A stretch of 64,000 nucleotides of DNA from Carboxylicivirga sp. (GTDB taxonomy: Bacteria; Bacteroidota; Bacteroidia; Bacteroidales; Marinilabiliaceae): contig JAOARW010000037.1 of assembly GCA_025210475.1 (NCBI GenBank), positions 1 through 64,000 on the forward strand, written 5' to 3'. The notes beneath the pieces are model-generated. The model ran no database searches. It was not told the DNA's origin and worked only from the letters and a program-made list of their open reading frames with translations. Below, one piece after another: positions 1 through 64,000 of this stretch (position 1 is its first letter; each line of letters begins with the position of its first letter). Made by a program: the position numbers and the translations under genes.

Positions 1-42
1 TACGGTCTAACTTTGATATAATCTGAGAGAATAAGTTTATCT

Positions 43-120
43 TTAACATGTGAGAAGACATTTTTTGTTGTGCAACTCAAAGATAATTTGAGATACTTAA
101 AATTCTTCTCACATTGTTAA
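43..120. repeat. Inverted repeat upstream of guaB
   Basis: The arm TTAACATGTGAGAAG (43-57) is matched on the opposite strand by CTTCTCACATTGTTAA (105-120), with one extra base in the right arm. The loop is about 47 bp. No T-run follows on the + strand, so this does not look like a simple terminator. The function is unknown. It could be an operator, or the end of a structure belonging to a gene before the window. Confidence 0.45.
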
Positions 121-165
121 TCGTTTAGGACGCTATTGATTGACTATCTAAAAATAACTTTGTAA

Positions 166-1713
<1,548 letters not shown>

Positions 1714-1736
1714 TTAATTAAAGAGAAATATAGTTG

Positions 1737-1768
1737 AGAGGTTGTCCGTTGGGCAACCTCTTTTTTTT
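1737..1768 (+). terminator. Rho-independent terminator of guaB
   Basis: Stem AGAGGTTG (1737-1744) pairs with CAACCTCT (1754-1761), followed by a run of T through 1768. Confidence 0.85.
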
Positions 1769-1905
1769 GCTTATCAATTGATGATTTCCGATTTTATTCA
1801 ATAGAGATTCAGGTATTTATTTTATGTGATTAATCAAATTCTATACAATATATTATTCAAAAATCATTAGGTTTAAGCATTGCTAACCAATAATCCATCT
1901 AACCT

Positions 1906-4518
1906 ATGATTAAAACTGTCCAATTATTCTTATTCTTCTGTATTCTATTTGGGGGAACAAACAGCGCACTTTCACAAAACACTGACCGTATTGATTCGGC
2001 TTTTATAAAGCTGGAGAAGTTACCTCCTATGGAAAAGCTGTATTTACATACCGATAAAACCACTTACGTTGCAGGTGGTACAATTTGGCTAAAAGCCTAT
2101 TTAGTATCAGTCACAGGTCATTTGCCATTGGTGGGGAGTCAATTTGTTTATGTAGAATTATATGATAATACAGCAACATTAATAAAGCGCATCAAGATAA
2201 AGAACTCGAACGATGTCTTCGCTGGCCAAATCAATCTTCCTCAAAAACTTCAGGAAGGAAATTATTGCCTTAAAGCCTATACTACCTGGATGCTTAATCA
2301 GGGAGATGATTTTTTGTTTCGGAAAATGATTAGGATACAAAACATTAAATCACCCAATTACACAACTTCGATACATTTTGACAGAAAGCCTGACAAACAG
2401 CATGCAACAGTGATTTTTAAGGATAAGAATGGCGAGCCTGCAGCCCGTAAGCGAATTCAATGTACTTTACCTTTAGGGGATAATCAGTCAAAGATTTTTT
2501 ACAGAAACACCGGATTAGATGGCAGTATTAATTTTTCGCTTGATGTTGATTCCAATATGACGAACCAACACATAGATGTGTTGGTAATGGAAGATGAACA
2601 TCAATTTCGAAAGCGCTTCGATCAACCATTACATAATGAGGCTTTTGACCTGCAATTCTTTCCTGAGGGTGGTAATTTAATTCACGGACAGGCTGCCAAA
2701 GTTGCCTTTAAAGCGATTGGTACAGATGGACTTCACCGCAAGGTGGCTGGTTGCATATTAAATGAAAAAAATGATACAATACAACGTTTTAACTCCGCTC
2801 ATAAAGGTATGGGTACCTTTTTACTTGTCCCGGATTCACTCACACAATACAAAGCCATTGCCTGGTTGGAAAATGGTCAAAAGCAAATTTTTCATTTTCC
2901 TGAGGTATTGAATGCCGGAGTAAGTTTAACGGTCGCTCAGTTATCAAAGCAGCTTAAGGTTGCCATCAAGGCATCGGGAAGTGATTTGCCCCATCCTTAT
3001 TATCTTATAGCTCATTCGGGTGAGAAAATCATTCTTAAACAGCAGGTTGATCGTTTATTGTATAGTATCGATAAAAATCTTCTGCCCGAAGGTATTATTA
3101 ATTTTGTTTTGATTGATGGTTTTAGCCGAGCGGTTTCTTCAAGGCTTGTTTTTATACATAAATCAGATGCGGTAGAGCTTGAAGCAAAAACACATAAAGA
3201 AGACTATTCAAAGAGAGAAGAGGTGGTTATTGATCTTAATATGGGTTCAGCCGCTTGGGGTACACATTTGTCAATATCTGTAACAGATAACGAAGTTGTT
3301 AACGCCGATTCCTTGGCTAATAACATTAAAAGTTGTCTGTTGCTTACCTCCGATTTGAAAGGTTATGTTGAAGATCCGAACTACTATTTTCTTAACAGGA
3401 ATAATGATACAAAGCTTCATCTGGATAATTTAATGCTTACGCAGGGCTGGCGGCGTTTTGATATTAATTCAATAATGAAGAATCCAATACGCCCCAAATA
3501 CTATTTAGAAATGGGGCAAACTATTTCTGGTAAATTTACCCGGGGCTTAATCCGAAAATCCAATGATACACCCATCACTGCAATTTCGATTGATCCGCCT
3601 TTATTTGCCACAACAGTTTCTGATGAAAAAGGTAACTTTTTATTTAACGGCTTGAATTTTAAGGATAGCACAGTTTTTACCATTCAATCTCAAAAGTATA
3701 CTGCCATCCGACGAGAGCCAGCTGGTATTATCGAGGTTGAGCAAGATTCTTTTCCTGCTTTTGGTAAAGCTTTACCCGTTAAACCCTTGTTTGGCATAAC
3801 TAAGAGCACAGATATGACTAAAGAAAGGTTGATGTTTGATGGAGGCATGCGGCATATTCTGATGGATGAATTTGTAGTGACTGCGCATGATAAAAGTGCA
3901 AACTACCAGGTTAAATACGGACTGTCGGCCGATGTGATGGATGAAGAAGATATAAAGAAGAAATTTCCAATATCGATAACAGCGGATAAATTGATTAAAA
4001 CCTTGCCTGGAGCCTTGGTGAAGCGAGATGATGTTTATTTTAGAGGAAATTCGATTCCTGCCGAAATAATCCTGGATGGCATGATGGTGGATCTGGCAAG
4101 CATATCTGATATTAACTCCGAAGACCTGGAATCGATTGTTAAAATTGTTGATGCTTCGGCCGCCTTATATAGTTTGAATGGTGGTGCGGGTGGTGTTATT
4201 CTGATTAAAATGAAGGAGGGAGGTGGCTTTAAGCGCCATGTGCCGGGAATAGTTCGAGTGAGTCCTTTAGGTTATCAGGATAAAATGAATTTTTATGTAC
4301 CTAAGTATGAGGTTGATTCCATTAGAAAAGCACACAACTACGATTTGAGATCAACGATATACTGGAATCCAGAAGTACGGATTGATTCAACGGGTCATAC
4401 ACAGGTAAAATTCTATTCGGCTGATCCGGAAACTAATTATACTTATATCATTGAAGGCATAACAAAGGATGGGGACATTTGTCGGACCATGGGCACCATT
4501 TATCGGAAAGAAGAATAG
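1906..4518 (+). CDS. Secreted MG2-like / TonB plug-domain protein
   Basis: An 870-residue exported protein with a Sec signal peptide (about residues 1-24). Residues 40-150 (LYLHTDKTTYVAGGTIWLKA) resemble the MG2 domain of alpha-2-macroglobulin-type proteins. Residues 533-595 look like a carboxypeptidase-regulatory-type beta domain. Residues 650-770 resemble a TonB-receptor plug, ending GGAGGVILIKMK. No outer-membrane barrel follows, so it is not a complete TonB receptor. This architecture recurs in Bacteroidota, but its role is unknown to me; envelope assembly or macromolecule binding is possible. It is monocistronic, with a hairpin downstream. Confidence 0.75.
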   Translation: MIKTVQLFLFFCILFGGTNSALSQNTDRIDSAFIKLEKLPPMEKLYLHTDKTTYVAGGTIWLKAYLVSVTGHLPLVGSQFVYVELYDNTATLIKRIKIKNSNDVFAGQINLPQKLQEGNYCLKAYTTWMLNQGDDFLFRKMIRIQNIKSPNYTTSIHFDRKPDKQHATVIFKDKNGEPAARKRIQCTLPLGDNQSKIFYRNTGLDGSINFSLDVDSNMTNQHIDVLVMEDEHQFRKRFDQPLHNEAFDLQFFPEGGNLIHGQAAKVAFKAIGTDGLHRKVAGCILNEKNDTIQRFNSAHKGMGTFLLVPDSLTQYKAIAWLENGQKQIFHFPEVLNAGVSLTVAQLSKQLKVAIKASGSDLPHPYYLIAHSGEKIILKQQVDRLLYSIDKNLLPEGIINFVLIDGFSRAVSSRLVFIHKSDAVELEAKTHKEDYSKREEVVIDLNMGSAAWGTHLSISVTDNEVVNADSLANNIKSCLLLTSDLKGYVEDPNYYFLNRNNDTKLHLDNLMLTQGWRRFDINSIMKNPIRPKYYLEMGQTISGKFTRGLIRKSNDTPITAISIDPPLFATTVSDEKGNFLFNGLNFKDSTVFTIQSQKYTAIRREPAGIIEVEQDSFPAFGKALPVKPLFGITKSTDMTKERLMFDGGMRHILMDEFVVTAHDKSANYQVKYGLSADVMDEEDIKKKFPISITADKLIKTLPGALVKRDDVYFRGNSIPAEIILDGMMVDLASISDINSEDLESIVKIVDASAALYSLNGGAGGVILIKMKEGGGFKRHVPGIVRVSPLGYQDKMNFYVPKYEVDSIRKAHNYDLRSTIYWNPEVRIDSTGHTQVKFYSADPETNYTYIIEGITKDGDICRTMGTIYRKEE

Positions 4519-4539
4519 GAGATTATTAATGGATTTATC

Positions 4540-4573
4540 AAAAGAGGCTTGCGGTATTCCGTGAGCCTCTTTT
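4540..4573. terminator. Terminator hairpin after the plug-domain gene
   Basis: A 10-bp perfect stem, AAAAGAGGCT at 4540-4549 with AGCCTCTTTT at 4564-4573. The A and T arms would allow termination on either strand. Confidence 0.7.
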
Positions 4574-4640
4574 CATTAGAGGATAAAGTAATTGATTATT
4601 AATATGCAGATATATAGGTTTTAAGGTGGGGATTTTGATT

Positions 4641-4710
4641 TTGAAACTATGGAATGTAGTTTTGTAACTAAAAAATATAGTTGCGAAACTATAATTTATA
4701 GTTATATTTG
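4641..4710 (+). promoter_or_regulatory. BlaI-type operator array over a -7 promoter
   Basis: Two inverted repeats precede the repressor gene: TAGTT-N4-AACTA at 4657-4670 and the perfect TATAGTT-N4-AACTATA at 4676-4693. Lone half-sites lie at 4645-4650 (AACTAT) and 4697-4703 (TATAGTT). A TATATTTG -7 box sits at 4703-4710, with TTGC at 4681-4684 in the -33 position. Binding here would cover the promoter, as expected for BlaI/MecI autorepression. Confidence 0.7.
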
Positions 4711-4739
4711 TTTTGACATTAGTAAAGTCATTATTTATT

Positions 4740-5111
4740 ATGAAGAAACTAACTCAAAAAGAAGAAGAAATATTGAATTATTTCTGGGAGAAGGGACCCA
4801 TGTTTGTTAAGGAATTAAAGGAAATGTATGAGGATAAAAAACTTCATTACAACACTTTGTCAACGATGGTGAGAGGGCTGGAGGAAAAAGGTTTTATTGG
4901 TCATGAAAAATTCGGAAACACCTACCGCTATTTTGCTGCGATTAGTAAAGAGGATTATAGCAAAAAAACATTAGGAAATGTGGTCAGGAAATATTTCAAC
5001 AATTCCTATAAATCTGTAGTATCGCTTTTGGTACAAGAGGAAAACCTGTCGCTTGAGGATTTAAAAAAGCTGATTAATAAGATTGAAAATCAACAAAATC
5101 CTGACGAATGA
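4740..5111 (+). CDS. BlaI/MecI/CopY family transcriptional repressor
   Basis: A 123-residue winged-helix repressor (LTQKEEEILNYFW, then YNTLSTMVRGLEEKGFI as the recognition region). The C-terminal helix serves for dimerisation and would be the target of proteolytic inactivation in this family. The ATG at 4740 is preferred to a TTG at 4713 that lies only 2 nt after the -7 box. The stop overlaps the next start by 4 bp (ATGA), so it is translationally coupled to the M56 sensor. The signal sensed is unknown; no beta-lactamase gene is nearby. Confidence 0.9.
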   Translation: MKKLTQKEEEILNYFWEKGPMFVKELKEMYEDKKLHYNTLSTMVRGLEEKGFIGHEKFGNTYRYFAAISKEDYSKKTLGNVVRKYFNNSYKSVVSLLVQEENLSLEDLKKLINKIENQQNPDE

Positions 5112-6853
5112 CTCCTTTCCTAATCTGGCTCACTAAATCAACCTTTTGTATTTCCGTTCTTTACCTGGTGTTTAAGCTAACAATCAGCCGGGATAATGCA
5201 CCCGGAAGAAATCGATTGGCACTTCTTTCGATTGTTTTGTTATCGCTTATTCTTCCATTTGTCAATGTGCCAATCTTTAGGGCGGTAGAAGTTGTTCCGC
5301 CAATTCATTATTTCAATGATTATTCAAAAGTAACACTCGGTGAATCGGCAATATATCCAACAGATGCTAGTATGGAATCGCCGGTTGAAGTATCCAATCC
5401 GGTGAACTATTGGATTGTTTTCTACCTCTCAATCGTTTCATTGATTGCCTTTCATGTCCTCTTTTCACTGGGACAATTATGGCGAATAATTCGTTCAGCA
5501 AGTCATCATAATGCCAAAGGAAAGTCGGTTATGATCGTTGATAAGCGAATTCAGCCATTCTCATTTTTTAGTCATATCATCATGTCTTCCAATGATTTTA
5601 AGAACAATAAAGACATGATCATCAGGCACGAATATGCGCATGTCAAATATTGCCATTGGATTGATCTATTGTTGCTTAAATTTATTTGCATACTGCATTG
5701 GTTTAACCCAATGGTTTGGTTGATGCTTCGGGAAATAAAACTGGTGCACGAATTTCAGGCCGATCAATTTGTCTTAGGAAGTGGCGTTGATGCAAAAAGA
5801 TATCAACTTCTGATTCTTGAGAAGGCGGTAGGAGAGAGACAGTTTGCTATGGCTAATCATTTTTCACAGAAACCTATCTTAAAACGAATAAATATGATGA
5901 ACAAGAAAAGTATTCAAAAATGGAAAAGCTTAAAAATACTGGTGTTTGTACCTGTTGTGGTACTTATCCTTCAGGCCTTTTCCTCGCCCGAAAATGTAAT
6001 TAGTTCGGCCTTAGATAAGCTTAGTACGATTGTTTCGACCGAAGAAAACTACGATGTGGTTATGTATGATGATCAGCTAAAGGTTTTTAATCAGCTGTGT
6101 GATCTGGAATCTTTAGAAAGTAAGATTATTAATCATCCCAAGTTTAAAGACAATGAAGACGTTGAGACAATCAAAGTGCTGGCCTTTAACGATGTGTCAT
6201 GGGAGCGAGTAGCTGAAGTTCAAAACATGCTCTATAAAATACCTTACAAAATGATATCCACGACCATCGTTGAAAATAAAGATATTCCCGAACCTGATAT
6301 GGTGAACCGCATTTTGTTGCAAAGCAATGGTTTAGTGCGTTTGAATGGCGAAGAATATTCTTTGCCGGAATTTAAGAAGCAATTAAACCATTTAGGAGTT
6401 CAGGCTAAGTCGGGAAAAAACAGAAAGAGTTCCAATGTGGTATTTGATGTTGAGGAAGGGATCGGTAATATGGAAGTATCAACCATTAAAAACTTGGTTC
6501 GATCGTTTGGTCTAAAGCAGGTAGGGCCGTCAGTTCAGCAACGATGGACACAAAGAAGCATGCGAGCAAATATCATATTGGGAGGAGATGTAAAATGGTG
6601 TTGCCTGGAGCAGGATGATTCATCTGGACAGAAAAAATGGACCTATAAAGGAGAAACGATCTTTACAGTTGGTTGGACGGGTAAATTATGTGATTTGGAA
6701 CTTCTTCAGCAGTACGCCATTAAGTTTGTAGAGAAAGATGATTGTCGTAGTGCTGTAATTAATCCCGGAGAAGGAAGTGATTTAGCAGTAATTACAGACG
6801 TAAAGAATATACTAAAAGAAGCAGGATTTAAGGATATTGAAGTGTCGGAATAA
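5108..6853 (+). CDS. BlaR1/MecR1-like M56 metallopeptidase with ExbD-like C-terminus
   Basis: A membrane sensor-peptidase expected to cleave or release the adjacent BlaI repressor. It has four predicted membrane segments (about 5-25, 36-56, 102-122, 273-292) and a cytosolic zinc site HEYAH at 174-178 with a downstream HEFQAD. There is no penicillin-binding domain. The ~290-residue C-terminal part instead contains blocks resembling the ExbD/TolR periplasmic fold. One is ILLQSNGLVRLNGEEYSL at about 398-415 followed by VVFDVEE, and weaker copies lie before and after it. The ExbD resemblance is inferred by eye. Confidence 0.82.
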   Translation: MTPFLIWLTKSTFCISVLYLVFKLTISRDNAPGRNRLALLSIVLLSLILPFVNVPIFRAVEVVPPIHYFNDYSKVTLGESAIYPTDASMESPVEVSNPVNYWIVFYLSIVSLIAFHVLFSLGQLWRIIRSASHHNAKGKSVMIVDKRIQPFSFFSHIIMSSNDFKNNKDMIIRHEYAHVKYCHWIDLLLLKFICILHWFNPMVWLMLREIKLVHEFQADQFVLGSGVDAKRYQLLILEKAVGERQFAMANHFSQKPILKRINMMNKKSIQKWKSLKILVFVPVVVLILQAFSSPENVISSALDKLSTIVSTEENYDVVMYDDQLKVFNQLCDLESLESKIINHPKFKDNEDVETIKVLAFNDVSWERVAEVQNMLYKIPYKMISTTIVENKDIPEPDMVNRILLQSNGLVRLNGEEYSLPEFKKQLNHLGVQAKSGKNRKSSNVVFDVEEGIGNMEVSTIKNLVRSFGLKQVGPSVQQRWTQRSMRANIILGGDVKWCCLEQDDSSGQKKWTYKGETIFTVGWTGKLCDLELLQQYAIKFVEKDDCRSAVINPGEGSDLAVITDVKNILKEAGFKDIEVSE

Positions 6854-6913
6854 ACACAGATTAATTCATTCCTGAATCAACCTTATAACCCTAACATATT
6901 AACCCCCAACCTA

Positions 6914-8068
6914 ATGAACAGATATTGTATTTTAATGGTGTTGGTTTGCATAACCAGCTTAACCGTCGCACAAAAAAGTAAAGTTTATCGTGCCGAAAAT
7001 TTCCTGGAATCAGGTGATCTGATTAAAGCCATCGAGTGTATTAACCTGGCCATTGATTCGACCAATGAGAAGTCACAAAAGTCACTCATTTGGCCGCAAA
7101 CATGGATTGTTAAAGGCGACATATTTTTTGCCATTTATCAGTCCGATAATGAGGAGTATGCCTCTTTGAGCAAAGATCCATTGACTGTGTCACTTACTGA
7201 TTATTTAAAAGCTTTGGAATTAAATCCTAAATCGGATGCAAAGAATAAGATCAGGAACAAGTTTGCGCTGTTGGAGCTTGAGTTGCAAAATGTCGCCATT
7301 GAGGCATATAATAGTGAGGATTATAATCATGCATTAATGCGTTTTGAACAGGCTTTGGCTTTGAAAGATTTACCTGAATTCAAAGTTGATATCGATGGAA
7401 TTGATACCGCATTGGTTTATAATTGCGGATTAGCTGCCTTAAAAGCTGAACAACTGGATAAAGCTATTGAGAACTTAAATATTGCGGCCAATGTTGGCTA
7501 TGGTGAGGCATCAACAATTGTGATGGTGGCATCGGCTTATCAAAGCCAAAAGGATACCATGGCTGCGATAAACACTTTGGAAGAAGGACTTGTTAAATAT
7601 CCCGGTAACGAGACGATCATGACTTCCCTGATTCAAATTTTTATGGATGCTGACAAGAAAGAGAGTGCATTAAAGTGTTTGGATAAGCTGATAATCAGTC
7701 ATCCGGCCGATGCTAAATATGGTATTTTAAAGGCGGATTTGCATAATCAAATGAAGGATACAGAAACAGCAATCAAACAATACCAGGCAGTTTTAAAGTT
7801 AGAACCCGAGAATCAGCTGGCACTTTATAATTTAAGTGTGATTTATTACAATAAAGGTGTTGAACACCTAAAGTTAACAGATAATGTATCGGTTAATGAT
7901 AAAGGACGGTATGAGCAAATTGTAAAACAATCGGAAGAAATATGGAAAAAGGCATTGCCTTATATGGAAAAGTGCCACCAACTTAATGCTGCTGATGCCA
8001 ATGTGCTTGAGTTATTGAAAAACCTGTATTACCGACTCAATTTAATGGAAAAATATCAAGCCATTTAG
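6914..8068 (+). CDS. Secreted tetratricopeptide-repeat protein
   Basis: A 384-residue protein with an N-terminal signal peptide (cleavage near residue 19) and TPR-type helices through most of its length, for example ALYNLSVIYYNKG near the C-terminus. It is probably a periplasmic scaffold. It starts 60 bp after the M56 gene with no terminator between, so it may be the effector gene of the BlaI/M56 operon. No enzyme domain is visible. Confidence 0.75.
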   Translation: MNRYCILMVLVCITSLTVAQKSKVYRAENFLESGDLIKAIECINLAIDSTNEKSQKSLIWPQTWIVKGDIFFAIYQSDNEEYASLSKDPLTVSLTDYLKALELNPKSDAKNKIRNKFALLELELQNVAIEAYNSEDYNHALMRFEQALALKDLPEFKVDIDGIDTALVYNCGLAALKAEQLDKAIENLNIAANVGYGEASTIVMVASAYQSQKDTMAAINTLEEGLVKYPGNETIMTSLIQIFMDADKKESALKCLDKLIISHPADAKYGILKADLHNQMKDTETAIKQYQAVLKLEPENQLALYNLSVIYYNKGVEHLKLTDNVSVNDKGRYEQIVKQSEEIWKKALPYMEKCHQLNAADANVLELLKNLYYRLNLMEKYQAI

Positions 8069-8205
8069 TGTTTCACAAAAGTCGCTTAGTTTGTGTAAAG
8101 CATAACTTGTCAATTAGTTAATCTCTTGCTTGGTTTGCCAGGCATGCTTTAAAATAAACTTTTCGAAAGAACAATTTCTTAAAACCAAATCGATCATATA
8201 TTCTT

Positions 8206-8242
8206 AAAAAGCTAAGGCCGAATCATGACCTTAGCTTTTTTT
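8206..8242. terminator. Bidirectional terminator between convergent genes
   Basis: Stem AAAAAGCTAAGG (8206-8217) with CCTTAGCTTTTTT (from 8229). It lies between the TPR gene on + and the aminopeptidase gene on -, with A/T arms usable in both directions. Confidence 0.85.
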
Positions 8243-8260
8243 AATTTTTCATTGTTGAGC

Positions 8261-10816
8261 TTAATATTTTTCTTTCACTAAATAGGCTCGTCGTGTCATG
8301 TCAATGTTCTGAAGAATTTTTAACTTCAGGTGATCCGGGTAATTCGGATTGTTTTTCAGGAAATTATCGGCCAGCTCATAAGCTTCTTTTGATGCATGTC
8401 CGCTAAAGCTATTTCCAAGCCAGCCAATCGGGAAGAAAATATCTCCGGTTAATTGGATCTCTTCCAGCAACTCCAAAGTATTGGGCAGGTAATGTATCGA
8501 ATGATTTGTGCGCAGTGGATGATGAAGGTTAGCCAAAGCATTTTGAACCCATCCTTCTTTGCTGCGGTTTTCTACTTTTGCTAATGTGATGAAAAAAGCA
8601 TCCCGATCTGCCGCATTGGTCGATAAAGAAGGTAATAGGAATTCTAGCTTTTCTTTGTTGTGCTTGCTTTTCAATTGATTCATCACAAACGACTGCAGTT
8701 CTTTTGCTTTTGGATGATCTTTAATGCATAATTGCGTTAGCAGAGAAATCTTATCGTTGTCACTAAGCTGGATACCATCGACCGATTTAACCCCAACAAC
8801 TATTTCGGCCAGCAAGTTATTCGCTTCTTCATTTAAGCAGATGTTGCTCCAGAGCCTGAATAATGTCTTTTTATTGGCGATATTATCATGTTGCTCCATG
8901 CTTAACCAAATTGCCTCTTCAAGTTGAGGTGCCCATTGTTTTCTTGAATCATCCTTCAGGAATTTCCAGTAGCATTGTCTGATTTGGGCAGATAATTGAT
9001 TTAAGATGATGGGGTTGTTTTCTTTCTGGATGCCATCAAGCAGGTATTTAATGAACTTTTCGGGATCAATGCTGCCATCCAAAAAGTTTTCATACAGATT
9101 AATAATCAATCGCCCGCGTAATAATTCATCCTTTAAAGCATGCGTGTTTTCTATGAAGTATTTTATCTGAGCATCCGTCAGGCGAACCAGGCCATAGCCT
9201 TTATCATCAGCCAGAAACAAAGTATTCGGTATATCCATTTGTTCTTTCACTTCCATGCTGGCATCAAACATCTGGTACTGAAGTTTTGAGTCGTTTTGGA
9301 CAATGTTAATCTCCTGTGGCCAATAGTTGCCTGGCGATGATAGATGTTCGTATTCGGGCTGTTGACGCAAATCCCAAACTCCTTGATTGTTTTGCGATGG
9401 TTCGAAATATATAAGGGGTCGGCCGGGTTCAAAAACCCAGGCATGACTCCATACTTTCAGATCAGTTTCGGTGTAAGCATCGATGTAGCTAATCAGGTCG
9501 TTCCACGAAGCATTGCCAAAGGCGTTCTTGGAGATGTAATCGCGAATTCCTTTCTGAAGATTTTCTTCGCCGGCAATGGTTTCCAGTTGCTTCATAACAA
9601 TGGGCGATTTATGGTAAATTATACCACCATAAAGAGTGCCGGCGTTTTGCAGGTTTTTAAGTTTCTGCCCCACAGGATTAGCACCAATGGTGCGATCTAC
9701 AGAATAAGCGGCCGGAAAGTGAGCCATCATAAAGCGCAGTTGATGATTCATTTCAGGAAACCAGGGTTCTGTAATTTTATCCGCCATAAAATTGGCAAAT
9801 ACTTCTTTCAGCCATACTTCATCAAACCAAGGCATTGTTACCAAATCGCCAAACCACATGTGAGCTGTTTCGTGAGCAATCAGATTGGCACGGCCCAACT
9901 CTTCATTACGCGTTGGATTTTCGTCCAAAAATATTTTCTCTGAACGATAATAGGTAGCACCCGGATGTTCCATGCCGCCAAATTGAAAGGAAGGAATGGC
10001 TACCAGGTTGTAGGTGTCAAACGGATAATCATAATTGGTGAAGTCCTCAAGCCAGTCGAGCGATGCGGTGGTTTGTCGAAATACTTCAGCAATATTCCGT
10101 TGGTATTTAACACTGTCGTCAACCATGTGATAAAGTCCAATGGTTTTATCTTTCCATTTGATCGAATCGAATTGATATTTACCTGCTGTAAAAGCCCATA
10201 AATACGTGCTGATGGGTTGTGAAGGAGCAAACTCCAATACAGTGCGCTTCTCCATGTTTTGCTTAATGGTTGGTTGACCATTGGCAATACCCGACCAGGT
10301 CTGGGGTAGGTTCATCTCCACCGAAAACTTACCTTTAATATCTGGCTGATCAAAACAAGGGATGGCCGTACGAGCGCGATCCGGCACAAATAGGGCGTAA
10401 AAATAATCGGGGTTGCGATTAAGAGCTGCATCACCCAATCGATACTCCAGCTTAACGGTATTTGTACCTTTTTTAAGATGCGATCTGTCCAGCTTGATGT
10501 GTTCGTTTTCGATGATGGGATCAACAACTTTTACATCGTTTATCGCGAGCGAAAAGAGTTGCTCGTTATCAGCCTTAAAATCGAGATAAATCGTTTTCTT
10601 GGCATTAAGATCAAATTGTATGTTTGAGCTACCTTCAATGGGTTCATCAACGTCATCAGGTACTGCAATTGACAGGTGGTAATTAAGATTACTAATCAGT
10701 TTAGCACGCTGTTTTGCTAGCCGGTGACTGACGCCTGTTTCGGGTGCAGGCTTTTGGTAGATGTTACATCCAATCAATAAGCTAAGCGCAATAAGAAGGA
10801 GTGTATTTTTAATCAT
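8261..10816 (-). CDS. M1 family aminopeptidase lipoprotein
   Basis: A zinc exopeptidase removing N-terminal residues from peptides, anchored in the envelope by a lipobox (LLIGC, Cys17). The substrate-binding motif is GGMEHPG (about 280-286), a variant of GAMEN in which His replaces Asn. The zinc site is HETAH (315-319), with Glu338 at the correct 18-residue spacing. The C-terminal half is ERAP/HEAT-like helical. At 851 residues it is full length. It is monocistronic and divergent from the DUF4136 gene. Confidence 0.92.
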   Translation of the reverse strand: MIKNTLLLIALSLLIGCNIYQKPAPETGVSHRLAKQRAKLISNLNYHLSIAVPDDVDEPIEGSSNIQFDLNAKKTIYLDFKADNEQLFSLAINDVKVVDPIIENEHIKLDRSHLKKGTNTVKLEYRLGDAALNRNPDYFYALFVPDRARTAIPCFDQPDIKGKFSVEMNLPQTWSGIANGQPTIKQNMEKRTVLEFAPSQPISTYLWAFTAGKYQFDSIKWKDKTIGLYHMVDDSVKYQRNIAEVFRQTTASLDWLEDFTNYDYPFDTYNLVAIPSFQFGGMEHPGATYYRSEKIFLDENPTRNEELGRANLIAHETAHMWFGDLVTMPWFDEVWLKEVFANFMADKITEPWFPEMNHQLRFMMAHFPAAYSVDRTIGANPVGQKLKNLQNAGTLYGGIIYHKSPIVMKQLETIAGEENLQKGIRDYISKNAFGNASWNDLISYIDAYTETDLKVWSHAWVFEPGRPLIYFEPSQNNQGVWDLRQQPEYEHLSSPGNYWPQEINIVQNDSKLQYQMFDASMEVKEQMDIPNTLFLADDKGYGLVRLTDAQIKYFIENTHALKDELLRGRLIINLYENFLDGSIDPEKFIKYLLDGIQKENNPIILNQLSAQIRQCYWKFLKDDSRKQWAPQLEEAIWLSMEQHDNIANKKTLFRLWSNICLNEEANNLLAEIVVGVKSVDGIQLSDNDKISLLTQLCIKDHPKAKELQSFVMNQLKSKHNKEKLEFLLPSLSTNAADRDAFFITLAKVENRSKEGWVQNALANLHHPLRTNHSIHYLPNTLELLEEIQLTGDIFFPIGWLGNSFSGHASKEAYELADNFLKNNPNYPDHLKLKILQNIDMTRRAYLVKEKY

Positions 10817-10985
10817 TGCTTAAGAATTTAGAACATCTAAAATAGTTAAACTGTTTATATCTGACCTAATTGCTGATTTTATTCATGTTTATGATTGTTC
10901 GAAAATTAATCAGAGCCTGACCAAATTATTCAGCATAAAAAATTAGCTTTACAAATATCAACACTTAACTTATAAACAGAGAAGT

Positions 10986-11570
10986 ATGAAACATTTATTC
11001 ACTTTAACTTTATTTACCTTTTTATTGGCTTCTTGCTCAGGAATTAAGACCACTTCGGATCACGATACATCGGTTGATTTCAATCAATTTAAAACCTACG
11101 AATTTTATGGATGGGATAAAAAAACAACAGATGATTTAAATGACTTTGACCGTAAACGTATTGAAGCTGCTTTTACCGAAGAATTTAAAAAACGAGGCAT
11201 GGAAGAGGTTGAAAAGGGGAGTGGCGGCGATTTGATTGTTAGCTTATACCTGGTTAATGAGAAAAGAACACAACAAACAGCAACCACTACACACAGTCCG
11301 AATATTCATGTTTCGGTTGGTTTTGGTGGATATTATGGTTATGGGCCTGGCTGGGGTTACGGACCAGGTTGGGGTGGTTACAGTACAACCCACATTCGCG
11401 AAGTGGATTACAATGTTGGAACATTGATTTGCTCGGTTTTTGATGCCGGTAAAGAGCAATTAATATGGGAAAGTGCCGCTTCAAAAACAATTGATGAAAA
11501 CCCGCGCTTACGAAAGAAAAGTATTCCTTATGTAGTGCGATCGATAATGAGGAAGTACCCGAAGAAATAA
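10986..11570 (+). CDS. DUF4136 domain lipoprotein
   Basis: A 194-residue lipoprotein with lipobox LLASC (Cys17). The body matches the DUF4136 pattern: VDFNQFKTYEFYGW near the N-terminus and KKSIPYVVRSIMRKYP at the C-terminus. A glycine/tyrosine/tryptophan-rich insert (YGPGWGYGPGWGG) lies at about 119-131. Its role is unknown; the family is found in the cell envelope of many Gram-negative bacteria. It stands alone with a terminator. Confidence 0.85.
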   Translation: MKHLFTLTLFTFLLASCSGIKTTSDHDTSVDFNQFKTYEFYGWDKKTTDDLNDFDRKRIEAAFTEEFKKRGMEEVEKGSGGDLIVSLYLVNEKRTQQTATTTHSPNIHVSVGFGGYYGYGPGWGYGPGWGGYSTTHIREVDYNVGTLICSVFDAGKEQLIWESAASKTIDENPRLRKKSIPYVVRSIMRKYPKK

Positions 11571-11588
11571 TAGAATTAAAAAAAATAG

Positions 11589-11622
11589 AAAGACCGGTAT
11601 CAGCTTGATATCGGTCTTTTCT
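11589..11622 (+). terminator. Terminator of the DUF4136 gene
   Basis: Stem AAGACCGGTATC pairs with GATATCGGTCTT (one G-T pair), 5-nt loop, then TT and a T-rich stretch. The rest of the gap to 11820 shows no further gene. Confidence 0.8.
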
Positions 11623-11819
11623 TTTAAGAATTATATGTTTGTTTTGGCTTTAGAGTCTTGCTATTGGAGTTTAGTGTCCTACATCTTAATTTTCCCGTTA
11701 TTAGAGGCAGGCAGTGTTTTTTTGCAGACTATTTTAAGTAAGCTGTAAATAGTTTTGTTACTCATAGCTCAGTTCTTTTTACTATTCCGCCTTACCCAGG
11801 TTAGGAATTGGATTGTTCA

Positions 11820-13256
11820 TTAAAACCTTGCATACCACCTTAGTTCAACTCCTTTAAAATCCAGTACTTCGTAGCAAACACCGGCACTACAGGCTGGTCC
11901 TCCGCGTCTTTCGCCGGCAAATAGCTGTAAGGTGTGCTTGGTGTTAACCTTATAGCGCAAGGTTGAACTCAGCCAGATTTTATCTGTATCGGTGATGAAA
12001 TTGTCGTTACTCCACTCGTTGAGTACACTCCAATAAAATTTCGATTTGTAATTGTACGTTACTCCGCCGGCAATATTTTGATTATCGTCGTTATCGCGTT
12101 TGAAGGTTTGGTATTCCAATTCAAATAAAACCCCGTGATTGGTTTTTACTTTTTGCTCCAGATTGAAACCGGTTGAAATACGATCTTTTTCACCTTTTAA
12201 AGGATCGTTGGCGTAATCGGCAAAAACCTTCAAGTCGGCATTTTTAAAGGATGTGGATACTTCGGCAAACCATTCGCGAAACTTCAAAGTACTGCCAAAA
12301 TCATTATTGGCGATGGTGTGATTAAGCGTAATTAATGTATTTTCTGAAGCATGGTAAAAGGCTTCAAATTGAAAACCCGATTCGTTTTCAGGCTGCAATA
12401 CATGCGTGCTTCTGTTTAAAACCCGATACGAATGCTCTTTAACCAAGGCAGGCGGTTCGTTAATTCCCGATCCGATTACAAATCTTTCGTAGTCTTTCCA
12501 CTCGGCACTAAAACCAAAGTCGCCCTTGGCAAAGTTTAATGAAGCGTACATGGCATGGCCATTATCATCGGTATTGATGGTACTGGCATAGGCGGCGTAA
12601 TAGCTTAAGTAGGGAAGAATACGACCGCTGAGATTACCCAATGCATAATCGGTATTGGCAGCGCTGTTTTCGTGATGCATAAACGTAGCCCCAATGGTTT
12701 GCTTAAATAGCTTATATTCACCCGAGATGGCAGCAATCTGATCATCACGACGCACATCCATTTTTTCAGTCGGATTAATAACATTGTTCAGTGCCCAGCC
12801 ATACGAAGCCTTTAAGCGAAATTTCTTATGGCGGTAACTGGCCGAAGCGCCTAGTAAGTCTCTATAAAAATACTGTTTGCTTCTAAAACTCAAATCTTCA
12901 ATAACGGCGCCATGTATTTCATAAGATCGCAGTAATATTCCCCGACCTATTGTTTCGTTGAAATTACCAAGGTTAAACTCCCATCCTTTATTGCGGTAGT
13001 TTAATCCCAACCAACCGGGTTCTACATAATTTCGATCACCATAGGGCGAAATATAATATTGTGCACCAGCCTTTATCTTCAACTTGTTGTAGCGATAGTT
13101 GAGGTTTATTTTGTTGTAAAGTGCGTTAAAAGACGACTCATTGGCGCCGGGCAGTTGACCGTATTGGTACTCCATTAAACTGGTTCCGCTCAACTGAGCG
13201 TTAGCCGGTTCAATCACCAATAAGCTTAACAAAATGAGTGGAAGCAAATGTTTCAT
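11820..13256 (-). CDS. DUF6029 family outer-membrane protein
   Basis: A 478-residue protein with a Sec signal (cleavage after ANA, about residue 20). Alternating amphipathic strands run to a C-terminal aromatic residue (WYARF), as in outer-membrane beta barrels. GNFNETIGRGILLRSYE matches the DUF6029 pattern. It is the last gene of a three-gene operon, overlapping the upstream thioredoxin gene by 4 bp (ATGA). It may be a porin or scaffold for the periplasmic redox proteins, but the substrate is unknown. Confidence 0.72.
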   Translation of the reverse strand: MKHLLPLILLSLLVIEPANAQLSGTSLMEYQYGQLPGANESSFNALYNKINLNYRYNKLKIKAGAQYYISPYGDRNYVEPGWLGLNYRNKGWEFNLGNFNETIGRGILLRSYEIHGAVIEDLSFRSKQYFYRDLLGASASYRHKKFRLKASYGWALNNVINPTEKMDVRRDDQIAAISGEYKLFKQTIGATFMHHENSAANTDYALGNLSGRILPYLSYYAAYASTINTDDNGHAMYASLNFAKGDFGFSAEWKDYERFVIGSGINEPPALVKEHSYRVLNRSTHVLQPENESGFQFEAFYHASENTLITLNHTIANNDFGSTLKFREWFAEVSTSFKNADLKVFADYANDPLKGEKDRISTGFNLEQKVKTNHGVLFELEYQTFKRDNDDNQNIAGGVTYNYKSKFYWSVLNEWSNDNFITDTDKIWLSSTLRYKVNTKHTLQLFAGERRGGPACSAGVCYEVLDFKGVELRWYARF

Positions 13257-13744
13257 TGTATGTTTTTCTTTACATAGGCCTCAATTTCTTTTTCATTACC
13301 TGTTGACCAGCCTTCGTGTCGCCAGATAATTTCCCCACTTTGATCGACCAACAATAAGGTTGGAAGCGCAGAAACATTAAGCTCGTTACTAACTTCATTA
13401 TTAATGTCGGAAAGTACCGGATAACTCAAGTTGAGGGTTTGAGATAAAGGCAAAACTTTGGAAATACTTCTCGGACCATCGGTATTGATACTGATAACAT
13501 TCAATCCCTGATCTTTATAGTTGTTATAAATCTCATCAATCTTAGGCATTGATTTTAAGCAAGGCTTACACCAAGAGGCCCAAAAATCAATAATGGTTAA
13601 TTTGTCTCCTTGTAATTCTTCAAATTCAACCCAATCCCCTTCCAGGTTTTCGAGGCTGAAATTGAAAACCTTTTGTGCCGATGATTGAAAGGTGAATCCA
13701 ATCACCAGCACAAAAAACAATATTATTCGATGGTGCTTGATCAT
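13253..13744 (-). CDS. TlpA-like periplasmic thioredoxin
   Basis: A 163-residue exported protein with a signal peptide (about 1-23) and a thioredoxin fold. The redox motif is WASWCKPC and the cis-Pro segment is SALPTLLLVD. TlpA/ResA-type proteins reduce disulfides in the periplasm, often for cytochrome or metal-site assembly. It overlaps both neighbours by 4 bp, indicating coupled translation with the lipoprotein upstream and the DUF6029 protein downstream. Confidence 0.88.
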   Translation of the reverse strand: MIKHHRIILFFVLVIGFTFQSSAQKVFNFSLENLEGDWVEFEELQGDKLTIIDFWASWCKPCLKSMPKIDEIYNNYKDQGLNVISINTDGPRSISKVLPLSQTLNLSYPVLSDINNEVSNELNVSALPTLLLVDQSGEIIWRHEGWSTGNEKEIEAYVKKNIQ

Positions 13745-14307
13745 AGTAAACTCTTAACTTTTGTTACAACTGCACTAATGTCTTTTGAAGCACCCTGGCT
13801 GCCTTTGAAAACAATTTTACCATCCTGATCAACAACAATCAAGCGATCATAAGTGGTATTGTAGTCAGAGGCTACAGACGAAGCATTCAGCAATAAAGGA
13901 AAGTTTACACCAGTGGTGTTTTTAAATCCTTGTACGGCAGAGTCTTTTCCATTCCATTGATCAAGACCAATAATGGCAAAACCGGCATTCGAAGCAAAAG
14001 CATCGGCAATATCTGTTTGTACTTTGGGTGCAGCAGCTTTACATGACGGGCAACTGTTACCAAAGAAAAACAACACCAATACTTTGTCTTCAAAATCGTT
14101 TAAGGCAACGGTTGAACCATCCAAAGCTTTCAGCGAAAAATCGGGTGCCGATTTCGCATTCATATCTTTCATTTCACCTGGATTTTCATCCATCATTTCT
14201 TCCATGTCATCTCCGGAGTCACTGCAGCTGGCAAGAGCAAAAGCAATGAAACAACTGAATAAAATTAGCTTGGAGGATGCGATAATCGTGTGGTATGTCC
14301 TTTTCAT
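13741..14307 (-). CDS. Thioredoxin-fold lipoprotein with Met/Asp-rich linker
   Basis: A 188-residue lipoprotein (LASC lipobox, Cys28) with an AhpC/TlpA-type domain and the motif FGNSCPSC. Between the lipid anchor and the domain lies an acidic linker containing DDMEEMMDENPGEMKDM, with five methionines in 17 residues. Such Met-rich stretches can bind copper, but that is only a guess here. It is the first gene of the operon, so two TlpA-like proteins are made together. No clear -7 box is visible upstream. Confidence 0.82.
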   Translation of the reverse strand: MKRTYHTIIASSKLILFSCFIAFALASCSDSGDDMEEMMDENPGEMKDMNAKSAPDFSLKALDGSTVALNDFEDKVLVLFFFGNSCPSCKAAAPKVQTDIADAFASNAGFAIIGLDQWNGKDSAVQGFKNTTGVNFPLLLNASSVASDYNTTYDRLIVVDQDGKIVFKGSQGASKDISAVVTKVKSLL

Positions 14308-14440
14308 ATTAAAAGATGTTTAAATATTAATATGATTGTTTAGACGGACGTTTTGAACTTACCTTACATTAAAAAAGAAAAAAATATGAATTATTTTTTA
14401 TTTGCCTTAATAACAAGCTGTTTAGTGGGGGAGGTAAAAG

Positions 14441-14530
14441 AAGATGTCTGAAAAGTTAGCGTGTATATAGAGAAACAAGGATCACACAATTATACATTGT
14501 AACCACATGCTTATTGTTTTCAGACATCTT
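14441..14530. repeat. 90-bp element with perfect 14-bp terminal inverted repeats
   Basis: AAGATGTCTGAAAA (14441-14454) is exactly repeated in inverse at 14517-14530. Similarity continues weakly inward (AGCGTGT against AGCATGT). No protein is encoded. This looks like a small MITE or a stable RNA hairpin. It lies 10 bp from a second inverted-repeat element. Confidence 0.6.
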
Positions 14531-14540
14531 CAATTCTATT

Positions 14541-14673
14541 AAGAGGGTGTGCAAAAATACTGTTAGCATCTGTTCACTGAGCGAAGCCGAATTAATTAAT
14601 GGTGATAATAGTATTAATCAATTTTCATCTCGACGGCGCTCGATGAGCGAGCTTTGTTTTTGAACACCCTCTT
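14541..14673. mobile_element. MITE-like 133-bp element
   Basis: The ends AAGAGGGTGTGCAAAAA (14541-14557) and the inverse TTTTTGAACACCCTCTT (14657-14673) match at 16 of 17 positions. The interior carries no frame. Long terminal inverted repeats on a short non-coding element suggest a non-autonomous transposon; a target-site duplication is not obvious. The rest of the 14308-14901 gap shows no gene. Confidence 0.55.
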
Positions 14674-14901
14674 GTGAAATAAAAAAGGGCGGTTAGGTTT
14701 AACCCGAAATATGCATTAGAAAATCTATTACGTATTTAAACAGCTTCATCACAAGGCGTTTCACTAATTTATCTCAATTCACCATAGCGATGTTATGATT
14801 CATCTCTATAAATCCCTGTGCTTTTGCTTTTTCAATCCTCATTACGAAGGTCTAATACATAACCCGGGTTTAATTTAAAAATGCAGAAATCTTAAATTAT
14901 A

Positions 14902-17226
14902 TTATTCATATCTTAAACTATCCACAGGATTACGGTTAACGGTTCGAAGGCTTTGGATAACAATTGTCAGGCTGGCAATGGCAAAAACCAATAACCCGGC
15001 CAGGGCAAATATCCACCAACTTAAAGTTGTTCTGAATGGAAAAGTATTCAGCCATTTTTGCATGATGTAGAAAGCAATTGGTACTCCCAAAACAAATGAC
15101 AATAACAACCATTTTGAGTAATCTCTAATAAGCATTTGCATGACACTCATCGATTCGGCACCCAATACTTTTCGTACCCCGATTTCTTTGGTTCGTCTGC
15201 TATTTGAGAAAATAATCATACCCAATAGGCCAAGACATGAAATAAAAATGGAGAATGCTGAAAAGATGGAAACCATTAAGCGAAAACGTCTTTCTGTATC
15301 ATAGGAACGCGCTAACACATCGTCCAGAAAATCGTATTGGTATTCCTCGTTGGGCGAAAGGTCGGCATAAATCTCCCGGCAAAACTCCACAAGCTCGTTA
15401 ACCGATTGGAAGGATTTGGGGTTAAATCGGATATTAATAATGCCCCACATATTCGGATTGATATAAACAGCAAGCGGTTCGATGCCATGTTTGAGCGATT
15501 TAAAGTGGAAATTTTCAACCACGCCTGCCAGCTCGGTATATGAGTTATTCTGTTCCACCTCTAACATAAATGGCGAATCGGCCTGTAGCTGTTTAATGGC
15601 TTCTTCGTTAAGGAAAACATGAGGCCTGTTTTTATTGTACATCCGTTGATCGACCAAAGACAGGTCGAAGGTGCGAAGAAACGATGTGTCGGCAATAAAG
15701 CGCTTACACCAAATTTCGCGTTCTTCTCCGTTGTAAAGCGTTTTTAAACGAAAGCCGGCATCGTTATTGCCTAGATAGCCAGAGGTTTGTGAGATACTTA
15801 AAATGGCCGGGTTTTCTTTCAAACGAGTGGAGAAAGTGCTATAATTTTTAAATATTGATTGGTTAAGTTGTACGCAGAAGATGCTCTCTTTTTCAAAGCC
15901 CAAATCTTTTGTTTTAAGATAATTAAGTTGCTTGGATATAAAAAGTGTCGCAATAATCAGTACAATAGATACTATAAACTGGAAAACAATTAAGGTTTGT
16001 CTGAAAAAAGAATTGTGCTTTTCGGATTTGATAACCTCAACCGGTTTAAAGGCACTGAGGTAAAGGGCAGGGTAAGCGCCGGCCAGAAGCGTAAGCAATA
16101 GGGATCCGGATATAAGGGCAAGCCAGTGTCTCCAATCCTGCATGTATATGGAGTCGAACCGTGAGATAGTTAACTCATTGAACCAGGGTAGCACAAGGTT
16201 GGTTAGTAGCAGGGCAAAGAAAATTGAGATAAAAGATATGACAAATGCTTCGGCCAAAAATTGCTTGATCAGCTCCATTCGGCTACTGCCATTTACCTTT
16301 CGTACCCCAATTTCCTGGCTGCGGGTTATACCTTGTGAGGTAGAAAGATTAAAGAAGTTTACAATGGCCAGAACCAGTGTTATAATACCGATCCAGATCA
16401 TTGAGTTGACATTCTTTTTATTGCCTCGGCGAAATTGACTATATAAACTCGAATTAAAGTATAGATCTTTAAGTGTATATAGCTTAACGTGTTCTATCTC
16501 GTATTGCAGGTTTCCCTCGGCACGAATGGTTTCCTGTATTTTCGACTGAAGCTCCTTTTTATTAACGGGCGACTGGAATTTAGCAAAGGTTTCATAACTA
16601 AAATTACTCCAGGAATCTTTTAGTGCTTGACCGCGCTGTTTTTCCCAGGTTGAAAGGGAAATCAGCACTGTAAACTGTAGCGAGGAGTTATGAGGTGGAT
16701 CTTTCACCACACCTTTGATGGTAAATAATTGCCCCTGGAAATCAATGGTTTTTCCGGCTACTTCAGTGGTTTCAAAAAATCTTCGGGCAAATGTTTCAGT
16801 TACAACAAGGCAATAGGGAGCCGTTAATAGATCTTTATGATTATCAGGGGTTAGTAGGGGAAAGGTGAAAACGTCGAAGAAGGAATTATCTGTGTAAATA
16901 ATACCTTTAATATCGATCATGGTTTTGTCTTCTTTCTGTATGCGTGTGGCCCACTGGTCGCCACCGCAAATACGACAGATAGCTTTGATTTCAGGAATGC
17001 GTTGCTCTAAGAAGGGTGCCAGGGCATTAGGCGTTCCCCAACCACTGATTTTATAAATTGATTCGGCATCCTTGTGAAATTGATTGGCCGACAGTTCTTT
17101 ATGGGCATAAATGGAAATTAATACCACTATTGTAAGGGCAATACTAAAGCCAAGGATATTAAGTGTGGTGTTTAGCTTATCTTTAATCAGGTTGCGATAA
17201 GCCGTTTTTAAATAATAGCGTATCAT
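14902..17226 (-). CDS. MacB/FtsX-type ABC transporter permease
   Basis: A 774-residue inner-membrane permease. The order is TM near residues 20-42, a large periplasmic MacB-PCD domain, a three-TM FtsX block (about 285-400), a second periplasmic domain, and a final three-TM FtsX block ending near residue 770. GVRKV motifs occur before each FtsX block. This duplicated layout is typical of Bacteroidota. With the adjacent ATPase and HlyD-like adaptor it likely forms a tripartite exporter or mechanotransmission pump. It is the last gene of the operon starting at 19771. Confidence 0.9.
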   Translation of the reverse strand: MIRYYLKTAYRNLIKDKLNTTLNILGFSIALTIVVLISIYAHKELSANQFHKDAESIYKISGWGTPNALAPFLEQRIPEIKAICRICGGDQWATRIQKEDKTMIDIKGIIYTDNSFFDVFTFPLLTPDNHKDLLTAPYCLVVTETFARRFFETTEVAGKTIDFQGQLFTIKGVVKDPPHNSSLQFTVLISLSTWEKQRGQALKDSWSNFSYETFAKFQSPVNKKELQSKIQETIRAEGNLQYEIEHVKLYTLKDLYFNSSLYSQFRRGNKKNVNSMIWIGIITLVLAIVNFFNLSTSQGITRSQEIGVRKVNGSSRMELIKQFLAEAFVISFISIFFALLLTNLVLPWFNELTISRFDSIYMQDWRHWLALISGSLLLTLLAGAYPALYLSAFKPVEVIKSEKHNSFFRQTLIVFQFIVSIVLIIATLFISKQLNYLKTKDLGFEKESIFCVQLNQSIFKNYSTFSTRLKENPAILSISQTSGYLGNNDAGFRLKTLYNGEEREIWCKRFIADTSFLRTFDLSLVDQRMYNKNRPHVFLNEEAIKQLQADSPFMLEVEQNNSYTELAGVVENFHFKSLKHGIEPLAVYINPNMWGIINIRFNPKSFQSVNELVEFCREIYADLSPNEEYQYDFLDDVLARSYDTERRFRLMVSIFSAFSIFISCLGLLGMIIFSNSRRTKEIGVRKVLGAESMSVMQMLIRDYSKWLLLSFVLGVPIAFYIMQKWLNTFPFRTTLSWWIFALAGLLVFAIASLTIVIQSLRTVNRNPVDSLRYE

Positions 17227-17283
17227 AATGATATGTTTGGATTAAGAGTGAATGTTAAGGAATGATTTAGTAAAAAACTGTTG

Positions 17284-17988
17284 TTATCCCTCCATCACAA
17301 CTTTGGGCATTGCCGATTTTACTTGTTCTGTTACCACCCGGCCATCAAAGAGGTTTACAACTCGGTGGGCATAACTGGCATCGCGCTGCGAGTGGGTTAC
17401 CATCACAATGGTGGTACCGGCTTTGTTAAGCTCAAGAAGTAATTTCATTACCTCTTGTCCGTTCTGGGAATCCAGGTTACCAGTTGGCTCATCGGCCAGT
17501 AATAATCCAGGATTGGATATAATGGCTCTGGCGATGGCGACACGTTGTTGCTGCCCACCGGAAAGCTGTTGTGGAAAATGATTCATCCGGTGGCTGATAT
17601 TCATTCGTTCGAGCACTTCACGTACCATTTGTTTTCTTTTCTTGGTGCCGTATTTCAGGTAAACCAATGGTAGCTCCACATTTTCATACACATTCAACTG
17701 ATCGATCAGATTAAAACTCTGAAAGATAAATCCGATGTTGCCTTTACGCATACGTGTGCGCTGTTTTTCCTTGTATTTAGCTACTTCGGTTGAGTTAAAT
17801 TCGTAGTTGCCCTCAGAAGGATTATCCAGCAAACCGAGGATGTTGAGTAAGGTTGATTTACCACAACCCGAAGGTCCCATGATGGCAACAAATTCTCCAT
17901 CCCGAACCGAAATGTTTACCTTGTCCAGTGCTGTTGTTTCCACATCTTCGGTACGAAAGATTTTGGTTAAGTTTTCTGTTTTTATCAT
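17284..17988 (-). CDS. MacB/LolD-type ABC transporter ATP-binding protein
   Basis: A 234-residue ATPase with Walker A GPSGCGKST (38-46), signature LSGGQQQRVAIARA, Walker B LLLADEPTGNLD and the switch His in VTHS. It drives the permease encoded 57 bp downstream. The EPTGNLD form is characteristic of the MacB/FtsE/LolD group. It belongs to the same minus-strand operon as the adaptor gene. Confidence 0.95.
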   Translation of the reverse strand: MIKTENLTKIFRTEDVETTALDKVNISVRDGEFVAIMGPSGCGKSTLLNILGLLDNPSEGNYEFNSTEVAKYKEKQRTRMRKGNIGFIFQSFNLIDQLNVYENVELPLVYLKYGTKKRKQMVREVLERMNISHRMNHFPQQLSGGQQQRVAIARAIISNPGLLLADEPTGNLDSQNGQEVMKLLLELNKAGTTIVMVTHSQRDASYAHRVVNLFDGRVVTEQVKSAMPKVVMEG

Positions 17989-18021
17989 TGTGAGCTGTTT
18001 TATAATGAGTTGCTTGTTTTA

Positions 18022-18495
18022 TTATGAGTCAGTTGAATTTAAAATTGCAATATCTTTTTGATTGAGAGTTTCGAGTGCTTGAGATAAATCTTTTGGAACA
18101 AAGCCAATAGCAGAATCCTTATTCGTAATATGCACCAATAGTACCACTGGTCTGGCTTTCTTGTTAATTCCAGTTGGGAAATGGTATTTGAATAAAGCCT
18201 TTCCCCAGAAGTTTCTCTTTTTATCAATGCTATTGTCCCATTTTTTAACGCTTATGTAATTGATGGCAGACAGATCTATGGAACTTTTGAAGTACAATCC
18301 GGAAAACAGTGTATGTAATAAAAATGCCATAGCTAGTCCCAATGCAGATGTCATGGCCATCAGAAAGTTTCCTTTTGTAAACAAGATAGAAAAGCTGAAT
18401 ATTGAAATGAAAAGAATGAAGAACAGTACTGCCGTATCGTTTCTAAATTTCAACTGTTGGTCATTAATTTCCAGTTTTGGGTCTTTATAAATCAT
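18022..18495 (-). CDS. Small two-TM membrane protein of the efflux operon
   Basis: A 157-residue protein not recognised with certainty. Two hydrophobic helices lie at about 25-42 and 46-65, flanked by a polar N-terminus and a ~90-residue soluble domain. The overall pattern recalls small PH-like membrane proteins of the STM3941 type, but this is tentative. It sits between the adaptor and ATPase genes with short gaps (19 and 33 bp), so it is co-transcribed and may assist or regulate the transporter. Confidence 0.6.
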   Translation of the reverse strand: MIYKDPKLEINDQQLKFRNDTAVLFFILFISIFSFSILFTKGNFLMAMTSALGLAMAFLLHTLFSGLYFKSSIDLSAINYISVKKWDNSIDKKRNFWGKALFKYHFPTGINKKARPVVLLVHITNKDSAIGFVPKDLSQALETLNQKDIAILNSTDS

Positions 18496-18514
18496 ATTAG
18501 CTTAATTAACAATG

Positions 18515-19771
18515 TTACTTAAATAACAATTTTTCAATTTCTTCAAAACCAGCATAGGCTGAGGTGACAACCTGTTCTCCGGGTTCGAGTCCTTCCAGTA
18601 CTTCATAATATTTCGGATTTTGTCTCCCTAATTTTATCAGGCGTTTCTCAGCTTCCTCGTTACTCTGGTTAACAACATAAATCCATTGGCCTCCGGTATC
18701 CTGGAAAAAGGCACCACGTGGTAATAAAACAGCTTCACGTGGTTGGCCTAATTCCAGCCGAAGATTATAGGTTTGGCCGGTTCGTATATTATCCGGTTTA
18801 GTGGATGTAAAGATCAAATCTACCTCAAAAGAACCTTCTCTGACTTCGGGATAAACCTTACGTATTTTAAGTTCATAGGGCACTTCGTTACGTTCGATGC
18901 TGGCCAGTAAAGCCGGTTTTACGCGGTCGATGTAATGCTCGTCAACCAATGCTGAAACCTTAAAATTACTCAGATCGTTTATTTGGCCTATGCGTTCACC
19001 TTTGGCAATCGACTGGCCAATTTCAACATCCAATAGACCTAATTGTCCATCAACGGGTGCCTTAACATGCAGGTTGTCCAAACGCTGGCGTACCAACGAT
19101 AAACTGAGTCGCATGTTTTTGAGGTTTTCATCCATGTGTTGTTTTTGGTTTTCCCTGAAAATGGAATCCTGTATCATTTTTTGGTATATCAGCTCACGGT
19201 TCTTTTGAGCTAATTCATAATCTTCCTTAATAACCAGAAACTCTTCTTCCGAAATCAAGCCTTCATCAAAAAAAGCCTTGTTACGTAAATAATTACGATG
19301 ATATCGAACAAGGTTATGATCGATGGTTAGTAGTTCTTGCTTGTTATGTATCTTTTGTTGTTCGATACTTATTTGTGTATTGCGCAACTCATTGGTGTGG
19401 TAGGCGAGGTTTGATTCGCTGTTCATGATGGTCATCTTTAGATCACCGTTGCGTAACTGAAGAATAACATCGCCTGTTTTTACCATTTCTCCTTCTTCAA
19501 TCAAACGCTTTTCAACTTTTCCACCTTCTTCGGCATCGAGGTAAATAGTGCGAATTGGGGCAACACTTCCATTTATATTTATGTAATCTTTAAAAGTTCC
19601 TTGTCTAACTTCGGTAATCGTTATCTTATCTTTTTCGATGTAATAAGTGCTGGCAGAACTTCCTTGTATTAAAGAGACAATAAAGGTTATAAATAACGTA
19701 GCGCTGATAACTATAATCCATTGCTTTTTACTTAAACCTTTTCTTTTTTCTAGTTTTTTGTCCATTCCCAT
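18515..19771 (-). CDS. HlyD/MacA-type efflux periplasmic adaptor
   Basis: A membrane-fusion protein linking the ABC permease to an outer-membrane channel. It has one N-terminal TM (IIVISATLFITFIVSLI), a lipoyl half-motif (GGKVEKRLIEEGEMVKTGDVIL), a long alpha-hairpin coiled coil (about 100-210), the second lipoyl half (VKAPVDGQLGLLDVEIGQSI) and a C-terminal beta domain. The frame is open up to 19870, but a sigma-54-like promoter lies inside that extension, so the ATG at 19771 (or 19765) is chosen. No TolC-like gene is in the operon. Confidence 0.88.
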   Translation of the reverse strand: MGMDKKLEKRKGLSKKQWIIVISATLFITFIVSLIQGSSASTYYIEKDKITITEVRQGTFKDYININGSVAPIRTIYLDAEEGGKVEKRLIEEGEMVKTGDVILQLRNGDLKMTIMNSESNLAYHTNELRNTQISIEQQKIHNKQELLTIDHNLVRYHRNYLRNKAFFDEGLISEEEFLVIKEDYELAQKNRELIYQKMIQDSIFRENQKQHMDENLKNMRLSLSLVRQRLDNLHVKAPVDGQLGLLDVEIGQSIAKGERIGQINDLSNFKVSALVDEHYIDRVKPALLASIERNEVPYELKIRKVYPEVREGSFEVDLIFTSTKPDNIRTGQTYNLRLELGQPREAVLLPRGAFFQDTGGQWIYVVNQSNEEAEKRLIKLGRQNPKYYEVLEGLEPGEQVVTSAYAGFEEIEKLLFK

Positions 19772-19798
19772 CTTACAATGTTTTGTTACATGCATAAG

Positions 19799-19815
19799 AA
19801 CGAAATATGTGCCAA
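19799..19815 (-). promoter_or_regulatory. Sigma-54-like promoter of the efflux operon
   Basis: On the minus strand, TTGGCAC (-24, plus positions 19809-19815) is followed after 5 bp by TCGT (-12). The -24 box is perfect. The -12 box differs from TTGC at two bases. The start of transcription would lie near 19788, about 20 nt before the ATG. The divergent NtrC-type activator gene supports the assignment. Confidence 0.55.
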
Positions 19816-19869
19816 ATCTCGCAAGTATCACATTGGTAGTGTCTTGGGATTTATTGTTGAAGAATCTCA

Positions 19870-19908
19870 TGTAAATGTTTTTTACAATGACTGTAAATGT
19901 GTTTTACA
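19870..19908. promoter_or_regulatory. Two tandem palindromic enhancer-like sites
   Basis: TGTAAA-N5-TTTACA occurs twice, at 19870-19886 and 19892-19908, with centres 22 bp apart (two helical turns). The pair lies 55-95 bp upstream of the sigma-54-like -24 box and 106 bp before the regulator gene. This is the expected arrangement for upstream activating sequences of an NtrC-type dimer. The sites could serve both directions. Confidence 0.7.
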
Positions 19909-20013
19909 ATGTGTTATTTTAGAAGTATGAAATTTATCCTAAGCAGATAAAACTGTTTAATATGCCTTAATATTAGACTGGCGAAGGATACATGTTTCGA
20001 TTAAACCAAACAC

Positions 20014-21375
20014 ATGAAACAAGCTAAGCTAATCGCAATAGACGATAACAAAGGAGTGCTTCGGGCATTGGAAATATTGTTTAAACCGATTTGTCAGAAA
20101 ATAACCTGTATTTCATCACCAGATCAAATAGAGAGTCATCTGCTAAAAGAAAACTACGATGTGGTATTACTGGATATGAATTTCAAGGCAGGTGTTAACT
20201 CTGGCAATGAAGGCCTGTATTGGATGCGACGTATTTTAAGGCAGTATCCGGCAATGAAGGTTATTTTAATCACGGCTTATGGGGAAGTTGATTTAGCAGT
20301 TCAGTCAATTAAAGAAGGAGCCTTTGACTTTATACTTAAGCCCTGGAAAAATGACGATTTACTTACAAAAGTAAAAGCGGCTTATAATTATCGTTTAAAA
20401 TCGAAACAACCCATATCAAAAGAATCCGAAAAAAAGAAATCGATTAAAAACAATGCGATCATCGGAAAATCAGGCATTTTAGTCGATCTAATTTCCTTGG
20501 TAAAAAAAGTGGCTGTTACTGATGCCAGTGTTTTAATAACGGGTGAGAATGGTACCGGCAAAGAGTTGGTGGCTCGTGAGTTACACCGCTTATCATCGCG
20601 GGCAGACAAGCCATTTATTACAGTGGATATGGGCGCCATTACAGAAACACTTTTTGAGAGTGAGATGTTTGGGCATAAAAAGGGAGCTTTTACCGATGCG
20701 CATGAAGATCGTATTGGGAAGTTTGAAGCTGCACATGGCGGCACGCTTTTCCTGGATGAGATAGGGAATTTACCGTTGGTGTCGCAGGCTAAACTGTTAA
20801 CAGCTCTTCAAAATAAAACCATTACCCGCGTGGGTGATCATTCTCCGATTCAATTGGATATACGATTGATTTGTGCAACCAATGCCAATTTAAATAGCCT
20901 TGTTAAGAGCGGTGGTTTTCGTGAAGACTTGCTGTATCGGATCAATACAATTAGTGTTGAAGCTCCTCCACTACGAAAAAGAGGAGACGATATTATTGAG
21001 TTGGCAAAACACTTTATTCTGCATTATGGAAATCGATACGGGAAAGATGCTTTCAAGCTAACATCAAAAGCACAAAGCAAAATGATGAATTATGCCTGGC
21101 CAGGTAATATCAGGGAATTACGCCATGTAATTGAGAAAGCGGTTATTTTGAGTGAGACTAAATGCATTGGTGAAGAAGATGTTCATATTTTACAAAACGA
21201 TAATCTGGCTCTTAATGATGAAAGTATGACGATTGAGGAAATGGAACGACGTATGATCATCAATGCCATAAAGCGGCTGGATGGAAATTTGAGTCTGGTA
21301 TCGGAGGAGTTGGGAATATCTCGACCAACCCTCTACAATAAGCTTAAAAAATATGATTTAAGTAAGACATGTTAA
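20014..21375 (+). CDS. NtrC-family sigma-54-dependent response regulator
   Basis: A 453-residue activator with a receiver domain (phospho-acceptor Asp54 in VVLLDMNF), an AAA+ domain with Walker A GENGTGKE (177-184), sigma-54 contact loop GAFTDA (224-229, a variant of GAFTGA), Walker B LFLDEIG, and a C-terminal Fis-type HTH (LSLVSEELGISRPTLYNKL). It probably binds the two TGTAAA palindromes and activates the divergent efflux operon. It overlaps the kinase gene by 7 bp. Confidence 0.94.
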   Translation: MKQAKLIAIDDNKGVLRALEILFKPICQKITCISSPDQIESHLLKENYDVVLLDMNFKAGVNSGNEGLYWMRRILRQYPAMKVILITAYGEVDLAVQSIKEGAFDFILKPWKNDDLLTKVKAAYNYRLKSKQPISKESEKKKSIKNNAIIGKSGILVDLISLVKKVAVTDASVLITGENGTGKELVARELHRLSSRADKPFITVDMGAITETLFESEMFGHKKGAFTDAHEDRIGKFEAAHGGTLFLDEIGNLPLVSQAKLLTALQNKTITRVGDHSPIQLDIRLICATNANLNSLVKSGGFREDLLYRINTISVEAPPLRKRGDDIIELAKHFILHYGNRYGKDAFKLTSKAQSKMMNYAWPGNIRELRHVIEKAVILSETKCIGEEDVHILQNDNLALNDESMTIEEMERRMIINAIKRLDGNLSLVSEELGISRPTLYNKLKKYDLSKTC

Positions 21376-22715
21376 AGAACTTGTTTTTTCAAATAATCTG
21401 GCGTGTAATACTCGTGCTTATAACAGCGGTTTTAAGTGGATGGATGTTGGGAACAGCCCGATATGCGGCCGCCATTATATTGTTTATCCCGACGGTAATA
21501 ATGGTTGTGCGCTTGATTTTTTACCTGAATCGGCAGAACCGACAATTGGCATATTTCTTTAGTGCTATTAAGAATGATGATTTTTCATTGATTATTGATG
21601 AAAAAGTAAAAGGCAAGTCATTTCGCGAGCTGAGCCAAAGCATTAATGACCTGAACAGGCGAGTTAAAAAAATGCGTATACAAAGTCAGACCAACGAGCA
21701 TTTCTACAGTTCTTTAATAAACCATTCATCAACTGGTTTGATTTCCATTGATGAAGATGGTCAGATATCGGAAATAAACCAGGCAGCTAAATTATTATTA
21801 TCAACCTTCCAGGTGTTTTCAATCGATAGTTTCCAACATTTACCCAAGGTGTGCGAAACATTGATAAACATTACCCCGGATGTACCGGTTGTATTGCCTT
21901 TAATGATTGACGGAGAGCTTCATCAATTGCGTTTTAACTCCACTATTATTCAAAGCCAGGAGAAGAAGATCAAGCTGGTTTCCATCGAGAATATTAAAAA
22001 TGAATTGAATCAAAAGGAGTTGGATACCTGGGTTAAACTAATTCGGGTATTAACCCATGAAATTATGAATGCGGTTACACCGATATCTTCTCTAAGTGCC
22101 TCACTTTCTGAGCGATTTAAAATAAAATCGAGAGAGGTTTCGGCTAATGCTTGTTCAGCGGAGTTTCTGGATGAGGCTGTTTCGGTACTCAATGATATCA
22201 ATGAAACAGGGGAGGGTTTATTGAAATTTGTTGATTCGTACCGGCAATTAACCCGATTGCCCAAGCCCGAATATAAGCAGTTTACATTGGCCCATTTTAT
22301 AAAGCGGGTTAAGCTGATGGCAGAGCAATATCCGGGTGCTGAAAACATTACATTTACCTCGGAAGTGAAACCCGATAGTTTGACGATTGTTGCAGATCAG
22401 GAGTTGTTGACACGTGTTCTTCTTAATATATGCATCAATGCTATTCAGGCCATTGGTGATAATAAACGATCGGGTTCTATTGCCATAAAAGCGAGTCAAA
22501 ACAGCCAGGGAAGAGTATTGATTCAAGTGGCAGATAATGGTTGTGGTATTTCTTCAGAATTAGATGATAAGGTTTTTATACCGTTTTTCACGACTAAAGA
22601 TGGCGGTTCGGGAATTGGCCTGAGCTTATGCCGTCATATTATGAACCTTCATAAAGGGGATATCTCCTATAGCTCAAGGCTTAATGAAGGAACTGTATTC
22701 TATTTAAGTTTTTAA
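21369..22715 (+). CDS. Membrane sensor histidine kinase (NtrB-like partner)
   Basis: A 448-residue kinase with two N-terminal membrane helices (about 8-28 and 32-52), a short linker, a PAS-like domain (about 108-205), phospho-acceptor His230 in LTHEIMNAVTP and an HATPase domain (N-box NICINAIQAI, DNGCGI, GSGIGLSLCRHIM). There is almost no periplasmic loop, so the stimulus may be sensed in the membrane or cytosol. It is co-translated with the NtrC-type regulator. Confidence 0.92.
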   Translation: MLKNLFFQIIWRVILVLITAVLSGWMLGTARYAAAIILFIPTVIMVVRLIFYLNRQNRQLAYFFSAIKNDDFSLIIDEKVKGKSFRELSQSINDLNRRVKKMRIQSQTNEHFYSSLINHSSTGLISIDEDGQISEINQAAKLLLSTFQVFSIDSFQHLPKVCETLINITPDVPVVLPLMIDGELHQLRFNSTIIQSQEKKIKLVSIENIKNELNQKELDTWVKLIRVLTHEIMNAVTPISSLSASLSERFKIKSREVSANACSAEFLDEAVSVLNDINETGEGLLKFVDSYRQLTRLPKPEYKQFTLAHFIKRVKLMAEQYPGAENITFTSEVKPDSLTIVADQELLTRVLLNICINAIQAIGDNKRSGSIAIKASQNSQGRVLIQVADNGCGISSELDDKVFIPFFTTKDGGSGIGLSLCRHIMNLHKGDISYSSRLNEGTVFYLSF

Positions 22716-22815
22716 TAATCACTTTTCGTTACATCAAAAGTTTTTTTTCGACATCATTATAATCTATCGTAAGTACTGTAAATAGTGCTTTCCAGGCTTT
22801 TGTATTAATTGTTTA

Positions 22816-22880
22816 AACTTAAAAGAAAGTTGATTTATTTAAAAATAAGTTGACCAACTTAAAAATAAGTTGTAAGTTTG
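22816..22880 (+). promoter_or_regulatory. Operator/promoter of the second BlaI-M56 pair
   Basis: A perfect palindrome AAGTTGACCAACTT (22847-22860) overlaps the -33 position. Further half-sites are AACTT...AAGTT (22816-22832) and AAGTTG near 22867-22872. The -7 box TAAGTTTG lies at 22873-22880. The half-site (AAGTTG) differs from the TATAGTT of the first BlaI system, so the two repressors probably do not cross-bind. Confidence 0.68.
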
Positions 22881-22903
22881 AATTGCTGATTAACTAACTT
22901 GGT

Positions 22904-23281
22904 ATGACAACGATAACTTTAACAAAAGCAGAAGAGAAAATAATGAAGCTTCTATGGGAGCTGGAAAAAGGTTTTATTAAAGATATAATTGAACTGATGC
23001 CCGAGCCCAAACCACCTTACAATAGTGTATCGACCATTGTAAGGGTATTGGTTAAAAAGGAGATTGTTGGTTTTACGAAATATGGTAGCACCTACGAATA
23101 CTACCCTTTAATTACAAAAGAAGAATATCGAAAAAGTCAAATGGGTAGCCTGGTAAAAGGCTATTTTAATAACTCCTTTTCGCAAGTGGTTAATTTCTTT
23201 TCTGAAAACAAAAACCTCAAAATTGAAGAAGTTAATGAAGCAATAAAAATGCTGGAAGAACTTAAAAAGAAGAAAAAATGA
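22904..23281 (+). CDS. BlaI/MecI family repressor (second copy)
   Basis: A 125-residue winged-helix repressor (LTKAEEKIMKLLW; recognition segment YNSVSTIVRVLVKKEIV). It is a diverged paralogue of the repressor at 4740, with the same arrangement: autoregulatory palindromes upstream and a 4-bp overlap with an M56 gene downstream. The target genes beyond this operon are unknown. Confidence 0.9.
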   Translation: MTTITLTKAEEKIMKLLWELEKGFIKDIIELMPEPKPPYNSVSTIVRVLVKKEIVGFTKYGSTYEYYPLITKEEYRKSQMGSLVKGYFNNSFSQVVNFFSENKNLKIEEVNEAIKMLEELKKKKK

Positions 23282-25179
23282 GCCGTTTTCTATTATACTT
23301 ATTCGAAAGTGGTTTATGTTTAAGCCTCTTTTATATGGGTTACATCGTCTTTTTTCGAAAAGAAACCTATTTTACTTTTAACCGGATTTACCTCCTGGCA
23401 TCGTTAATATTGGCACTGGTATTGCCATTAACATCCATTGATATATCAGGTAGTTCGGCAGAGTATATTAATCAAACTGCTCAAAAAATAAGTAGTTTTC
23501 GAAATTATTACGAAGATTTAATATTGATGACCGAGCCGGACTTTAAGGTTTCGGATGAGCTTAACACAGCAGTGCCCGTGCAGACAAATATGGGTACTGA
23601 AACACAGGTAAAGCAAAGTTTTTCTTCCATTAGTTGGTCAGCATTATTCTTTTTTATCTATTTAAGTGGCGTACTCTTTTTCACCATTCGACTTTTGATC
23701 CTTTTTTTTAATCTGTTTTCGGTTATTCGCCGCAATCAGGTGCTTAAAAAAGATGCTATGTCAATTGTATTAATTGAAGATGAAATACCATCATTTTCAT
23801 TTTTAAGGTGGATTTTTATTAATCGGAGTGCCCTGAAAGATAAAGAATATGAACAAGTTATTGCCCATGAAAAAGTTCATGTGCAGCATAAACATACAGT
23901 GGATTTACTATTGGCGCATATTATAACCATTTTCCAGTGGTTTAATCCGCTTACATGGCGCATACAGAAATCGATTAAAACATGTCATGAATACATTGCC
24001 GACAGGCAGGTGATTGACCAGGGACATGAATTATTCGATTATCAGTCTCTATTACTGAGTCAGTTAGTCAGCATTCGCTCAGTAGAGCTGGTCAATAATT
24101 TTAATTTATTGTCAATTAAAAAACGAATAGCCATGATGAATAAAATAAAATCAGGAAGCCGCGCTAAATTAAAAGCGTTATTGGTGATACCGATGTTAAC
24201 TTTCGCTTTTTTCTTTTTCTCTAATATGACTGGAAAAACGCTCAGTGTCGAAAAGAACATTGAAATTATAGAAAGTCAACAGGCGCCAGAATTGATAGTT
24301 CCGTCAAGTACTATTGCAACAGATGATTTGGAGGTGGATGCAACAGATGAATCTTCAATTCCAGAGATGGAAGAAACGACAGCTGTTGTTGATTTTCTTA
24401 AACCAGAGCCTTTTGAATACATCGTTGGACGATATGAGATTAAACTCTTGAACGAAGAAAGTTCAAAGACTTCGGTAATGGATGATTTACCATCAGTTAA
24501 CTTGCCAACGGCTAAGTCGGTTAAAACATTTGATTATGACTTTGTTTTGTACAGTATTTTGTATTCCAAGGATGGTTTTTATATTGATGGCAAAAGAGAA
24601 GATCTAAGCAAAGCAAAATTAATCCTTGATAAGAAGCAAAAGAGTCAAACTGAGAGCTTTGAGAAAAAGGCGATACTTTTGGAGATTGACAAGTCGATGA
24701 AAATGAAGGAAGTTGATAATATCAAACACGCCTTACGAGAGAATAATTTACTCAAGATAGCATATGTAGCTAAACCTGATGAATCAGCAGGAATAGAAAG
24801 TAGTAAAGCGGCACTACTTAATTTGCTACCACCAAAGAATGCTAAAAGGATGGATGCAGATGAATTAAAGAAAAAGAACATTAAACTTTTTACCATTAAA
24901 AATTCATCCAGAGCAAGTCTTAACGAGTTGGGTAAGCAATTGCGTAAGCATGTGATGGGTAATAAAAAGTATGTGATTATGTACGAATATAGCAATAATA
25001 CCAGCTATGAAGATTTCTTGCATACAGTTGATATGGTTTACTCAAACATCTGGAGTATTAGAAAGGAACATGCTTTTTTTGAAGGTATGAATTACAAAAA
25101 CCTAACTAAAGATGAAGAGAAAGCGTTAAGAAAAAAATACCCGATCACACTAACAACAAAGAATGTTGATATGGAGTAG
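23278..25179 (+). CDS. BlaR1-like M56 metallopeptidase (second copy)
   Basis: A 633-residue membrane sensor-peptidase with TM segments near 5-25, 37-52, 120-146 and 300-317. The zinc site is HEKVH (197-201) with a downstream HEYIAD. A Pro/Glu/Asp-rich linker (about 335-385) leads to a C-terminal region with two ExbD/TolR-like units (ILYSKDGFYIDGKREDL at about 423-440, and a second near 540-590). It probably inactivates the neighbouring BlaI. There is no penicillin-binding domain. It ends with a terminator. Confidence 0.82.
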   Translation: MSRFLLYLFESGLCLSLFYMGYIVFFRKETYFTFNRIYLLASLILALVLPLTSIDISGSSAEYINQTAQKISSFRNYYEDLILMTEPDFKVSDELNTAVPVQTNMGTETQVKQSFSSISWSALFFFIYLSGVLFFTIRLLILFFNLFSVIRRNQVLKKDAMSIVLIEDEIPSFSFLRWIFINRSALKDKEYEQVIAHEKVHVQHKHTVDLLLAHIITIFQWFNPLTWRIQKSIKTCHEYIADRQVIDQGHELFDYQSLLLSQLVSIRSVELVNNFNLLSIKKRIAMMNKIKSGSRAKLKALLVIPMLTFAFFFFSNMTGKTLSVEKNIEIIESQQAPELIVPSSTIATDDLEVDATDESSIPEMEETTAVVDFLKPEPFEYIVGRYEIKLLNEESSKTSVMDDLPSVNLPTAKSVKTFDYDFVLYSILYSKDGFYIDGKREDLSKAKLILDKKQKSQTESFEKKAILLEIDKSMKMKEVDNIKHALRENNLLKIAYVAKPDESAGIESSKAALLNLLPPKNAKRMDADELKKKNIKLFTIKNSSRASLNELGKQLRKHVMGNKKYVIMYEYSNNTSYEDFLHTVDMVYSNIWSIRKEHAFFEGMNYKNLTKDEEKALRKKYPITLTTKNVDME

Positions 25180-25206
25180 TTAGTGTTTAAATTGAATAAT
25201 TAATTT

Positions 25207-25234
25207 AGGCCCGGCCATGTGTCGGGCTTATTTT
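25207..25234 (+). terminator. Terminator after the second M56 gene
   Basis: Stem AGGCCCG (25207-25213) with CGGGCTT (25223-25229), followed by ATTTTA. Confidence 0.65.
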
Positions 25235-25392
25235 ATTGATTTCTTTCGTTAAGTCCTTTTTTATGTTACTTTTGGATGACAAGCAGATCGTTCGCTTTTA
25301 TTTTAAATGATTAGCTGAATCGTCGGCTATTATCTTCACTCAAATATTCAGCAAAAGAACTTAATGCAAACATTCAAAACTATATTGTTCAT

Positions 25393-26391
25393 ATGACATC
25401 AAAGCAGTTTAATCTCAATTCATCCAATGGCTTACTCGATAAGTTATTGAAGAATTTCAGGTCGGTCGGGCTAATGCTCTTTGTAGCCATTATGCTGTGG
25501 TCGGCATTTTTTACAGTTGATCCCGAAGAAGTTGGGGTGATTGTGCGGTTCGGTAAATATGTCAGAACCGTTGAGCCTGGCTTAAATTATAAAATTCCTT
25601 TGGCCGAAACGGTTTACAAGGTAGCCGTAGAACGTCAGCAAAAAATGGAATTTGGATTCCGAACCACCAGTGCTGGTGTTAGATCATCGTACACGCGTAA
25701 GGGAGGTGGCGTTGATGAGGCACTGATGCTGACAGGCGATCTTAACCTGGCTGATGTGGAATGGGTGGTTCAGTACCGCATTGATAAACCATTTAATTAC
25801 CTGTTTAAAGTACGTAATCCGGAAGTAACTTTGCGTGATATTTCTGAGGCCGCCATGCGACAAATCGTTGGCGATCGTACGGTTAATGAAGTGTTAACTG
25901 TTGGGCGTTCCGAAATCAGTGCCAAACTATTGGAATTAATGCAACAGATTTGTCAGGAATATTCATTGGGTGTTAAAATCGATCAGGTTGTTTTGCAGGA
26001 TGTAAATCCGCCGGAGCCGGTTAAAGCTGCTTTTAATGCAGTAAATGAGGCACAGCAAGAAAAGGAAACGTTAATTAATAGAGCCAAGGCTGAATATAAT
26101 AAGGTTATACCTAAAGCAGCAGGTCAGGCCCAGGAAACCATTCAAATGGCTGAAGGTTATGCCACCGAGCGTGTAAACAATGCCAAGGGTGATGTGGCCC
26201 GTTTTAATGCTCTGTACAAAGAGTACATTAAGGCGCCTGAAGTAACCCGTCGACGTATTTATTTAGAGACAATGGAGACGGTGATTCCGCGATTAGGACA
26301 AAAAATTGTTACCGACCAGAACGGTAATAATGTTTTACCGCTTTTACAAATGCAACTTTCACAACAAAAAACAGCAAGCAATGGACAATAA
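25393..26391 (+). CDS. hflK: HflK, FtsH protease modulator
   Basis: A 332-residue SPFH/band-7 protein that with HflC forms a membrane complex around the FtsH protease. One N-terminal TM lies at about 24-42. The band-7 domain follows, with FFTVDPEEVGVIVRFGKY and MRQIVGDRTVNEVLTVGR. An Ala/Glu-rich coiled coil runs to a Gln-rich tail. The hflC start lies 11 bp inside its 3' end, showing coupled expression. Confidence 0.93.
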   Translation: MTSKQFNLNSSNGLLDKLLKNFRSVGLMLFVAIMLWSAFFTVDPEEVGVIVRFGKYVRTVEPGLNYKIPLAETVYKVAVERQQKMEFGFRTTSAGVRSSYTRKGGGVDEALMLTGDLNLADVEWVVQYRIDKPFNYLFKVRNPEVTLRDISEAAMRQIVGDRTVNEVLTVGRSEISAKLLELMQQICQEYSLGVKIDQVVLQDVNPPEPVKAAFNAVNEAQQEKETLINRAKAEYNKVIPKAAGQAQETIQMAEGYATERVNNAKGDVARFNALYKEYIKAPEVTRRRIYLETMETVIPRLGQKIVTDQNGNNVLPLLQMQLSQQKTASNGQ

Positions 26392-27325
26392 GAAAACGAT
26401 TATATTTATCATTCTGGGAATCATCGCCTTGTTCTTATTATCGCAGGGTACTTTTATTGTTGATGAGACCGAACAGGTGGTTGTCACTCAATTTGGTAAA
26501 CCGGTGGGCGATGCCATTACAACACCTGGTATGAAGTTTAAAGTGCCTTTTATTCAAACTACACATTTTTTCGATAAGCGTTACCTCGAATGGGACGGTG
26601 ATCCGGAGCAGGTGCCAACTAAAGGAAAAAAGTATGTTTTTGTCGATACTTATGCCCGCTGGCAAATTGTTGATCCTTTGCAGTTTTACAAGCGATTAAC
26701 AAACGAGCGAAGTGCTTATACACGATTGGATGACATTATCGATAGTGAAACACGTAATTATATTGCCAAGCACAACATTGAAGAAGCTGTTCGTTCAAGT
26801 AACCGTACACCGGTATCATCGGGCTTGCCAGGTGAATTAGTTGGTGATAGTTTGATGACGATTTCGGTTGGAAGGGATAAAATTCAGGAAATGGTTCAGA
26901 AAGCATCGGATGCCCGAACCAAGGAACTTGGAATCGCCATTTTGGATTTTAGAATTAAGCGAATCAACTATATCGAAGAAGTAAGAGCCCAGGTTTATGA
27001 GCGAATGAAGAGTGAACGTAATCGTATTGCTGACAAATTTAAGTCAGAAGGACAAGGGGAAGCGTCACGCATTAACGGAGAAAAGGATCGCGAACTTAAA
27101 ACCATTGTTTCCGAAGCCTATAAAACTGCCGAGGAAATAAAAGGTAAAGCTGATGCCGAAGCGGCTGCTATTTATTCAGCAGCCTATGATAAAACACCTC
27201 AGGCACGTCAGTTATACAGCTTTATCAAATCGATGGAGGCCTACGAAAAAACCTTTGATGATCAAACGCACGTTATCCTTTCTACGCATAGTGAATTCTT
27301 TAAATATCTGAAAAGTATCAAGTAA
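26381..27325 (+). CDS. hflC: HflC, FtsH protease modulator
   Basis: A 314-residue SPFH protein, partner of HflK. It has an N-terminal TM (about 6-24) followed by GTFIVDETEQVVVTQFGKP, the band-7 core (LDFRIKRINYIEEVRAQVYERM) and an Ala-rich C-terminal helix. The ATG at 26381 is chosen because the frame upstream of it (to 26306) only duplicates the 3' end of hflK in another frame and would displace the TM anchor. A terminator follows. Confidence 0.93.
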   Translation: MDNKKTIIFIILGIIALFLLSQGTFIVDETEQVVVTQFGKPVGDAITTPGMKFKVPFIQTTHFFDKRYLEWDGDPEQVPTKGKKYVFVDTYARWQIVDPLQFYKRLTNERSAYTRLDDIIDSETRNYIAKHNIEEAVRSSNRTPVSSGLPGELVGDSLMTISVGRDKIQEMVQKASDARTKELGIAILDFRIKRINYIEEVRAQVYERMKSERNRIADKFKSEGQGEASRINGEKDRELKTIVSEAYKTAEEIKGKADAEAAAIYSAAYDKTPQARQLYSFIKSMEAYEKTFDDQTHVILSTHSEFFKYLKSIK

Positions 27326-27404
27326 TGATGTCGTACCTTTTGGGTGGTAATTTTATCTGCAGAAGTTTAATTGCTAACGACTAAAAAATACTCAACTATT
27401 GAAA

Positions 27405-27441
27405 AAGCCTGCTATCAACTATTGTTAGCAGGCTTCGTTTT
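27405..27441. terminator. Terminator after hflC
   Basis: Perfect 10-bp stem AAGCCTGCTA (27405-27414) with TAGCAGGCTT (27426-27435), followed by CGTTTT. A-rich sequence on the other side could also serve the convergent antiporter gene. Confidence 0.75.
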
Positions 27442-27512
27442 AACAGTTTTTATATGACATTGATTATACGCTACAAATTTCTACTTGATGTTTAGTATCT
27501 TACAAATCAAAC

Positions 27513-28812
27513 TTATGTCTTTTGTCTAAAACCTAACGATCCGTTTTTTAGCACTATAGAAATAATCACTGTAATTCCCATCAGGTAAGGATAAAACAGG
27601 TAGGTCATGATGTCGAAAGGGGAAAGTAATCCGGCCGATAAACCCACAGCAGCCAATATTTGGGCACCATAAGGTAAGATACCTTGGATAAAACAAGAGG
27701 CAGTGTCCATCAGGCTGGCCGATCGCTTGGCTTCGATTTTAAACTCATCGGCCACATTTTTAACAATGGGTCCCGCCATCAGAATGGCAATGGTATTGTT
27801 GGCGGTAAATACATTGATAATCCCGGTTAAAGCAGCAATGCTAAATTCGGCTCCCTTTTGGCCTTTTGTGCGTTTACCGATGTGCTGAATCAGGTAATCA
27901 ATACCACCGTTGATGCGCACCACTTCCACAATGCCACCAACCAGCATGGAAACAATGACTATTTCAGCCATATTTTGCATACCTGTGTTTACAGAAGAAA
28001 AGAAGCTCCAAAGGTCAAAATCGCCGGTTGACAGACCGATGCCACCGGCTAATAGAATGCCAAGGCTGAGTACAAGAAATACATTTAGACCCATTATGGC
28101 GGTAATTAATACAAGCAAATAAGGCACTAACTTAAGGTAATCCAATAATTGAATGGTCTTTGGCGTGGTCGATTTAGCTGCAGGCATCAACAAGTAAACT
28201 GCCAGGGATATTATTGCCGCAGGCAATACCAGTCGAATGTTGGCTTTAAACTTATCTTTCATTTCGCAGTTCTGGGTTCGCGTGGCGGCAATGGTGGTAT
28301 CCGATATCATCGATAAGTTATCACCAAACATAGCGCCTCCAATGGTGGCACCAACAGCTATGGCTGCATTGATTCCCATGGCATCCGACAAGGCAATTGC
28401 AACCGGAGTTAGGGCCACTACCGTGCCCACCGAAGTGCCCACCGATAGGGCGATGAAGCACCCAATTATAAAAAGGCCGGCAATCAGAATCTCTTCAGGC
28501 AGGTAATGCAGGCCGATGTTTACGGTGGCATCCACGGCACCCATTTCGCGGGCAACATTGGCAAATGCCCCAGCCAGAATAAATATCAGACACATAAGCA
28601 TTATGCCGGAATGGCCCATGCCTTTGGTGTAGGCTTCCAGTTTATGATTGAGTTTCTTTCCCGGTGCCATAAAAACAGCCACACCGGCAGCCACTATAAA
28701 GGAGATGGTAATGGGCATTTTGTAAAAAATCACCACTGACCCAGCCCGGAAGCAGGTAAATAATCAGAAAGACCGCTATTGGTAGTAGCGCTTTGATCTT
28801 TATTTGTTTCAT
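27513..28812 (-). CDS. NhaC-type Na+/H+ antiporter, frameshifted near the N-terminus
   Basis: A polytopic antiporter of about 430 residues exchanging Na+ for H+; many TM helices and GDNLSMISDTTIAATRTQ identify the NhaC group. The long frame opens only at a GTG at 28736. A better start, the ATG at 28812, encodes a typical first helix (KALLPIAVFLIIYLLPGW) ending V-S-G-D-F, but in another frame. The frames meet at a run of six T (plus 28724-28729). Five T would restore the expected D-F-Y-K-M-P. So there is one extra base: a mutation, a sequencing error or phase variation. Confidence 0.8.
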
Positions 28813-28933
28813 TTGTATGGTTTTTTGTTTTGCGCTGCAATATTATAAAATGCAATCCATACGATTGTTTTTTGGTAAAACTTATTGCAGTAGGAGTGTG
28901 TTAAACAATGGTAAAAATGTAATTATATATAGT

Positions 28934-29494
28934 ATGAATCATCAACTCAATCCGGATAGCTGGGTAGATGCCTATGGCGACTATCTTTACCGCTATGCTT
29001 TTACACGGGTAAGTAGTTCCGAGATAGCAGAAGATTTAGTTCAGGAAACGTTTCTGGCAGGCATAAAAGGCTTGGCTTCCTTCGAGGGGAAAAGTAATGA
29101 GCGTACCTGGCTAACGGCCATATTAAAACGTAAGATTATTGATTTCTATCGAAAGAAATCAACTTCGATGGAAATGAAAATCGAAAGCAAGGATGATCGT
29201 TTTGGAAAGTATGGTTCGATGGATGATCATTGGATGGAGAACAAGGCACCCAAAGAGTGGCAAATTAATGCCGACGAGGATTTAGAGAATTCTGAATTTA
29301 AAGCCATACTGCAAGCCTGCATAAAGCACCTACCCGAAAAATGGGCCTCGTGTTTTATTTTAAGAACGATGGAAGAAATGAAAGGTGAAGAAGTGTGTAA
29401 GGAATTAAATATTACTTCGTCTAATATGTGGGTGATGCTTCATAGAGCCCGTCTTCAGCTCAGAGATTGTTTAGAAAATAACTGGTTTAAATAG
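28934..29494 (+). CDS. ECF-type sigma-70 family sigma factor
   Basis: A 186-residue sigma factor with region 2 (DAYGDYLYRYAFTRVSSSEI, then AEDLVQETFLAGIKG, and TWLTAILKRKIIDFYRKK) and region 4 (LPEKWASCFILRTM, then KELNITSSNMWVMLHRARLQL). The frame is open back to 28793, but the ATG at 28934 fits the family start. It is followed 12 bp later by a zinc-finger anti-sigma candidate and then the RiPP precursor gene. It probably controls the RiPP operon, by analogy with other bufferin loci that carry an ECF factor. Confidence 0.9.
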   Translation: MNHQLNPDSWVDAYGDYLYRYAFTRVSSSEIAEDLVQETFLAGIKGLASFEGKSNERTWLTAILKRKIIDFYRKKSTSMEMKIESKDDRFGKYGSMDDHWMENKAPKEWQINADEDLENSEFKAILQACIKHLPEKWASCFILRTMEEMKGEEVCKELNITSSNMWVMLHRARLQLRDCLENNWFK

Positions 29495-29505
29495 AAAGGT
29501 TGATA

Positions 29506-29781
29506 ATGGATACAAAAGGAAAAATGATGATTACTTGTAAAGAAGCAACTTTTCTTATTTCAAAAAAGCAGCAGGATCGATTAAATTTCTTTGAAAAGAT
29601 GCAGTTGCGGCTGCATCTCATGATGTGTAAGTATTGTCGGCGATTTTCTATTCAGGTTAATTTTATGACGAAGGCCATTCAACGCATGAAGAACAAAGTA
29701 GAGGAGAGAGGTGTGGAGATTAAGTTGAATGAAGAGCAGAAAAAACGTTTAAGAAGGAAAATAACTGAGGCAGAAAAATAA
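29506..29781 (+). CDS. Small zinc-finger (zf-HC2-like) anti-sigma factor candidate
   Basis: A 91-residue cytosolic protein with ITCKEATFLISKKQQDRL and then HLMMCKYCRRF, giving a Cys...His-x3-Cys-x2-Cys set as in zf-HC2 anti-sigma factors. It has no membrane segment, so it would be a soluble redox- or metal-responsive anti-sigma factor. It starts 12 bp after the ECF gene; the ATG at 29506 is preferred to a TTG at 29500. Its partner is inferred from position. Confidence 0.75.
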   Translation: MDTKGKMMITCKEATFLISKKQQDRLNFFEKMQLRLHLMMCKYCRRFSIQVNFMTKAIQRMKNKVEERGVEIKLNEEQKKRLRRKITEAEK

Positions 29782-29872
29782 ATCAAATTTCTTGTAAGGA
29801 TAAAATAGATAGTTCGTCTAAGTTGACAAAAAATAAAAGAAATAACTATCTTAATGTATTAAAAATATCGTT

Positions 29873-30319
29873 ATGAGAACAAAGAAAGAAAAACGAAGTC
29901 GTTTACTAAAAACGGTTGTTATTGGAGGTATGATAGCAGGTGCATCAAGTTTAAGTGCTAATGCAGGCGATTTACTCAATTACGGTGATTTAGGTTCCGG
30001 TTCGGAATTAAGAAGCGATTTGCTGGAGCAGTATGGTTCACCAGTTAGTACAGCCAATTTGCCAAGCGATTATATCGTAGGTGAAGCCAAATGTGGCGAA
30101 GGAAAGTGTGGTGAAGGAAAATGCGGCGAGGGAAAAGAAAAGACGAAAGAGAAAAAAGGGAAAGAAGCTAAAACAGCCAAAAAAGGAGAGACCAAAACAA
30201 GTGAAGCTAAGTGCGGTGAAGGAAAATGTGGCGAGGGGAAATCAAATAAAAAAGAAGCAAAAAAGAAAGAGACTAAAACAGGCGAAGGAAAATGTGGAGA
30301 AGGAAAGTGTGGTAGTTAA
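29873..30319 (+). CDS. Bufferin/oxazolin-like RiPP precursor with seven E(G/A)KCG motifs
   Basis: A 148-residue exported peptide. A Sec signal (about 1-31, cleavage after SANA) is followed by a conserved-looking core (LGSGSELRSDLLEQYG). The rest is Lys/Glu/Gly-rich. All seven cysteines (74, 79, 84, 114, 119, 141, 146) lie in EGKCG or EAKCG units, in clusters of 3, 2 and 2 with 5-residue spacing. In bufferins and Haemophilus oxazolins, Cys in EGKCG is converted to a thiooxazole by a DUF692 enzyme and binds copper. The DUF692 gene here is 155 bp downstream. It is not the classical DUF2282 form. Confidence 0.85.
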   Translation: MRTKKEKRSRLLKTVVIGGMIAGASSLSANAGDLLNYGDLGSGSELRSDLLEQYGSPVSTANLPSDYIVGEAKCGEGKCGEGKCGEGKEKTKEKKGKEAKTAKKGETKTSEAKCGEGKCGEGKSNKKEAKKKETKTGEGKCGEGKCGS

Positions 30320-30327
30320 CGCCGAAG

Positions 30328-30368
30328 GGTTGAGCTGGAATGCGAGAACCAGCTCAACCTAATTTTTT
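30328..30368 (+). terminator. Terminator between RiPP precursor and maturation genes
   Basis: Perfect 11-bp stem GGTTGAGCTGG (30328-30338) with CCAGCTCAACC (30349-30359), then a six-T run at 30363-30368. It lies 8 bp after the precursor stop and would make the precursor mRNA more abundant than the enzyme mRNA. A weak -7-like box TACTTTTA lies at 30451-30458. Confidence 0.8.
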
Positions 30369-30474
30369 ACTCGAAATCAGCTTATTAAGCAGTTTAAAAC
30401 GCCATCAAACTTCTACTGGTGTTTTTGATCATTAACAATCTAAACTGTTGTACTTTTAACTTAGCTTTTAGCTT

Positions 30475-31305
30475 ATGGAAATTGGAATAGGATTCAGGCG
30501 CGATTTTGCTGATGAGTTTTTGGTGAACAAAGAGTTTCAGCCCGATTTTATTGAGTTGGCACCAGAAAACTGGATTGGCATGGGGGGCTATTGGAAAAAG
30601 AAATTAGATGCAGTTGCCGAAAAATATCCCATTACTTGTCATGGTTTATCCTTATCTATAGGAAGTCCCGATGATTTGGATATGGACTTTTTAAAAGAGT
30701 TGAAAAGTTTTCTGAATCAGTACGATGTAAAGATTTACTCAGAGCATTTATCGTTTGCGAAAGCTTCCAATGCGCATTTATATGATTTATTGCCGATACC
30801 CTTTCGGGAGGATGCAGTAAAGCATATTGCTGAACGGATTCGTATTGTGCAGGATTACCTGGAGCGGCCTTTAGTTATCGAAAATGTGTCTTATTATACT
30901 TCTGTTGCAGCGCAAATGACAGAGTTGGAATTTATAACACAGATTCTGGACGAATCCGCCTGTCAGCTATTGCTCGATGTTAATAATGTGTATGTTAATG
31001 CTTTTAATCACGGCTATGATGCCAAAAGCTTTATTTCAGCATTACCACTCAGTAAGGTGGCATACATACACATGGCAGGGCACGAAAAGGTTAGTGATGA
31101 TCTGATTATCGACACGCATGGCAAAGCTATTATTGACCCGGTTTATGACTTGTTTGATTATACGGTTGAATTAATGCAGCCTGTTTCGGTGCTGCTAGAG
31201 CGCGACTTCAATATACCAGAAACCAAAGAGTTGATTGGTGAAATGAATGCCTTGGGGAAAATTGTTTCAAATCATTGGGAGGAAAAACATGTTACTTCGG
31301 GATGA
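30475..31305 (+). CDS. DUF692 multinuclear iron oxidase (MNIO), BufB-like
   Basis: A 276-residue TIM-barrel enzyme of the family that oxidatively modifies Cys in RiPP precursors using a multi-iron site. Family motifs with likely metal ligands: CHGLSLSIG (His56), YSEHLSF (Glu90, His91), VIENVSYY (Glu136, Asn137), LLLDVNNVYVN (Asp168), HMAGH (His199, His203), DTHG (Asp213, His215) and LLERD (Glu242, Asp244). It likely acts in the cytosol on the precursor at 29873. It overlaps the DUF2063 gene by 17 bp. Confidence 0.94.
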   Translation: MEIGIGFRRDFADEFLVNKEFQPDFIELAPENWIGMGGYWKKKLDAVAEKYPITCHGLSLSIGSPDDLDMDFLKELKSFLNQYDVKIYSEHLSFAKASNAHLYDLLPIPFREDAVKHIAERIRIVQDYLERPLVIENVSYYTSVAAQMTELEFITQILDESACQLLLDVNNVYVNAFNHGYDAKSFISALPLSKVAYIHMAGHEKVSDDLIIDTHGKAIIDPVYDLFDYTVELMQPVSVLLERDFNIPETKELIGEMNALGKIVSNHWEEKHVTSG

Positions 31306-32035
31306 CACCAAACACATACAAGAACAACTAGCATCTTTTTGCCTGACAGGAGAATTTGGTGATATTAAGTTGAGCAGGCCGGAGGTTGTATCTCATTATC
31401 GGCGATTAATATCCAACGTATTTCGTTCAATATTAGAATCGGCTTATCCAATTACAGAAGAATGGTTGAGCGAGGAGGAATGGGAGTTTTTATTACACGA
31501 ATTTATGTCTAAACATGCTTCGCAAACACCTGCCGTTTGGAAGATGCCACAGGAATTTGCTGAATTTGTAAGCGATGGTGATTATGCTGAACAACTAAAC
31601 AAGCTGGCATTAAATGATTTGGTTTGGCTTGAATGGTGCGAAATAGATGTGCACACCATGGCTGATACGGTTGAACCGGTATCAGCAGGCACACCCTTTA
31701 ATCCCGAAGATGTATTAGCCGTTAATCCTTATCATCAGGTGATTCAATTGGATTATCCGATTCATAAAATGAATGCAAGCGAAGCTGAAGCCAATAAAGG
31801 AAATTACTATGTGTTGGTATATCGCATCATTGAGAGCGGACAGGTTCGTTTTATTGAGTTATCGCCACTGCATGTAGCTATAATTCAAAAATTGAGTGAA
31901 AGCCCGGCGCGCATTAGTGATATTGCACCGCAGCTTTGTTTAATATTTGGCATAGAATTTACATCAGAAATTCGTAAACATATGGAACAATTTTGTTCCG
32001 ACTTCGTAGATAAAGAAATATTAATTGCCTCGTAA
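31289..32035 (+). CDS. DUF2063 partner protein, BufC-like
   Basis: A 248-residue protein. The N-terminal half matches the DUF2063 (misnamed 'putative DNA-binding') domain: HIQEQLASFCLTGE and then HYRRLISNVFRSILESAYPI. The C-terminal half is a winged-helix-like segment. In bufferin and HvfC systems this protein binds the precursor leader and presents it to the DUF692 enzyme. The ATG at 31289 has a GGGAGG box just upstream and lies inside the 3' end of the DUF692 gene, so the two are co-translated. Confidence 0.9.
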   Translation: MLLRDDTKHIQEQLASFCLTGEFGDIKLSRPEVVSHYRRLISNVFRSILESAYPITEEWLSEEEWEFLLHEFMSKHASQTPAVWKMPQEFAEFVSDGDYAEQLNKLALNDLVWLEWCEIDVHTMADTVEPVSAGTPFNPEDVLAVNPYHQVIQLDYPIHKMNASEAEANKGNYYVLVYRIIESGQVRFIELSPLHVAIIQKLSESPARISDIAPQLCLIFGIEFTSEIRKHMEQFCSDFVDKEILIAS

Positions 32036-32093
32036 TTAATAGATAAGTTGCCAAACCATCCTTTATTGTTTAATAATAACTAAATCCTTTGTT

Positions 32094-32534
32094 ATGGATC
32101 GGATAATTAATTTGATTAACAAGGCAGCTGAAAAAACAGGCGATTGGGCTTTATTGGCTATGCGATTAACGCTTGCTTTTGGTTTTTTTGATCCAGCCAT
32201 CAAGAAATTTGATAACATTAATGGAACGGCTGAATGGTTTGCCTCAATGAATTATCCGTTACCAACGGTGAATGTAATTTTGGCTGCAAGTTTTGAGTTT
32301 GCAGGCTTTTTTCTGTTAATGTTGGGTTTACTAACACGTTATATTACCATTCCTTTAATGTTTATCATGCTGGTAGCTATTTTTACGGTGCATTTGGGTA
32401 ACGGATTTGCTGCCGGAGATAATGGCTTCGAAATACCATTTTATTACCTGGTGATGTTATTTATTCTTTTTAGTAAAGGGCCTGGTCGGTTCAGTATTGA
32501 TGCTGCAGTGATTGATAAATATAAAGAAGCTTAA
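32094..32534 (+). CDS. DoxX family membrane protein (BufD-like)
   Basis: A 146-residue inner-membrane protein with four hydrophobic helices and DoxX features (ALLAMRLTLAFGFFDPAIKK, a long polar loop before TVNVILAASFEFAGFFLLMLG). DoxX proteins often accompany DUF692/DUF2063 pairs in bufferin loci, where they may supply electrons or help export. It lies 58 bp after the DUF2063 gene, with a terminator behind it, and is the last gene of the locus. Confidence 0.88.
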   Translation: MDRIINLINKAAEKTGDWALLAMRLTLAFGFFDPAIKKFDNINGTAEWFASMNYPLPTVNVILAASFEFAGFFLLMLGLLTRYITIPLMFIMLVAIFTVHLGNGFAAGDNGFEIPFYYLVMLFILFSKGPGRFSIDAAVIDKYKEA

Positions 32535-32554
32535 AAATACACTTTGATATAAGT

Positions 32555-32588
32555 TAGAGGCTATTACTAAACGGTGGCCTCTATTTTT
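32555..32588. terminator. Terminator after the RiPP locus
   Basis: Stem TAGAGGC (32555-32561) with GCCTCTA (32577-32583), followed by TTTTTA. It lies between convergent genes. Confidence 0.7.
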
Positions 32589-32607
32589 ATTTAATAATGA
32601 TGGCGTT

Positions 32608-34062
32608 TTAAAAGAAGGCTGTAATTGAAAGGCCATTAGTCCAGAATGATACATCATAATTGAATGTTTCAGACTGACTATTCTCTTCAATAAGGTTTGT
32701 AACCGTTAACCTTGTATATGATTTCTTGTATTTTGTATAAAAACCAAGGGCAATATTCCGATTGATGCATTTGGTGATGTTTAAGCCTGGAGAGATAAAA
32801 ACTCCATCAAATGGTTTATATTTTGTGATGGTTTCATCAATAAACGAATTAGGGTTACTTGTATCATAACGTCTTCCTATTATCTTTCCGTTAGCCCCCG
32901 ACGATAATCCATAATTACAATTGAGCATTAAGTTCCAGTTGCGCGGCAATGATAAACGAAAATAGGGGCCTCCACCAATATGAAAAGCTCCCATGGCCTG
33001 TGTTTTAATTGTTTCAAATTTATGTTGGCCAGTTATTTCCTGCGGTGTCATCGTTGTATGAAGCGGAAAAGATGAAATACCCAGTTCGGTGCCAATACCA
33101 AGCCATTTATTAAAAAAGAAAGCTCCTTCGATGCTCGACGTGAAACCTGTTGAAACATATACGTCTTCTTGCCCTCTTAATAAATCACCATCACTAATAG
33201 CAATACCCATTTTAGTATTAATAAAATGAGGTTTGATATCACTTAGCTTATTTTGATCTTTTAACGGTTTCGGGTTTAATCCCCGGTTCTTATATTTCCG
33301 ATTTGTAATGGCGTAGGCCAGCTCAGTCGATAGAATTCCGATTCCAGCACCAACAAGTACATCGGGCAACCAGTGCCGGTTGTTAAGTTGTCGCATAACG
33401 CCAGTCCAGGTGGCAATGCCATAGCCAAAAAAGGAATACAACGGACTGCGATGCTGACCATATTCTTTATGAAGAAAGGTGGCATTCATAAATGCATTGG
33501 CCGTATGTCCTGAAGGAAAGCTATTAGCAGTGCTGTTATCAGGACGCATTTCTTTAAAGGTATACTTCATGGTAGTAACAGTACCAAAAGTCATTAAGCA
33601 AGCTAATAAATAACTGTGTGTTGCCCGTTTAAGGCTGTGTTTCCCCTTTATTCCGGCCAAGTTTAAACCGTAAACCGATAATGCCGGAAGGTATTGTATG
33701 TAATCGTCGACTTTACTATGGTAATTAGGCCAGTACCTGTTTCGCAACTCTCGTATATCCTTGCGTTGATCCCAGGTGTAATTGCCTAAACCAAACAGTG
33801 TCACCGGCGCAATGGCAATTCGCAATCCCTTGTTACTTTGAGAAGCATATGGTTGAACGTTTATTGGAGAAACAGGGGGTGAATTAATGTCGTAGTTACT
33901 TTTGATATTAATCAAATTCGTTGCAAAGACTGGAGTATGTGGTGAGGCATTACTAGTGTTAATAGAATACATACTTTGGTAGTTCCCTCTTATTTGAGCC
34001 TTGGCTATAGGTATAAACAAGGCATACACAAAATAAAAACAAGCTGCAATTATAAACTTCAT
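32608..34062 (-). CDS. PAP2-family phosphatase with C-terminal barrel-like domain
   Basis: A 484-residue envelope protein with a signal peptide (about 1-22). The PAP2 catalytic motifs are complete: K166-x6-RP174, PSGH (183-186) and R224-x5-H230-x3-D234. Residues 270-484 are beta-rich with short repeated strands, ending TAFF, suggesting an outer-membrane barrel. PAP2 enzymes remove phosphate from lipid phosphates or isoprenyl pyrophosphates. A LytTR-like site precedes it, shared with the kinase genes and the sphingolipid operon, so a lipid substrate is plausible. Confidence 0.86.
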   Translation of the reverse strand: MKFIIAACFYFVYALFIPIAKAQIRGNYQSMYSINTSNASPHTPVFATNLINIKSNYDINSPPVSPINVQPYASQSNKGLRIAIAPVTLFGLGNYTWDQRKDIRELRNRYWPNYHSKVDDYIQYLPALSVYGLNLAGIKGKHSLKRATHSYLLACLMTFGTVTTMKYTFKEMRPDNSTANSFPSGHTANAFMNATFLHKEYGQHRSPLYSFFGYGIATWTGVMRQLNNRHWLPDVLVGAGIGILSTELAYAITNRKYKNRGLNPKPLKDQNKLSDIKPHFINTKMGIAISDGDLLRGQEDVYVSTGFTSSIEGAFFFNKWLGIGTELGISSFPLHTTMTPQEITGQHKFETIKTQAMGAFHIGGGPYFRLSLPRNWNLMLNCNYGLSSGANGKIIGRRYDTSNPNSFIDETITKYKPFDGVFISPGLNITKCINRNIALGFYTKYKKSYTRLTVTNLIEENSQSETFNYDVSFWTNGLSITAFF

Positions 34063-34127
34063 AAAACGGTTATTTTTCCCTTTGAAATGTCGAAATTAGT
34101 GCATGAAATGCCTTTTGAAATTTATTG

Positions 34128-34154
34128 TGAGAAGAGGTAGGATTTTATTGAGAA
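34128..34154 (-). promoter_or_regulatory. LytTR-like direct-repeat site upstream of the PAP2 gene
   Basis: On the minus strand, TTCTCA occurs at plus 34149-34154 and again exactly 21 bp further at 34128-34133. The second half is preceded by ACCTC. It lies 66 bp upstream of the PAP2 start. The spacing and orientation are those of AlgR/LytR-type binding sites. Two more copies occur in the window. Confidence 0.65.
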
Positions 34155-34237
34155 ACCCGAGGATTATGACTTTATTCGCTTCGAATTATAGAGCGTTAAA
34201 AAATGCCAAATGACGTTTCCTATAGAAGAATTACAAC

Positions 34238-34264
34238 ATCTCAATTTTTTATTACCGCTTCTCA
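34238..34264 (+). promoter_or_regulatory. LytTR-like direct-repeat site upstream of the LytS/LytTR pair
   Basis: ATCTCA (34238-34243) and TTCTCA (34259-34264) are 21 bp apart. The second is preceded by ACCGC, as in the site before the sphingolipid operon. It lies 140 bp before the kinase gene, suggesting autoregulation. The rest of the gap 34063-34404 is AT-rich and shows no gene. Confidence 0.6.
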
Positions 34265-34404
34265 TGAAATATTGATTCTTATTGACGAGAAAGTGATATT
34301 TAGATTTTAAATTAAATAATGAAAAAATGCCAGAAGCCAATTTATTTCTATGATTAAAGAATAATATGGAATATATTAATGGCAGGAAATAATATAACGC
34401 TTAA

Positions 34405-35505
34405 ATGATAAAGAGATTACTATTTAAAAATCCATTGGGCACGGCTGTCGTGATTATGTTATGGTTTATTTTGTTTTTACAAACATATTCTGAAGACTTA
34501 TGGATAAATGCCATATTGGCAACATTAAGAGTTGGGTGTTTAGTTTTGTCTTATCATGTTTATCGCTATTATCACGACAAATTAAAAAAGAGCAAAGCGG
34601 CCGCATGGAAGCTATTTATATGGTACTTATTGTTGGGATTTTCAATGATTGCTGTTGAGATTTTTGATTATTCCATTAATGGAGATGAGTTTGATGATCT
34701 GGCGATTGAAAACAAACTTTATATTAAAGATGGCGATGATTTTGTTCTTGTTGAGGATTTTGATGCCATATTTGAAGAAGACGAGATAATTGCAGAAGTT
34801 ATATTTGGTATAGTTTTTTCGTTTATCATCATTACCATGGCAATGGTTTTTGGTCGTGCCGACTTACTCTGGCATAAGAATAAAGAGTACGAGGTTGATA
34901 TCGAACGATTGAAAACCTTGAGCAAAGAGGCTGAATTAAGTGAGTTGAAAAATCAGTTAAATCCCCATTTCCTGTTTAATGCCTTAAGTAATATTTATTC
35001 AATTGCTTATTTGCGCGATAAAGAAACGCCGGATAAAATAATGCAGCTTTCAAAGATGTTGCGCTATGTGATTTATGAAACCGACATTCAAACGGTTCCT
35101 TTGTCAAAAGAAGTTGAATACCTTCTAAACTACATCGATTTTCAGAAGTTCAAGATTAAACGTGAACAACAAATAGAATTTCAGTTTGAAGGTTATCGTG
35201 AAGATTTTAAGATAGCACCTTTATTGCTGCTCCCCTTTATTGAAAATGCATTTAAGCACAGTCAGGTTTCAACAGAGGAGGGAGCCTGGGTGAAAATATA
35301 TCTGGAGACGACTGGCAATGATTTATATTTTGTGGTGGCTAATACCATCTCAGAAAATAAGATACAGGAGATTTTAAACAATACAGGTATTGGATTGGAA
35401 AATACCAGGAAGCGACTGGATCTTATTTATAAAGATCGACACGAGTTAAAAATAACACATGGGGATTTGTATAAGATTCAGTTAAAAATTTCGAATAATG
35501 AGTGA
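34405..35505 (+). CDS. LytS-like sensor histidine kinase
   Basis: A 366-residue kinase with three or four N-terminal membrane helices (about 12-28, 34-52, 68-88, 130-150). An acidic loop of about 40 residues (GDEFDDLA to FEEDEIIAE) lies between helices 3 and 4. The His_kinase domain has phospho-acceptor His188 in NQLNPHFLFNAL and the N-box LLLPFIENAFKHS. The acidic extracytoplasmic loop could sense cations or cationic peptides; this is inference. It overlaps the LytTR regulator by 8 bp. Confidence 0.9.
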   Translation: MIKRLLFKNPLGTAVVIMLWFILFLQTYSEDLWINAILATLRVGCLVLSYHVYRYYHDKLKKSKAAAWKLFIWYLLLGFSMIAVEIFDYSINGDEFDDLAIENKLYIKDGDDFVLVEDFDAIFEEDEIIAEVIFGIVFSFIIITMAMVFGRADLLWHKNKEYEVDIERLKTLSKEAELSELKNQLNPHFLFNALSNIYSIAYLRDKETPDKIMQLSKMLRYVIYETDIQTVPLSKEVEYLLNYIDFQKFKIKREQQIEFQFEGYREDFKIAPLLLLPFIENAFKHSQVSTEEGAWVKIYLETTGNDLYFVVANTISENKIQEILNNTGIGLENTRKRLDLIYKDRHELKITHGDLYKIQLKISNNE

Positions 35506-36238
35506 TAGAGTATATAAATGTGTGGTGGTTGAAGACGAGCAACATACGGCTCGATTAATGGAGCAGTATATTTCTCAAATGGAGCAGCTCGATTTAGAAG
35601 GTATTTTTATATCACCACTCGAACTAATGAACCATTCCAGCTTAAACGAAATTGATATAATCTTTCTGGATATTCAAACCCCAAACATGACGGGAATTGA
35701 GTTTTTGAAATCTTTACCGGTTACTTCGCAGGTGATTTTAACAACCGCTTATCCCGACTATGCCCTTGAGGGTTATGAGTTGAATATTACCGATTATCTT
35801 TTGAAACCGGTTGATTTTCCAAGATTTGTTAAGGCTGTGAATAAAGCGATTGAACAAATCACGCTGAAAGCAGGTAGTGAGCAAATTAGTGCTCCGGCAG
35901 AGCAAAAAAGCTTATCTAAGTTTCTGATGCTAAAGGTCGACAAAAAGCTGGCCCGGGTAAATATCGATGATATTATCTACATTAAGTCTGATTGGAATTA
36001 TCTGCATTTTTATACCCTTAAAGACAAGTATGTTGTGCTGGGGACCATGAAGAAGATTGAGGCTAAACTATCGGAATTTCAGTTTGTAAGAATCCATAAG
36101 TCGTACCTGATTAATTACGATTTCTTTGAGTACATCGAAGGCAATATGGTTCAAGTAAATGGAATTAAGCTTCAGGTGAGTCGCAATTATAAGCAAGATC
36201 TAATTAATTTCCTGAAGCTACATAATGATTTAGATTAG
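35498..36238 (+). CDS. LytTR-family response regulator
   Basis: A 246-residue regulator with a receiver domain (phospho-acceptor Asp58 in IIFLDIQTPNMTG) and a C-terminal LytTR DNA-binding domain (about 145-240: KVDKKLARVNIDDIIYIKS, then FVRIHKSYLIN). LytTR proteins bind direct repeats on one DNA face. Such repeats (21-bp period) precede the PAP2 gene, this operon and the sphingolipid operon, all in this window, so these are its likely targets. Confidence 0.93.
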   Translation: MSDRVYKCVVVEDEQHTARLMEQYISQMEQLDLEGIFISPLELMNHSSLNEIDIIFLDIQTPNMTGIEFLKSLPVTSQVILTTAYPDYALEGYELNITDYLLKPVDFPRFVKAVNKAIEQITLKAGSEQISAPAEQKSLSKFLMLKVDKKLARVNIDDIIYIKSDWNYLHFYTLKDKYVVLGTMKKIEAKLSEFQFVRIHKSYLINYDFFEYIEGNMVQVNGIKLQVSRNYKQDLINFLKLHNDLD

Positions 36239-36320
36239 GTAACCTACTAATTATTTATCATTTATTCTTAATTAAACATCCCAACTTTAATTGGATGTAT
36301 TTCTCCTAATCGTGAGGATA

Positions 36321-36848
36321 CTAAGGATTTATGGTAATCACTTCGTTTAAGCTATCGGAATGATCCAAAGTATGCATATAAAGCTTGATTGTTTCTACCT
36401 TAGGCCAAAAGCCCGATTCATCTGATTGGATAAAGATATGATCAAGAAGGTAAGTATGGTTATGGTCTCTTTGAATGTGTGTTGTTGCCTTAAAAGGTTC
36501 GGTTTGTACTATTTTTAATGGAAGTTGTTTTTGAGAGACAAGCCTTAGCCAATAAGCATTTGAATCATTTTTGCAAGCTTCGACTTCTATGCCGTAGGCA
36601 TACTTTTTTTCAATAAGAGATAGCCCTTCTTTTTTCCTGTTCTTTTCATACAGTATCCAATAGGCATTAACCGGATTTTTAGGGTCCAACCATCCATCTT
36701 CGTTAAAATTTGCCTCGTAGATAACTGTATTGGTATTTAAAGAACGCTGTATGTAGAAGAGCAACGAGGGTTTCTTTTTGGGCGTTGGATAGTTTGCAAC
36801 TGAAGCAAAATTCAGAACAAGAAGTAAATGAATAAAAAGAATCCTCAT
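36321..36848 (-). CDS. DUF4833 domain secreted protein
   Basis: A 175-residue exported protein with a signal peptide (about 1-18). LLFYIQRSLNTNTVIYEAN and VNAYWILYEKNRKKEG match the DUF4833 pattern. Function unknown. The ATG at 36848 overlaps the epimerase stop by 4 bp; an ATG two codons earlier (36854) is also possible. It is the last gene of the sphingolipid operon, so it may bind or move a lipid product in the periplasm. Confidence 0.72.
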   Translation of the reverse strand: MRILFIHLLLVLNFASVANYPTPKKKPSLLFYIQRSLNTNTVIYEANFNEDGWLDPKNPVNAYWILYEKNRKKEGLSLIEKKYAYGIEVEACKNDSNAYWLRLVSQKQLPLKIVQTEPFKATTHIQRDHNHTYLLDHIFIQSDESGFWPKVETIKLYMHTLDHSDSLNEVITINP

Positions 36849-37849
36849 AGCCATTTATGTAGTACATACCAGTTTAATACATCAGGCAAGCCGTTGTAGA
36901 TGTTGTATTGAGGCATGTAGTTGATATCCTTGTATAATTCACCTGTGTCGCAGGACCAATTCATAGCAGTCAGTTCCTTGTATTTATCCTTATTAAGGTT
37001 TGAAGGCTTTCCGGTTATTTTCGTTTTTATTTCAATCATACTTACAATTAATCGTAATAGCCAACCTGGAATGATGAGTGGAATGGCACGCTTATTAATA
37101 GTCCTTTTGGCCGTTTGTGTAAACTCTTTTACTGTTACTGGTTGGCCATCACTTACATTGTAAGTTATATCTTTCAAATTGCTTTCTAACATTCGACAGA
37201 TAATAGCGGCAAGGTCGTAAACATGGATAAATGATAAGACTTGATTCTGATTACCAATATACGGTTCAATGCCTATGTTTAAGGCTTTAAAAAGGCTTAA
37301 AAAATCTTTGTCTCGCGGCCCGTAAACAGCAGTGGGCCTTATTATTACATGTGGGATTAATTGTTGCTTTTTAAGGAACTCTTCGGCTTTTAATTTGCTT
37401 CGACCGTAAGCAGTTATAGGGTTAGCGGTATCACTTGTTGTGATAGGAGCAAGGGTTTCAGCATTGCCTGGGCCACAAGCAGCCAGGCTGCTGATAAAAA
37501 CAAATTTGAGTGGTTGATAATTTAAATCAGCAAATGACCAATAAAGGTTTCTTGTGTATTTAAAGTTAATCCTGTCGAAATCCTCAGCATTACTACTAAT
37601 GGTAACACCGGCGTTATGAATCACATAATCAATTTGAATTCCATCATTACTTAATTTATCCCATTGCTCAGTCAGGCTGAATTGGTTTGATAAATCAAGT
37701 GTTAACACTTTTATTTTGTCAAGCGGTAAATTATTAAGCTTGCTTGACTGACGCACCCCGGCATATACTGTATGACCGAGGCGTAATGTTTCTTCAACGA
37801 TGTAACTGCCAATAAAACCGGATGCTCCGGTAATCAGAACATTTGCCAT
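36845..37849 (-). CDS. NAD-dependent epimerase/dehydratase, candidate ceramide reductase (CerR-like)
   Basis: A 334-residue extended short-chain dehydrogenase. The Rossmann motif is GASGFIGSY (8-16) and the catalytic YGRSK follows, with an upstream SSLAACG segment. The family includes CerR of Caulobacter, which reduces 3-oxo-ceramide. Its position 12 bp after the candidate N-acyltransferase gene and behind serine palmitoyltransferase supports that role, but sugar-nucleotide epimerases share the fold, so the assignment rests on context. Confidence 0.8.
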   Translation of the reverse strand: MANVLITGASGFIGSYIVEETLRLGHTVYAGVRQSSKLNNLPLDKIKVLTLDLSNQFSLTEQWDKLSNDGIQIDYVIHNAGVTISSNAEDFDRINFKYTRNLYWSFADLNYQPLKFVFISSLAACGPGNAETLAPITTSDTANPITAYGRSKLKAEEFLKKQQLIPHVIIRPTAVYGPRDKDFLSLFKALNIGIEPYIGNQNQVLSFIHVYDLAAIICRMLESNLKDITYNVSDGQPVTVKEFTQTAKRTINKRAIPLIIPGWLLRLIVSMIEIKTKITGKPSNLNKDKYKELTAMNWSCDTGELYKDINYMPQYNIYNGLPDVLNWYVLHKWL

Positions 37850-37861
37850 TTCATTATCAAT

Positions 37862-38980
37862 TTAAAGTTCTTTAATATAGCAACGGCGGCGCTTGTGCTG
37901 CTCGCCATTAAAAAATCGCCACATTTTCTGGACGTGTTCATTGTCCTCCAGCTCAATATTTGTTTCAGCCTTTTTGACGCCTATTTCCATGGCACCAGTG
38001 GTAATGTCATTCATGATAATGGAATTGACACCCTTACCCTGGTATGCTCTGTCGATTGCAATTAAGTAAAGGTCGGCACAGTTATTTGTTTTCAGCGACT
38101 TGAATAGGTTAAAAAGAGTTACAGGCGATAGCTTTCCTTTGGCCTTTTGCAATGCATTGGTAAAAGATGGCATGCTGATACCGACTCCGATTATTTTGTT
38201 GGCTTCATTCGTTATCACACTGATTAGTTTAAGATTCACAAAACTTAAATAATTAGTGGTGTAATAATCGATTTGCTCTTTGTTTAAAGGGATGTATCCA
38301 TACAAATCAGAATAGCTATCATTGATTAGCTGGAAGATTTCTTTTGCCCGCGCTTTTAATAATTTACGCGAGCTAAACTTTAAGCTCGTCAGTTGATGCA
38401 TTTGCTGGCACCTCTGTGCAAGCTTTCCTATCCGTTGTGTTACCTTTTTATCCGGATAGATAAGAAACTCAACCCAATCGGTACTCTTGGCAAATTTCAA
38501 CTTTTCCAGGTGCAACTGGTAGTAGGCAAAGTTGTAATTGGTAGCCATGGTACCGGCCAGATGATGCCCTTCAATTAGCAGGCCTTGCCGGTCCATATCA
38601 GTAAACCCCATTGGGCCATGGACCTGGCAAGTACCTTGCTGTTTCAACCATTGGCAGGCTGTTTCCATTAATACTGATGATACTTTGTAATCATCAATAA
38701 AATCGTACCACCCAAAACGTGCAATTCTCGAATTAGTAACTTTTTGTTCGCCCGGGTTAATTATGGCAGCAATACGTCCAACAATGATATCTCCCTTATA
38801 GGCCAGCCAACATTTAAAATGGCAAAAGTTTAAGGCAGGGTTGTTGGGGCTGAGTGTTTTTAACTCATCCATGTGTAATGGAAATGCCACCTCTTTATTG
38901 TATTTATATAGTTTGCTGTAAAACTTGACAAATTGTTTAAGGTCTGCTTTGCTTTTTACCTCTTTGATGATTACAGACAT
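37862..38980 (-). CDS. GNAT-like N-acyltransferase, candidate bacterial ceramide synthase
   Basis: A 372-residue protein with an N-terminal segment (FVKFYSKLYKYNKEVAFPLH) and a C-terminal GNAT acyl-CoA fold (about 235-370, including ADLYLIAIDRAYQGKGVNSI). Proteins of this type next to serine palmitoyltransferase include bCerS, which N-acylates 3-oxosphinganine. It overlaps the serine palmitoyltransferase gene by 10 bp, so the two are co-translated. The family is often annotated only as 'N-acetyltransferase'. The ceramide role is inferred. Confidence 0.78.
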   Translation of the reverse strand: MSVIIKEVKSKADLKQFVKFYSKLYKYNKEVAFPLHMDELKTLSPNNPALNFCHFKCWLAYKGDIIVGRIAAIINPGEQKVTNSRIARFGWYDFIDDYKVSSVLMETACQWLKQQGTCQVHGPMGFTDMDRQGLLIEGHHLAGTMATNYNFAYYQLHLEKLKFAKSTDWVEFLIYPDKKVTQRIGKLAQRCQQMHQLTSLKFSSRKLLKARAKEIFQLINDSYSDLYGYIPLNKEQIDYYTTNYLSFVNLKLISVITNEANKIIGVGISMPSFTNALQKAKGKLSPVTLFNLFKSLKTNNCADLYLIAIDRAYQGKGVNSIIMNDITTGAMEIGVKKAETNIELEDNEHVQKMWRFFNGEQHKRRRCYIKEL

Positions 38981-40182
38981 ACACTTTCCTTTAAAACATT
39001 ATAATGTACCAATACCTCATTGATTTGCTCAACGGCATATTCAATTTGTTCTTTAGTATGTGCTGCTGTTAATGAAAATCGCAGAAGCGCATCGGTTTCT
39101 TTAACGCCTGGAGCAACAACCGGATTCACGTAAATACCTTTGTCTAATAATTTTTTAGCCACGCGGAAGGTCATAAAGCTGTCGCGGATGTAAATTGGAA
39201 TAATAGGTGTTTCGGCCATGCCAATATCAAAACCACTTTCGCGCATTAAACGGATGGCATAATGGGTGTTGTCCCACAGGCGAAGGCGCAACGAATCATC
39301 TGAACGCATCAACTTAACAGCGGCTAATACACTTGCTGTTGAAGCAGGAGGTAGACTGGCGCTAAACATATAGGTTCTGGAAGCGTGGTTTAAATATTCG
39401 ATCACATCCTTATTTCCAGCAATAAATCCGCCTACCGATGCCAACGATTTACTAAAGGTTCCTCCAATTAAATCCACTTTGTCGGTAATGCCATAGTATG
39501 AAGCCGTACCTGCGCCATGATCACCGATAACACCGATGGCATGAGCGCAGTCAACAAAAGTAAAGGCATCATGCTTCTCGGCTTCTTCCGTTATTCGGTC
39601 CAGTTTGGCAATGTCGCCATCCATTGAGAAAATACCATCTGTCACAATCAACTTAACGCCAGTGGAATGCTTCAGTTTGTGTAGTTTTCTTCCCAAATCA
39701 GATGGGTTATTATGCCTGTATTTAACTCGCTGTGCCAAACTCATACGACAGCCATCAATAATGGAGGCATGATTCAGCTCGTCGATCAAAATGTGATCAT
39801 TTTTACCGGCCATGGCAGGAATAACACCCGTGTTTACCTGAAATCCTGTAGGGAAAACAATCACTCCTTCTTTTCCTAGCCAGTCGGCTAATTCATGCTC
39901 TAATTCATGATGCAGATCCAGTGTTCCGTTCATAAATCGGCTACCGGTGCATGAAGTACCATATTTGTCAATGGCCTGCTTACTGGCCTCTTTTATTTTG
40001 GGATGATTATTTAGTCCTAAGTAATTATTTGATCCAAACATAAGCACCTCTTTACCGCCAATAATGCTCGATGAAGATTGGTGGGATGAAATGGATCTGA
40101 AATAAGGATACATATTGGCTTCCTTCAATAACTTGGCTTGTATCACCATGTTATTATTCCTGACAAAGTCGTATTTGCTCAT
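38971..40182 (-). CDS. spt: Serine palmitoyltransferase (alpha-oxoamine synthase)
   Basis: A PLP enzyme condensing L-serine with an acyl-CoA to 3-oxosphinganine, the first step of sphingolipid synthesis. The 403-residue soluble protein carries the alpha-oxoamine synthase landmarks: GSNNYLGL, GSRFMNGTLDLHHELE, DELNHASIIDG, DCAHAIG (Asp211) and Schiff-base Lys245 in GGTFSKSLAS. Related enzymes use glycine (KBL, HemA) or alanine (BioF). The flanking candidate ceramide synthase and reductase genes favour serine palmitoyltransferase. Confidence 0.88.
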   Translation of the reverse strand: MSKYDFVRNNNMVIQAKLLKEANMYPYFRSISSHQSSSSIIGGKEVLMFGSNNYLGLNNHPKIKEASKQAIDKYGTSCTGSRFMNGTLDLHHELEHELADWLGKEGVIVFPTGFQVNTGVIPAMAGKNDHILIDELNHASIIDGCRMSLAQRVKYRHNNPSDLGRKLHKLKHSTGVKLIVTDGIFSMDGDIAKLDRITEEAEKHDAFTFVDCAHAIGVIGDHGAGTASYYGITDKVDLIGGTFSKSLASVGGFIAGNKDVIEYLNHASRTYMFSASLPPASTASVLAAVKLMRSDDSLRLRLWDNTHYAIRLMRESGFDIGMAETPIIPIYIRDSFMTFRVAKKLLDKGIYVNPVVAPGVKETDALLRFSLTAAHTKEQIEYAVEQINEVLVHYNVLKESVCL

Positions 40183-40199
40183 AATTAGATGTTTTAATA

Positions 40200-42077
40200 C
40201 TAGTTGTTGTGTATAGATTCTGTAGGGTCAATGCTTTGGAATTTATTTCTCCAGTTGTTCAGGGTCTTAAGCAACTGGTTGGTCATCTGTTTTTGCTCCA
40301 AGGCCAGATTATGCTTTTGCAAAGGGTCGTTTTTTAGGTCGTACAAAGCCACAAATCCCGAGTTGTTATTAAGCAGCAGGTAATCATCGGTCATTAGCTG
40401 ATAACACTCATTGATAATACTTACCGAGAACGCTTTTTGCTTATGGTCAAAAAGATTGTTCCCAGGAGTGTCAAGAGTTTGAGGAAAATTCAAATACGAC
40501 AGAACACTTGGGAAAATATCGATGTGCTGTGCCCTTCTCTTGCCCGCTCCTTTAAAGGCACTGCCCGGATCAAAAAATAATAAGGGCACACTAAATGCTT
40601 TTTCGCTTGTGGCATAATGCTTTTCCCATGGTATGATTGCGTGATCGGCTGTTATGACGAACAAGGTATTCTTGTACCAATCCATCGTTTTTACCGTTTG
40701 GAAAAAGGAGCGCAAAGCATGATCGGTGTAAGCGATGGTTTCTTCAATACCATTTTCTCCTTTAGGGAAGGTGTTATGATATTCAGCAGGTAAATCAAAC
40801 GGATTATGAGAGGTTAAAGTAAAAACGGTGGAGATAAATGGCTTTTGCTCCTGGTTAAGTTTGTTCGCCATGTATTGCAGATAGGGTTCATCCCAAATAC
40901 CCCAGGTGCCATCAAAGTCTCCTTTAATGGGGTATTCATCCAGTCCGTAATAGTGATTAATTCCACTCTGATGGCAAAAATCCTGAAAGCCCATGGTGGC
41001 ATTGTGCGAGCCATGAAAAAAATAGGTTTCGTAGCCAATGGCTCTTAAACTGGCAGGTAAGCTACTAATTGAAGATTTATTATCACTTAAGATAAATGGT
41101 GTTTGGGTAGCCGGCAGGGAGGCAAGTACAGCCGGTAAGGCATCCATGCTTTTTCGTCCGTTGGCCGATGCCCTCGTAAAATAATAACTCTCGGTCATCA
41201 ATGAATCCAGAAATGGGGTAAATCCATTTCCCACCTGCTCCGGATTTAATAGTTTGGAGGCTTCACTGGTAAAGCTTTCAAGTATGATGATGACGACGTT
41301 TTTATTGGGAGTTAAAGAGTCGCATTGTGATGGCTCACATAACGCCTGGTGGGTATTAGCAGCCTGATTCGTGATTTTAATGGCATCATGGTGCCATGAG
41401 TAAAGTAATGTAAATGCAGAATTATACGAAATGCCGGCAATTATCGGATCTTCCAGTGTTTCAACGGCCGTGTTAAATCCTGTGCCTTCCTCAATGATGT
41501 TGATCTGTCCTTTACATCCGGCCACAAAGATGTAAGTCACCAGTAAATAGACTCCTAACTGTTGTTTGCCTGAAAGGTAAATCGATGAACGAATTTTATT
41601 CGAATAACGATAGAATTTAATCATCACAAAAAGCAACAATGCTAACAATACAATGGCATACCAGTAGGTGATGAAGAACTCGTAACCCAAAGAGCTCATG
41701 TTGGCTTGGGTGCCCAAATAGGAGAAAATGGAGATACTAATTCGTTTTAGCGTATAGGGATAATAAAAGACATCAACAAGATTGGCAATGACAGCTATGG
41801 TATTGGATACAACAAACAGCACCATCAATACGCCTTGATAATACTTGTTTTGCGTGAAAGCAAATGGAAGCAAATAAGCAATGGCAAAGGGGGTATTGAC
41901 CAGAAAGATGGTCATTACATCAAACAATGCTCCCAATAAAAAAATAAGGGGATAATCCGCCATACCGATGTTCTGAAACAAGGCATGGTTAATACCAACC
42001 AGTAGAATGCGACACAACTGAAATATGACAAACAGTACGCTGAACAGGAAGGTAAGACGTTTTATTGACTGGTACAT
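40200..42077 (-). CDS. LtaS-like membrane sulfatase-fold transferase
   Basis: A 625-residue inner-membrane enzyme with five N-terminal TM helices (about 8-28, 42-62, 66-76, 82-102, 133-155) and an extracytoplasmic alkaline-phosphatase/sulfatase domain. Metal and nucleophile candidates are Glu267 in IILESFTSE and Ser310 in NGRKSMDALPA; later landmarks are FTLTSHNPF and ITADHA. The family transfers phosphoglycerol or phosphoethanolamine from phospholipids. In this operon it may attach a head group to ceramide, which is a hypothesis. Confidence 0.85.
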   Translation of the reverse strand: MYQSIKRLTFLFSVLFVIFQLCRILLVGINHALFQNIGMADYPLIFLLGALFDVMTIFLVNTPFAIAYLLPFAFTQNKYYQGVLMVLFVVSNTIAVIANLVDVFYYPYTLKRISISIFSYLGTQANMSSLGYEFFITYWYAIVLLALLLFVMIKFYRYSNKIRSSIYLSGKQQLGVYLLVTYIFVAGCKGQINIIEEGTGFNTAVETLEDPIIAGISYNSAFTLLYSWHHDAIKITNQAANTHQALCEPSQCDSLTPNKNVVIIILESFTSEASKLLNPEQVGNGFTPFLDSLMTESYYFTRASANGRKSMDALPAVLASLPATQTPFILSDNKSSISSLPASLRAIGYETYFFHGSHNATMGFQDFCHQSGINHYYGLDEYPIKGDFDGTWGIWDEPYLQYMANKLNQEQKPFISTVFTLTSHNPFDLPAEYHNTFPKGENGIEETIAYTDHALRSFFQTVKTMDWYKNTLFVITADHAIIPWEKHYATSEKAFSVPLLFFDPGSAFKGAGKRRAQHIDIFPSVLSYLNFPQTLDTPGNNLFDHKQKAFSVSIINECYQLMTDDYLLLNNNSGFVALYDLKNDPLQKHNLALEQKQMTNQLLKTLNNWRNKFQSIDPTESIHNN

Positions 42078-42090
42078 AGTTTAAAGTTTT

Positions 42091-44589
42091 TTAGAAGCTA
42101 ACTTCGATGCGTAAGCGAATGCCGTGCTTAGCAGAAAAATTATCAAATACATCAGCCGTATTTAAGCGACGTACATAGTCAACTCTCAGGCATTTAAATA
42201 TATTGGTGATGCCGGCGCTGGCTTCCATGTATGGGGCATCGCTGGTGGTACGCAAATAATCAGGAATCTGCATAACGCGGTCGTGCTCACCCAAAAGCAT
42301 GCCATAGTAAGTTTTAAATGTAAATATCTCGCGCAGGTTGAGGTGCTTTACCAAGGGTAGTTTATTAAATAAAATACCACCGGTATTGTAGGTGAAGTGT
42401 GCATTAAAATAAACATCACTCACATAAGATGTGTGATAAAGTAAATTAAAGTGGTAACGGGCCGCTCCAATATCGCGGGTACCACGCGGCATATTTAGAA
42501 GTGGGTAAGGAGCATCACCTATAATTGCACCTCCTTCAATAAGGGTTTTCAAAAAGGTTGGACCAATGTTAACCCGGCTCTTCATCGACAAGTTAAAATT
42601 GGCGTAATTACCCGATTTGTTGGACTCCGCGGTGGGCAGATTATACCTGCCTAATAGGGTCGTGAAATGGAATACCGGTTTATTATTGCCGTAGTAGATT
42701 CTGGAGAAGAAACCTTCGTCATAATCCTGATCAAAAGATAGTCGCGTATCAAGCAGAATGTTTTGAACATCGAAATGGGGCAATGCCTGCTTGTTGGCAA
42801 TAAAGGCTACGTTACGATTACTGTATAAGCGTTTATGCGACAGGCGAAATAATACACCAACACTTTTCTTTAACTGATGCTCAAGTGTTAAACCGAAATG
42901 CTGTGTGCGAAGCATATAGGGATTGGGCTCAACAGATGTAAAAGCAGAGATGATGTTTCCACTCCCTTGCTGATAAGGGTTTTCTTTGATGAATTCGACA
43001 AACTTATTGCGTGTTAAATTAAAGTAGTCGTAGTAATAGTTGCCTTTTATAATGGTTCGCTTCTCAGTTTTAAACTGGTAGGCCATGTTCGATCCATAGG
43101 CAAAATCTTTATTTTTAAACCCATAACCCAGGTAGCCACCAACAGTAAAGTTTTTAAATAGCTTTTCGCTGGTACGAAGAGGAATGGTTAATCGATCTCC
43201 TTCTATTTCGTTCTTTCTGTAAAAGGCAAAATAGGGGCCTAAATCTAACTTATTCAGGTTGTAATAACCATTCAGTGTCATCGCACTAAACTTATCAACG
43301 GCCTTTACATAAGAGTTGTTTTTTAATGACTTGATGCCCGATGAGGCCGATAACTCAAAACTATCCAGGGGCGCATGGATGCGTTCCTGTGCCAATAAAG
43401 AATCGGAAGATAAATCAATGGGATTTAATGAGGTAGTTAAGGTGTTTAAAGGGTAGTTGTTAAGATTGTTATAAACATTAACCTTTTGTACAACGAACTG
43501 TTTTCTTTCCTTTTTAGCGTTGGCATTTTGCTTGCTAAGCGATAGGTTTAGCTTGGTTTTTTGTTGTTTATAAAACCAATTACCCTGCTTGTTTTGTTCA
43601 TAGTCGATGGCCACCGATAAATTACTGACAAAATTGACGTTGGCACTATTGGGTAAAGTGGCTCTGATCTCCGTTAAAGCCCAGGTTTTATTTTCGACCC
43701 AGAAATAGCCTTTGAAGGTGACATTTTTGTAACTCTTGGGGTAAAAGTTGAATTTGAAATACTTGGTATTTCCTTTGGTAATGCTGTCGGTTATATAAAC
43801 GTTGTAGTAGAGCAGGGAGGTGCTGGATATGGGGCTCGGAAAGCCTTTTTGTAAGATGTTGATTTGGTTATCGTAGAAGTTAAACTGCGTTGTTAACCTT
43901 TTCTCCAGTACCCCGCGTACCTGATCGTTAATTTCGGTTAAAACACCATCGCTTTTGTTGGTTACAACTTCTGTTCTTTCGTTTGAAACGCCCTGATTTC
44001 GATAGTGATTCGTAATGGTTTCATCCATAAAAAACGGCATCATAACCGTTGAATCGGATGATGCAACCAGCGCATCGGTATTGCCTTTGAGAATACGGGA
44101 TGATGATGCTTTTTCTTTATTGATGTTGTTTAAAAATACCGACGTACGTGCATAGTTTTTGTAGTCGATATGTTGAATGTTATCCGGATTATTCTTCTTA
44201 CGGTTTTTAATAATCTTTCTTAATAGCAACAAATCAAGCGAGTTGTCTGGCTTGACCGTTACTTCATCCAGATTCTGAACATCTTCCTCCAACTCAACTT
44301 TAAGAAAGGTTTGATTGGGTTTGACCTCAATTTCCTGACTCTTGTACCCAATGAACTTAACCCAAAGGGAACATGGCAGAGCAATGGATTCGAGCTTAAA
44401 CTGTCCGTTATTATCGGTGATTACGCCTGTATTTGAATCGATCACCAGTATATTAACAAATGGCAATGGTTCCTGCGTGGCTTTGTCGCTAACCACACCA
44501 CTAATTGTTTGTGCCGAACTAAATTCAGCAAACAAAAAAGCGCATAGTAGTGTGAACGTAGTTTTATATAGTAAATTACGTATCTGCAT
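42091..44589 (-). CDS. DUF5686 / carboxypeptidase-regulatory-like outer-membrane protein
   Basis: An 832-residue exported protein. A signal peptide (ending FSSAQ, about residue 27) is followed by a CarboxypepD_reg-like beta sandwich (TISGVVSDKATQEPLPFVNI, about 28-115). A DUF5686 domain and a C-terminal barrel-like region end with RIEVSF. The frame is open to 44649, but the ATG at 44589 places the signal peptide correctly. It is the first gene of the operon, 14 bp before the LtaS-like gene, and may help assemble or export the lipid product. Confidence 0.84.
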   Translation of the reverse strand: MQIRNLLYKTTFTLLCAFLFAEFSSAQTISGVVSDKATQEPLPFVNILVIDSNTGVITDNNGQFKLESIALPCSLWVKFIGYKSQEIEVKPNQTFLKVELEEDVQNLDEVTVKPDNSLDLLLLRKIIKNRKKNNPDNIQHIDYKNYARTSVFLNNINKEKASSSRILKGNTDALVASSDSTVMMPFFMDETITNHYRNQGVSNERTEVVTNKSDGVLTEINDQVRGVLEKRLTTQFNFYDNQINILQKGFPSPISSTSLLYYNVYITDSITKGNTKYFKFNFYPKSYKNVTFKGYFWVENKTWALTEIRATLPNSANVNFVSNLSVAIDYEQNKQGNWFYKQQKTKLNLSLSKQNANAKKERKQFVVQKVNVYNNLNNYPLNTLTTSLNPIDLSSDSLLAQERIHAPLDSFELSASSGIKSLKNNSYVKAVDKFSAMTLNGYYNLNKLDLGPYFAFYRKNEIEGDRLTIPLRTSEKLFKNFTVGGYLGYGFKNKDFAYGSNMAYQFKTEKRTIIKGNYYYDYFNLTRNKFVEFIKENPYQQGSGNIISAFTSVEPNPYMLRTQHFGLTLEHQLKKSVGVLFRLSHKRLYSNRNVAFIANKQALPHFDVQNILLDTRLSFDQDYDEGFFSRIYYGNNKPVFHFTTLLGRYNLPTAESNKSGNYANFNLSMKSRVNIGPTFLKTLIEGGAIIGDAPYPLLNMPRGTRDIGAARYHFNLLYHTSYVSDVYFNAHFTYNTGGILFNKLPLVKHLNLREIFTFKTYYGMLLGEHDRVMQIPDYLRTTSDAPYMEASAGITNIFKCLRVDYVRRLNTADVFDNFSAKHGIRLRIEVSF

Positions 44590-44684
44590 CTTGAAATAAT
44601 TGTTTTCCTTTATTGTCTTGTAGATTTTTCCCCAATAAAAGGTTAGCAAAGATGGAGGAGGAGGTAGGATGATTGAAATAATTG

Positions 44685-44711
44685 TGAGAAGCGGTTAGAA
44701 TTTTATGAGAA
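44685..44711 (-). promoter_or_regulatory. LytTR-like direct-repeat site upstream of the sphingolipid operon
   Basis: On the minus strand, TTCTCA occurs at plus 44706-44711 and 21 bp further at 44685-44690. The second half sits in ACCGCTTCTCACAAT, nearly identical to the site before the PAP2 gene. It lies about 96-122 bp upstream of the DUF5686 start. Confidence 0.65.
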
Positions 44712-44981
44712 CCGACACAAGAATTACTGATTCAGACAAAGAAAATGTATCACGAAAGAGGAGTTTTTCGGTTTAAAACGCTGCATATTCTTGTTTAATG
44801 TTTTAGTCCAGATTACAAATTAGTGCATGAGGGAGTACGCCGAAATTGTTGAGTTTATAACCCTTGTAATCTCCTAAGCTGGACACGCCAGAAAGTATCA
44901 AGTATCAGAATGTGAGTATCAAGATGCACAGCTTTTTTAAAATATTCTACCAAACAAAACACGAATATTAATGATAAGATA

Positions 44982-45077
44982 CTAAATAGGGGATGAAATA
45001 CTATTGATTTGCAACATGTAATTCAACACCATTCTGGTCTCCCTTCTTAAGGGAGATTTAGAGGGTAAATTTGTAAT
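44982..45077 (+). repeat. 95-bp dispersed repeat, copy A
   Basis: Begins CTAAATAGGGGATG and ends GAGGGTAAATTTGTAATC. It contains the hairpin TCTCCCTT-CTT-AAGGGAGA. The same unit recurs at 46562, 51871 and 53350. It is non-coding. Confidence 0.75.
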
Positions 45078-45146
45078 CCTCCGCCAGTAAATAACCCCAA
45101 TAATTCCCTGAAAAAGCAAGTTTACACCTTATGTTATTATAGGAGT

Positions 45147-45497
45147 ATTAAAGGCTCTGTATGGATTATAGTGGGTAATCACCCAAACAACTTAAGTGCA
45201 CCACTCGGCCTCTCTAAAAAAAGTGATAGAAATATAAGATGTTACTTAGAGAGACCGGGAAGCTGAGAACTTGTTCGAAGATCAGCCGGCCGAACTTAGT
45301 AACAGTAAATAGATCAATTACTTTTTTTAGGCAGCCTTTCTCAATGCTGAAGCCCTAAAGAATACTCAATTCTTTAGCGCTCCGATGTATACTTTCTTGT
45401 GTCAAGACAAGTAAAGTATAAGCCTCGCGGCTTGAGCGACGATTGTAAACTGAAAATTAGTTACCCACTAAAAATCATATAGCACCGTATTAAATTA
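45147..45497. mobile_element. MITE-like element of about 350 bp
   Basis: The perfect 10-bp inverted repeat TAGTGGGTAA (45169-45178) and TTACCCACTA (45461-45470) extends outward as an imperfect match of about 30 bp (left TTAAAGGCTCTGTATGG, right its degenerate inverse). The interior has several smaller hairpins, for example CTAAAGAAT-N5-ATTCTTTAG near 45353-45375 and TATACTTT...AAAGTATA near 45387-45420, but no reading frame. The rest of the long 44590-45604 gap shows no gene. Confidence 0.45.
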
Positions 45498-45604
45498 CCT
45501 ATGAACCATAGACTCGATTAAACTTTTAAAAGCCATATTTACACCGACTTTTATTTACCATATTAAAATTCGAAATACATCATAAGCTCTTATATAAGAT
45601 ATCT

Positions 45605-46495
45605 ATGAAAAAAATTGTACTGACATTGTTGATTAGCCTTGTTTTCGGCTTAATAGAAGCTCAGCTTTATCAACCGCATGATACCATCATTTATAAACAC
45701 ACCGGGCAGGGTGATTTGTCCTTGCATTGTTTTTATCCCAATGATTATAAAAAAAACGATCAGCGTCCGGCCATTGTTTTCTTTTTCGGAGGAGGATGGG
45801 TAGGCGGAACGCCAAAGCAATTCTATCAGCAATCAACACATTTAGCCAGCTTAGGCATTGTTTGCTTTTCGGCCGAGTACAGAGTCAGGAATCGGCACAA
45901 AACATCGCCTTTCGAATCGGTGAAAGATGCCAAATCGGCGGTGCGCTATTTACGCCAACATGCCGCTGAATTGGGAATTAATCCATCTAAAATAGTTGCG
46001 GCAGGCGGTTCGGCAGGTGGTCATGTGGCGGCATGTTCGGGTGTAATTACCGGTAAGGATGAAGCAGGAGAGGATTTGAGGATCAGCTCGGTGCCTAATG
46101 CCATGGTATTGTTTAATCCGGTACTAGATACAACAGAAAAAGGTTATGGAGCTGAAAAGGTTAAAGGCAGAGAGACGGAAATATCGCCTTGTCATCATGT
46201 GAAAAAAGGAATAGTGCCTTGTATTTTGTTTCACGGAACGGCAGATAAAACAGTGCCATATGAAAATGCGGTGCGTTTTGATTCATTAATGTTGGCAAGT
46301 GGCAACGATTGTGATTTAGTACCTACCATAAATAAAGGGCATGGCTTTTTTAATAGCAGTTGGTTTAAAAAGGCCAATAAAGATGAGGACTATAAAAAAA
46401 TTATGTATGAGTTGGAGCTGTTTTTATGGAAGCATAGCTACCTGGAGAAACCAAGCGATTGGACTTACGATTTTAATTCAGCTTTGACACCTTAG
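45605..46495 (+). CDS. Secreted alpha/beta-hydrolase esterase
   Basis: A 296-residue hydrolase with a signal peptide (about 1-19). The oxyanion motif is FFFGGGWVGG (about 57-66, an HGGG variant), the nucleophile elbow is GGSAGG, and the acid/base end comprises GTADKTVPYENAV (Asp) and KGHGFF (His). This pattern matches acetyl-xylan-type esterases and BD-FAE-like carbohydrate esterases common in Bacteroidota. It is flanked by 95-bp repeats on both sides and monocistronic. The substrate is unknown. Confidence 0.85.
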   Translation: MKKIVLTLLISLVFGLIEAQLYQPHDTIIYKHTGQGDLSLHCFYPNDYKKNDQRPAIVFFFGGGWVGGTPKQFYQQSTHLASLGIVCFSAEYRVRNRHKTSPFESVKDAKSAVRYLRQHAAELGINPSKIVAAGGSAGGHVAACSGVITGKDEAGEDLRISSVPNAMVLFNPVLDTTEKGYGAEKVKGRETEISPCHHVKKGIVPCILFHGTADKTVPYENAVRFDSLMLASGNDCDLVPTINKGHGFFNSSWFKKANKDEDYKKIMYELELFLWKHSYLEKPSDWTYDFNSALTP

Positions 46496-46550
46496 TGTGT
46501 GCTGGTAAGGTTTTGTTATCTAAGCTTTTATAATTTGTAACTTTTTAACC

Positions 46551-46659
46551 CCTATAATCCCCTAAATAGGGGATGTAAATACTATTGATTTGCAACATGT
46601 AATTCAGCACCATTCAGGTCTCCCTTAATAAGGGAGATTTAGAGGGTAAAATTGTAATC
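46551..46659 (+). repeat. 95-bp dispersed repeat, copy B
   Basis: Starts CCTATAATCC/CCTAAATAGG and ends at ATTGTAATC. It has the hairpin TCTCCCTT-AAT-AAGGGAGA. It is nearly identical to copy D at 53350. Confidence 0.78.
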
Positions 46660-46701
46660 ACACTGAACCGGATTTTCCATTCATACCCATATCAAAAAAA
46701 T

Positions 46702-46726
46702 CAGGCAGCTTTTCAAAAGCTGCCTG
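46702..46726 (-). terminator. Terminator of the DUF6261 gene
   Basis: Stem CAGGCAGCTTTT / AAAAGCTGCCTG with a 1-nt loop. On the minus strand it is followed by a run of seven T. Confidence 0.85.
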
Positions 46727-46761
46727 GTCTCGTTAATATCCTTTATCGGTTTGATTAAGAT

Positions 46762-47481
46762 TTAGTTTTCAACTTCCTCGTTAAGCGTTTGGCGACGTTT
46801 CACCACCTCGTTGGCTCGGTCGATGTGCGTGGCTATGTTATTAGTAAGTTCGGTGTAAGTGGCCGGATCGAATTGTACCATGGCACGAAGGTAAACAACC
46901 AGTTTGTTGTTGATCAGCTCAATCATTTCGCGCTTGATTTCGGTCGCACTTTCCGATTCGCCTTCCTCGGCAGTGGCTTCGTTCCACTTCATTTCGGCCT
47001 CTTTGAAATTCTTCTGATCCACTTCCAGTTGATCAACGATAGCAAGCATGCCGGGCAGTAGCTCTACACTTGGTAGTATTTCGGGAGCCCTCAGGTCTCT
47101 GATTAGCGACAGGGTTGAAGCCGACTGGCTCGAATAATTCAAACTTGTTATCTCAAAACCATAGCGACCTAAAACCCCGTCAACGGCCTGTGCAGCCTTA
47201 TTAATAGTGTTATCGGGATGCAATAAAAAGCCCTGGTTTAGGTATAAGAGCGAACGCGTAGTCGTATCGCGTTTTACATCAGCTTCATCGAGTACCGATT
47301 CAGCTTTTATTTTATTCACGGCCTCATTAAAACGCTGCATAATAGAATCGAGCGATTCTTTTACCGTAGTAATGTTAGGGTCGTTAACACTCGTGTTGTG
47401 AAGCTCGGTATTCAGGTTGCCACCCAAATTATTGGCTTCACCCACACGGGTGTTTTTCGAAATTTTGTTAATTTCTGTCAT
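46762..47481 (-). CDS. DUF6261 family protein
   Basis: A 239-residue soluble, helical protein. LNYSSQSASTLSLIRDL and ELLPGMLAIVDQLE fit the DUF6261 family, which is known mainly from Bacteroidota and has no assigned role. No signal peptide is present. The frame is open to 47805, but that extension is only the translated palindrome array (CPNGQ/CPFGQ peptides), so the ATG at 47481 is the start. The array begins 58 bp upstream and probably relates to its control or mobility. Confidence 0.8.
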   Translation of the reverse strand: MTEINKISKNTRVGEANNLGGNLNTELHNTSVNDPNITTVKESLDSIMQRFNEAVNKIKAESVLDEADVKRDTTTRSLLYLNQGFLLHPDNTINKAAQAVDGVLGRYGFEITSLNYSSQSASTLSLIRDLRAPEILPSVELLPGMLAIVDQLEVDQKNFKEAEMKWNEATAEEGESESATEIKREMIELINNKLVVYLRAMVQFDPATYTELTNNIATHIDRANEVVKRRQTLNEEVEN

Positions 47482-47538
47482 GTAAATATGTTTAAATCTT
47501 GATAAAGGATATTCTAATGGTTTGTGCCTGGTTTTTGC

Positions 47539-47806
47539 TTTGCCCCAATGGGCAAATAAGAACTTTTGAAAAAACACCTCTTGCCCAAACGGGCAAAGCA
47601 AGAAAAATGTAAATGACGGCGTTTGCCCGTTTGGGCAAAGCTCAAAAATTACAAAAGTTAACCTTTGCCCATACGGGCAAGCCTTTCCTGTGAAAAAAAC
47701 ACCCTTTGCCCGTTTGGGCAAAGCTTGTCCAGGCAAAAAGTGGCCTTTTGCCCAAATGGGCAAGGGGAGAAAATTACAAAAGTGGGGTTTTGCCCGTTTG
47801 GGCATC
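47539..47806. repeat. Phased array of seven TTTGCCC-N4-GGGCAAA palindromes
   Basis: Palindromes start at 47539, 47580, 47622, 47664, 47705, 47747 and 47789, so the spacing is 41 or 42 bp every time, four helical turns. The TGCCC and GGGCA cores are invariant; outermost arm bases vary in some copies. The central 4 bp vary (CAAT, AAAC, GTTT, ATAC, GTTT, AAAT, GTTT). The 23-24 bp spacers differ, except that two share AAAATTACAAAAGT. The array could be a cooperative protein-binding array, a recombination substrate or a REP-like cluster. Confidence 0.85.
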
Positions 47807-48318
47807 CATTGAACCGTTGAATAAAGGGGGATTTAGAATTCATCATGGCTTAGGATTTTGGCTTTTTCTAATTGTTCCAATCAATTTATTACTTTACAAT
47901 AACAAAATCAAATGTAATTTAAAGGTGTTTGCTCTATTTAATAATAGTTGATGGCCTGAGAACCCACAACTGCACAGGAAATGGACAAAAAAATATTGAA
48001 ATTATTTTTTTTTCATGATGCTTGTCTTGCTCAGGGGATGGGTATTTAGTTAGTTTATAGATGGTAGTTGATGGTAGTTGATGGTGGTTAGTGTAAGGTT
48101 AAATCAGCAATGGCTAAAGCAGATATTTATTCAATCGTGTAATATAATTCATTATTATTTCTGTGGAAGATATGTTGTATTTAACAAATAAGATTAATTT
48201 TGGGGATGTAATAAGGATGAAGCCCTTAAAGCCAGTTGGAGTGAAGTTAAGGAGGGGGATTTATATTGGGTGGTTAGGGCGCATTAAAGAGAACCAATAC
48301 CGACAAAAAAATATAAAA
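47807..48318. other. Gap without a recognised gene
   Basis: AT-rich sequence between the palindrome array and the next gene. The only structure seen is a short tandem repeat, ATGGTAGTTG at 48061-48070 and 48071-48080, followed by a third partial copy. The open frame from 48163 to 48318 is taken as untranslated leader. Confidence 0.4.
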
Positions 48319-49755
48319 ATGAGTGAAGAGAATAATTTAGTAGTTTTAAATAGAGGCGAGAAAAATGAAACACAATTACTTGCTGTAGAAAACGGTCTTT
48401 TAGGTTTTTTAGAACAACACGATTTACCAACTAATAATATATTTGCCCCTGTACCAGAAAGGGCAACAGTATTTAAAAATATTGAAGATGTTATAGATAA
48501 AATCGAAATTCCAAACCGAGAAGACTCTGTTTACATATCTAAATTTGTTGCTGCTATTGCGACTGGACTCTTTGACGCAGGATTGAATTATTTATGGGAT
48601 GAGACAATCTTACAAATAAGGAAGAGAGTTATTCAATATGATTTAGAATATTTCTACGATAATGCTGTTACGGGGGAAAAGAGAAAAAAACTCGAAACAG
48701 AAGATGATATTGTAAAACTTGATGATTATGACCTTATTAAAGGTGCTAAAGAAATCGGTTTAATATCAAATTTAGGGTTTAAACACCTTGAATATATTAA
48801 TTACATGCGGAATTGGGCTAGTGCAGCTCATCCTAATCAGAATGAACTAACTGGTTTACAATTGGTAGGTTGGTTAGAAACTTGTATAAAGGAGGTTATT
48901 TCTTTACCTATTTCTAACATAGCTGTCCGAATAAAGCAATTATTGACAGGTGTAAGACTTAATGAAATTTCAGAAAAAGACGCAGAGGAAATTTCAGTTT
49001 TCTTCACGAACTTGACAACTGAACAAGCGAACAATCTTGCGTCGGGATTCTGGGGTATCTATACGAACTCTTCAACAGAACAAAAATCAAGACAAAATAT
49101 TATTCTATTACTACCAGAATTGTGGGGACATGTTTCAGAAGACACTAAGGATGGTTTGGGTATTAAATATGGTAATTTCGTTGCAAATAATTATTTAGAA
49201 GAAAAGAAACTAGCAAGAGAATATCTTAGAATAGTAAATGCAGAAAGTTACATTCCAGACGATTTAAGAGGTGTTGAGATTGAGAGCGCAATAAATGATT
49301 TACTCGTAGCACACAGGGGTGGTAATAATTTTTACAGTGAACCATCATTTGCAAGACAACTTATTAGGATTGTGGGCGAATCTCCAAAAGTTCCGAAACA
49401 AATAAATAAGCAATATGTATATGCTCTAATTGAAGTGTTTATGACAAATGCCAATGGTATAGCTTGGAATGCTGAACCAACATATATTAAGCTAATTCAA
49501 AATTTTGACGAGACACAAGCAACGATTGCAATGCTTTCATTTACAACAACTGAAATTTCAAGTAAGCTTCAATTCCACTTATGTAGAAAGAAATTCCTTT
49601 CGATTGTTGAATTCGCAAAGAAACGTATTACAAAACCTGTGATATTAGAATTGGCAGAAAAGATTCAGGATTTCCCAGAAAGCAATTTAGAAAATCTAAT
49701 GAAAGATAAACGAATACAGACAATTCTAGAAAGTATCAAAGTGCTTTGGAAATAA
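48319..49755 (+). CDS. Orphan protein with possible HEPN-like motif
   Basis: A 478-residue cytosolic protein that I do not recognise. The start ATG at 48319 (MSEENNLVVLNRGEKNE) is more credible than the upstream frame opening at 48163. HLEYINYMRNWASAAHPN near residue 164 resembles an R-x6-H motif of HEPN ribonuclease or abortive-infection proteins. The C-terminal half is helical and repeat-like. It stands alone among dispersed repeats and is more AT-rich than its neighbours, both signs of acquisition. A defence role is only a possibility. Confidence 0.55.
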   Translation: MSEENNLVVLNRGEKNETQLLAVENGLLGFLEQHDLPTNNIFAPVPERATVFKNIEDVIDKIEIPNREDSVYISKFVAAIATGLFDAGLNYLWDETILQIRKRVIQYDLEYFYDNAVTGEKRKKLETEDDIVKLDDYDLIKGAKEIGLISNLGFKHLEYINYMRNWASAAHPNQNELTGLQLVGWLETCIKEVISLPISNIAVRIKQLLTGVRLNEISEKDAEEISVFFTNLTTEQANNLASGFWGIYTNSSTEQKSRQNIILLLPELWGHVSEDTKDGLGIKYGNFVANNYLEEKKLAREYLRIVNAESYIPDDLRGVEIESAINDLLVAHRGGNNFYSEPSFARQLIRIVGESPKVPKQINKQYVYALIEVFMTNANGIAWNAEPTYIKLIQNFDETQATIAMLSFTTTEISSKLQFHLCRKKFLSIVEFAKKRITKPVILELAEKIQDFPESNLENLMKDKRIQTILESIKVLWK

Positions 49756-49871
49756 ATAACGAAGGCCTAACAATGGCTTATAAAGCATAGCTGAGCTCGG
49801 CTCGTTTTGGGCGAGGAGATTTCCGCTCAATAGTCAGTCCTGCTGGACAGACAATCATCACCGCGAATCCC

Positions 49872-49995
49872 CTCCGCTGGCACGGAAATAAAGCAACAAT
49901 AAAACTGTTGCTGAGCGAAGTCTTCGACTTTGTTCTGTCGAAAAGGTAGTAAGTAAGCTAACGGGATTTATAACCATTAAAAAATCCAGATGGTG
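49872..49995 (+). repeat. REP-associated direct repeat, left copy
   Basis: Starts with CTCCGCTGGCACGGA and continues through ACTGTTGCTGAGCGAAGTC to a TCCAGATGGTG end. A second copy lies at 50582-50721, so the pair flanks the small membrane-protein gene. This copy lacks the inner part of the REP head. The gap from 49756 to here shows a GCCTAAC box but no gene. Confidence 0.65.
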
Positions 49996-50085
49996 TCTGC
50001 CTGATTAATCATACGAAGTCAATGGCTTGACCTATAAAAAATTAATAATTAGATATGATTATCACCGAAAATAAGTAATCAGATA

Positions 50086-50622
50086 ATGAAAGAGATACTG
50101 TTAAGGAAAAGAGGATTAGGTAACTCGCTGAGCAAACCATTTGGAATAATGATTGGAGTATTAGGTTTAGGTTTGATTATTCGTGGAGTCAATGTTTATG
50201 GATGGATTTTAGCAATTATATTTATTCTAGTAGGTGTTGTTTATGCTTTTGGTAAGGAGATGACAGAAATAAATTTAAATAACAACACAATCAATAGTTA
50301 CTCTCAGCTTTTCCTATTCAAATTTGGAAATAAGAAAGAATTACCTAAAACAGAATACATTTTAGTAAGAGATTTAAACTCAAGTGCCAATTACAGTTCC
50401 TTAAGTAATGTAGACTCTCAATATGAAATATCATTAGTTACAAAACAACAAAAGAAATTGATAATAGCATATCGAGATAGAAAAACTAATGCAATTTCTC
50501 TAATTAGAGGTTTAGAAAATAAAATGGATGTGCAGGTTAGAGACAAAACGAAAGAAAAGATACTTAAAACAAATTGTCGGTCCTCCGCTGGCGCGGATTT
50601 GCAATCCGTGCCAATCAAGTAA
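50086..50622 (+). CDS. Small membrane protein with repeat-derived C-terminus
   Basis: A 178-residue protein of unknown function with two TM helices (about 20-36 and 40-56) and a soluble beta-rich domain (about 65-150), recalling small PH-like membrane proteins. The last 13 codons (SSAGADLQSVPIK) and the stop are encoded by a REP-like repeat (from 50581), so the original C-terminus has been replaced. The gene is bracketed by direct copies of that repeat. Confidence 0.6.
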   Translation: MKEILLRKRGLGNSLSKPFGIMIGVLGLGLIIRGVNVYGWILAIIFILVGVVYAFGKEMTEINLNNNTINSYSQLFLFKFGNKKELPKTEYILVRDLNSSANYSSLSNVDSQYEISLVTKQQKKLIIAYRDRKTNAISLIRGLENKMDVQVRDKTKEKILKTNCRSSAGADLQSVPIK

Positions 50623-50721
50623 CAATAAAACTGTTGCTGAGCGAAGTCTTCGACTTTGATCTGTTGAAAAGGTAATTGATAAGCTATCGGGATTTATAAC
50701 CATTAAGATATCCAGACGGTG
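50582..50721 (+). repeat. REP-associated direct repeat, right copy
   Basis: CCTCCGCTGGCGCGGATTTG at the left end, then the same ACTGTTGCTGAGCGAAGTC block and TCCAGACGGTG end as the copy at 49872. It overlaps the 3' end of the preceding gene. Confidence 0.68.
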
Positions 50722-50900
50722 ACTATTTTGTCGGCAAGACAGGGAGTAAACCACAAAAAAAATGAACTACAAATACCACCAATTAACGCAAATTGTTCTG
50801 CACAGCGGAACTAAAAATTAGTGTAATTTGTCAAATTTGTGGTTAAAAATAAAATTGTCCTCTTAGTATTTTTAAAAGCGAATTCCCTGGTTGGTAAGAC

Positions 50901-50985
50901 TCCGCTGGCGCGGATTTGTAATCCGTGCCAATTATTTTTTCAGTTTGCTAAAGCACAGATTGCAAATCTGCGCTAGCAAGGGGAG
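50901..50985. repeat. REPIN-like pair of inverted REP heads
   Basis: CTCCGCTGGCGCGGATT (50901-50917) and its inverse, AATCTGCGCTAGCAAGGGGAG (50965-50985), face each other. Each REP also contains its own small palindrome (GGATTTGTAATCC; AGATTGCAAATCT). This head-to-head form is typical of REPINs. A further single copy in the reverse direction is at 51701. Confidence 0.65.
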
Positions 50986-51016
50986 TTCCATCCCGCCAAG
51001 CGGGATGAGTTATGAC
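50983..51016 (+). repeat. Hairpin leader repeat, copy 1
   Basis: GAGTTCCATCCCGCC, then its inverse GGCGGGAT-type arm, GAGTTATGAC. The same 34-bp unit occurs at 57542-57575, again just before an exported-protein gene. Confidence 0.6.
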
Positions 51017-51039
51017 GATTGAAAGTAAATTATAAACAG

Positions 51040-51654
51040 ATGAAGCATAAAATAAATAAGACTTTTTTCCTTTTAATTACGCTTCTATTTTTTCTTTGGG
51101 GTTGCCAAAAGGAAGAAATGGAAATCAATAACAGGCCTTTGCTAAAAGAAAGGTTCAATGGAAAATACGAGCTAATCAGTTCTAATTCAAAACAAGCTGT
51201 TGACTTAAACAATGATGGGATAGAATCAACCAATCTCCTTGATGAAAACTCAGTGATTTTATTCTCAGAAATCACAATAAGAATACCTTACGAAGATGAG
51301 CTTTTCTTAAAAGAAAATGAATTTGTATTCTCCGAATTATGGCCCATGGAGAATGAACATCGATTGAAGGAGAAGAAAATTCTAACAGTATATAAAAAAC
51401 GAGTCTATAGCGTTAACTATGACCTCTATGGTAATGTGCAAATTGGTAAGTTTAATGAAGATTTAACTTCAGCTGAAAAATTCCGATTAGATATTAATGA
51501 TGATGGAAAAAATACCTTGGTTCAGCTGAAATCATTAAACCTATTGGAAGATGAAATAATTAGGGTAATTGTCGTAAGAAAGTTATTTACTAAAAACGGT
51601 TGGGTTACAACCGAAATCGAATCACTATATAAAAGATACTCACCTGTAACATAG
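51040..51654 (+). CDS. Orphan lipoprotein
   Basis: A 204-residue lipoprotein with signal and lipobox FLWGC (Cys21), then a beta-rich body with no recognised domain; ERFNGKYELISSNSKQAVDLNNDGIES recalls lipocalin-like envelope proteins. A DxNxDG-type stretch (DLNNDGIES) could bind calcium. The ATG at 51040 is preferred to a TTG at 51019, which would place the signal peptide off the N-terminus. It lies in the repeat-rich region with no partner genes. Confidence 0.62.
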   Translation: MKHKINKTFFLLITLLFFLWGCQKEEMEINNRPLLKERFNGKYELISSNSKQAVDLNNDGIESTNLLDENSVILFSEITIRIPYEDELFLKENEFVFSELWPMENEHRLKEKKILTVYKKRVYSVNYDLYGNVQIGKFNEDLTSAEKFRLDINDDGKNTLVQLKSLNLLEDEIIRVIVVRKLFTKNGWVTTEIESLYKRYSPVT

Positions 51655-51700
51655 GTAAAACAGTTCATGTGCATATTGCATTATAGCCTTTGGTTTTCCA

Positions 51701-51732
51701 GAGCACGGATTATAAATCTACGCTAGCAAGGG
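51701..51732 (-). repeat. Single REP-like copy, reverse orientation
   Basis: GAGCACGGATTATAAATCTACGC... resembles the reverse complement of the REP head at 50901. The rest of 51655-52044 holds this copy, short hairpins (GTCCTGACAGGAC) and the 95-bp repeat copy C; no gene is seen. Confidence 0.55.
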
Positions 51733-51870
51733 CATTGTGCAAAAAAGTCCTGACAGGACGAAGTATAATAGCATAGTCGGATAGGGCTATGAGTAAGATA
51801 CTGCAGATGATTATGGGCTGTAAGTCCGATACGTATTGATTTGATTCGCCATACTGGCAAAGAATTACAA

Positions 51871-51970
51871 CTCTATAATTCCCTTAAAAGTGGATGCAAA
51901 TAGTGTTGATATACAATATGGAAGTCAGCACCATTCTGGTCTCCCTTATTAAGGGAGACTTAGAGGGTAG
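51871..51970 (+). repeat. 95-bp dispersed repeat, copy C (degenerate)
   Basis: Aligns along its length with copies A, B and D but has several substitutions (CCCTTAAAAGTGGATG in place of CCCTAAATAGGGGATG). The CTCCCTT-ATT-AAGGGAG hairpin is retained. Confidence 0.7.
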
Positions 51971-52044
51971 AAATTTTTAATATACTTACAGAGTTAGATT
52001 TAATATTGGCTTGTTGGTAAGCAAGCCAAACAGAAAGAAGCTAT

Positions 52045-53316
52045 ATGAGAAAACTAATAATTGGATTTCTTTGGCTAATATCAGCAAGTGTGTATTGCCA
52101 AATTGATTTTGTTGATTTAAGCTATAACAAAAACAGGTTTAAATCTTTATTGCAGGAATCGGAAAAAGAAAATAAATTAATCTTTATATACTTTACATCA
52201 AAAGGGTGTGGCCCCTGTAAGTCTTTTGAGAAGAAAGTATTTACCGATACTACGGTCATTAATCTGTTTGTTAATAACTTTATTAATGCAAAAGTAAATT
52301 GGGAAAATAAACAACCATTCTTAAATAAAAAGTACTTGATTAATGGCTTTCCTCAATTTGTATTCGTCGATCACAAAGGAAAGGTTGTTCACCATATGCG
52401 TTATTACATGGAGAAGGAGGAATTTCTTCAGGTAGGAGAACAAGCCTTAAGTGAAAATGACAATTTTATAGCCTGGAAGAGTCAAATTGAGAATGATAAC
52501 TATAGTTATGAAGTGGTGAGCAAGTACCTTAGAGCAATCGAGCGACCAAGAAGTTTTATGGACAGCGATTTTAAATGTGAATCACAAAACATATTAGACA
52601 AATACTTTGCAACACAAGATCGGTCAACATGGATTGAAGCATGCAATTGGCTACTGATTAAAAATTTTGTAGCTAATCCTCATTCGGAACAATTTGAATA
52701 TTTGATAAGTCAATATGAGCAATTTACAGATCGATACGGTAAAATAGAAATTGATCAGTATATTTTTAATGTGTGGTCTGCTTATACTTCTGGATGTACT
52801 ACTTGTTCCGATAGATTTAAGCTGGCAAATGAGGAGATATTAAAAATTGATTTTCCTCCCATAAGGGCTGTTTGGGAAAGAAAACCTGCTATGGAAATCT
52901 ATGACGAAATTTATAAGGAGCAACGCAAGACTAAGGAAGAATGTAATCATTCAAAACTAGACTCTTTAAGGCTTGAATTCTATCGAAAAATAAATAAACC
53001 TTTAAAAGAGCATTATTATTTGTATTCAGCTTACCAAATAAATGATTGGACTCGTAATGTATACCAATATGCAAAAGAGAATGATGATAAGGCGGTTTTA
53101 ATAGACTGCTGTGTTTGGATGGAGAAACTTTCTGAAATTACCCGGTATTTCGAAGTTTTTGATACCTATTCTCATATTCTGTCGGCCTTAGGGGAAAATG
53201 ATAAGGCACTTGAAATGCAAAAATGTGCATTAGTATTTGCACAGCGATCTAAAGAATCTGATAGGATAATTCAAAGAATTAATAAAAGAATCAATGTTTT
53301 GCAGGAACATGAGTAG
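52045..53316 (+). CDS. Secreted thioredoxin-fold protein with helical C-terminus
   Basis: A 423-residue exported protein with a signal peptide (about 1-18). A thioredoxin-like domain (about 25-140) carries the redox motif TSKGCGPCKSFEKKVF and the cis-Pro segment NGFPQFVFVD. The ~270-residue C-terminal part is helical and TPR-like, with a further CxxC (GCTTCSD). Such proteins reduce or isomerise disulfides of envelope proteins. It sits between copies C and D of the 95-bp repeat, and no operon partners are seen. Confidence 0.8.
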   Translation: MRKLIIGFLWLISASVYCQIDFVDLSYNKNRFKSLLQESEKENKLIFIYFTSKGCGPCKSFEKKVFTDTTVINLFVNNFINAKVNWENKQPFLNKKYLINGFPQFVFVDHKGKVVHHMRYYMEKEEFLQVGEQALSENDNFIAWKSQIENDNYSYEVVSKYLRAIERPRSFMDSDFKCESQNILDKYFATQDRSTWIEACNWLLIKNFVANPHSEQFEYLISQYEQFTDRYGKIEIDQYIFNVWSAYTSGCTTCSDRFKLANEEILKIDFPPIRAVWERKPAMEIYDEIYKEQRKTKEECNHSKLDSLRLEFYRKINKPLKEHYYLYSAYQINDWTRNVYQYAKENDDKAVLIDCCVWMEKLSEITRYFEVFDTYSHILSALGENDKALEMQKCALVFAQRSKESDRIIQRINKRINVLQEHE

Positions 53317-53349
53317 GTAATATGATGAAAATCGTTGAACTCAATGCCT

Positions 53350-53450
53350 CTTATAATCCCTAAATAGGGGATGTAAATACTATTGATTTGTAACATGTAA
53401 TTCAGCACCATTCTGGTCTCCCTTATGAAGGGAGATTTAGAGGGTAAATA
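53350..53450 (+). repeat. 95-bp dispersed repeat, copy D
   Basis: Starts near TTATAATCCCTAAATAGGGG and ends GAGATTTAGAGGGTAAATAA. It contains CTCCCTT-ATG-AAGGGAG. It is very close to copy B. Confidence 0.78.
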
Positions 53451-53510
53451 ATATGCAAAGGCCACGAAATTTGTATATGATCTAATATCACTCTTTCAAA
53501 TACAGATATA

Positions 53511-53546
53511 AAAAAAGGATAATTGATCAACAATTATCCTTTTTTT
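53511..53546 (-). terminator. Terminator of the tRNA operon
   Basis: Stem AAAAAAGGATAATTG with CAATTATCCTTTTTTT and a 5-nt loop. On the minus strand it follows tRNA-Thr and ends in a T-run. Confidence 0.85.
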
Positions 53547-53547
53547 G

Positions 53548-53619
53548 AGCCAATGACGAGATTTGAACTCGTGACCTCTTCCTTACCAAGGAAGCGCTCT
53601 ACCCCTGAGCTACATCGGC
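53548..53619 (-). tRNA. tRNA-Thr (GGT)
   Basis: A 72-nt cloverleaf on the minus strand: acceptor GCCGATG/CATTGGC (one G-T pair), D-arm GCTCAGGGGTAGAGC, anticodon stem CTTCC/GGAAG with loop TTGGTAA (anticodon GGT), and T-arm GAGTTCAAATC. The CCA end is not encoded. Confidence 0.95.
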
Positions 53620-53680
53620 AAAATTAAAATTGAATTGACCGCAGAAGTACATTCCAATTTTAATTTACTATTAAACCCTG

Positions 53681-53753
<73 letters not shown>

Positions 53754-54010
53754 ATTGCCTGTTCGTTTAACAGGTGGCCGTTTTTCTCAACAGCGGTGCA
53801 AAAGTAAAACTTTTTTGATACATCGCAAATCCCTTTTAATATTTTTTTGCGGAAGAAATTTAACATTATGGTTTTTTGCAGGTGCTTTTTAATGCACGCT
53901 AGAATGGTGTATTGTTCATATTTCATTTAAATAGAGGCAAAACAAGCAGGGTGGGAACATTTATTCACCCTTTCGGAACAAATACACGAAATTCGATTCT
54001 TTTGCCTTTG

Positions 54011-54018
54011 TAATTTTG
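54011..54018 (+). promoter_or_regulatory. -7 promoter element of the glycosidase operon
   Basis: TAATTTTG matches TAnnTTTG and lies 26 nt before the ATG. No convincing -33 box is seen. Confidence 0.45.
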
Positions 54019-54043
54019 GTGAATCAAAAACTGAAATAAGAAA

Positions 54044-56305
54044 ATGCACAAATTATTTACTTTCCTGATATTTTTATTGGCCCTTGCATGTCAATCGCCA
54101 CAAAAGGTAGAACAGTATTCAATCATACCATTACCACAATCGATCAATTATGGTGATGGATTTTTAGAGCTTGAGTCAACACTCAGTCTGCAATGCGATC
54201 AACCAGACGGTTTAGAACTGAAAGAACTTTTTAATGAAATGGGGAAATCGCACAGTATAAGGCTCGGTGGGGCATCCGATGCAACACCAATGTTATTGGT
54301 ACATCGGCCTGAGCTCAAAGAAGAAAGCTATCGACTTAATATTGGTAAAGAAAAAATCACCATTGAAAGTAGTTCGAAAGCCGGTTGGATATATGGTTTT
54401 CAAAGCTTCTTACATTGTTTGCCCCTCGATAATAAAGCTAAGGTATTGGTTCGATGTGGTACCATTGATGATGAACCGCGTTTCTCATATCGTGGCATGC
54501 ACCTTGATGTTTCACGTCACTTTTTTATGAGCGATGAAGTAAAGTCATTTGTCGATCAGATGGTGCATTACAAATTGAATAAATTACACCTTCACCTGAC
54601 CGATGATCAGGGATGGCGACTGGAAATTGAGCAATACCCTTTGTTGACAGAGAAAGGAGCATGGCGAACGCATAATTCGCAGGATAGTTTATGCATCAAA
54701 CGTTCGGCAGAAGATAAAACCTTTTTAATTCCTGAAGATCGCTACCGGCAAATTGAAGGGGTGAAAAAATACGGAGGCTATTACACCAAAGACGATATGC
54801 GCGACATCATTAATTATTGTGCTGCCCGCAATATCGAAGTAATTCCTGAGATTGATATCCCGGGCCATTTTAAGGCAGCTATTGACAACTACTCATTTCT
54901 TTCCTGTTCAGAAAAGGCGGGCTGGGGTTCACATTTTTCTTACCCCGCGTGTTTGGGTAAGGCTACCACATATGAGTTTATCGAAAACATAATGAGTGAA
55001 GTTGCCGAATTATTTCCGTCAAAATATATTCACATTGGAGGTGATGAAGTCAACAAGGATGAGTGGAAAAAATGCGAACGTTGCCAGAAGGCTATTAAAA
55101 AGAATGGTTTAAAAGATGAGCACGAACTGCAGTCCCACTTTAATCATCACATTGAGGCCTTTATAAATAAAAAAGGAAAGCAATTAATTGGCTGGGACGA
55201 AATTGTAGAAGGCGGATTATCCAATTCTTCAACGGTTATGTGGTGGCGCAATTGGGCTCCTAATACCATTCGCGAAGCCACAAAAAATGGTAACAAGGTG
55301 ATTATGACACCTGATTTTGAATACTATTTCGACTTTCCGTATTCGGCTACACCAACAAGCAAAGTGTACAATTTCGAACCTGTGCCAGATGATTTTACCG
55401 CCGATATGGCTGATAAAGTATGGGGTGTTCAGGCTAACATCTGGACCGAACGCATTCCGAATATGAACCGGGTGTATTACCAGGCATTGCCACGCATGCT
55501 GGCATTGGCCGAAAGTGGTTGGACAAATAAATCGCTGAAGGATTACAAGTCATTTGAAAACCGACTAAACAAGCAGTATGCTTACTTTGAGAACGAAGGT
55601 TTGTTTTATCATTTACCTGCTTTGAGTGGATTTGATAAAACGAAAGTCTTTATCGATGAAGCTGTTTTTGAGATTAATATACCCGATGATGAGATGACGG
55701 TTTATTACACATTGGATGGATCAGCACCAACACCTGCGTCAAGCAAATATTCAGGAAGCATCGCATTAAAAGAATCGGCCAAAATATGTTTTCGCGCTTA
55801 TAAAAACGATGTGTTTAGTAAGATTTATGAAGCCGAATTTGAAAAGCAACTGATGGCTGATCCAATTGAAGTGAGTGTATTACCTGGTCTTGTACGCAAG
55901 TATTTCAAAGGCCGCTATTGGAAATGTTCAGATGTGAAAATTGATCAAAAGCCGGATGCTCATTCAGTTGTTACTGATTTTGGTTTGGGCGAATACAAAG
56001 GTCAGGAGAACTATGCCTTGATATTTGAAGGATACTACAAGGCCGAAACCGATGGAATTTATACCTTCTATACCAATTCTGATGATGGCGATCAGCTATT
56101 TATTCATGATCGCTTGGTGGTTAATAACGACCCAAGTCATGGGCCACGTGTTCGCCAGGGTGCCATTGCGCTTAAAGCGGGTTTGCATCCTATTCGTTTA
56201 ATCTACAGTCAAATTGGAGGCGGTGCAATACAGGAAGTTTTTGTGGCAACTCCTGCAAAAGAAGAACAACAGATTCAAGCAGATGAGCTCTTTTATAAAA
56301 ATTAA
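54044..56305 (+). CDS. GH20 beta-N-acetylhexosaminidase lipoprotein with PA14 domain
   Basis: Removes terminal GlcNAc or GalNAc from glycans at the cell surface or periplasm. The 753-residue lipoprotein has lipobox LALAC (Cys16), a GH20b domain (about 25-145) and a GH20 barrel (about 148-500). Catalytic Asp334-Glu335 lie in HIGGDEVNKDE, and HLTDDQGWR and IPEIDIPGH are present. A chitobiase-C-like segment (YYTLDGSAPTPASSKY) and a PA14 carbohydrate-binding domain (about 640-745) follow. It heads a three-gene glycan operon. Confidence 0.94.
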   Translation: MHKLFTFLIFLLALACQSPQKVEQYSIIPLPQSINYGDGFLELESTLSLQCDQPDGLELKELFNEMGKSHSIRLGGASDATPMLLVHRPELKEESYRLNIGKEKITIESSSKAGWIYGFQSFLHCLPLDNKAKVLVRCGTIDDEPRFSYRGMHLDVSRHFFMSDEVKSFVDQMVHYKLNKLHLHLTDDQGWRLEIEQYPLLTEKGAWRTHNSQDSLCIKRSAEDKTFLIPEDRYRQIEGVKKYGGYYTKDDMRDIINYCAARNIEVIPEIDIPGHFKAAIDNYSFLSCSEKAGWGSHFSYPACLGKATTYEFIENIMSEVAELFPSKYIHIGGDEVNKDEWKKCERCQKAIKKNGLKDEHELQSHFNHHIEAFINKKGKQLIGWDEIVEGGLSNSSTVMWWRNWAPNTIREATKNGNKVIMTPDFEYYFDFPYSATPTSKVYNFEPVPDDFTADMADKVWGVQANIWTERIPNMNRVYYQALPRMLALAESGWTNKSLKDYKSFENRLNKQYAYFENEGLFYHLPALSGFDKTKVFIDEAVFEINIPDDEMTVYYTLDGSAPTPASSKYSGSIALKESAKICFRAYKNDVFSKIYEAEFEKQLMADPIEVSVLPGLVRKYFKGRYWKCSDVKIDQKPDAHSVVTDFGLGEYKGQENYALIFEGYYKAETDGIYTFYTNSDDGDQLFIHDRLVVNNDPSHGPRVRQGAIALKAGLHPIRLIYSQIGGGAIQEVFVATPAKEEQQIQADELFYKN

Positions 56306-56348
56306 AAATGAGTGATTTGTAATGACAAATGAAAGTAAATTAGAGTAT

Positions 56349-57446
56349 ATGAAAAATATTTTACCTGTCTTTTTAATGTTTCTGACACTGGCATGTGTTG
56401 GTAAAGACAAAAATAATCAGCAGGCTGTGCAACTTCCCAAATTTCAGCCCGAGCAATATGTTTGCTATCGCACAGCGGAGCCGCTAAAGATTGATGGAGA
56501 ATTAAATGAGGGAGCATGGCAAAATGTTCCCTGGACCAATCTTTTTGTCGATATCGAGGGCGATAAAAAGCCGATGCCAACCTGGGAAACCAGAGCCAAA
56601 ATGTTATGGGACGATAAATACCTATATGTTGGAGCATACCTTGAAGAACCGCACTTGTGGGCTACCATCACCAAACGCGATGCTGTTATTTTTTACGATA
56701 ACGACTTTGAAGTTTTTATTGATCCGGATGGAGATACGCATGGTTATTATGAGTACGAAGTAAATGCTTTTAACACGGTTTGGGATTTGCTTTTGGCCAA
56801 GCCCTATCGCGAGGGAGGCCCGGCCATTAATAACTGGGATATTAATGGATTGAAATCGGCTGTTAGTTTAATGGGAACAATCAATCAGCCCAACGATGAG
56901 GATGAAGGATGGTACGTAGAAATTGCTTTTCCCTTGCATGTTTTGCATGAGTACTGTGGTGGTGTTAAAGCCAAGGCTGGTAATCAGTGGCGCATTAACT
57001 TCAGTCGTGTGCAATGGCAGCGCGAAGTGAAAGAGGGTACTTATCACAAAAAGATTAATCCGGAAACAGGTAAATCATATCCGGAAGATAACTGGGTTTG
57101 GTCGCCGCAAGGCTTTATCAATATGCACCGTCCTGAAACATGGGGTTTTCTTCAGTTCTCGGATGTCATTGCCGGTGAAGGAGAGGAGGCTTTTGTTTAC
57201 AATGAGGATGAGTCTGTGAAATGGGAACTGTTTTCAATTTATCATGCACAGAAAGTTTATCGCAAGCAAGATGGTAAGTATGCCAATCAGTTGGTTGAGT
57301 TGGAAAAAGTAGGGTTAAGTAACCTTAAATATGCCACAAAGGTAGAAACAACAGCTTCTTTGTTTGAGGCACAGGCAACACGCAAGGGTAGTAAGTTTAT
57401 CTGGCACATTAATAATGAAGGGCGTACCTGGCGAAGTAAAAAATAG
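56349..57446 (+). CDS. CBM9-like carbohydrate-binding lipoprotein
   Basis: A 365-residue lipoprotein (FLTLACVG, Cys16). The core resembles family 9 carbohydrate-binding modules: LKIDGELNEGAWQNVPWT, YLYVGAYLEEPHLWA, DNDFEVFIDPDGD and WRINFSRVQW. No catalytic residues are evident; Bacteroidota proteins of this type are usually in glycan-degradation loci. The ATG at 56349 is chosen because it opens the signal peptide; the earlier ATG at 56322 belongs to a short leader repeat. It lies between the GH20 and GH29 genes. Confidence 0.82.
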   Translation: MKNILPVFLMFLTLACVGKDKNNQQAVQLPKFQPEQYVCYRTAEPLKIDGELNEGAWQNVPWTNLFVDIEGDKKPMPTWETRAKMLWDDKYLYVGAYLEEPHLWATITKRDAVIFYDNDFEVFIDPDGDTHGYYEYEVNAFNTVWDLLLAKPYREGGPAINNWDINGLKSAVSLMGTINQPNDEDEGWYVEIAFPLHVLHEYCGGVKAKAGNQWRINFSRVQWQREVKEGTYHKKINPETGKSYPEDNWVWSPQGFINMHRPETWGFLQFSDVIAGEGEEAFVYNEDESVKWELFSIYHAQKVYRKQDGKYANQLVELEKVGLSNLKYATKVETTASLFEAQATRKGSKFIWHINNEGRTWRSKK

Positions 57447-57541
57447 TATTGACAGAAGGAAATTGATTTTAGTCAAATGAAACGAACATGTAAATTTTAA
57501 TCGTAAATATTACACACAGGGTAATGATTAAAATTACTTGA

Positions 57542-57575
57542 GAGTTCCATCCCGCCAGGCGGGACAAGTTATGAC
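57542..57575 (+). repeat. Hairpin leader repeat, copy 2
   Basis: GAGTTCCATCCCGCCAGGCG..., an inverted TCCCGCC/GGCGGGA hairpin followed by AAGTTATGAC. It matches the unit at 50983 and lies 20 bp before the fucosidase ATG. Confidence 0.6.
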
Positions 57576-57594
57576 AAATGAAAATAAATGTAAG

Positions 57595-59301
57595 ATGAAA
57601 AGATTTCTGATTTATGTAACGCTGGCGTTTGTGCTGTTAAGTACGGCAAATGCGCAAAAAGAGACAAACGAAACAGCTAAGGAAAAGGATAAAAGAATGG
57701 CCTGGTTTAAAGATGCCAAGCTGGGCATTTTTATTCACTATGGTATTTATGCTGTTAATGGCATTGATGAGTCCTGGTCATTTTTTAATGGTTACATCAA
57801 TTACGAGGATTATATGAAGCAGATGGATGGTTTTACTGCCAGCCAGTATCAGGCTCAGGAGTGGGCCCGTATATTCAAAGAGAGCGGAGCCAAATATGCT
57901 GTTTTAACCACCAAGCATCACGATGGCGTGGCACTTTGGGATAGTCAGACAGATCATTTTAGTACTGTAAAAAATACGCCTGCTAAAAAGGACATTGTTG
58001 CGCCTTTTGTAAAAGCTTTAAGAAAAGAAAAGCTGAAGGTAGGTTTGTATTATTCGTTGATTGACTGGTCGTACCCCGATTATCCGGCGCATTTGCGTAA
58101 TAAAAAGCGTTACCAGAAAGATCTGGAACGATGGGCGAAGTTTACCGACTTTTATTTTACGCAAATGTATGAACTGTCATCCCGTTTTAACCCTGATTTG
58201 TATTGGTTTGATGGCGATTGGGAGCATTCGGCCGAAGAGTGGAAAGCCAAAGAGTTGCGTAAATTAATGCTGATATACAACAAAAACGTCATTTTAAACA
58301 GTCGCCTGCGCGGATACGGTGATTACGATACACCAGAACAAGGTGTGCCAATTAGTAAGCCCAATAATCCATATTGGGAACTGTGTATGACTATGAATGA
58401 TTCGTGGGGTTATCAGCATAACGATCATAATTATAAAACACCTTACCAGATGATTCGCATATTTGTGGATTGCATTAGTATGGGTGGTAATTTACTATTG
58501 GATATTGGTCCCAAAGCCGATGGTTCTATTCCTGAGCCGCAGCTGGAAATCCTAAAAGAATTTGGTCGTTGGACGAGTAAGCACAGTGAAGCTATTTATG
58601 GAACACGTGCCGGAATCGATCAGAAGCATTTCACCGGACCGTCAGCTTTATCCAAGGATGGCGAGACTTTATACTTATACATCGACCGAAAGCCTAATCA
58701 TGCTGTTTTGGTTAATGGCTTAGATGTTGAACCTAAAAAGGTTCGTGTGGTTGGTAAGGATGTTAGTCTGCCATTTAATTTTGATGATAACCTGCTATCC
58801 ATTGATTTGGATGCAAAGGATTGCGATCAAACCATGACGGTAATTGCAGTTGATCTAAAACAAAACATCAAATTGGTACATCCTGAGAAGAGCTTACACG
58901 AATATGAAATGGCCGAGGTGATGAAGGATGATCAGTGGCGAAAGAAACACCGCATTGCACTGGATAATATGGCAGATCCAATTCCTGGCGGGCACTATAA
59001 TGGCCCTACGGCGTTGTCGAAAGACAAAAGTATCATGTACCTGATGGTAGATGGTAAAAACAATGGACCACTGGTGGTACGCGGGTTAAAGAATAAGATT
59101 AATCGCATTTGGGTGGTTGGCAATGGTACTAAACTCAGCCACAAAGAAAATGGTAAGCTATACTGGAGCCAAACGCCGGGCATCGTTTATATCGATTTGC
59201 CAGAAAAAGTTTTGGACAAAAACATGACGGTGATTGCTGTTTTACTGGATGGACAATTAAACCTTCATCGCGGTAAAGGCCATGTCATCGAAAGTAATTA
59301 A
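57595..59301 (+). CDS. GH29 alpha-L-fucosidase
   Basis: Removes alpha-linked fucose from glycans. The 568-residue secreted protein has a signal peptide ending STANAQ. GH29 motifs: WFKDAKLGIFIHYG, LTTKHHDGVALWDS, and DLYWFDGDWEH with nucleophile Asp206. The C-terminal part holds two similar beta domains (GPTALSKD repeated, each followed by a VDGK/DRK segment). The ATG at 57595 is chosen because the longer frame from 57538 reads through a hairpin repeat. With GH20 upstream it suggests use of fucosylated, amino-sugar-containing glycans such as mucins. Confidence 0.94.
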   Translation: MKRFLIYVTLAFVLLSTANAQKETNETAKEKDKRMAWFKDAKLGIFIHYGIYAVNGIDESWSFFNGYINYEDYMKQMDGFTASQYQAQEWARIFKESGAKYAVLTTKHHDGVALWDSQTDHFSTVKNTPAKKDIVAPFVKALRKEKLKVGLYYSLIDWSYPDYPAHLRNKKRYQKDLERWAKFTDFYFTQMYELSSRFNPDLYWFDGDWEHSAEEWKAKELRKLMLIYNKNVILNSRLRGYGDYDTPEQGVPISKPNNPYWELCMTMNDSWGYQHNDHNYKTPYQMIRIFVDCISMGGNLLLDIGPKADGSIPEPQLEILKEFGRWTSKHSEAIYGTRAGIDQKHFTGPSALSKDGETLYLYIDRKPNHAVLVNGLDVEPKKVRVVGKDVSLPFNFDDNLLSIDLDAKDCDQTMTVIAVDLKQNIKLVHPEKSLHEYEMAEVMKDDQWRKKHRIALDNMADPIPGGHYNGPTALSKDKSIMYLMVDGKNNGPLVVRGLKNKINRIWVVGNGTKLSHKENGKLYWSQTPGIVYIDLPEKVLDKNMTVIAVLLDGQLNLHRGKGHVIESN

Positions 59302-59320
59302 ATTAGTTGATTAATTAAAT

Positions 59321-59360
59321 AAAAAGCGCTTCATCCAAAATACAGTATGAAGCGCTTTTT
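59321..59360. terminator. Bidirectional terminator after the glycosidase operon
   Basis: Stem AAAAAGCGCTTCAT with ATGAAGCGCTTTTT and a 12-nt loop, between convergent genes. Confidence 0.88.
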
Positions 59361-59362
59361 AT

Positions 59363-60586
59363 TTATTTCCTATTGGCTCCAAAGGGACTTGTTGCTTTTG
59401 AATTTCTTATAAGTATAATTGATTGAAAACAATCGGTTGTATAGGTATTATCTGGCATATAAGCCATATGGTGTGCTTTTTTGTAGGGAGAATGATTGCT
59501 ATCGAGATTAAAATAAGTTTTAGAATCTGGTGTAGTTACTTCTTTTAAGTGTTCAATGCCAGGCATATAGTTGGCTATCTTACTATCGTCATTGGTGATT
59601 TTTAAATTGTAATACAGTTTCTTTTTTGAACGAAAAGTTTTTAATATCCCCGGAATGAATTGTTGAGGAATCATTTGTTCACTATCTGTATAAAACAATG
59701 CAAAGGTATAGGTCGATTTTGATGCCTGTTTTTTAATGCGAGAAGCAAGCCAGTCAATATCTGATTCGTTGGATTGATAACCGTGGTTACGGCCAAAAAT
59801 GCCAACCATTTTCTCCTTTTCCAATCCATAAAAACTAATGAGCTTTTGATGGTTTTCAAACATCAGGCTATCACGCGTCTGATCCCAAATACTGTCGCTC
59901 ATGCATTTTTCAAAGTTTAAAGCATTATTTAAGCAATAGTTGTGTATAAAAGCATCCTCTTTTGAAAAAAATGTTATATCGGTTGTTTGCAGCAATTGTT
60001 TGGTGTACTCAATATCTGTTGAATCCAATTTGAAACTCTTTCCATGGTCATAAGAGTAGTTAGTTTCCAAATTATACTTGCTTCGAATAGAGCTTATAAG
60101 CTTAATGTTACCTTCAACATCTTGAGCTACATCTATCCCAATGAATCTTAACTTATTTTCACAAGATTGATTGAATTGATAGAGTGCTTTGTAATAGGCA
60201 TATTTCTCATGACACCATCCAAATGTTGATTTAAAACTATTAATATAGTTTTTTAGATAAAGCGTGTCCCCCGTTTCTAAAAAGCGATTAATGGTTTTGA
60301 CTTCCGATAGGTCAGATTCTGAGATCATGTAAGTAAAGTCGGTTTTAGCCTTTAGCTCTTTAATGAGTTTCAAAGCAATTTTATAGTTGGCATGGTAGCC
60401 ATGGTTCTCATTTATAAAAAAGTATTGGTGCGATTGCGCAATGCTGTCTGTTATTAGTGCAGGCGAGTTAAAGAAGTCTTGTTTAACCTGGTTCAGGTAA
60501 TTGATATAGATAGAATCCTGATTCTTTTTGGCATAGCTGTTTAAATTCAGCAATGCTACACTAAGCATTAGTATTAGCTTGTACAT
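59363..60586 (-). CDS. Erythromycin-esterase/ChaN-like secreted protein
   Basis: A 407-residue exported protein with a signal peptide (about 1-19). The order of short motifs FFINENHG, MISESD, LRFIGIDVA, RDSLMFENHQKLI and VGIFGRNHGYQ fits the erythromycin-esterase (EreA)/ChaN/Tiki hydrolase superfamily, in which conserved Glu and His residues form the active site. Most members are not macrolide esterases. The substrate is unknown. It is monocistronic and convergent with the fucosidase. Confidence 0.68.
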   Translation of the reverse strand: MYKLILMLSVALLNLNSYAKKNQDSIYINYLNQVKQDFFNSPALITDSIAQSHQYFFINENHGYHANYKIALKLIKELKAKTDFTYMISESDLSEVKTINRFLETGDTLYLKNYINSFKSTFGWCHEKYAYYKALYQFNQSCENKLRFIGIDVAQDVEGNIKLISSIRSKYNLETNYSYDHGKSFKLDSTDIEYTKQLLQTTDITFFSKEDAFIHNYCLNNALNFEKCMSDSIWDQTRDSLMFENHQKLISFYGLEKEKMVGIFGRNHGYQSNESDIDWLASRIKKQASKSTYTFALFYTDSEQMIPQQFIPGILKTFRSKKKLYYNLKITNDDSKIANYMPGIEHLKEVTTPDSKTYFNLDSNHSPYKKAHHMAYMPDNTYTTDCFQSIILIRNSKATSPFGANRK

Positions 60587-60803
60587 AAGTTAATTGTTTG
60601 GTTAACACGACTAAGATAATTATTTCTGCTGCATAAGCAAATAAGTATTTAATAATGAATAGGTAAGAGCTTTAGTGTAAATGTGCTCTAATTTGAATAT
60701 TGAACATTGTGTACTCTGTAAATGTGAAATTTAACTAAAAGTATAAAATACCGATGTGCTATTTAAAATCTTAATTAATTAGGATTATTTTCTGTTAGAT
60801 TGT

Positions 60804-60811
60804 TATTTTTG
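60804..60811 (+). promoter_or_regulatory. -7 promoter element of serB
   Basis: TATTTTTG fits TAnnTTTG, 29 nt before the ATG. The -33 box is poor. Confidence 0.45.
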
Positions 60812-60839
60812 TGATTCATTTACTATCTAATATCAAATC

Positions 60840-62063
60840 ATGCAGAAGACCAAAGAAATCATCCTACTCAATATTTCGGGAGAAGATAAACCAGGATTAA
60901 CCGCCTTATTAACCGGCATATTATCGCAATATGGGGTTAATATTCTGGATATTGGTCAGGCTGTTATTCATGAAGATTTAGGCTTGGGTATTTTGTTTGA
61001 AGTGCCCGAAACGGCCGAGTCGGCCCCTGTATTAAAGGAGCTTCTTTTTAAGTCGTATGAGTTGGGACTTAACCTGAAATTTACCCCGGTAACGGAAGAA
61101 AAGTATAAAGACTGGGTGGGACAACAGGGAAAAGAGCGATTTATTATTACCATGTTATCGCGCAAGTTAAGTGCCGATCAGTTGTCGCAGGTTACAGGTA
61201 TTATTTCCAATCAAGGCCTAAATATCGATTACATTTCCCGATTAAGTGGTCGTGTTTTACTCGATGACCACGAGGGCAATGATAAGTCAGTGGTTGAATT
61301 TTCGGTGCGCGGAACACCAAAGAATGAATCGGAAATGAAGCAACAGTTCATCGATATTTCGCGCGAAGCAGGGGTGGACATTGCGTTTCAGGCCGATAAT
61401 ATTTTCCGTCGCAACCGTCGCCTGGTGTGCTTTGATATGGACTCAACACTTATCCAAACCGAGGTGATTGATGAACTGGCTATCAAAGCAGGTATTGGCG
61501 ATCAGGTAAAAGAAATCACCGAAGCGGCCATGCGCGGTGATATTGATTTTAATGAGAGCTTTATTCAGCGGGTGGCATTGCTCGAAGGTTTGGATGAAAG
61601 TGTGATGAAAGAGATTGCTGAAAACTTGCCCATCACCGAAGGGGCCGAGCGCTTATTTAAAACCTTAAAAACCTATGGCTATAAAACGGCTATTTTATCG
61701 GGGGGCTTTACCTATTTTGGTAATTACCTGAAAAGTAAGCTCGATATCGATTATGTTTTTGCCAACGAGCTGGAGATTAAAGAAGGTAAACTAAGCGGTA
61801 AGCATAAAGGCGAGATTGTTAATGGAGAGAAAAAAGCTGAGCTGCTCAAGCTTCTGGCCTTTAAAGAAGATATTCACCTGGAGCAGGTCATTGCAGTGGG
61901 CGACGGTTCCAACGACTTACCAATGTTAAAGTTGGCAGGATTAGGTATTGCTTTCCATGCCAAGCCCAAAGTTAAAGAATCGGCCAAGCATCATATTTCT
62001 ACCATTGGTCTGGATGCCATTCTTTATTTATTGGGCTTCCGCGATCGTGAAATTAATATCTAA
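60840..62063 (+). CDS. serB: Phosphoserine phosphatase with tandem ACT domains
   Basis: Last step of serine synthesis, phosphoserine to serine; serine is also the substrate of the serine palmitoyltransferase encoded in this window. The 407-residue protein has two N-terminal ACT-type regulatory domains (about 5-90 and 100-185) and a HAD domain. Nucleophile Asp199 lies in FDMDST, with LSGGFTYFG and the metal site GDGSNDLPML. The ACT pair suggests feedback control by serine. Confidence 0.95.
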   Translation: MQKTKEIILLNISGEDKPGLTALLTGILSQYGVNILDIGQAVIHEDLGLGILFEVPETAESAPVLKELLFKSYELGLNLKFTPVTEEKYKDWVGQQGKERFIITMLSRKLSADQLSQVTGIISNQGLNIDYISRLSGRVLLDDHEGNDKSVVEFSVRGTPKNESEMKQQFIDISREAGVDIAFQADNIFRRNRRLVCFDMDSTLIQTEVIDELAIKAGIGDQVKEITEAAMRGDIDFNESFIQRVALLEGLDESVMKEIAENLPITEGAERLFKTLKTYGYKTAILSGGFTYFGNYLKSKLDIDYVFANELEIKEGKLSGKHKGEIVNGEKKAELLKLLAFKEDIHLEQVIAVGDGSNDLPMLKLAGLGIAFHAKPKVKESAKHHISTIGLDAILYLLGFRDREINI

Positions 62064-62088
62064 GACGGTAGTCAATAGGCTATAGAAA

Positions 62089-62165
62089 CAAGACAAGAGA
62101 CGAAAGATCAAAGATAATTTGCATACTAGCAGATGCATCGGTCTTCCGTCTTCTGTCTTCTTGTT
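62089..62165. repeat. Imperfect inverted repeat of AGAC/GTCT units
   Basis: ACAAGACAAGAGACGAAAGATC (left) is an imperfect inverse of the right arm ending GTCTTCTGTCTTCTTGTT. Repeated GTCTTC units are evident. It may act as a terminator for serB. Confidence 0.4.
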
Positions 62166-62200
62166 AAGTCTCTAAAAATCTACCAATCCTATAATTTTAT

Positions 62201-62208
62201 TATTTTTG
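62201..62208 (+). promoter_or_regulatory. -7 promoter element of tcdA
   Basis: TATTTTTG followed by CCGCCC, 24 nt before the ATG at 62232. It falls inside the longer open frame starting at 62133 and so supports the internal start. Confidence 0.55.
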
Positions 62209-62231
62209 CCGCCCAAATAGTTGATTCGAAT

Positions 62232-63038
62232 ATGGGTAAAGGTATTTTTCATCGCTCGGAACTTTTAATGGGCAAAGAAGTGATGCAGGCATTGGCTGAG
62301 AAAAGAGCCATTTTGTTTGGTATTGGAGGAGTAGGGAGCTGGTGTGCCGAGAGTTTGGTTCGTACAGGTTTACTTAACTTAACCATTGTTGACAGCGACC
62401 GGGTGGATATTACCAATGTGAACCGTCAGTTGATGGCAACCACCAAAACCGTTGGGGAGGTGAAGACCATTGCCCTAAAAGAGCGTTTATTGGAGATTAA
62501 TCCCGATGCCAACATTACTGATATTCAGGAAATATACAGCCGCGATACAGCCGATGACTTTAAGCTTGAAGAATACGACATTATTATTGATGCAATTGAT
62601 TCGTTGAGTAGTAAAGCACATCTGATTCAAAATGCTGTTGATAAAGAAGCCATCTTTGTATCATCGATGGGGGCGGCTTTAAAGGTTGATCCAACCCGTG
62701 TTCAGGTGGAATCGTTCTGGAATGTTAAGGGATGTCCTTTGGCGCGTAAGGTGCGAAAGATGCTACGGAAATGGAAGGTTAACGAGCGCGATTTTCCTTG
62801 TGTTTATAGTGATGAAGTGCTGGAAAATGAAGGAGCCTACCTTATAGAACAACATGCCGATGATGCAGATGATAAAGCAGAAAATGGTCCCGGTAATCCC
62901 GAATTGCTCAATCACAAATGGGATCATAAAAAGGCATCGATTAATGGCAGCCTGGCCCATATAACAGGAATCTTCGGCATGACACTCGCCGGATTGATCA
63001 TTCAGCAAATTTGCCAGGAAGCAAAGATAAAAGCATAA
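62232..63038 (+). CDS. tcdA: tRNA threonylcarbamoyladenosine dehydratase
   Basis: An E1-like ATP-dependent enzyme that cyclises t6A to ct6A at position 37 of ANN-decoding tRNAs. The 268-residue protein has the adenylation motif FGIGGVGSW (29-37), NVNRQLMAT, DAIDSLSSKAHLI and a C-terminal membrane-associated helix (GIFGMTLAGLIIQQI). The ATG at 62232 is preferred because the -7 promoter lies just upstream. It ends with its own terminator. Confidence 0.92.
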   Translation: MGKGIFHRSELLMGKEVMQALAEKRAILFGIGGVGSWCAESLVRTGLLNLTIVDSDRVDITNVNRQLMATTKTVGEVKTIALKERLLEINPDANITDIQEIYSRDTADDFKLEEYDIIIDAIDSLSSKAHLIQNAVDKEAIFVSSMGAALKVDPTRVQVESFWNVKGCPLARKVRKMLRKWKVNERDFPCVYSDEVLENEGAYLIEQHADDADDKAENGPGNPELLNHKWDHKKASINGSLAHITGIFGMTLAGLIIQQICQEAKIKA

Positions 63039-63040
63039 AA

Positions 63041-63068
63041 AATCCCGGCCTAAACCGGGATTATTTTT
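63041..63068. terminator. Terminator of tcdA
   Basis: Stem AATCCCGG (63041-63048) with CCGGGATT (63055-63062), loop CCTAAA, then ATTTTT. It lies between convergent genes. Confidence 0.8.
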
Positions 63069-63092
63069 AAAACATCTTTGGCCAATCGGGAG

Positions 63093-64000
63093 TTAGTAAC
63101 CAAAAATGTCTTCTAAAGCTAATTCGTGAACTTTACCCAACTTGGCCAGGGCTTTTTTGTCTAAATCAGACTTACGGCCCAGCACCATGTAAGTATAGTT
63201 TTTACCTTTGATGTGGTCATTAAAGAAAGTCTCAAACTCATCCAATGTAATGCTTTGAGCTTTGGTGTACACATCTTGTCTGAGGTCGTAGTCGAGGCCT
63301 CTGTCGGCGTTCGACATGTATTCCCAGAATAATTCTTTATTGGTGATGCGTTCGGTATTAATTTGTTTCACAATACCGTCGCAAGCCTGCTGGAATTGCA
63401 TTTCGGCGCGAGGCATCTCGTTCATCAATTCAGTTAAAGTAGAGGTGGCAATACTTAATTTATCAGCCTGTGTACCCAGTCTTCCGTAAATAAAATTGTC
63501 CTTGTCTTTTTGAGAGGCATTGATGTAGCCTGCTCCAGCGGAATAAGCCAGGGCTTTCGATTCTCTTATTTCCTGGAAAACAACCGATGATAGGCCGGAA
63601 CCAAAATAGTTATTAAACACTTCCGCGTAAGGAATGATCGCCGGATCAAATGGCGTATCTTTTACAAGCAGTAAGATATTCGCCTGGTTAATGTAGTAAT
63701 CAACCATGTAAACATTTGAGCTTTCGTTATCGCGCATTTTGTAATTGATCTTTTCAGGAATAGGCGATAGCTGCTCAGGTGTTTTGTGGTATTGTGTTAA
63801 TAATCCGGTTACTTTTTCGCTTGATGATGGTCCATAATAGTAAACTTTGTGTGCGAACGAAGTCATTTCATCCAGCTGCTTAGTTAAATCATTCGGATTT
63901 ATAGATTTTAATTCCTCGCTGCTGATCAGGTATTTGCCCGGTGAATTTTCTCCGTAAATTCCGTAATCAACCATGGCTCTGAATATGCGTCCCTGGTTTT
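63093..64000 (-). CDS. M16 family metallopeptidase, C-terminal part (cut by window end)
   Basis: The frame continues past 64000 without a stop, so only the last ~302 residues are seen; an internal Met at 63974 is not the start. The pattern of an inactive M16 C-terminal half is clear: AEVFNNYFGSGLSSVVFQEI, then RESKALAYSAGAGY, and a DPAIIPYAEV lead-in. M16 peptidases are periplasmic zinc proteases with an HxxEH site in the N-terminal half, outside the window. Confidence 0.9.
   Translation of the reverse strand, partial: NQGRIFRAMVDYGIYGENSPGKYLISSEELKSINPNDLTKQLDEMTSFAHKVYYYGPSSSEKVTGLLTQYHKTPEQLSPIPEKINYKMRDNESSNVYMVDYYINQANILLLVKDTPFDPAIIPYAEVFNNYFGSGLSSVVFQEIRESKALAYSAGAGYINASQKDKDNFIYGRLGTQADKLSIATSTLTELMNEMPRAEMQFQQACDGIVKQINTERITNKELFWEYMSNADRGLDYDLRQDVYTKAQSITLDEFETFFNDHIKGKNYTYMVLGRKSDLDKKALAKLGKVHELALEDIFGY

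Follow-up and report, generated by a model that had tools for sequence, protein, structure and literature searches.

An HvfABCX operon behind ECF sigma and zinc anti-sigma factor genes in Carboxylicivirga, with a candidate promoter inside the sigma gene

Described relatives and gene layout

The HvfABCX oxazolin cluster of nontypeable Haemophilus influenzae specifies a precursor with a signal peptide and an AEGKCGEGKCG core (six Cys in three repeats), and is under the control of an ECF sigma factor with a small cytoplasmic zinc anti-sigma factor (ZAS) (PMC13419390; also PMC7907618). This sigma factor, RpoE2, controls both the hvf cluster and msrAB (PMC7907618), and its gene lies beside msrAB, away from the cluster (PMC13419390; also PMC7907618). 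In Neisseria, hvf-type genes share one operon (NMB2140-2145) with genes for the ECF factor sigma-E and the ZAS MseR, which carries a C-X25-H-X3-C-X2-C cluster; the sigma and anti-sigma genes are numbered last, sigma-E is autoregulated with its own operon, msrA/msrB are co-regulated with it, and the available part of that paper describes no embedded promoter (PMC2893595). Fontiphorin (FonABC), of the captophorin class and from Pseudomonadota, combines EGKCG repeats with an MNIO enzyme and a PME1 (DUF2063) partner and bears seven 5-thiooxazoles, with no linked sigma/anti-sigma genes described in the available part of its report (PMC13097082). The bufferins BufA1 (DUF2282) and BufA2 (6 or 12 Cys) are likewise accompanied by MNIO, DUF2063 and DoxX proteins, and Buf1 by linked sigma genes, but they are different precursor families and the anti-sigma factor is NrsF rather than a ZAS (PMC12452194).

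The DNA analysed here, a 64,000-nucleotide stretch of a Carboxylicivirga contig referred to as the window, contains six genes on the forward strand whose place and order, as given in the original prediction, agreed with sequence and profile checks. An ECF sigma factor gene (28934..29494, 186 aa) has Sigma70_r2 and r4_2 domains and is of the TIGR02943 type (172.2 bits, family cut-off 162.2). It is followed by a ZAS gene (29506..29781, 91 aa; NF052368, 64.1 bits, cut-off 50), the hvfA precursor gene (29873..30319, 148 aa; NF050137, 32.6 bits, cut-off 19.5), hvfB for the MNIO (DUF692) enzyme (30475..31305, 276 aa; NF003818 HvfB, 389.2 bits, cut-off 360; PF05114, 337 bits), hvfC for the DUF2063 partner (31289..32035, 248 aa; PF09836 and PF22106 above gathering) and hvfX for a DoxX-family membrane protein (32094..32534, 146 aa; NF050144, 119.4 bits, cut-off 80; PF07681). 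The hvfB and hvfC coding regions share 17 bases. Between hvfA and hvfB there is a terminator-like hairpin (30328..30359, forward strand) with an 11-bp perfect stem followed by 7 T in 10 (MFE -23.1 kcal/mol, z -3.27); its 10-nt loop lies outside the terminator search pattern, which covered loops of 3-8 nt. Perfect stems of at least 6 bp occur in 11 of 23 such gaps (window counted), with a variable U-tract, and a terminator-like site 3' of hvfX (32555..32583, forward strand) was found by pattern match only. By these profile assignments the locus is an HvfABCX operon, of the oxazolin or "captophorin" (Lys-Cys) thiooxazole RiPP type, behind ECF sigma and RsrA/MseR-type zinc anti-sigma genes. It resembles the H. 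influenzae cluster in its four gene families, with hvfC as the probable counterpart, and differs from it in its seven Cys (3+2+2), long charged linkers, other leader and directly upstream sigma/anti-sigma genes.

The precursor and its predicted modification

The hvfA product is Lys/Glu/Gly-rich and has exactly seven Cys, two in EAKCG and five in EGKCG, so that 7/7 lie within E(G/A)KCG. As originally described, they form three clusters with 5-residue steps inside each and charged linkers between. The N-terminus appeared signal-like by eye, and the leader reads NYGDLGSGSELR. There was no Pfam match, in agreement with the view that this is not a DUF2282 protein. Against the equivalog NF050188 (HvfA oxazolin in the strict sense) the precursor scored 31.5 bits, where the cut-off is 95, and on these profiles it is a member of the HvfA family but not the named equivalog. 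The term "bufferin/oxazolin-like" used in the original prediction survives in its second half: there is an MNIO/DUF2063/DoxX cluster of oxazolin (EGKCG) type, with an ECF factor and a precursor that has Cys at multiple sites, whereas a strict bufferin was rejected (MNIO_BufB, 283.2 bits, below the cut-off of 310, with HvfB above its own; precursor not of BufA1). Nor do seven Cys fit BufA2, with its 6 or 12.

The hvfB product matches PDB 3bww (E 7e-69). That of hvfC scored 111.6 bits against NF050145 HvfC, below the cut-off of 142, and matches PDB 3dee (E 6.6e-4). By analogy with characterised relatives, HvfC would present the precursor, and HvfB, an iron enzyme, would oxidise the KCG cysteines, up to seven of them, to copper-binding 5-thiooxazoles ahead of Sec export, with HvfX in a helping role. 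It is from relatives that we infer Cys modification and copper binding of the window peptide. Alternatively, this Cys-rich protein could be secreted without modification and bind metals via free thiols. We give this very little credence, since the His/Asp/Glu set of HvfB is invariant in 16/16 aligned proteins and a KCG-repeat precursor accompanies HvfB elsewhere: a search of Bacteroidota genomes of the kind originally proposed, conducted by way of HvfB, found at least two KCG in 23 of 24 other fetched loci and none in the remaining one (G109). Together with the NF050137 match, this co-occurrence shows that the peptide is no product of chance. Precursors occurring apart from DUF692 genes, which had been named as evidence against the original prediction, were not seen; 4 of 395 phylum genomes match NF050137, all four with HvfB above cut-off, in a whole-genome search that is insensitive because it missed the window's own genome.

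The suggestion that the precursor may be a lineage-specific class held for the leader only. An LFxYxxLGSGxExR-like leader is present here, and most other phyla have NPF...GY: the LGSGxExR-like form was found in 23/24 plus 11/12 Bacteroidota precursors and 0/48 others, and NPF..GY in 38/48 non-Bacteroidota and 0/36 Bacteroidota precursors. In the HvfB tree, 14 gammaproteobacterial rows separate from the remainder with support of 99/99. That Bacteroidota have a RiPP class apart, whose chemistry differs, would fit both the leader and the tree, but we regard this as quite improbable, given that HvfB and HvfX exceed curated cut-offs and that EGKCG is the core repeat of characterised members. Because the core matches NCBI's HvfA-family model NF050137, the class of the precursor is one already known.

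Promoter-like elements and the sigma gene

The anti-sigma factor is small, adjoins the sigma gene and appeared by eye to have no transmembrane helix. Its cluster, C11-X25-H37-X3-C41-X2-C44, agrees with the ZAS pattern C-X23-26-H-X3-C-X2-C; the Cys/His spacing is the same in 15/15 homologues at hvf loci (window counted), and RsrA has identical residue numbers according to PMC2893595.

A promoter-like element, TGTAAGG-N15-CGTCTA, is located before hvfA (29793..29820, forward strand). Of 24 upstream regions of Bacteroidota hvfA genes (window counted), 14 have the strict form (letter-shuffled mean 0.004) and 18 the loose form, which allows CGAC/AGAC variants (mean 0.012), so that the element is present, exact or slightly altered, in the window and 17 of 23 Bacteroidota relatives; the other 6 lack even the loose form. 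These regions are not independent of the element, because it was defined from them. None of 15 sigma upstream regions contained it. In three genomes of the window's family (G441, G443 and G420) sigma and hvf are on separate contigs and the element before hvfA is retained, exact in G441 and with one (CGAC) or two (AGAC) bases altered in G420 and G443.

Within this family, the exact 13-base element was found in 13 of 71 genomes, all within the 17 that have a strong TIGR02943-type sigma (p 4e-11); with matches inside sigma genes omitted, 10/10 element genomes had the sigma (p 4e-8), and the reversed-pattern control gave no link (p 0.67). In a draw across the phylum the sigma was present in 17 of 21 element genomes as compared with 55 of all 395 (p 1e-12, and 0.34 for the reversed control). 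The raw element matches here (30) were fewer than those of the reversed control (45), and 7 of the 30 were in implausible or unclear spots (three antisense in genes, one by a transposase-like gene, two before a 221-aa gene, one with no gene found), so that in this draw only association and placement, not match number, support the element.

Inside the window's sigma gene the element occurs again (29396..29423, forward strand), in frame over codons 155-164 of region 4.2, 82 bp upstream of the anti-sigma ATG and with spacing exactly equal to that before hvfA. Across 61 sigma genes, bias at synonymous third positions was highest, of 171 codon columns, in codons 155, 156, 162 and 163; column rank serves as the control, as the binomial p-values ignore shared ancestry. 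In three samplings with partly shared genes, codons 162 and 156 led all synonymous sites in bias, and codon 163 was not within the six most biased columns of the phylum sample. We read the embedded element as a candidate sigma-dependent promoter for the anti-sigma gene, providing negative feedback, because the same element stands in frame before that gene and covers the most biased synonymous bases. In the sigH-rshA pair of Corynebacterium glutamicum, sigH is read from housekeeping promoters, and a sigma-dependent promoter within its coding region drives the ZAS gene, for which transcription starts at 62 and 66 nt upstream have been mapped; this actinobacterial pair has a different promoter consensus, and codon-level conservation is not described in the available part of the report (PMC3489674).

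It could be argued that the embedded element merely reflects constraint on protein and codons and that the anti-sigma gene is transcribed from the sigma promoter alone, the operon being HvfABCX all the same. The conserved peptide CKELxITSSN partly forces TGTAAGGA...TC, and the full element is absent from 28 of the 61 sigma genes. Against this, the third base of codon 162 is G in 50/61 (expected 13.9) despite changes of residue among S, P, A and T (TCG 20, CCG 14, GCG 13, ACG 3), and NCN codons end in G in 50/57 cases at this position as opposed to 329/1894 elsewhere in the same genes. The third base of codon 156 is G in 48/61 (expected 18.4), and Lys156 is AAG in 38/40 although AAA is favoured elsewhere in these genes (AAG in 263/911). 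With the recurrence of both codons in three samplings and the identical spacing before hvfA, we find the constraint-only explanation improbable.

Regulon, trigger and significance

A third copy of the element (14341..14368, reverse strand) lies 33 bp upstream of the start codon of the first gene in a putative co-regulated operon, all on the reverse strand: a lipoprotein-like redoxin (13741..14307; AhpC-TSA/Redoxin, PF00578 62.2 bits, PF08534 58.8 bits; export judged by eye), a protein labelled here as a TlpA-like thioredoxin (13253..13744; PF00578 78.7 bits, PF13905 65.8 bits) and a DUF6029 protein (11820..13256; PF19494 73.2 bits). In other genomes, too, the element stands before peroxiredoxin, MsrA, MsrB and DsbD genes; the co-targets counted were AhpC/TSA (3), MsrA (1), MsrB (4), DsbD (1) and thioredoxin (1), and no copper exporter was found among genes behind the exact motif. 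As annotated, the co-targets are thiol/Met-oxidation genes.

In the mechanism we propose, the neighbouring ECF sigma factor would control transcription and be kept inactive by the cytoplasmic RsrA/MseR-like zinc anti-sigma factor, the Cys cluster of which should open upon thiol oxidation or metal displacement. The freed sigma would then read the element at hvfA and at the envelope redoxin-TlpA operon, and also the one in its own region 4.2 codons, making more anti-sigma and turning the response off. We consider it probable, on the sequence evidence, that a thiooxazole peptide of the HvfA family is under this sigma/anti-sigma pair with three such promoters, one of them for feedback.

The zinc-thiol pair, together with Msr, peroxiredoxin and DsbD as co-targets, speaks against copper by itself as the obvious inducer. 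A mainly copper-stress response would have copper, by thiolate attack or zinc displacement, make the anti-sigma factor release sigma, with redox genes induced as copper oxidises the envelope. Zn-thiolate sites are attacked by copper. Thiooxazole peptides of the family bind copper, and bufferins improve growth under copper stress (PMC12452194, PMC13097082, PMC13419390). A redox trigger is made doubtful by one precedent, because meningococcal sigma-E expression is not altered by oxidative stimuli despite the RsrA-type cluster in MseR (PMC2893595). On the other side, the anti-sigma spacing is that of RsrA, which is opened by oxidation (PMC2893595), and HOCl and H2O2 both act as inducers of the H. 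influenzae relative (PMC7907618). With the co-targets and the lack of a copper exporter among exact-motif genes, these points leave a chiefly copper-driven response unlikely, though it is the strongest of the alternatives. Our best reading places the peptide among the effectors of a thiol-redox regulon of the envelope and not under purely copper-dependent induction, the trigger being one that we infer.

The fullest reading, to which we would give slightly less than an even chance, is that across a large part of Bacteroidota the region 4.2 codons double as a promoter read by the same sigma for its zinc anti-sigma factor, and that in the window this feedback pair drives both the thiooxazole peptide and envelope redoxin/TlpA genes, the main role of the peptide being to guard against envelope oxidation, whether or not copper is the catalyst, and not to act as a plain copper buffer. 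What is new here is the regulatory wiring. With this locus, thiooxazole metallophores, which are mostly known from Pseudomonadota, gain a distinct branch in Bacteroidota that has a leader of its own. The exact promoter word offers a concrete, testable regulon and predicts sigma action in Bacteroidota genomes known only as sequence, and the fact that they are paired with methionine sulfoxide reductases in Neisseria, Haemophilus and Bacteroidota alike points to a part for these peptides in defending the envelope against oxidation. The embedded promoter would show two codes overlapping with unusual clarity, legible from synonymous sites alone.

Genes of the locus and the precursor peptide

The six genes of the locus (28934-32534, forward strand) were confirmed at the positions of the original prediction. 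The ECF sigma gene was assigned to TIGR02943 (172.2 bits, cut-off 162.2), the zinc anti-sigma (ZAS) gene to NF052368 (64.1 bits, cut-off 50; its zf-HC2 match falls below the Pfam gathering score), hvfB to NF003818 (389.2 bits, cut-off 360) and PF05114, and hvfX to NF050144 (119.4 bits, cut-off 80) and PF07681. HvfC scored 111.6 bits with NF050145, under the cut-off of 142, and matched PF09836 and PF22106 in Pfam. Across 16 aligned HvfB proteins, H56, E136, D168, H199, D213, H215 and E242 are invariant, and we take these residues to be metal ligands. The nearest PDB entries by sequence are 3bww for HvfB (E 7e-69) and 3dee for HvfC (E 6.6e-4), both listed as members of such clusters (PMC13097082). 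The hvfB and hvfC reading frames overlap by 17 bases. A terminator-like hairpin (30328-30359, z -3.27) in the gap between hvfA and hvfB could let precursor output exceed enzyme output. Counting the window's, 11 of 23 such gaps hold a perfect stem, and the U-tracts are uneven; since only part of the relatives have the hairpin, the idea of a conserved switch was dropped and the hairpin is treated as anatomy. Elsewhere in the window (54044-59301) lie genes for a glycoside hydrolase family 20 hexosaminidase and an alpha-L-fucosidase, an ordinary glycan-use setting.

The HvfA precursor is 148 aa in length, with a signal-like N-terminus, the leader GDLLNYGDLGSGSELRSDLLEQYG and then seven Cys, grouped 3+2+2 and each lying, as first observed, in E(G/A)KCG. 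It matched the HvfA-family domain NF050137 with 32.6 bits (cut-off 19.5) and reached 31.5 bits under the HvfA equivalog NF050188, against a cut-off of 95. A Pfam scan gave no family, in agreement with the claim that the precursor is not a DUF2282 protein; with DUF2282 absent and the BufB score below cut-off, a bufferin in the strict sense was rejected. Cys number ranged from 4 to 9 in 24 Bacteroidota precursors, the window's included. An LGSGxExR-like leader word was present in 23 of the 24 precursors from the window and the other Bacteroidota genomes compared, using a regular expression widened after the sequences had been inspected (the stricter version fits 15/24). It was also present in 11 of 12 precursors from named Bacteroidota records and in 0 of 48 from outside Bacteroidota, the leader sets sharing at least one record (a single contig, listed as both L074 and L136, is counted twice). 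An NPF..GY leader was seen in 38/48 precursors of other phyla versus 0/36 in Bacteroidota. Among the 80 named loci, 20 yielded no precursor under the filter used. Judged from these sequences, the leader is a lineage mark of Bacteroidota precursors. The suggestion of a lineage-specific class holds for the leader only; for the core a new RiPP class is rejected, and the peptide joins a known kind of RiPP as a new Bacteroidota member whose leader is specific to its branch. One contig stretch (L067, genome G109) encodes HvfB and HvfC, yet no KCG-repeat precursor was found within the 10 kb examined; it may have another form or be encoded elsewhere. In the phylum search this genome also lacked a TIGR02943 match at E 1e-30.

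In H. influenzae, HvfB and HvfC convert six core Cys of HvfA to copper-binding 5-thiooxazoles, and HvfX is described as uncharacterised (PMC13419390). Fontiphorin carries seven 5-thiooxazole groups, and oxazolin has been re-assigned to identical chemistry (PMC13097082). A lipidated EGKCG peptide is reported to lose 4 Da per motif (PMC12636315), and approximately 2,000 EGKCG precursors have been counted, with Pseudomonadota in the majority (PMC12452194). From these relatives we infer with confidence, rather than report as a finding, that the peptide of the window would undergo thiooxazole chemistry.

HvfB is patchy in its distribution, exceeding the cut-off in 10/71 family genomes, 9/198 genomes of the order draw and 7/395 of the phylum draw (own genome in each); a whole-genome NF050137 search for HvfA was too insensitive to serve as a census. 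An HvfB tree was built from 48 rows, of which the 80 named loci supplied 27. In it, 14 gammaproteobacterial rows stood apart with support of 99/99, in a bootstrap that had not settled. On the remaining side were Bacteroidota together with single MAGs of Chlamydiota and Verrucomicrobiota and a record labelled Beijerinckiaceae (Pseudomonadota). A contig with that label (L142) encodes an HvfB of the Bacteroidota type and a sigma sharing 46% identity with that of the window, through transfer or a binning error.

A promoter-like word and its predicted regulon

Alignment of hvfA upstream regions yielded the word TGTAAGG-N15-CGTCTA. Its strict form TGTAAG-N16-CGTC was found in 14/24 of these regions (mean 0.004 in 500 letter shuffles), and a loose form allowing CGAC or AGAC in 18/24 (mean 0.012, 500 letter shuffles), comprising 13/15 loci with an adjacent sigma gene and 5/9 loci without. 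With up to one mismatch the window gave three matches, all exact (shuffle mean 0.14; 1/100 shuffles reached three). In the window's own genome (7.4 Mb), relaxing one base gave four matches versus none for the reversed control: before hvfA (29793-29820), within the sigma gene (29396-29423), before a redoxin-TlpA-DUF6029 operon (14341-14368, minus strand) and on another contig. The fourth match (G000:C108:40077-40104; stretches L081 and L082), to the relaxed word, has no recognisable gene directly downstream. On the same strand there is a 103-aa frame some 0.8 kb off; the match may be fortuitous, or it may be the promoter of an unannotated RNA. At another locus (L071, genome G565) the sigma and anti-sigma genes diverge from hvfABC, an hvfX homologue lies about 1.9 kb past the anti-sigma gene, and only a degenerate word, TGTCAGG, is found upstream of hvfA.

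In the family (71 genomes), 22 exact matches occurred in 13 genomes, all of them among the 17 with a strong sigma (at least 135 bits with TIGR02943; the best of the next genome was only 73), p 4e-11. After matches within sigma genes were removed, 10/10 word genomes still carried the sigma (p 4e-8), while the reversed pattern gave seven matches in seven genomes and no link to sigma (p 0.67). The 22 matches divide into eight in sigma genes, six before hvfA and eight before other genes, and all 14 outside sigma genes sit 25-97 bp upstream of a start codon. HvfB is likewise associated with the strong sigma (9/10 HvfB genomes versus 17/71 family-wide, p 3e-6), the sole exception being G422, which is 86% complete. 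In the phylum draw (395 genomes) the sigma was present in 17/21 word genomes versus 55/395 overall (p 1e-12; reversed control p 0.34). Here the raw word matches (30: 11 in sigma genes, two before hvfA, 10 before other genes and seven implausible or unclear) were fewer than those of the reversed control (45, counted from the table). Motif counts alone were therefore rejected as evidence, and the case rests on sigma association, placement and codon bias.

Genes downstream of the word were identified by Pfam. In the window, an apparent minus-strand operon (11820-14368), roughly 15 kb away from the sigma gene, encodes a lipoprotein-like redoxin, a TlpA-like thioredoxin and a DUF6029 protein; the exact word lies 33 bp ahead of its first start codon. 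Predicted family targets besides hvfA were this redoxin, AhpC/TSA (G407, G408 and G443, the G408 protein being assigned by near-identity to that of G407), MsrA (G437) and DsbD (G436); two family targets (G436, G412) matched no Pfam family. Predicted phylum targets included MsrB (SelR domain) in G166, G099, G019 and G082, thioredoxin (G053), DM13 (G292), an FMN oxidoreductase (G234), a histidine kinase (G019) and a YHS-like protein (G012; 24.9 bits, under the 30.3 cut-off). Thiol and methionine-sulfoxide repair dominate among the genes behind the word.

The copy within the sigma gene

The embedded copy (29396-29423) codes for CKELNITSSN in region 4.2 (Sigma70_r4_2, residues 125-176). The idea that the copy is a mere coincidence of codons was examined over 171 codon columns in 61 sigma genes, 52 from the Bacteroidota genomes compared (window included) and nine from named records, L142 among them. 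Gammaproteobacterial homologues (L170, L180, L202) were excluded; the L180 sigma, the one of these read at the position of the embedded copy, lacks the word. The four most biased third positions were codons 162 (G 50/61, expected 13.9), 156 (G 48, expected 18.4), 155 (T 55/61, expected 36.7) and 163 (T 35/61, expected 17.5), and these bases coincide exactly with TGTAAGG and CGTCT. TGTAAGG-N15-CGTC was in register in 33/61 genes. The residue at codon 162 varies (TCG 20, CCG 14, GCG 13, ACG 3), while its NCN third base is G in 50/57 versus 329/1894 NCN codons elsewhere in these genes. For Lys156 the codon AAG is used in 38/40, versus 263/911 elsewhere. The family-only sample (17 genes, 11 in register) gave identical top four columns, and the phylum sample (29 genes, the window's among them, 13 in register) ranked 162 first, 156 second and 155 fourth, with 163 outside the top six. 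The p-values are too small owing to shared ancestry, but ancestry acts on all columns alike, so the rank of columns stands. Given this synonymous third-base bias, codon coincidence was not upheld.

From the end of the embedded element to the anti-sigma ATG the distance is 82 bp; in five family relatives whose anti-sigma begins with a plain Met it is 81-89 bp. In C. glutamicum, the ZAS anti-sigma gene rshA is driven by a SigH-dependent promoter within sigH, transcription starting 62 and 66 nt upstream of rshA, and sigH itself is transcribed from housekeeping promoters (PMC3489674). A layout of the sigH-rshA type would explain why the word, sought before the sigma gene as a self-dependent promoter, was found in 0/15 sigma upstream regions. 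No report of the word or its embedded copy in Bacteroidota was found in the open-access papers searched. In G012 and G308 (L233, L222) a second word lies about 350 bp past the embedded copy, just after the anti-sigma gene. The G012 one precedes the small exported YHS-like protein, in the position that hvfA holds in the window, a possible further effector, and in G308 no downstream gene was found by script.

The anti-sigma factor and the proposed control circuit

The window's anti-sigma has C11, H37, C41 and C44, residue numbers identical to those of Streptomyces RsrA, the meningococcal MseR having C4, H30, C34 and C37 (PMC2893595). The pattern C-X25-H-X3-C-X2-C is conserved in 15/15 anti-sigma genes at Bacteroidota hvf loci, the window's included. 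In the meningococcus, sigma, MseR and four then-unassigned genes, one DoxX-like, form a single operon co-regulated with msrA/msrB (PMC2893595), and under HOCl RpoE2 of H. influenzae controls a UPF0276/DUF2063/periplasmic protein/DoxX-like cluster together with msrAB (PMC7907618). By these precedents the pairing of regulator type and peptide type is already known; no report of a linked sigma/ZAS/hvf unit in Bacteroidota was found in the open-access literature searched, nor a neisserial sigma promoter consensus in the available parts of PMC7907618 and PMC3240639. Meningococcal sigma-E expression was unaltered by oxidative stimuli (PMC2893595), which counts against a simple redox trigger.

Taken as a whole, the best explanation, which we consider likely, is an HvfA-family peptide under sigma/ZAS control, with the word as the sigma's promoter and the embedded copy providing feedback. 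The joint reading, in which region 4.2 codons double as an anti-sigma promoter and the peptide mainly guards the envelope against oxidation, is put at slightly under even chances. Both estimates allow for the meningococcal result, which opposes an oxidant trigger. Compared with known circuits, this one would be a variant marked by its conserved promoter word, together with a predicted redox regulon and a putative embedded feedback promoter.
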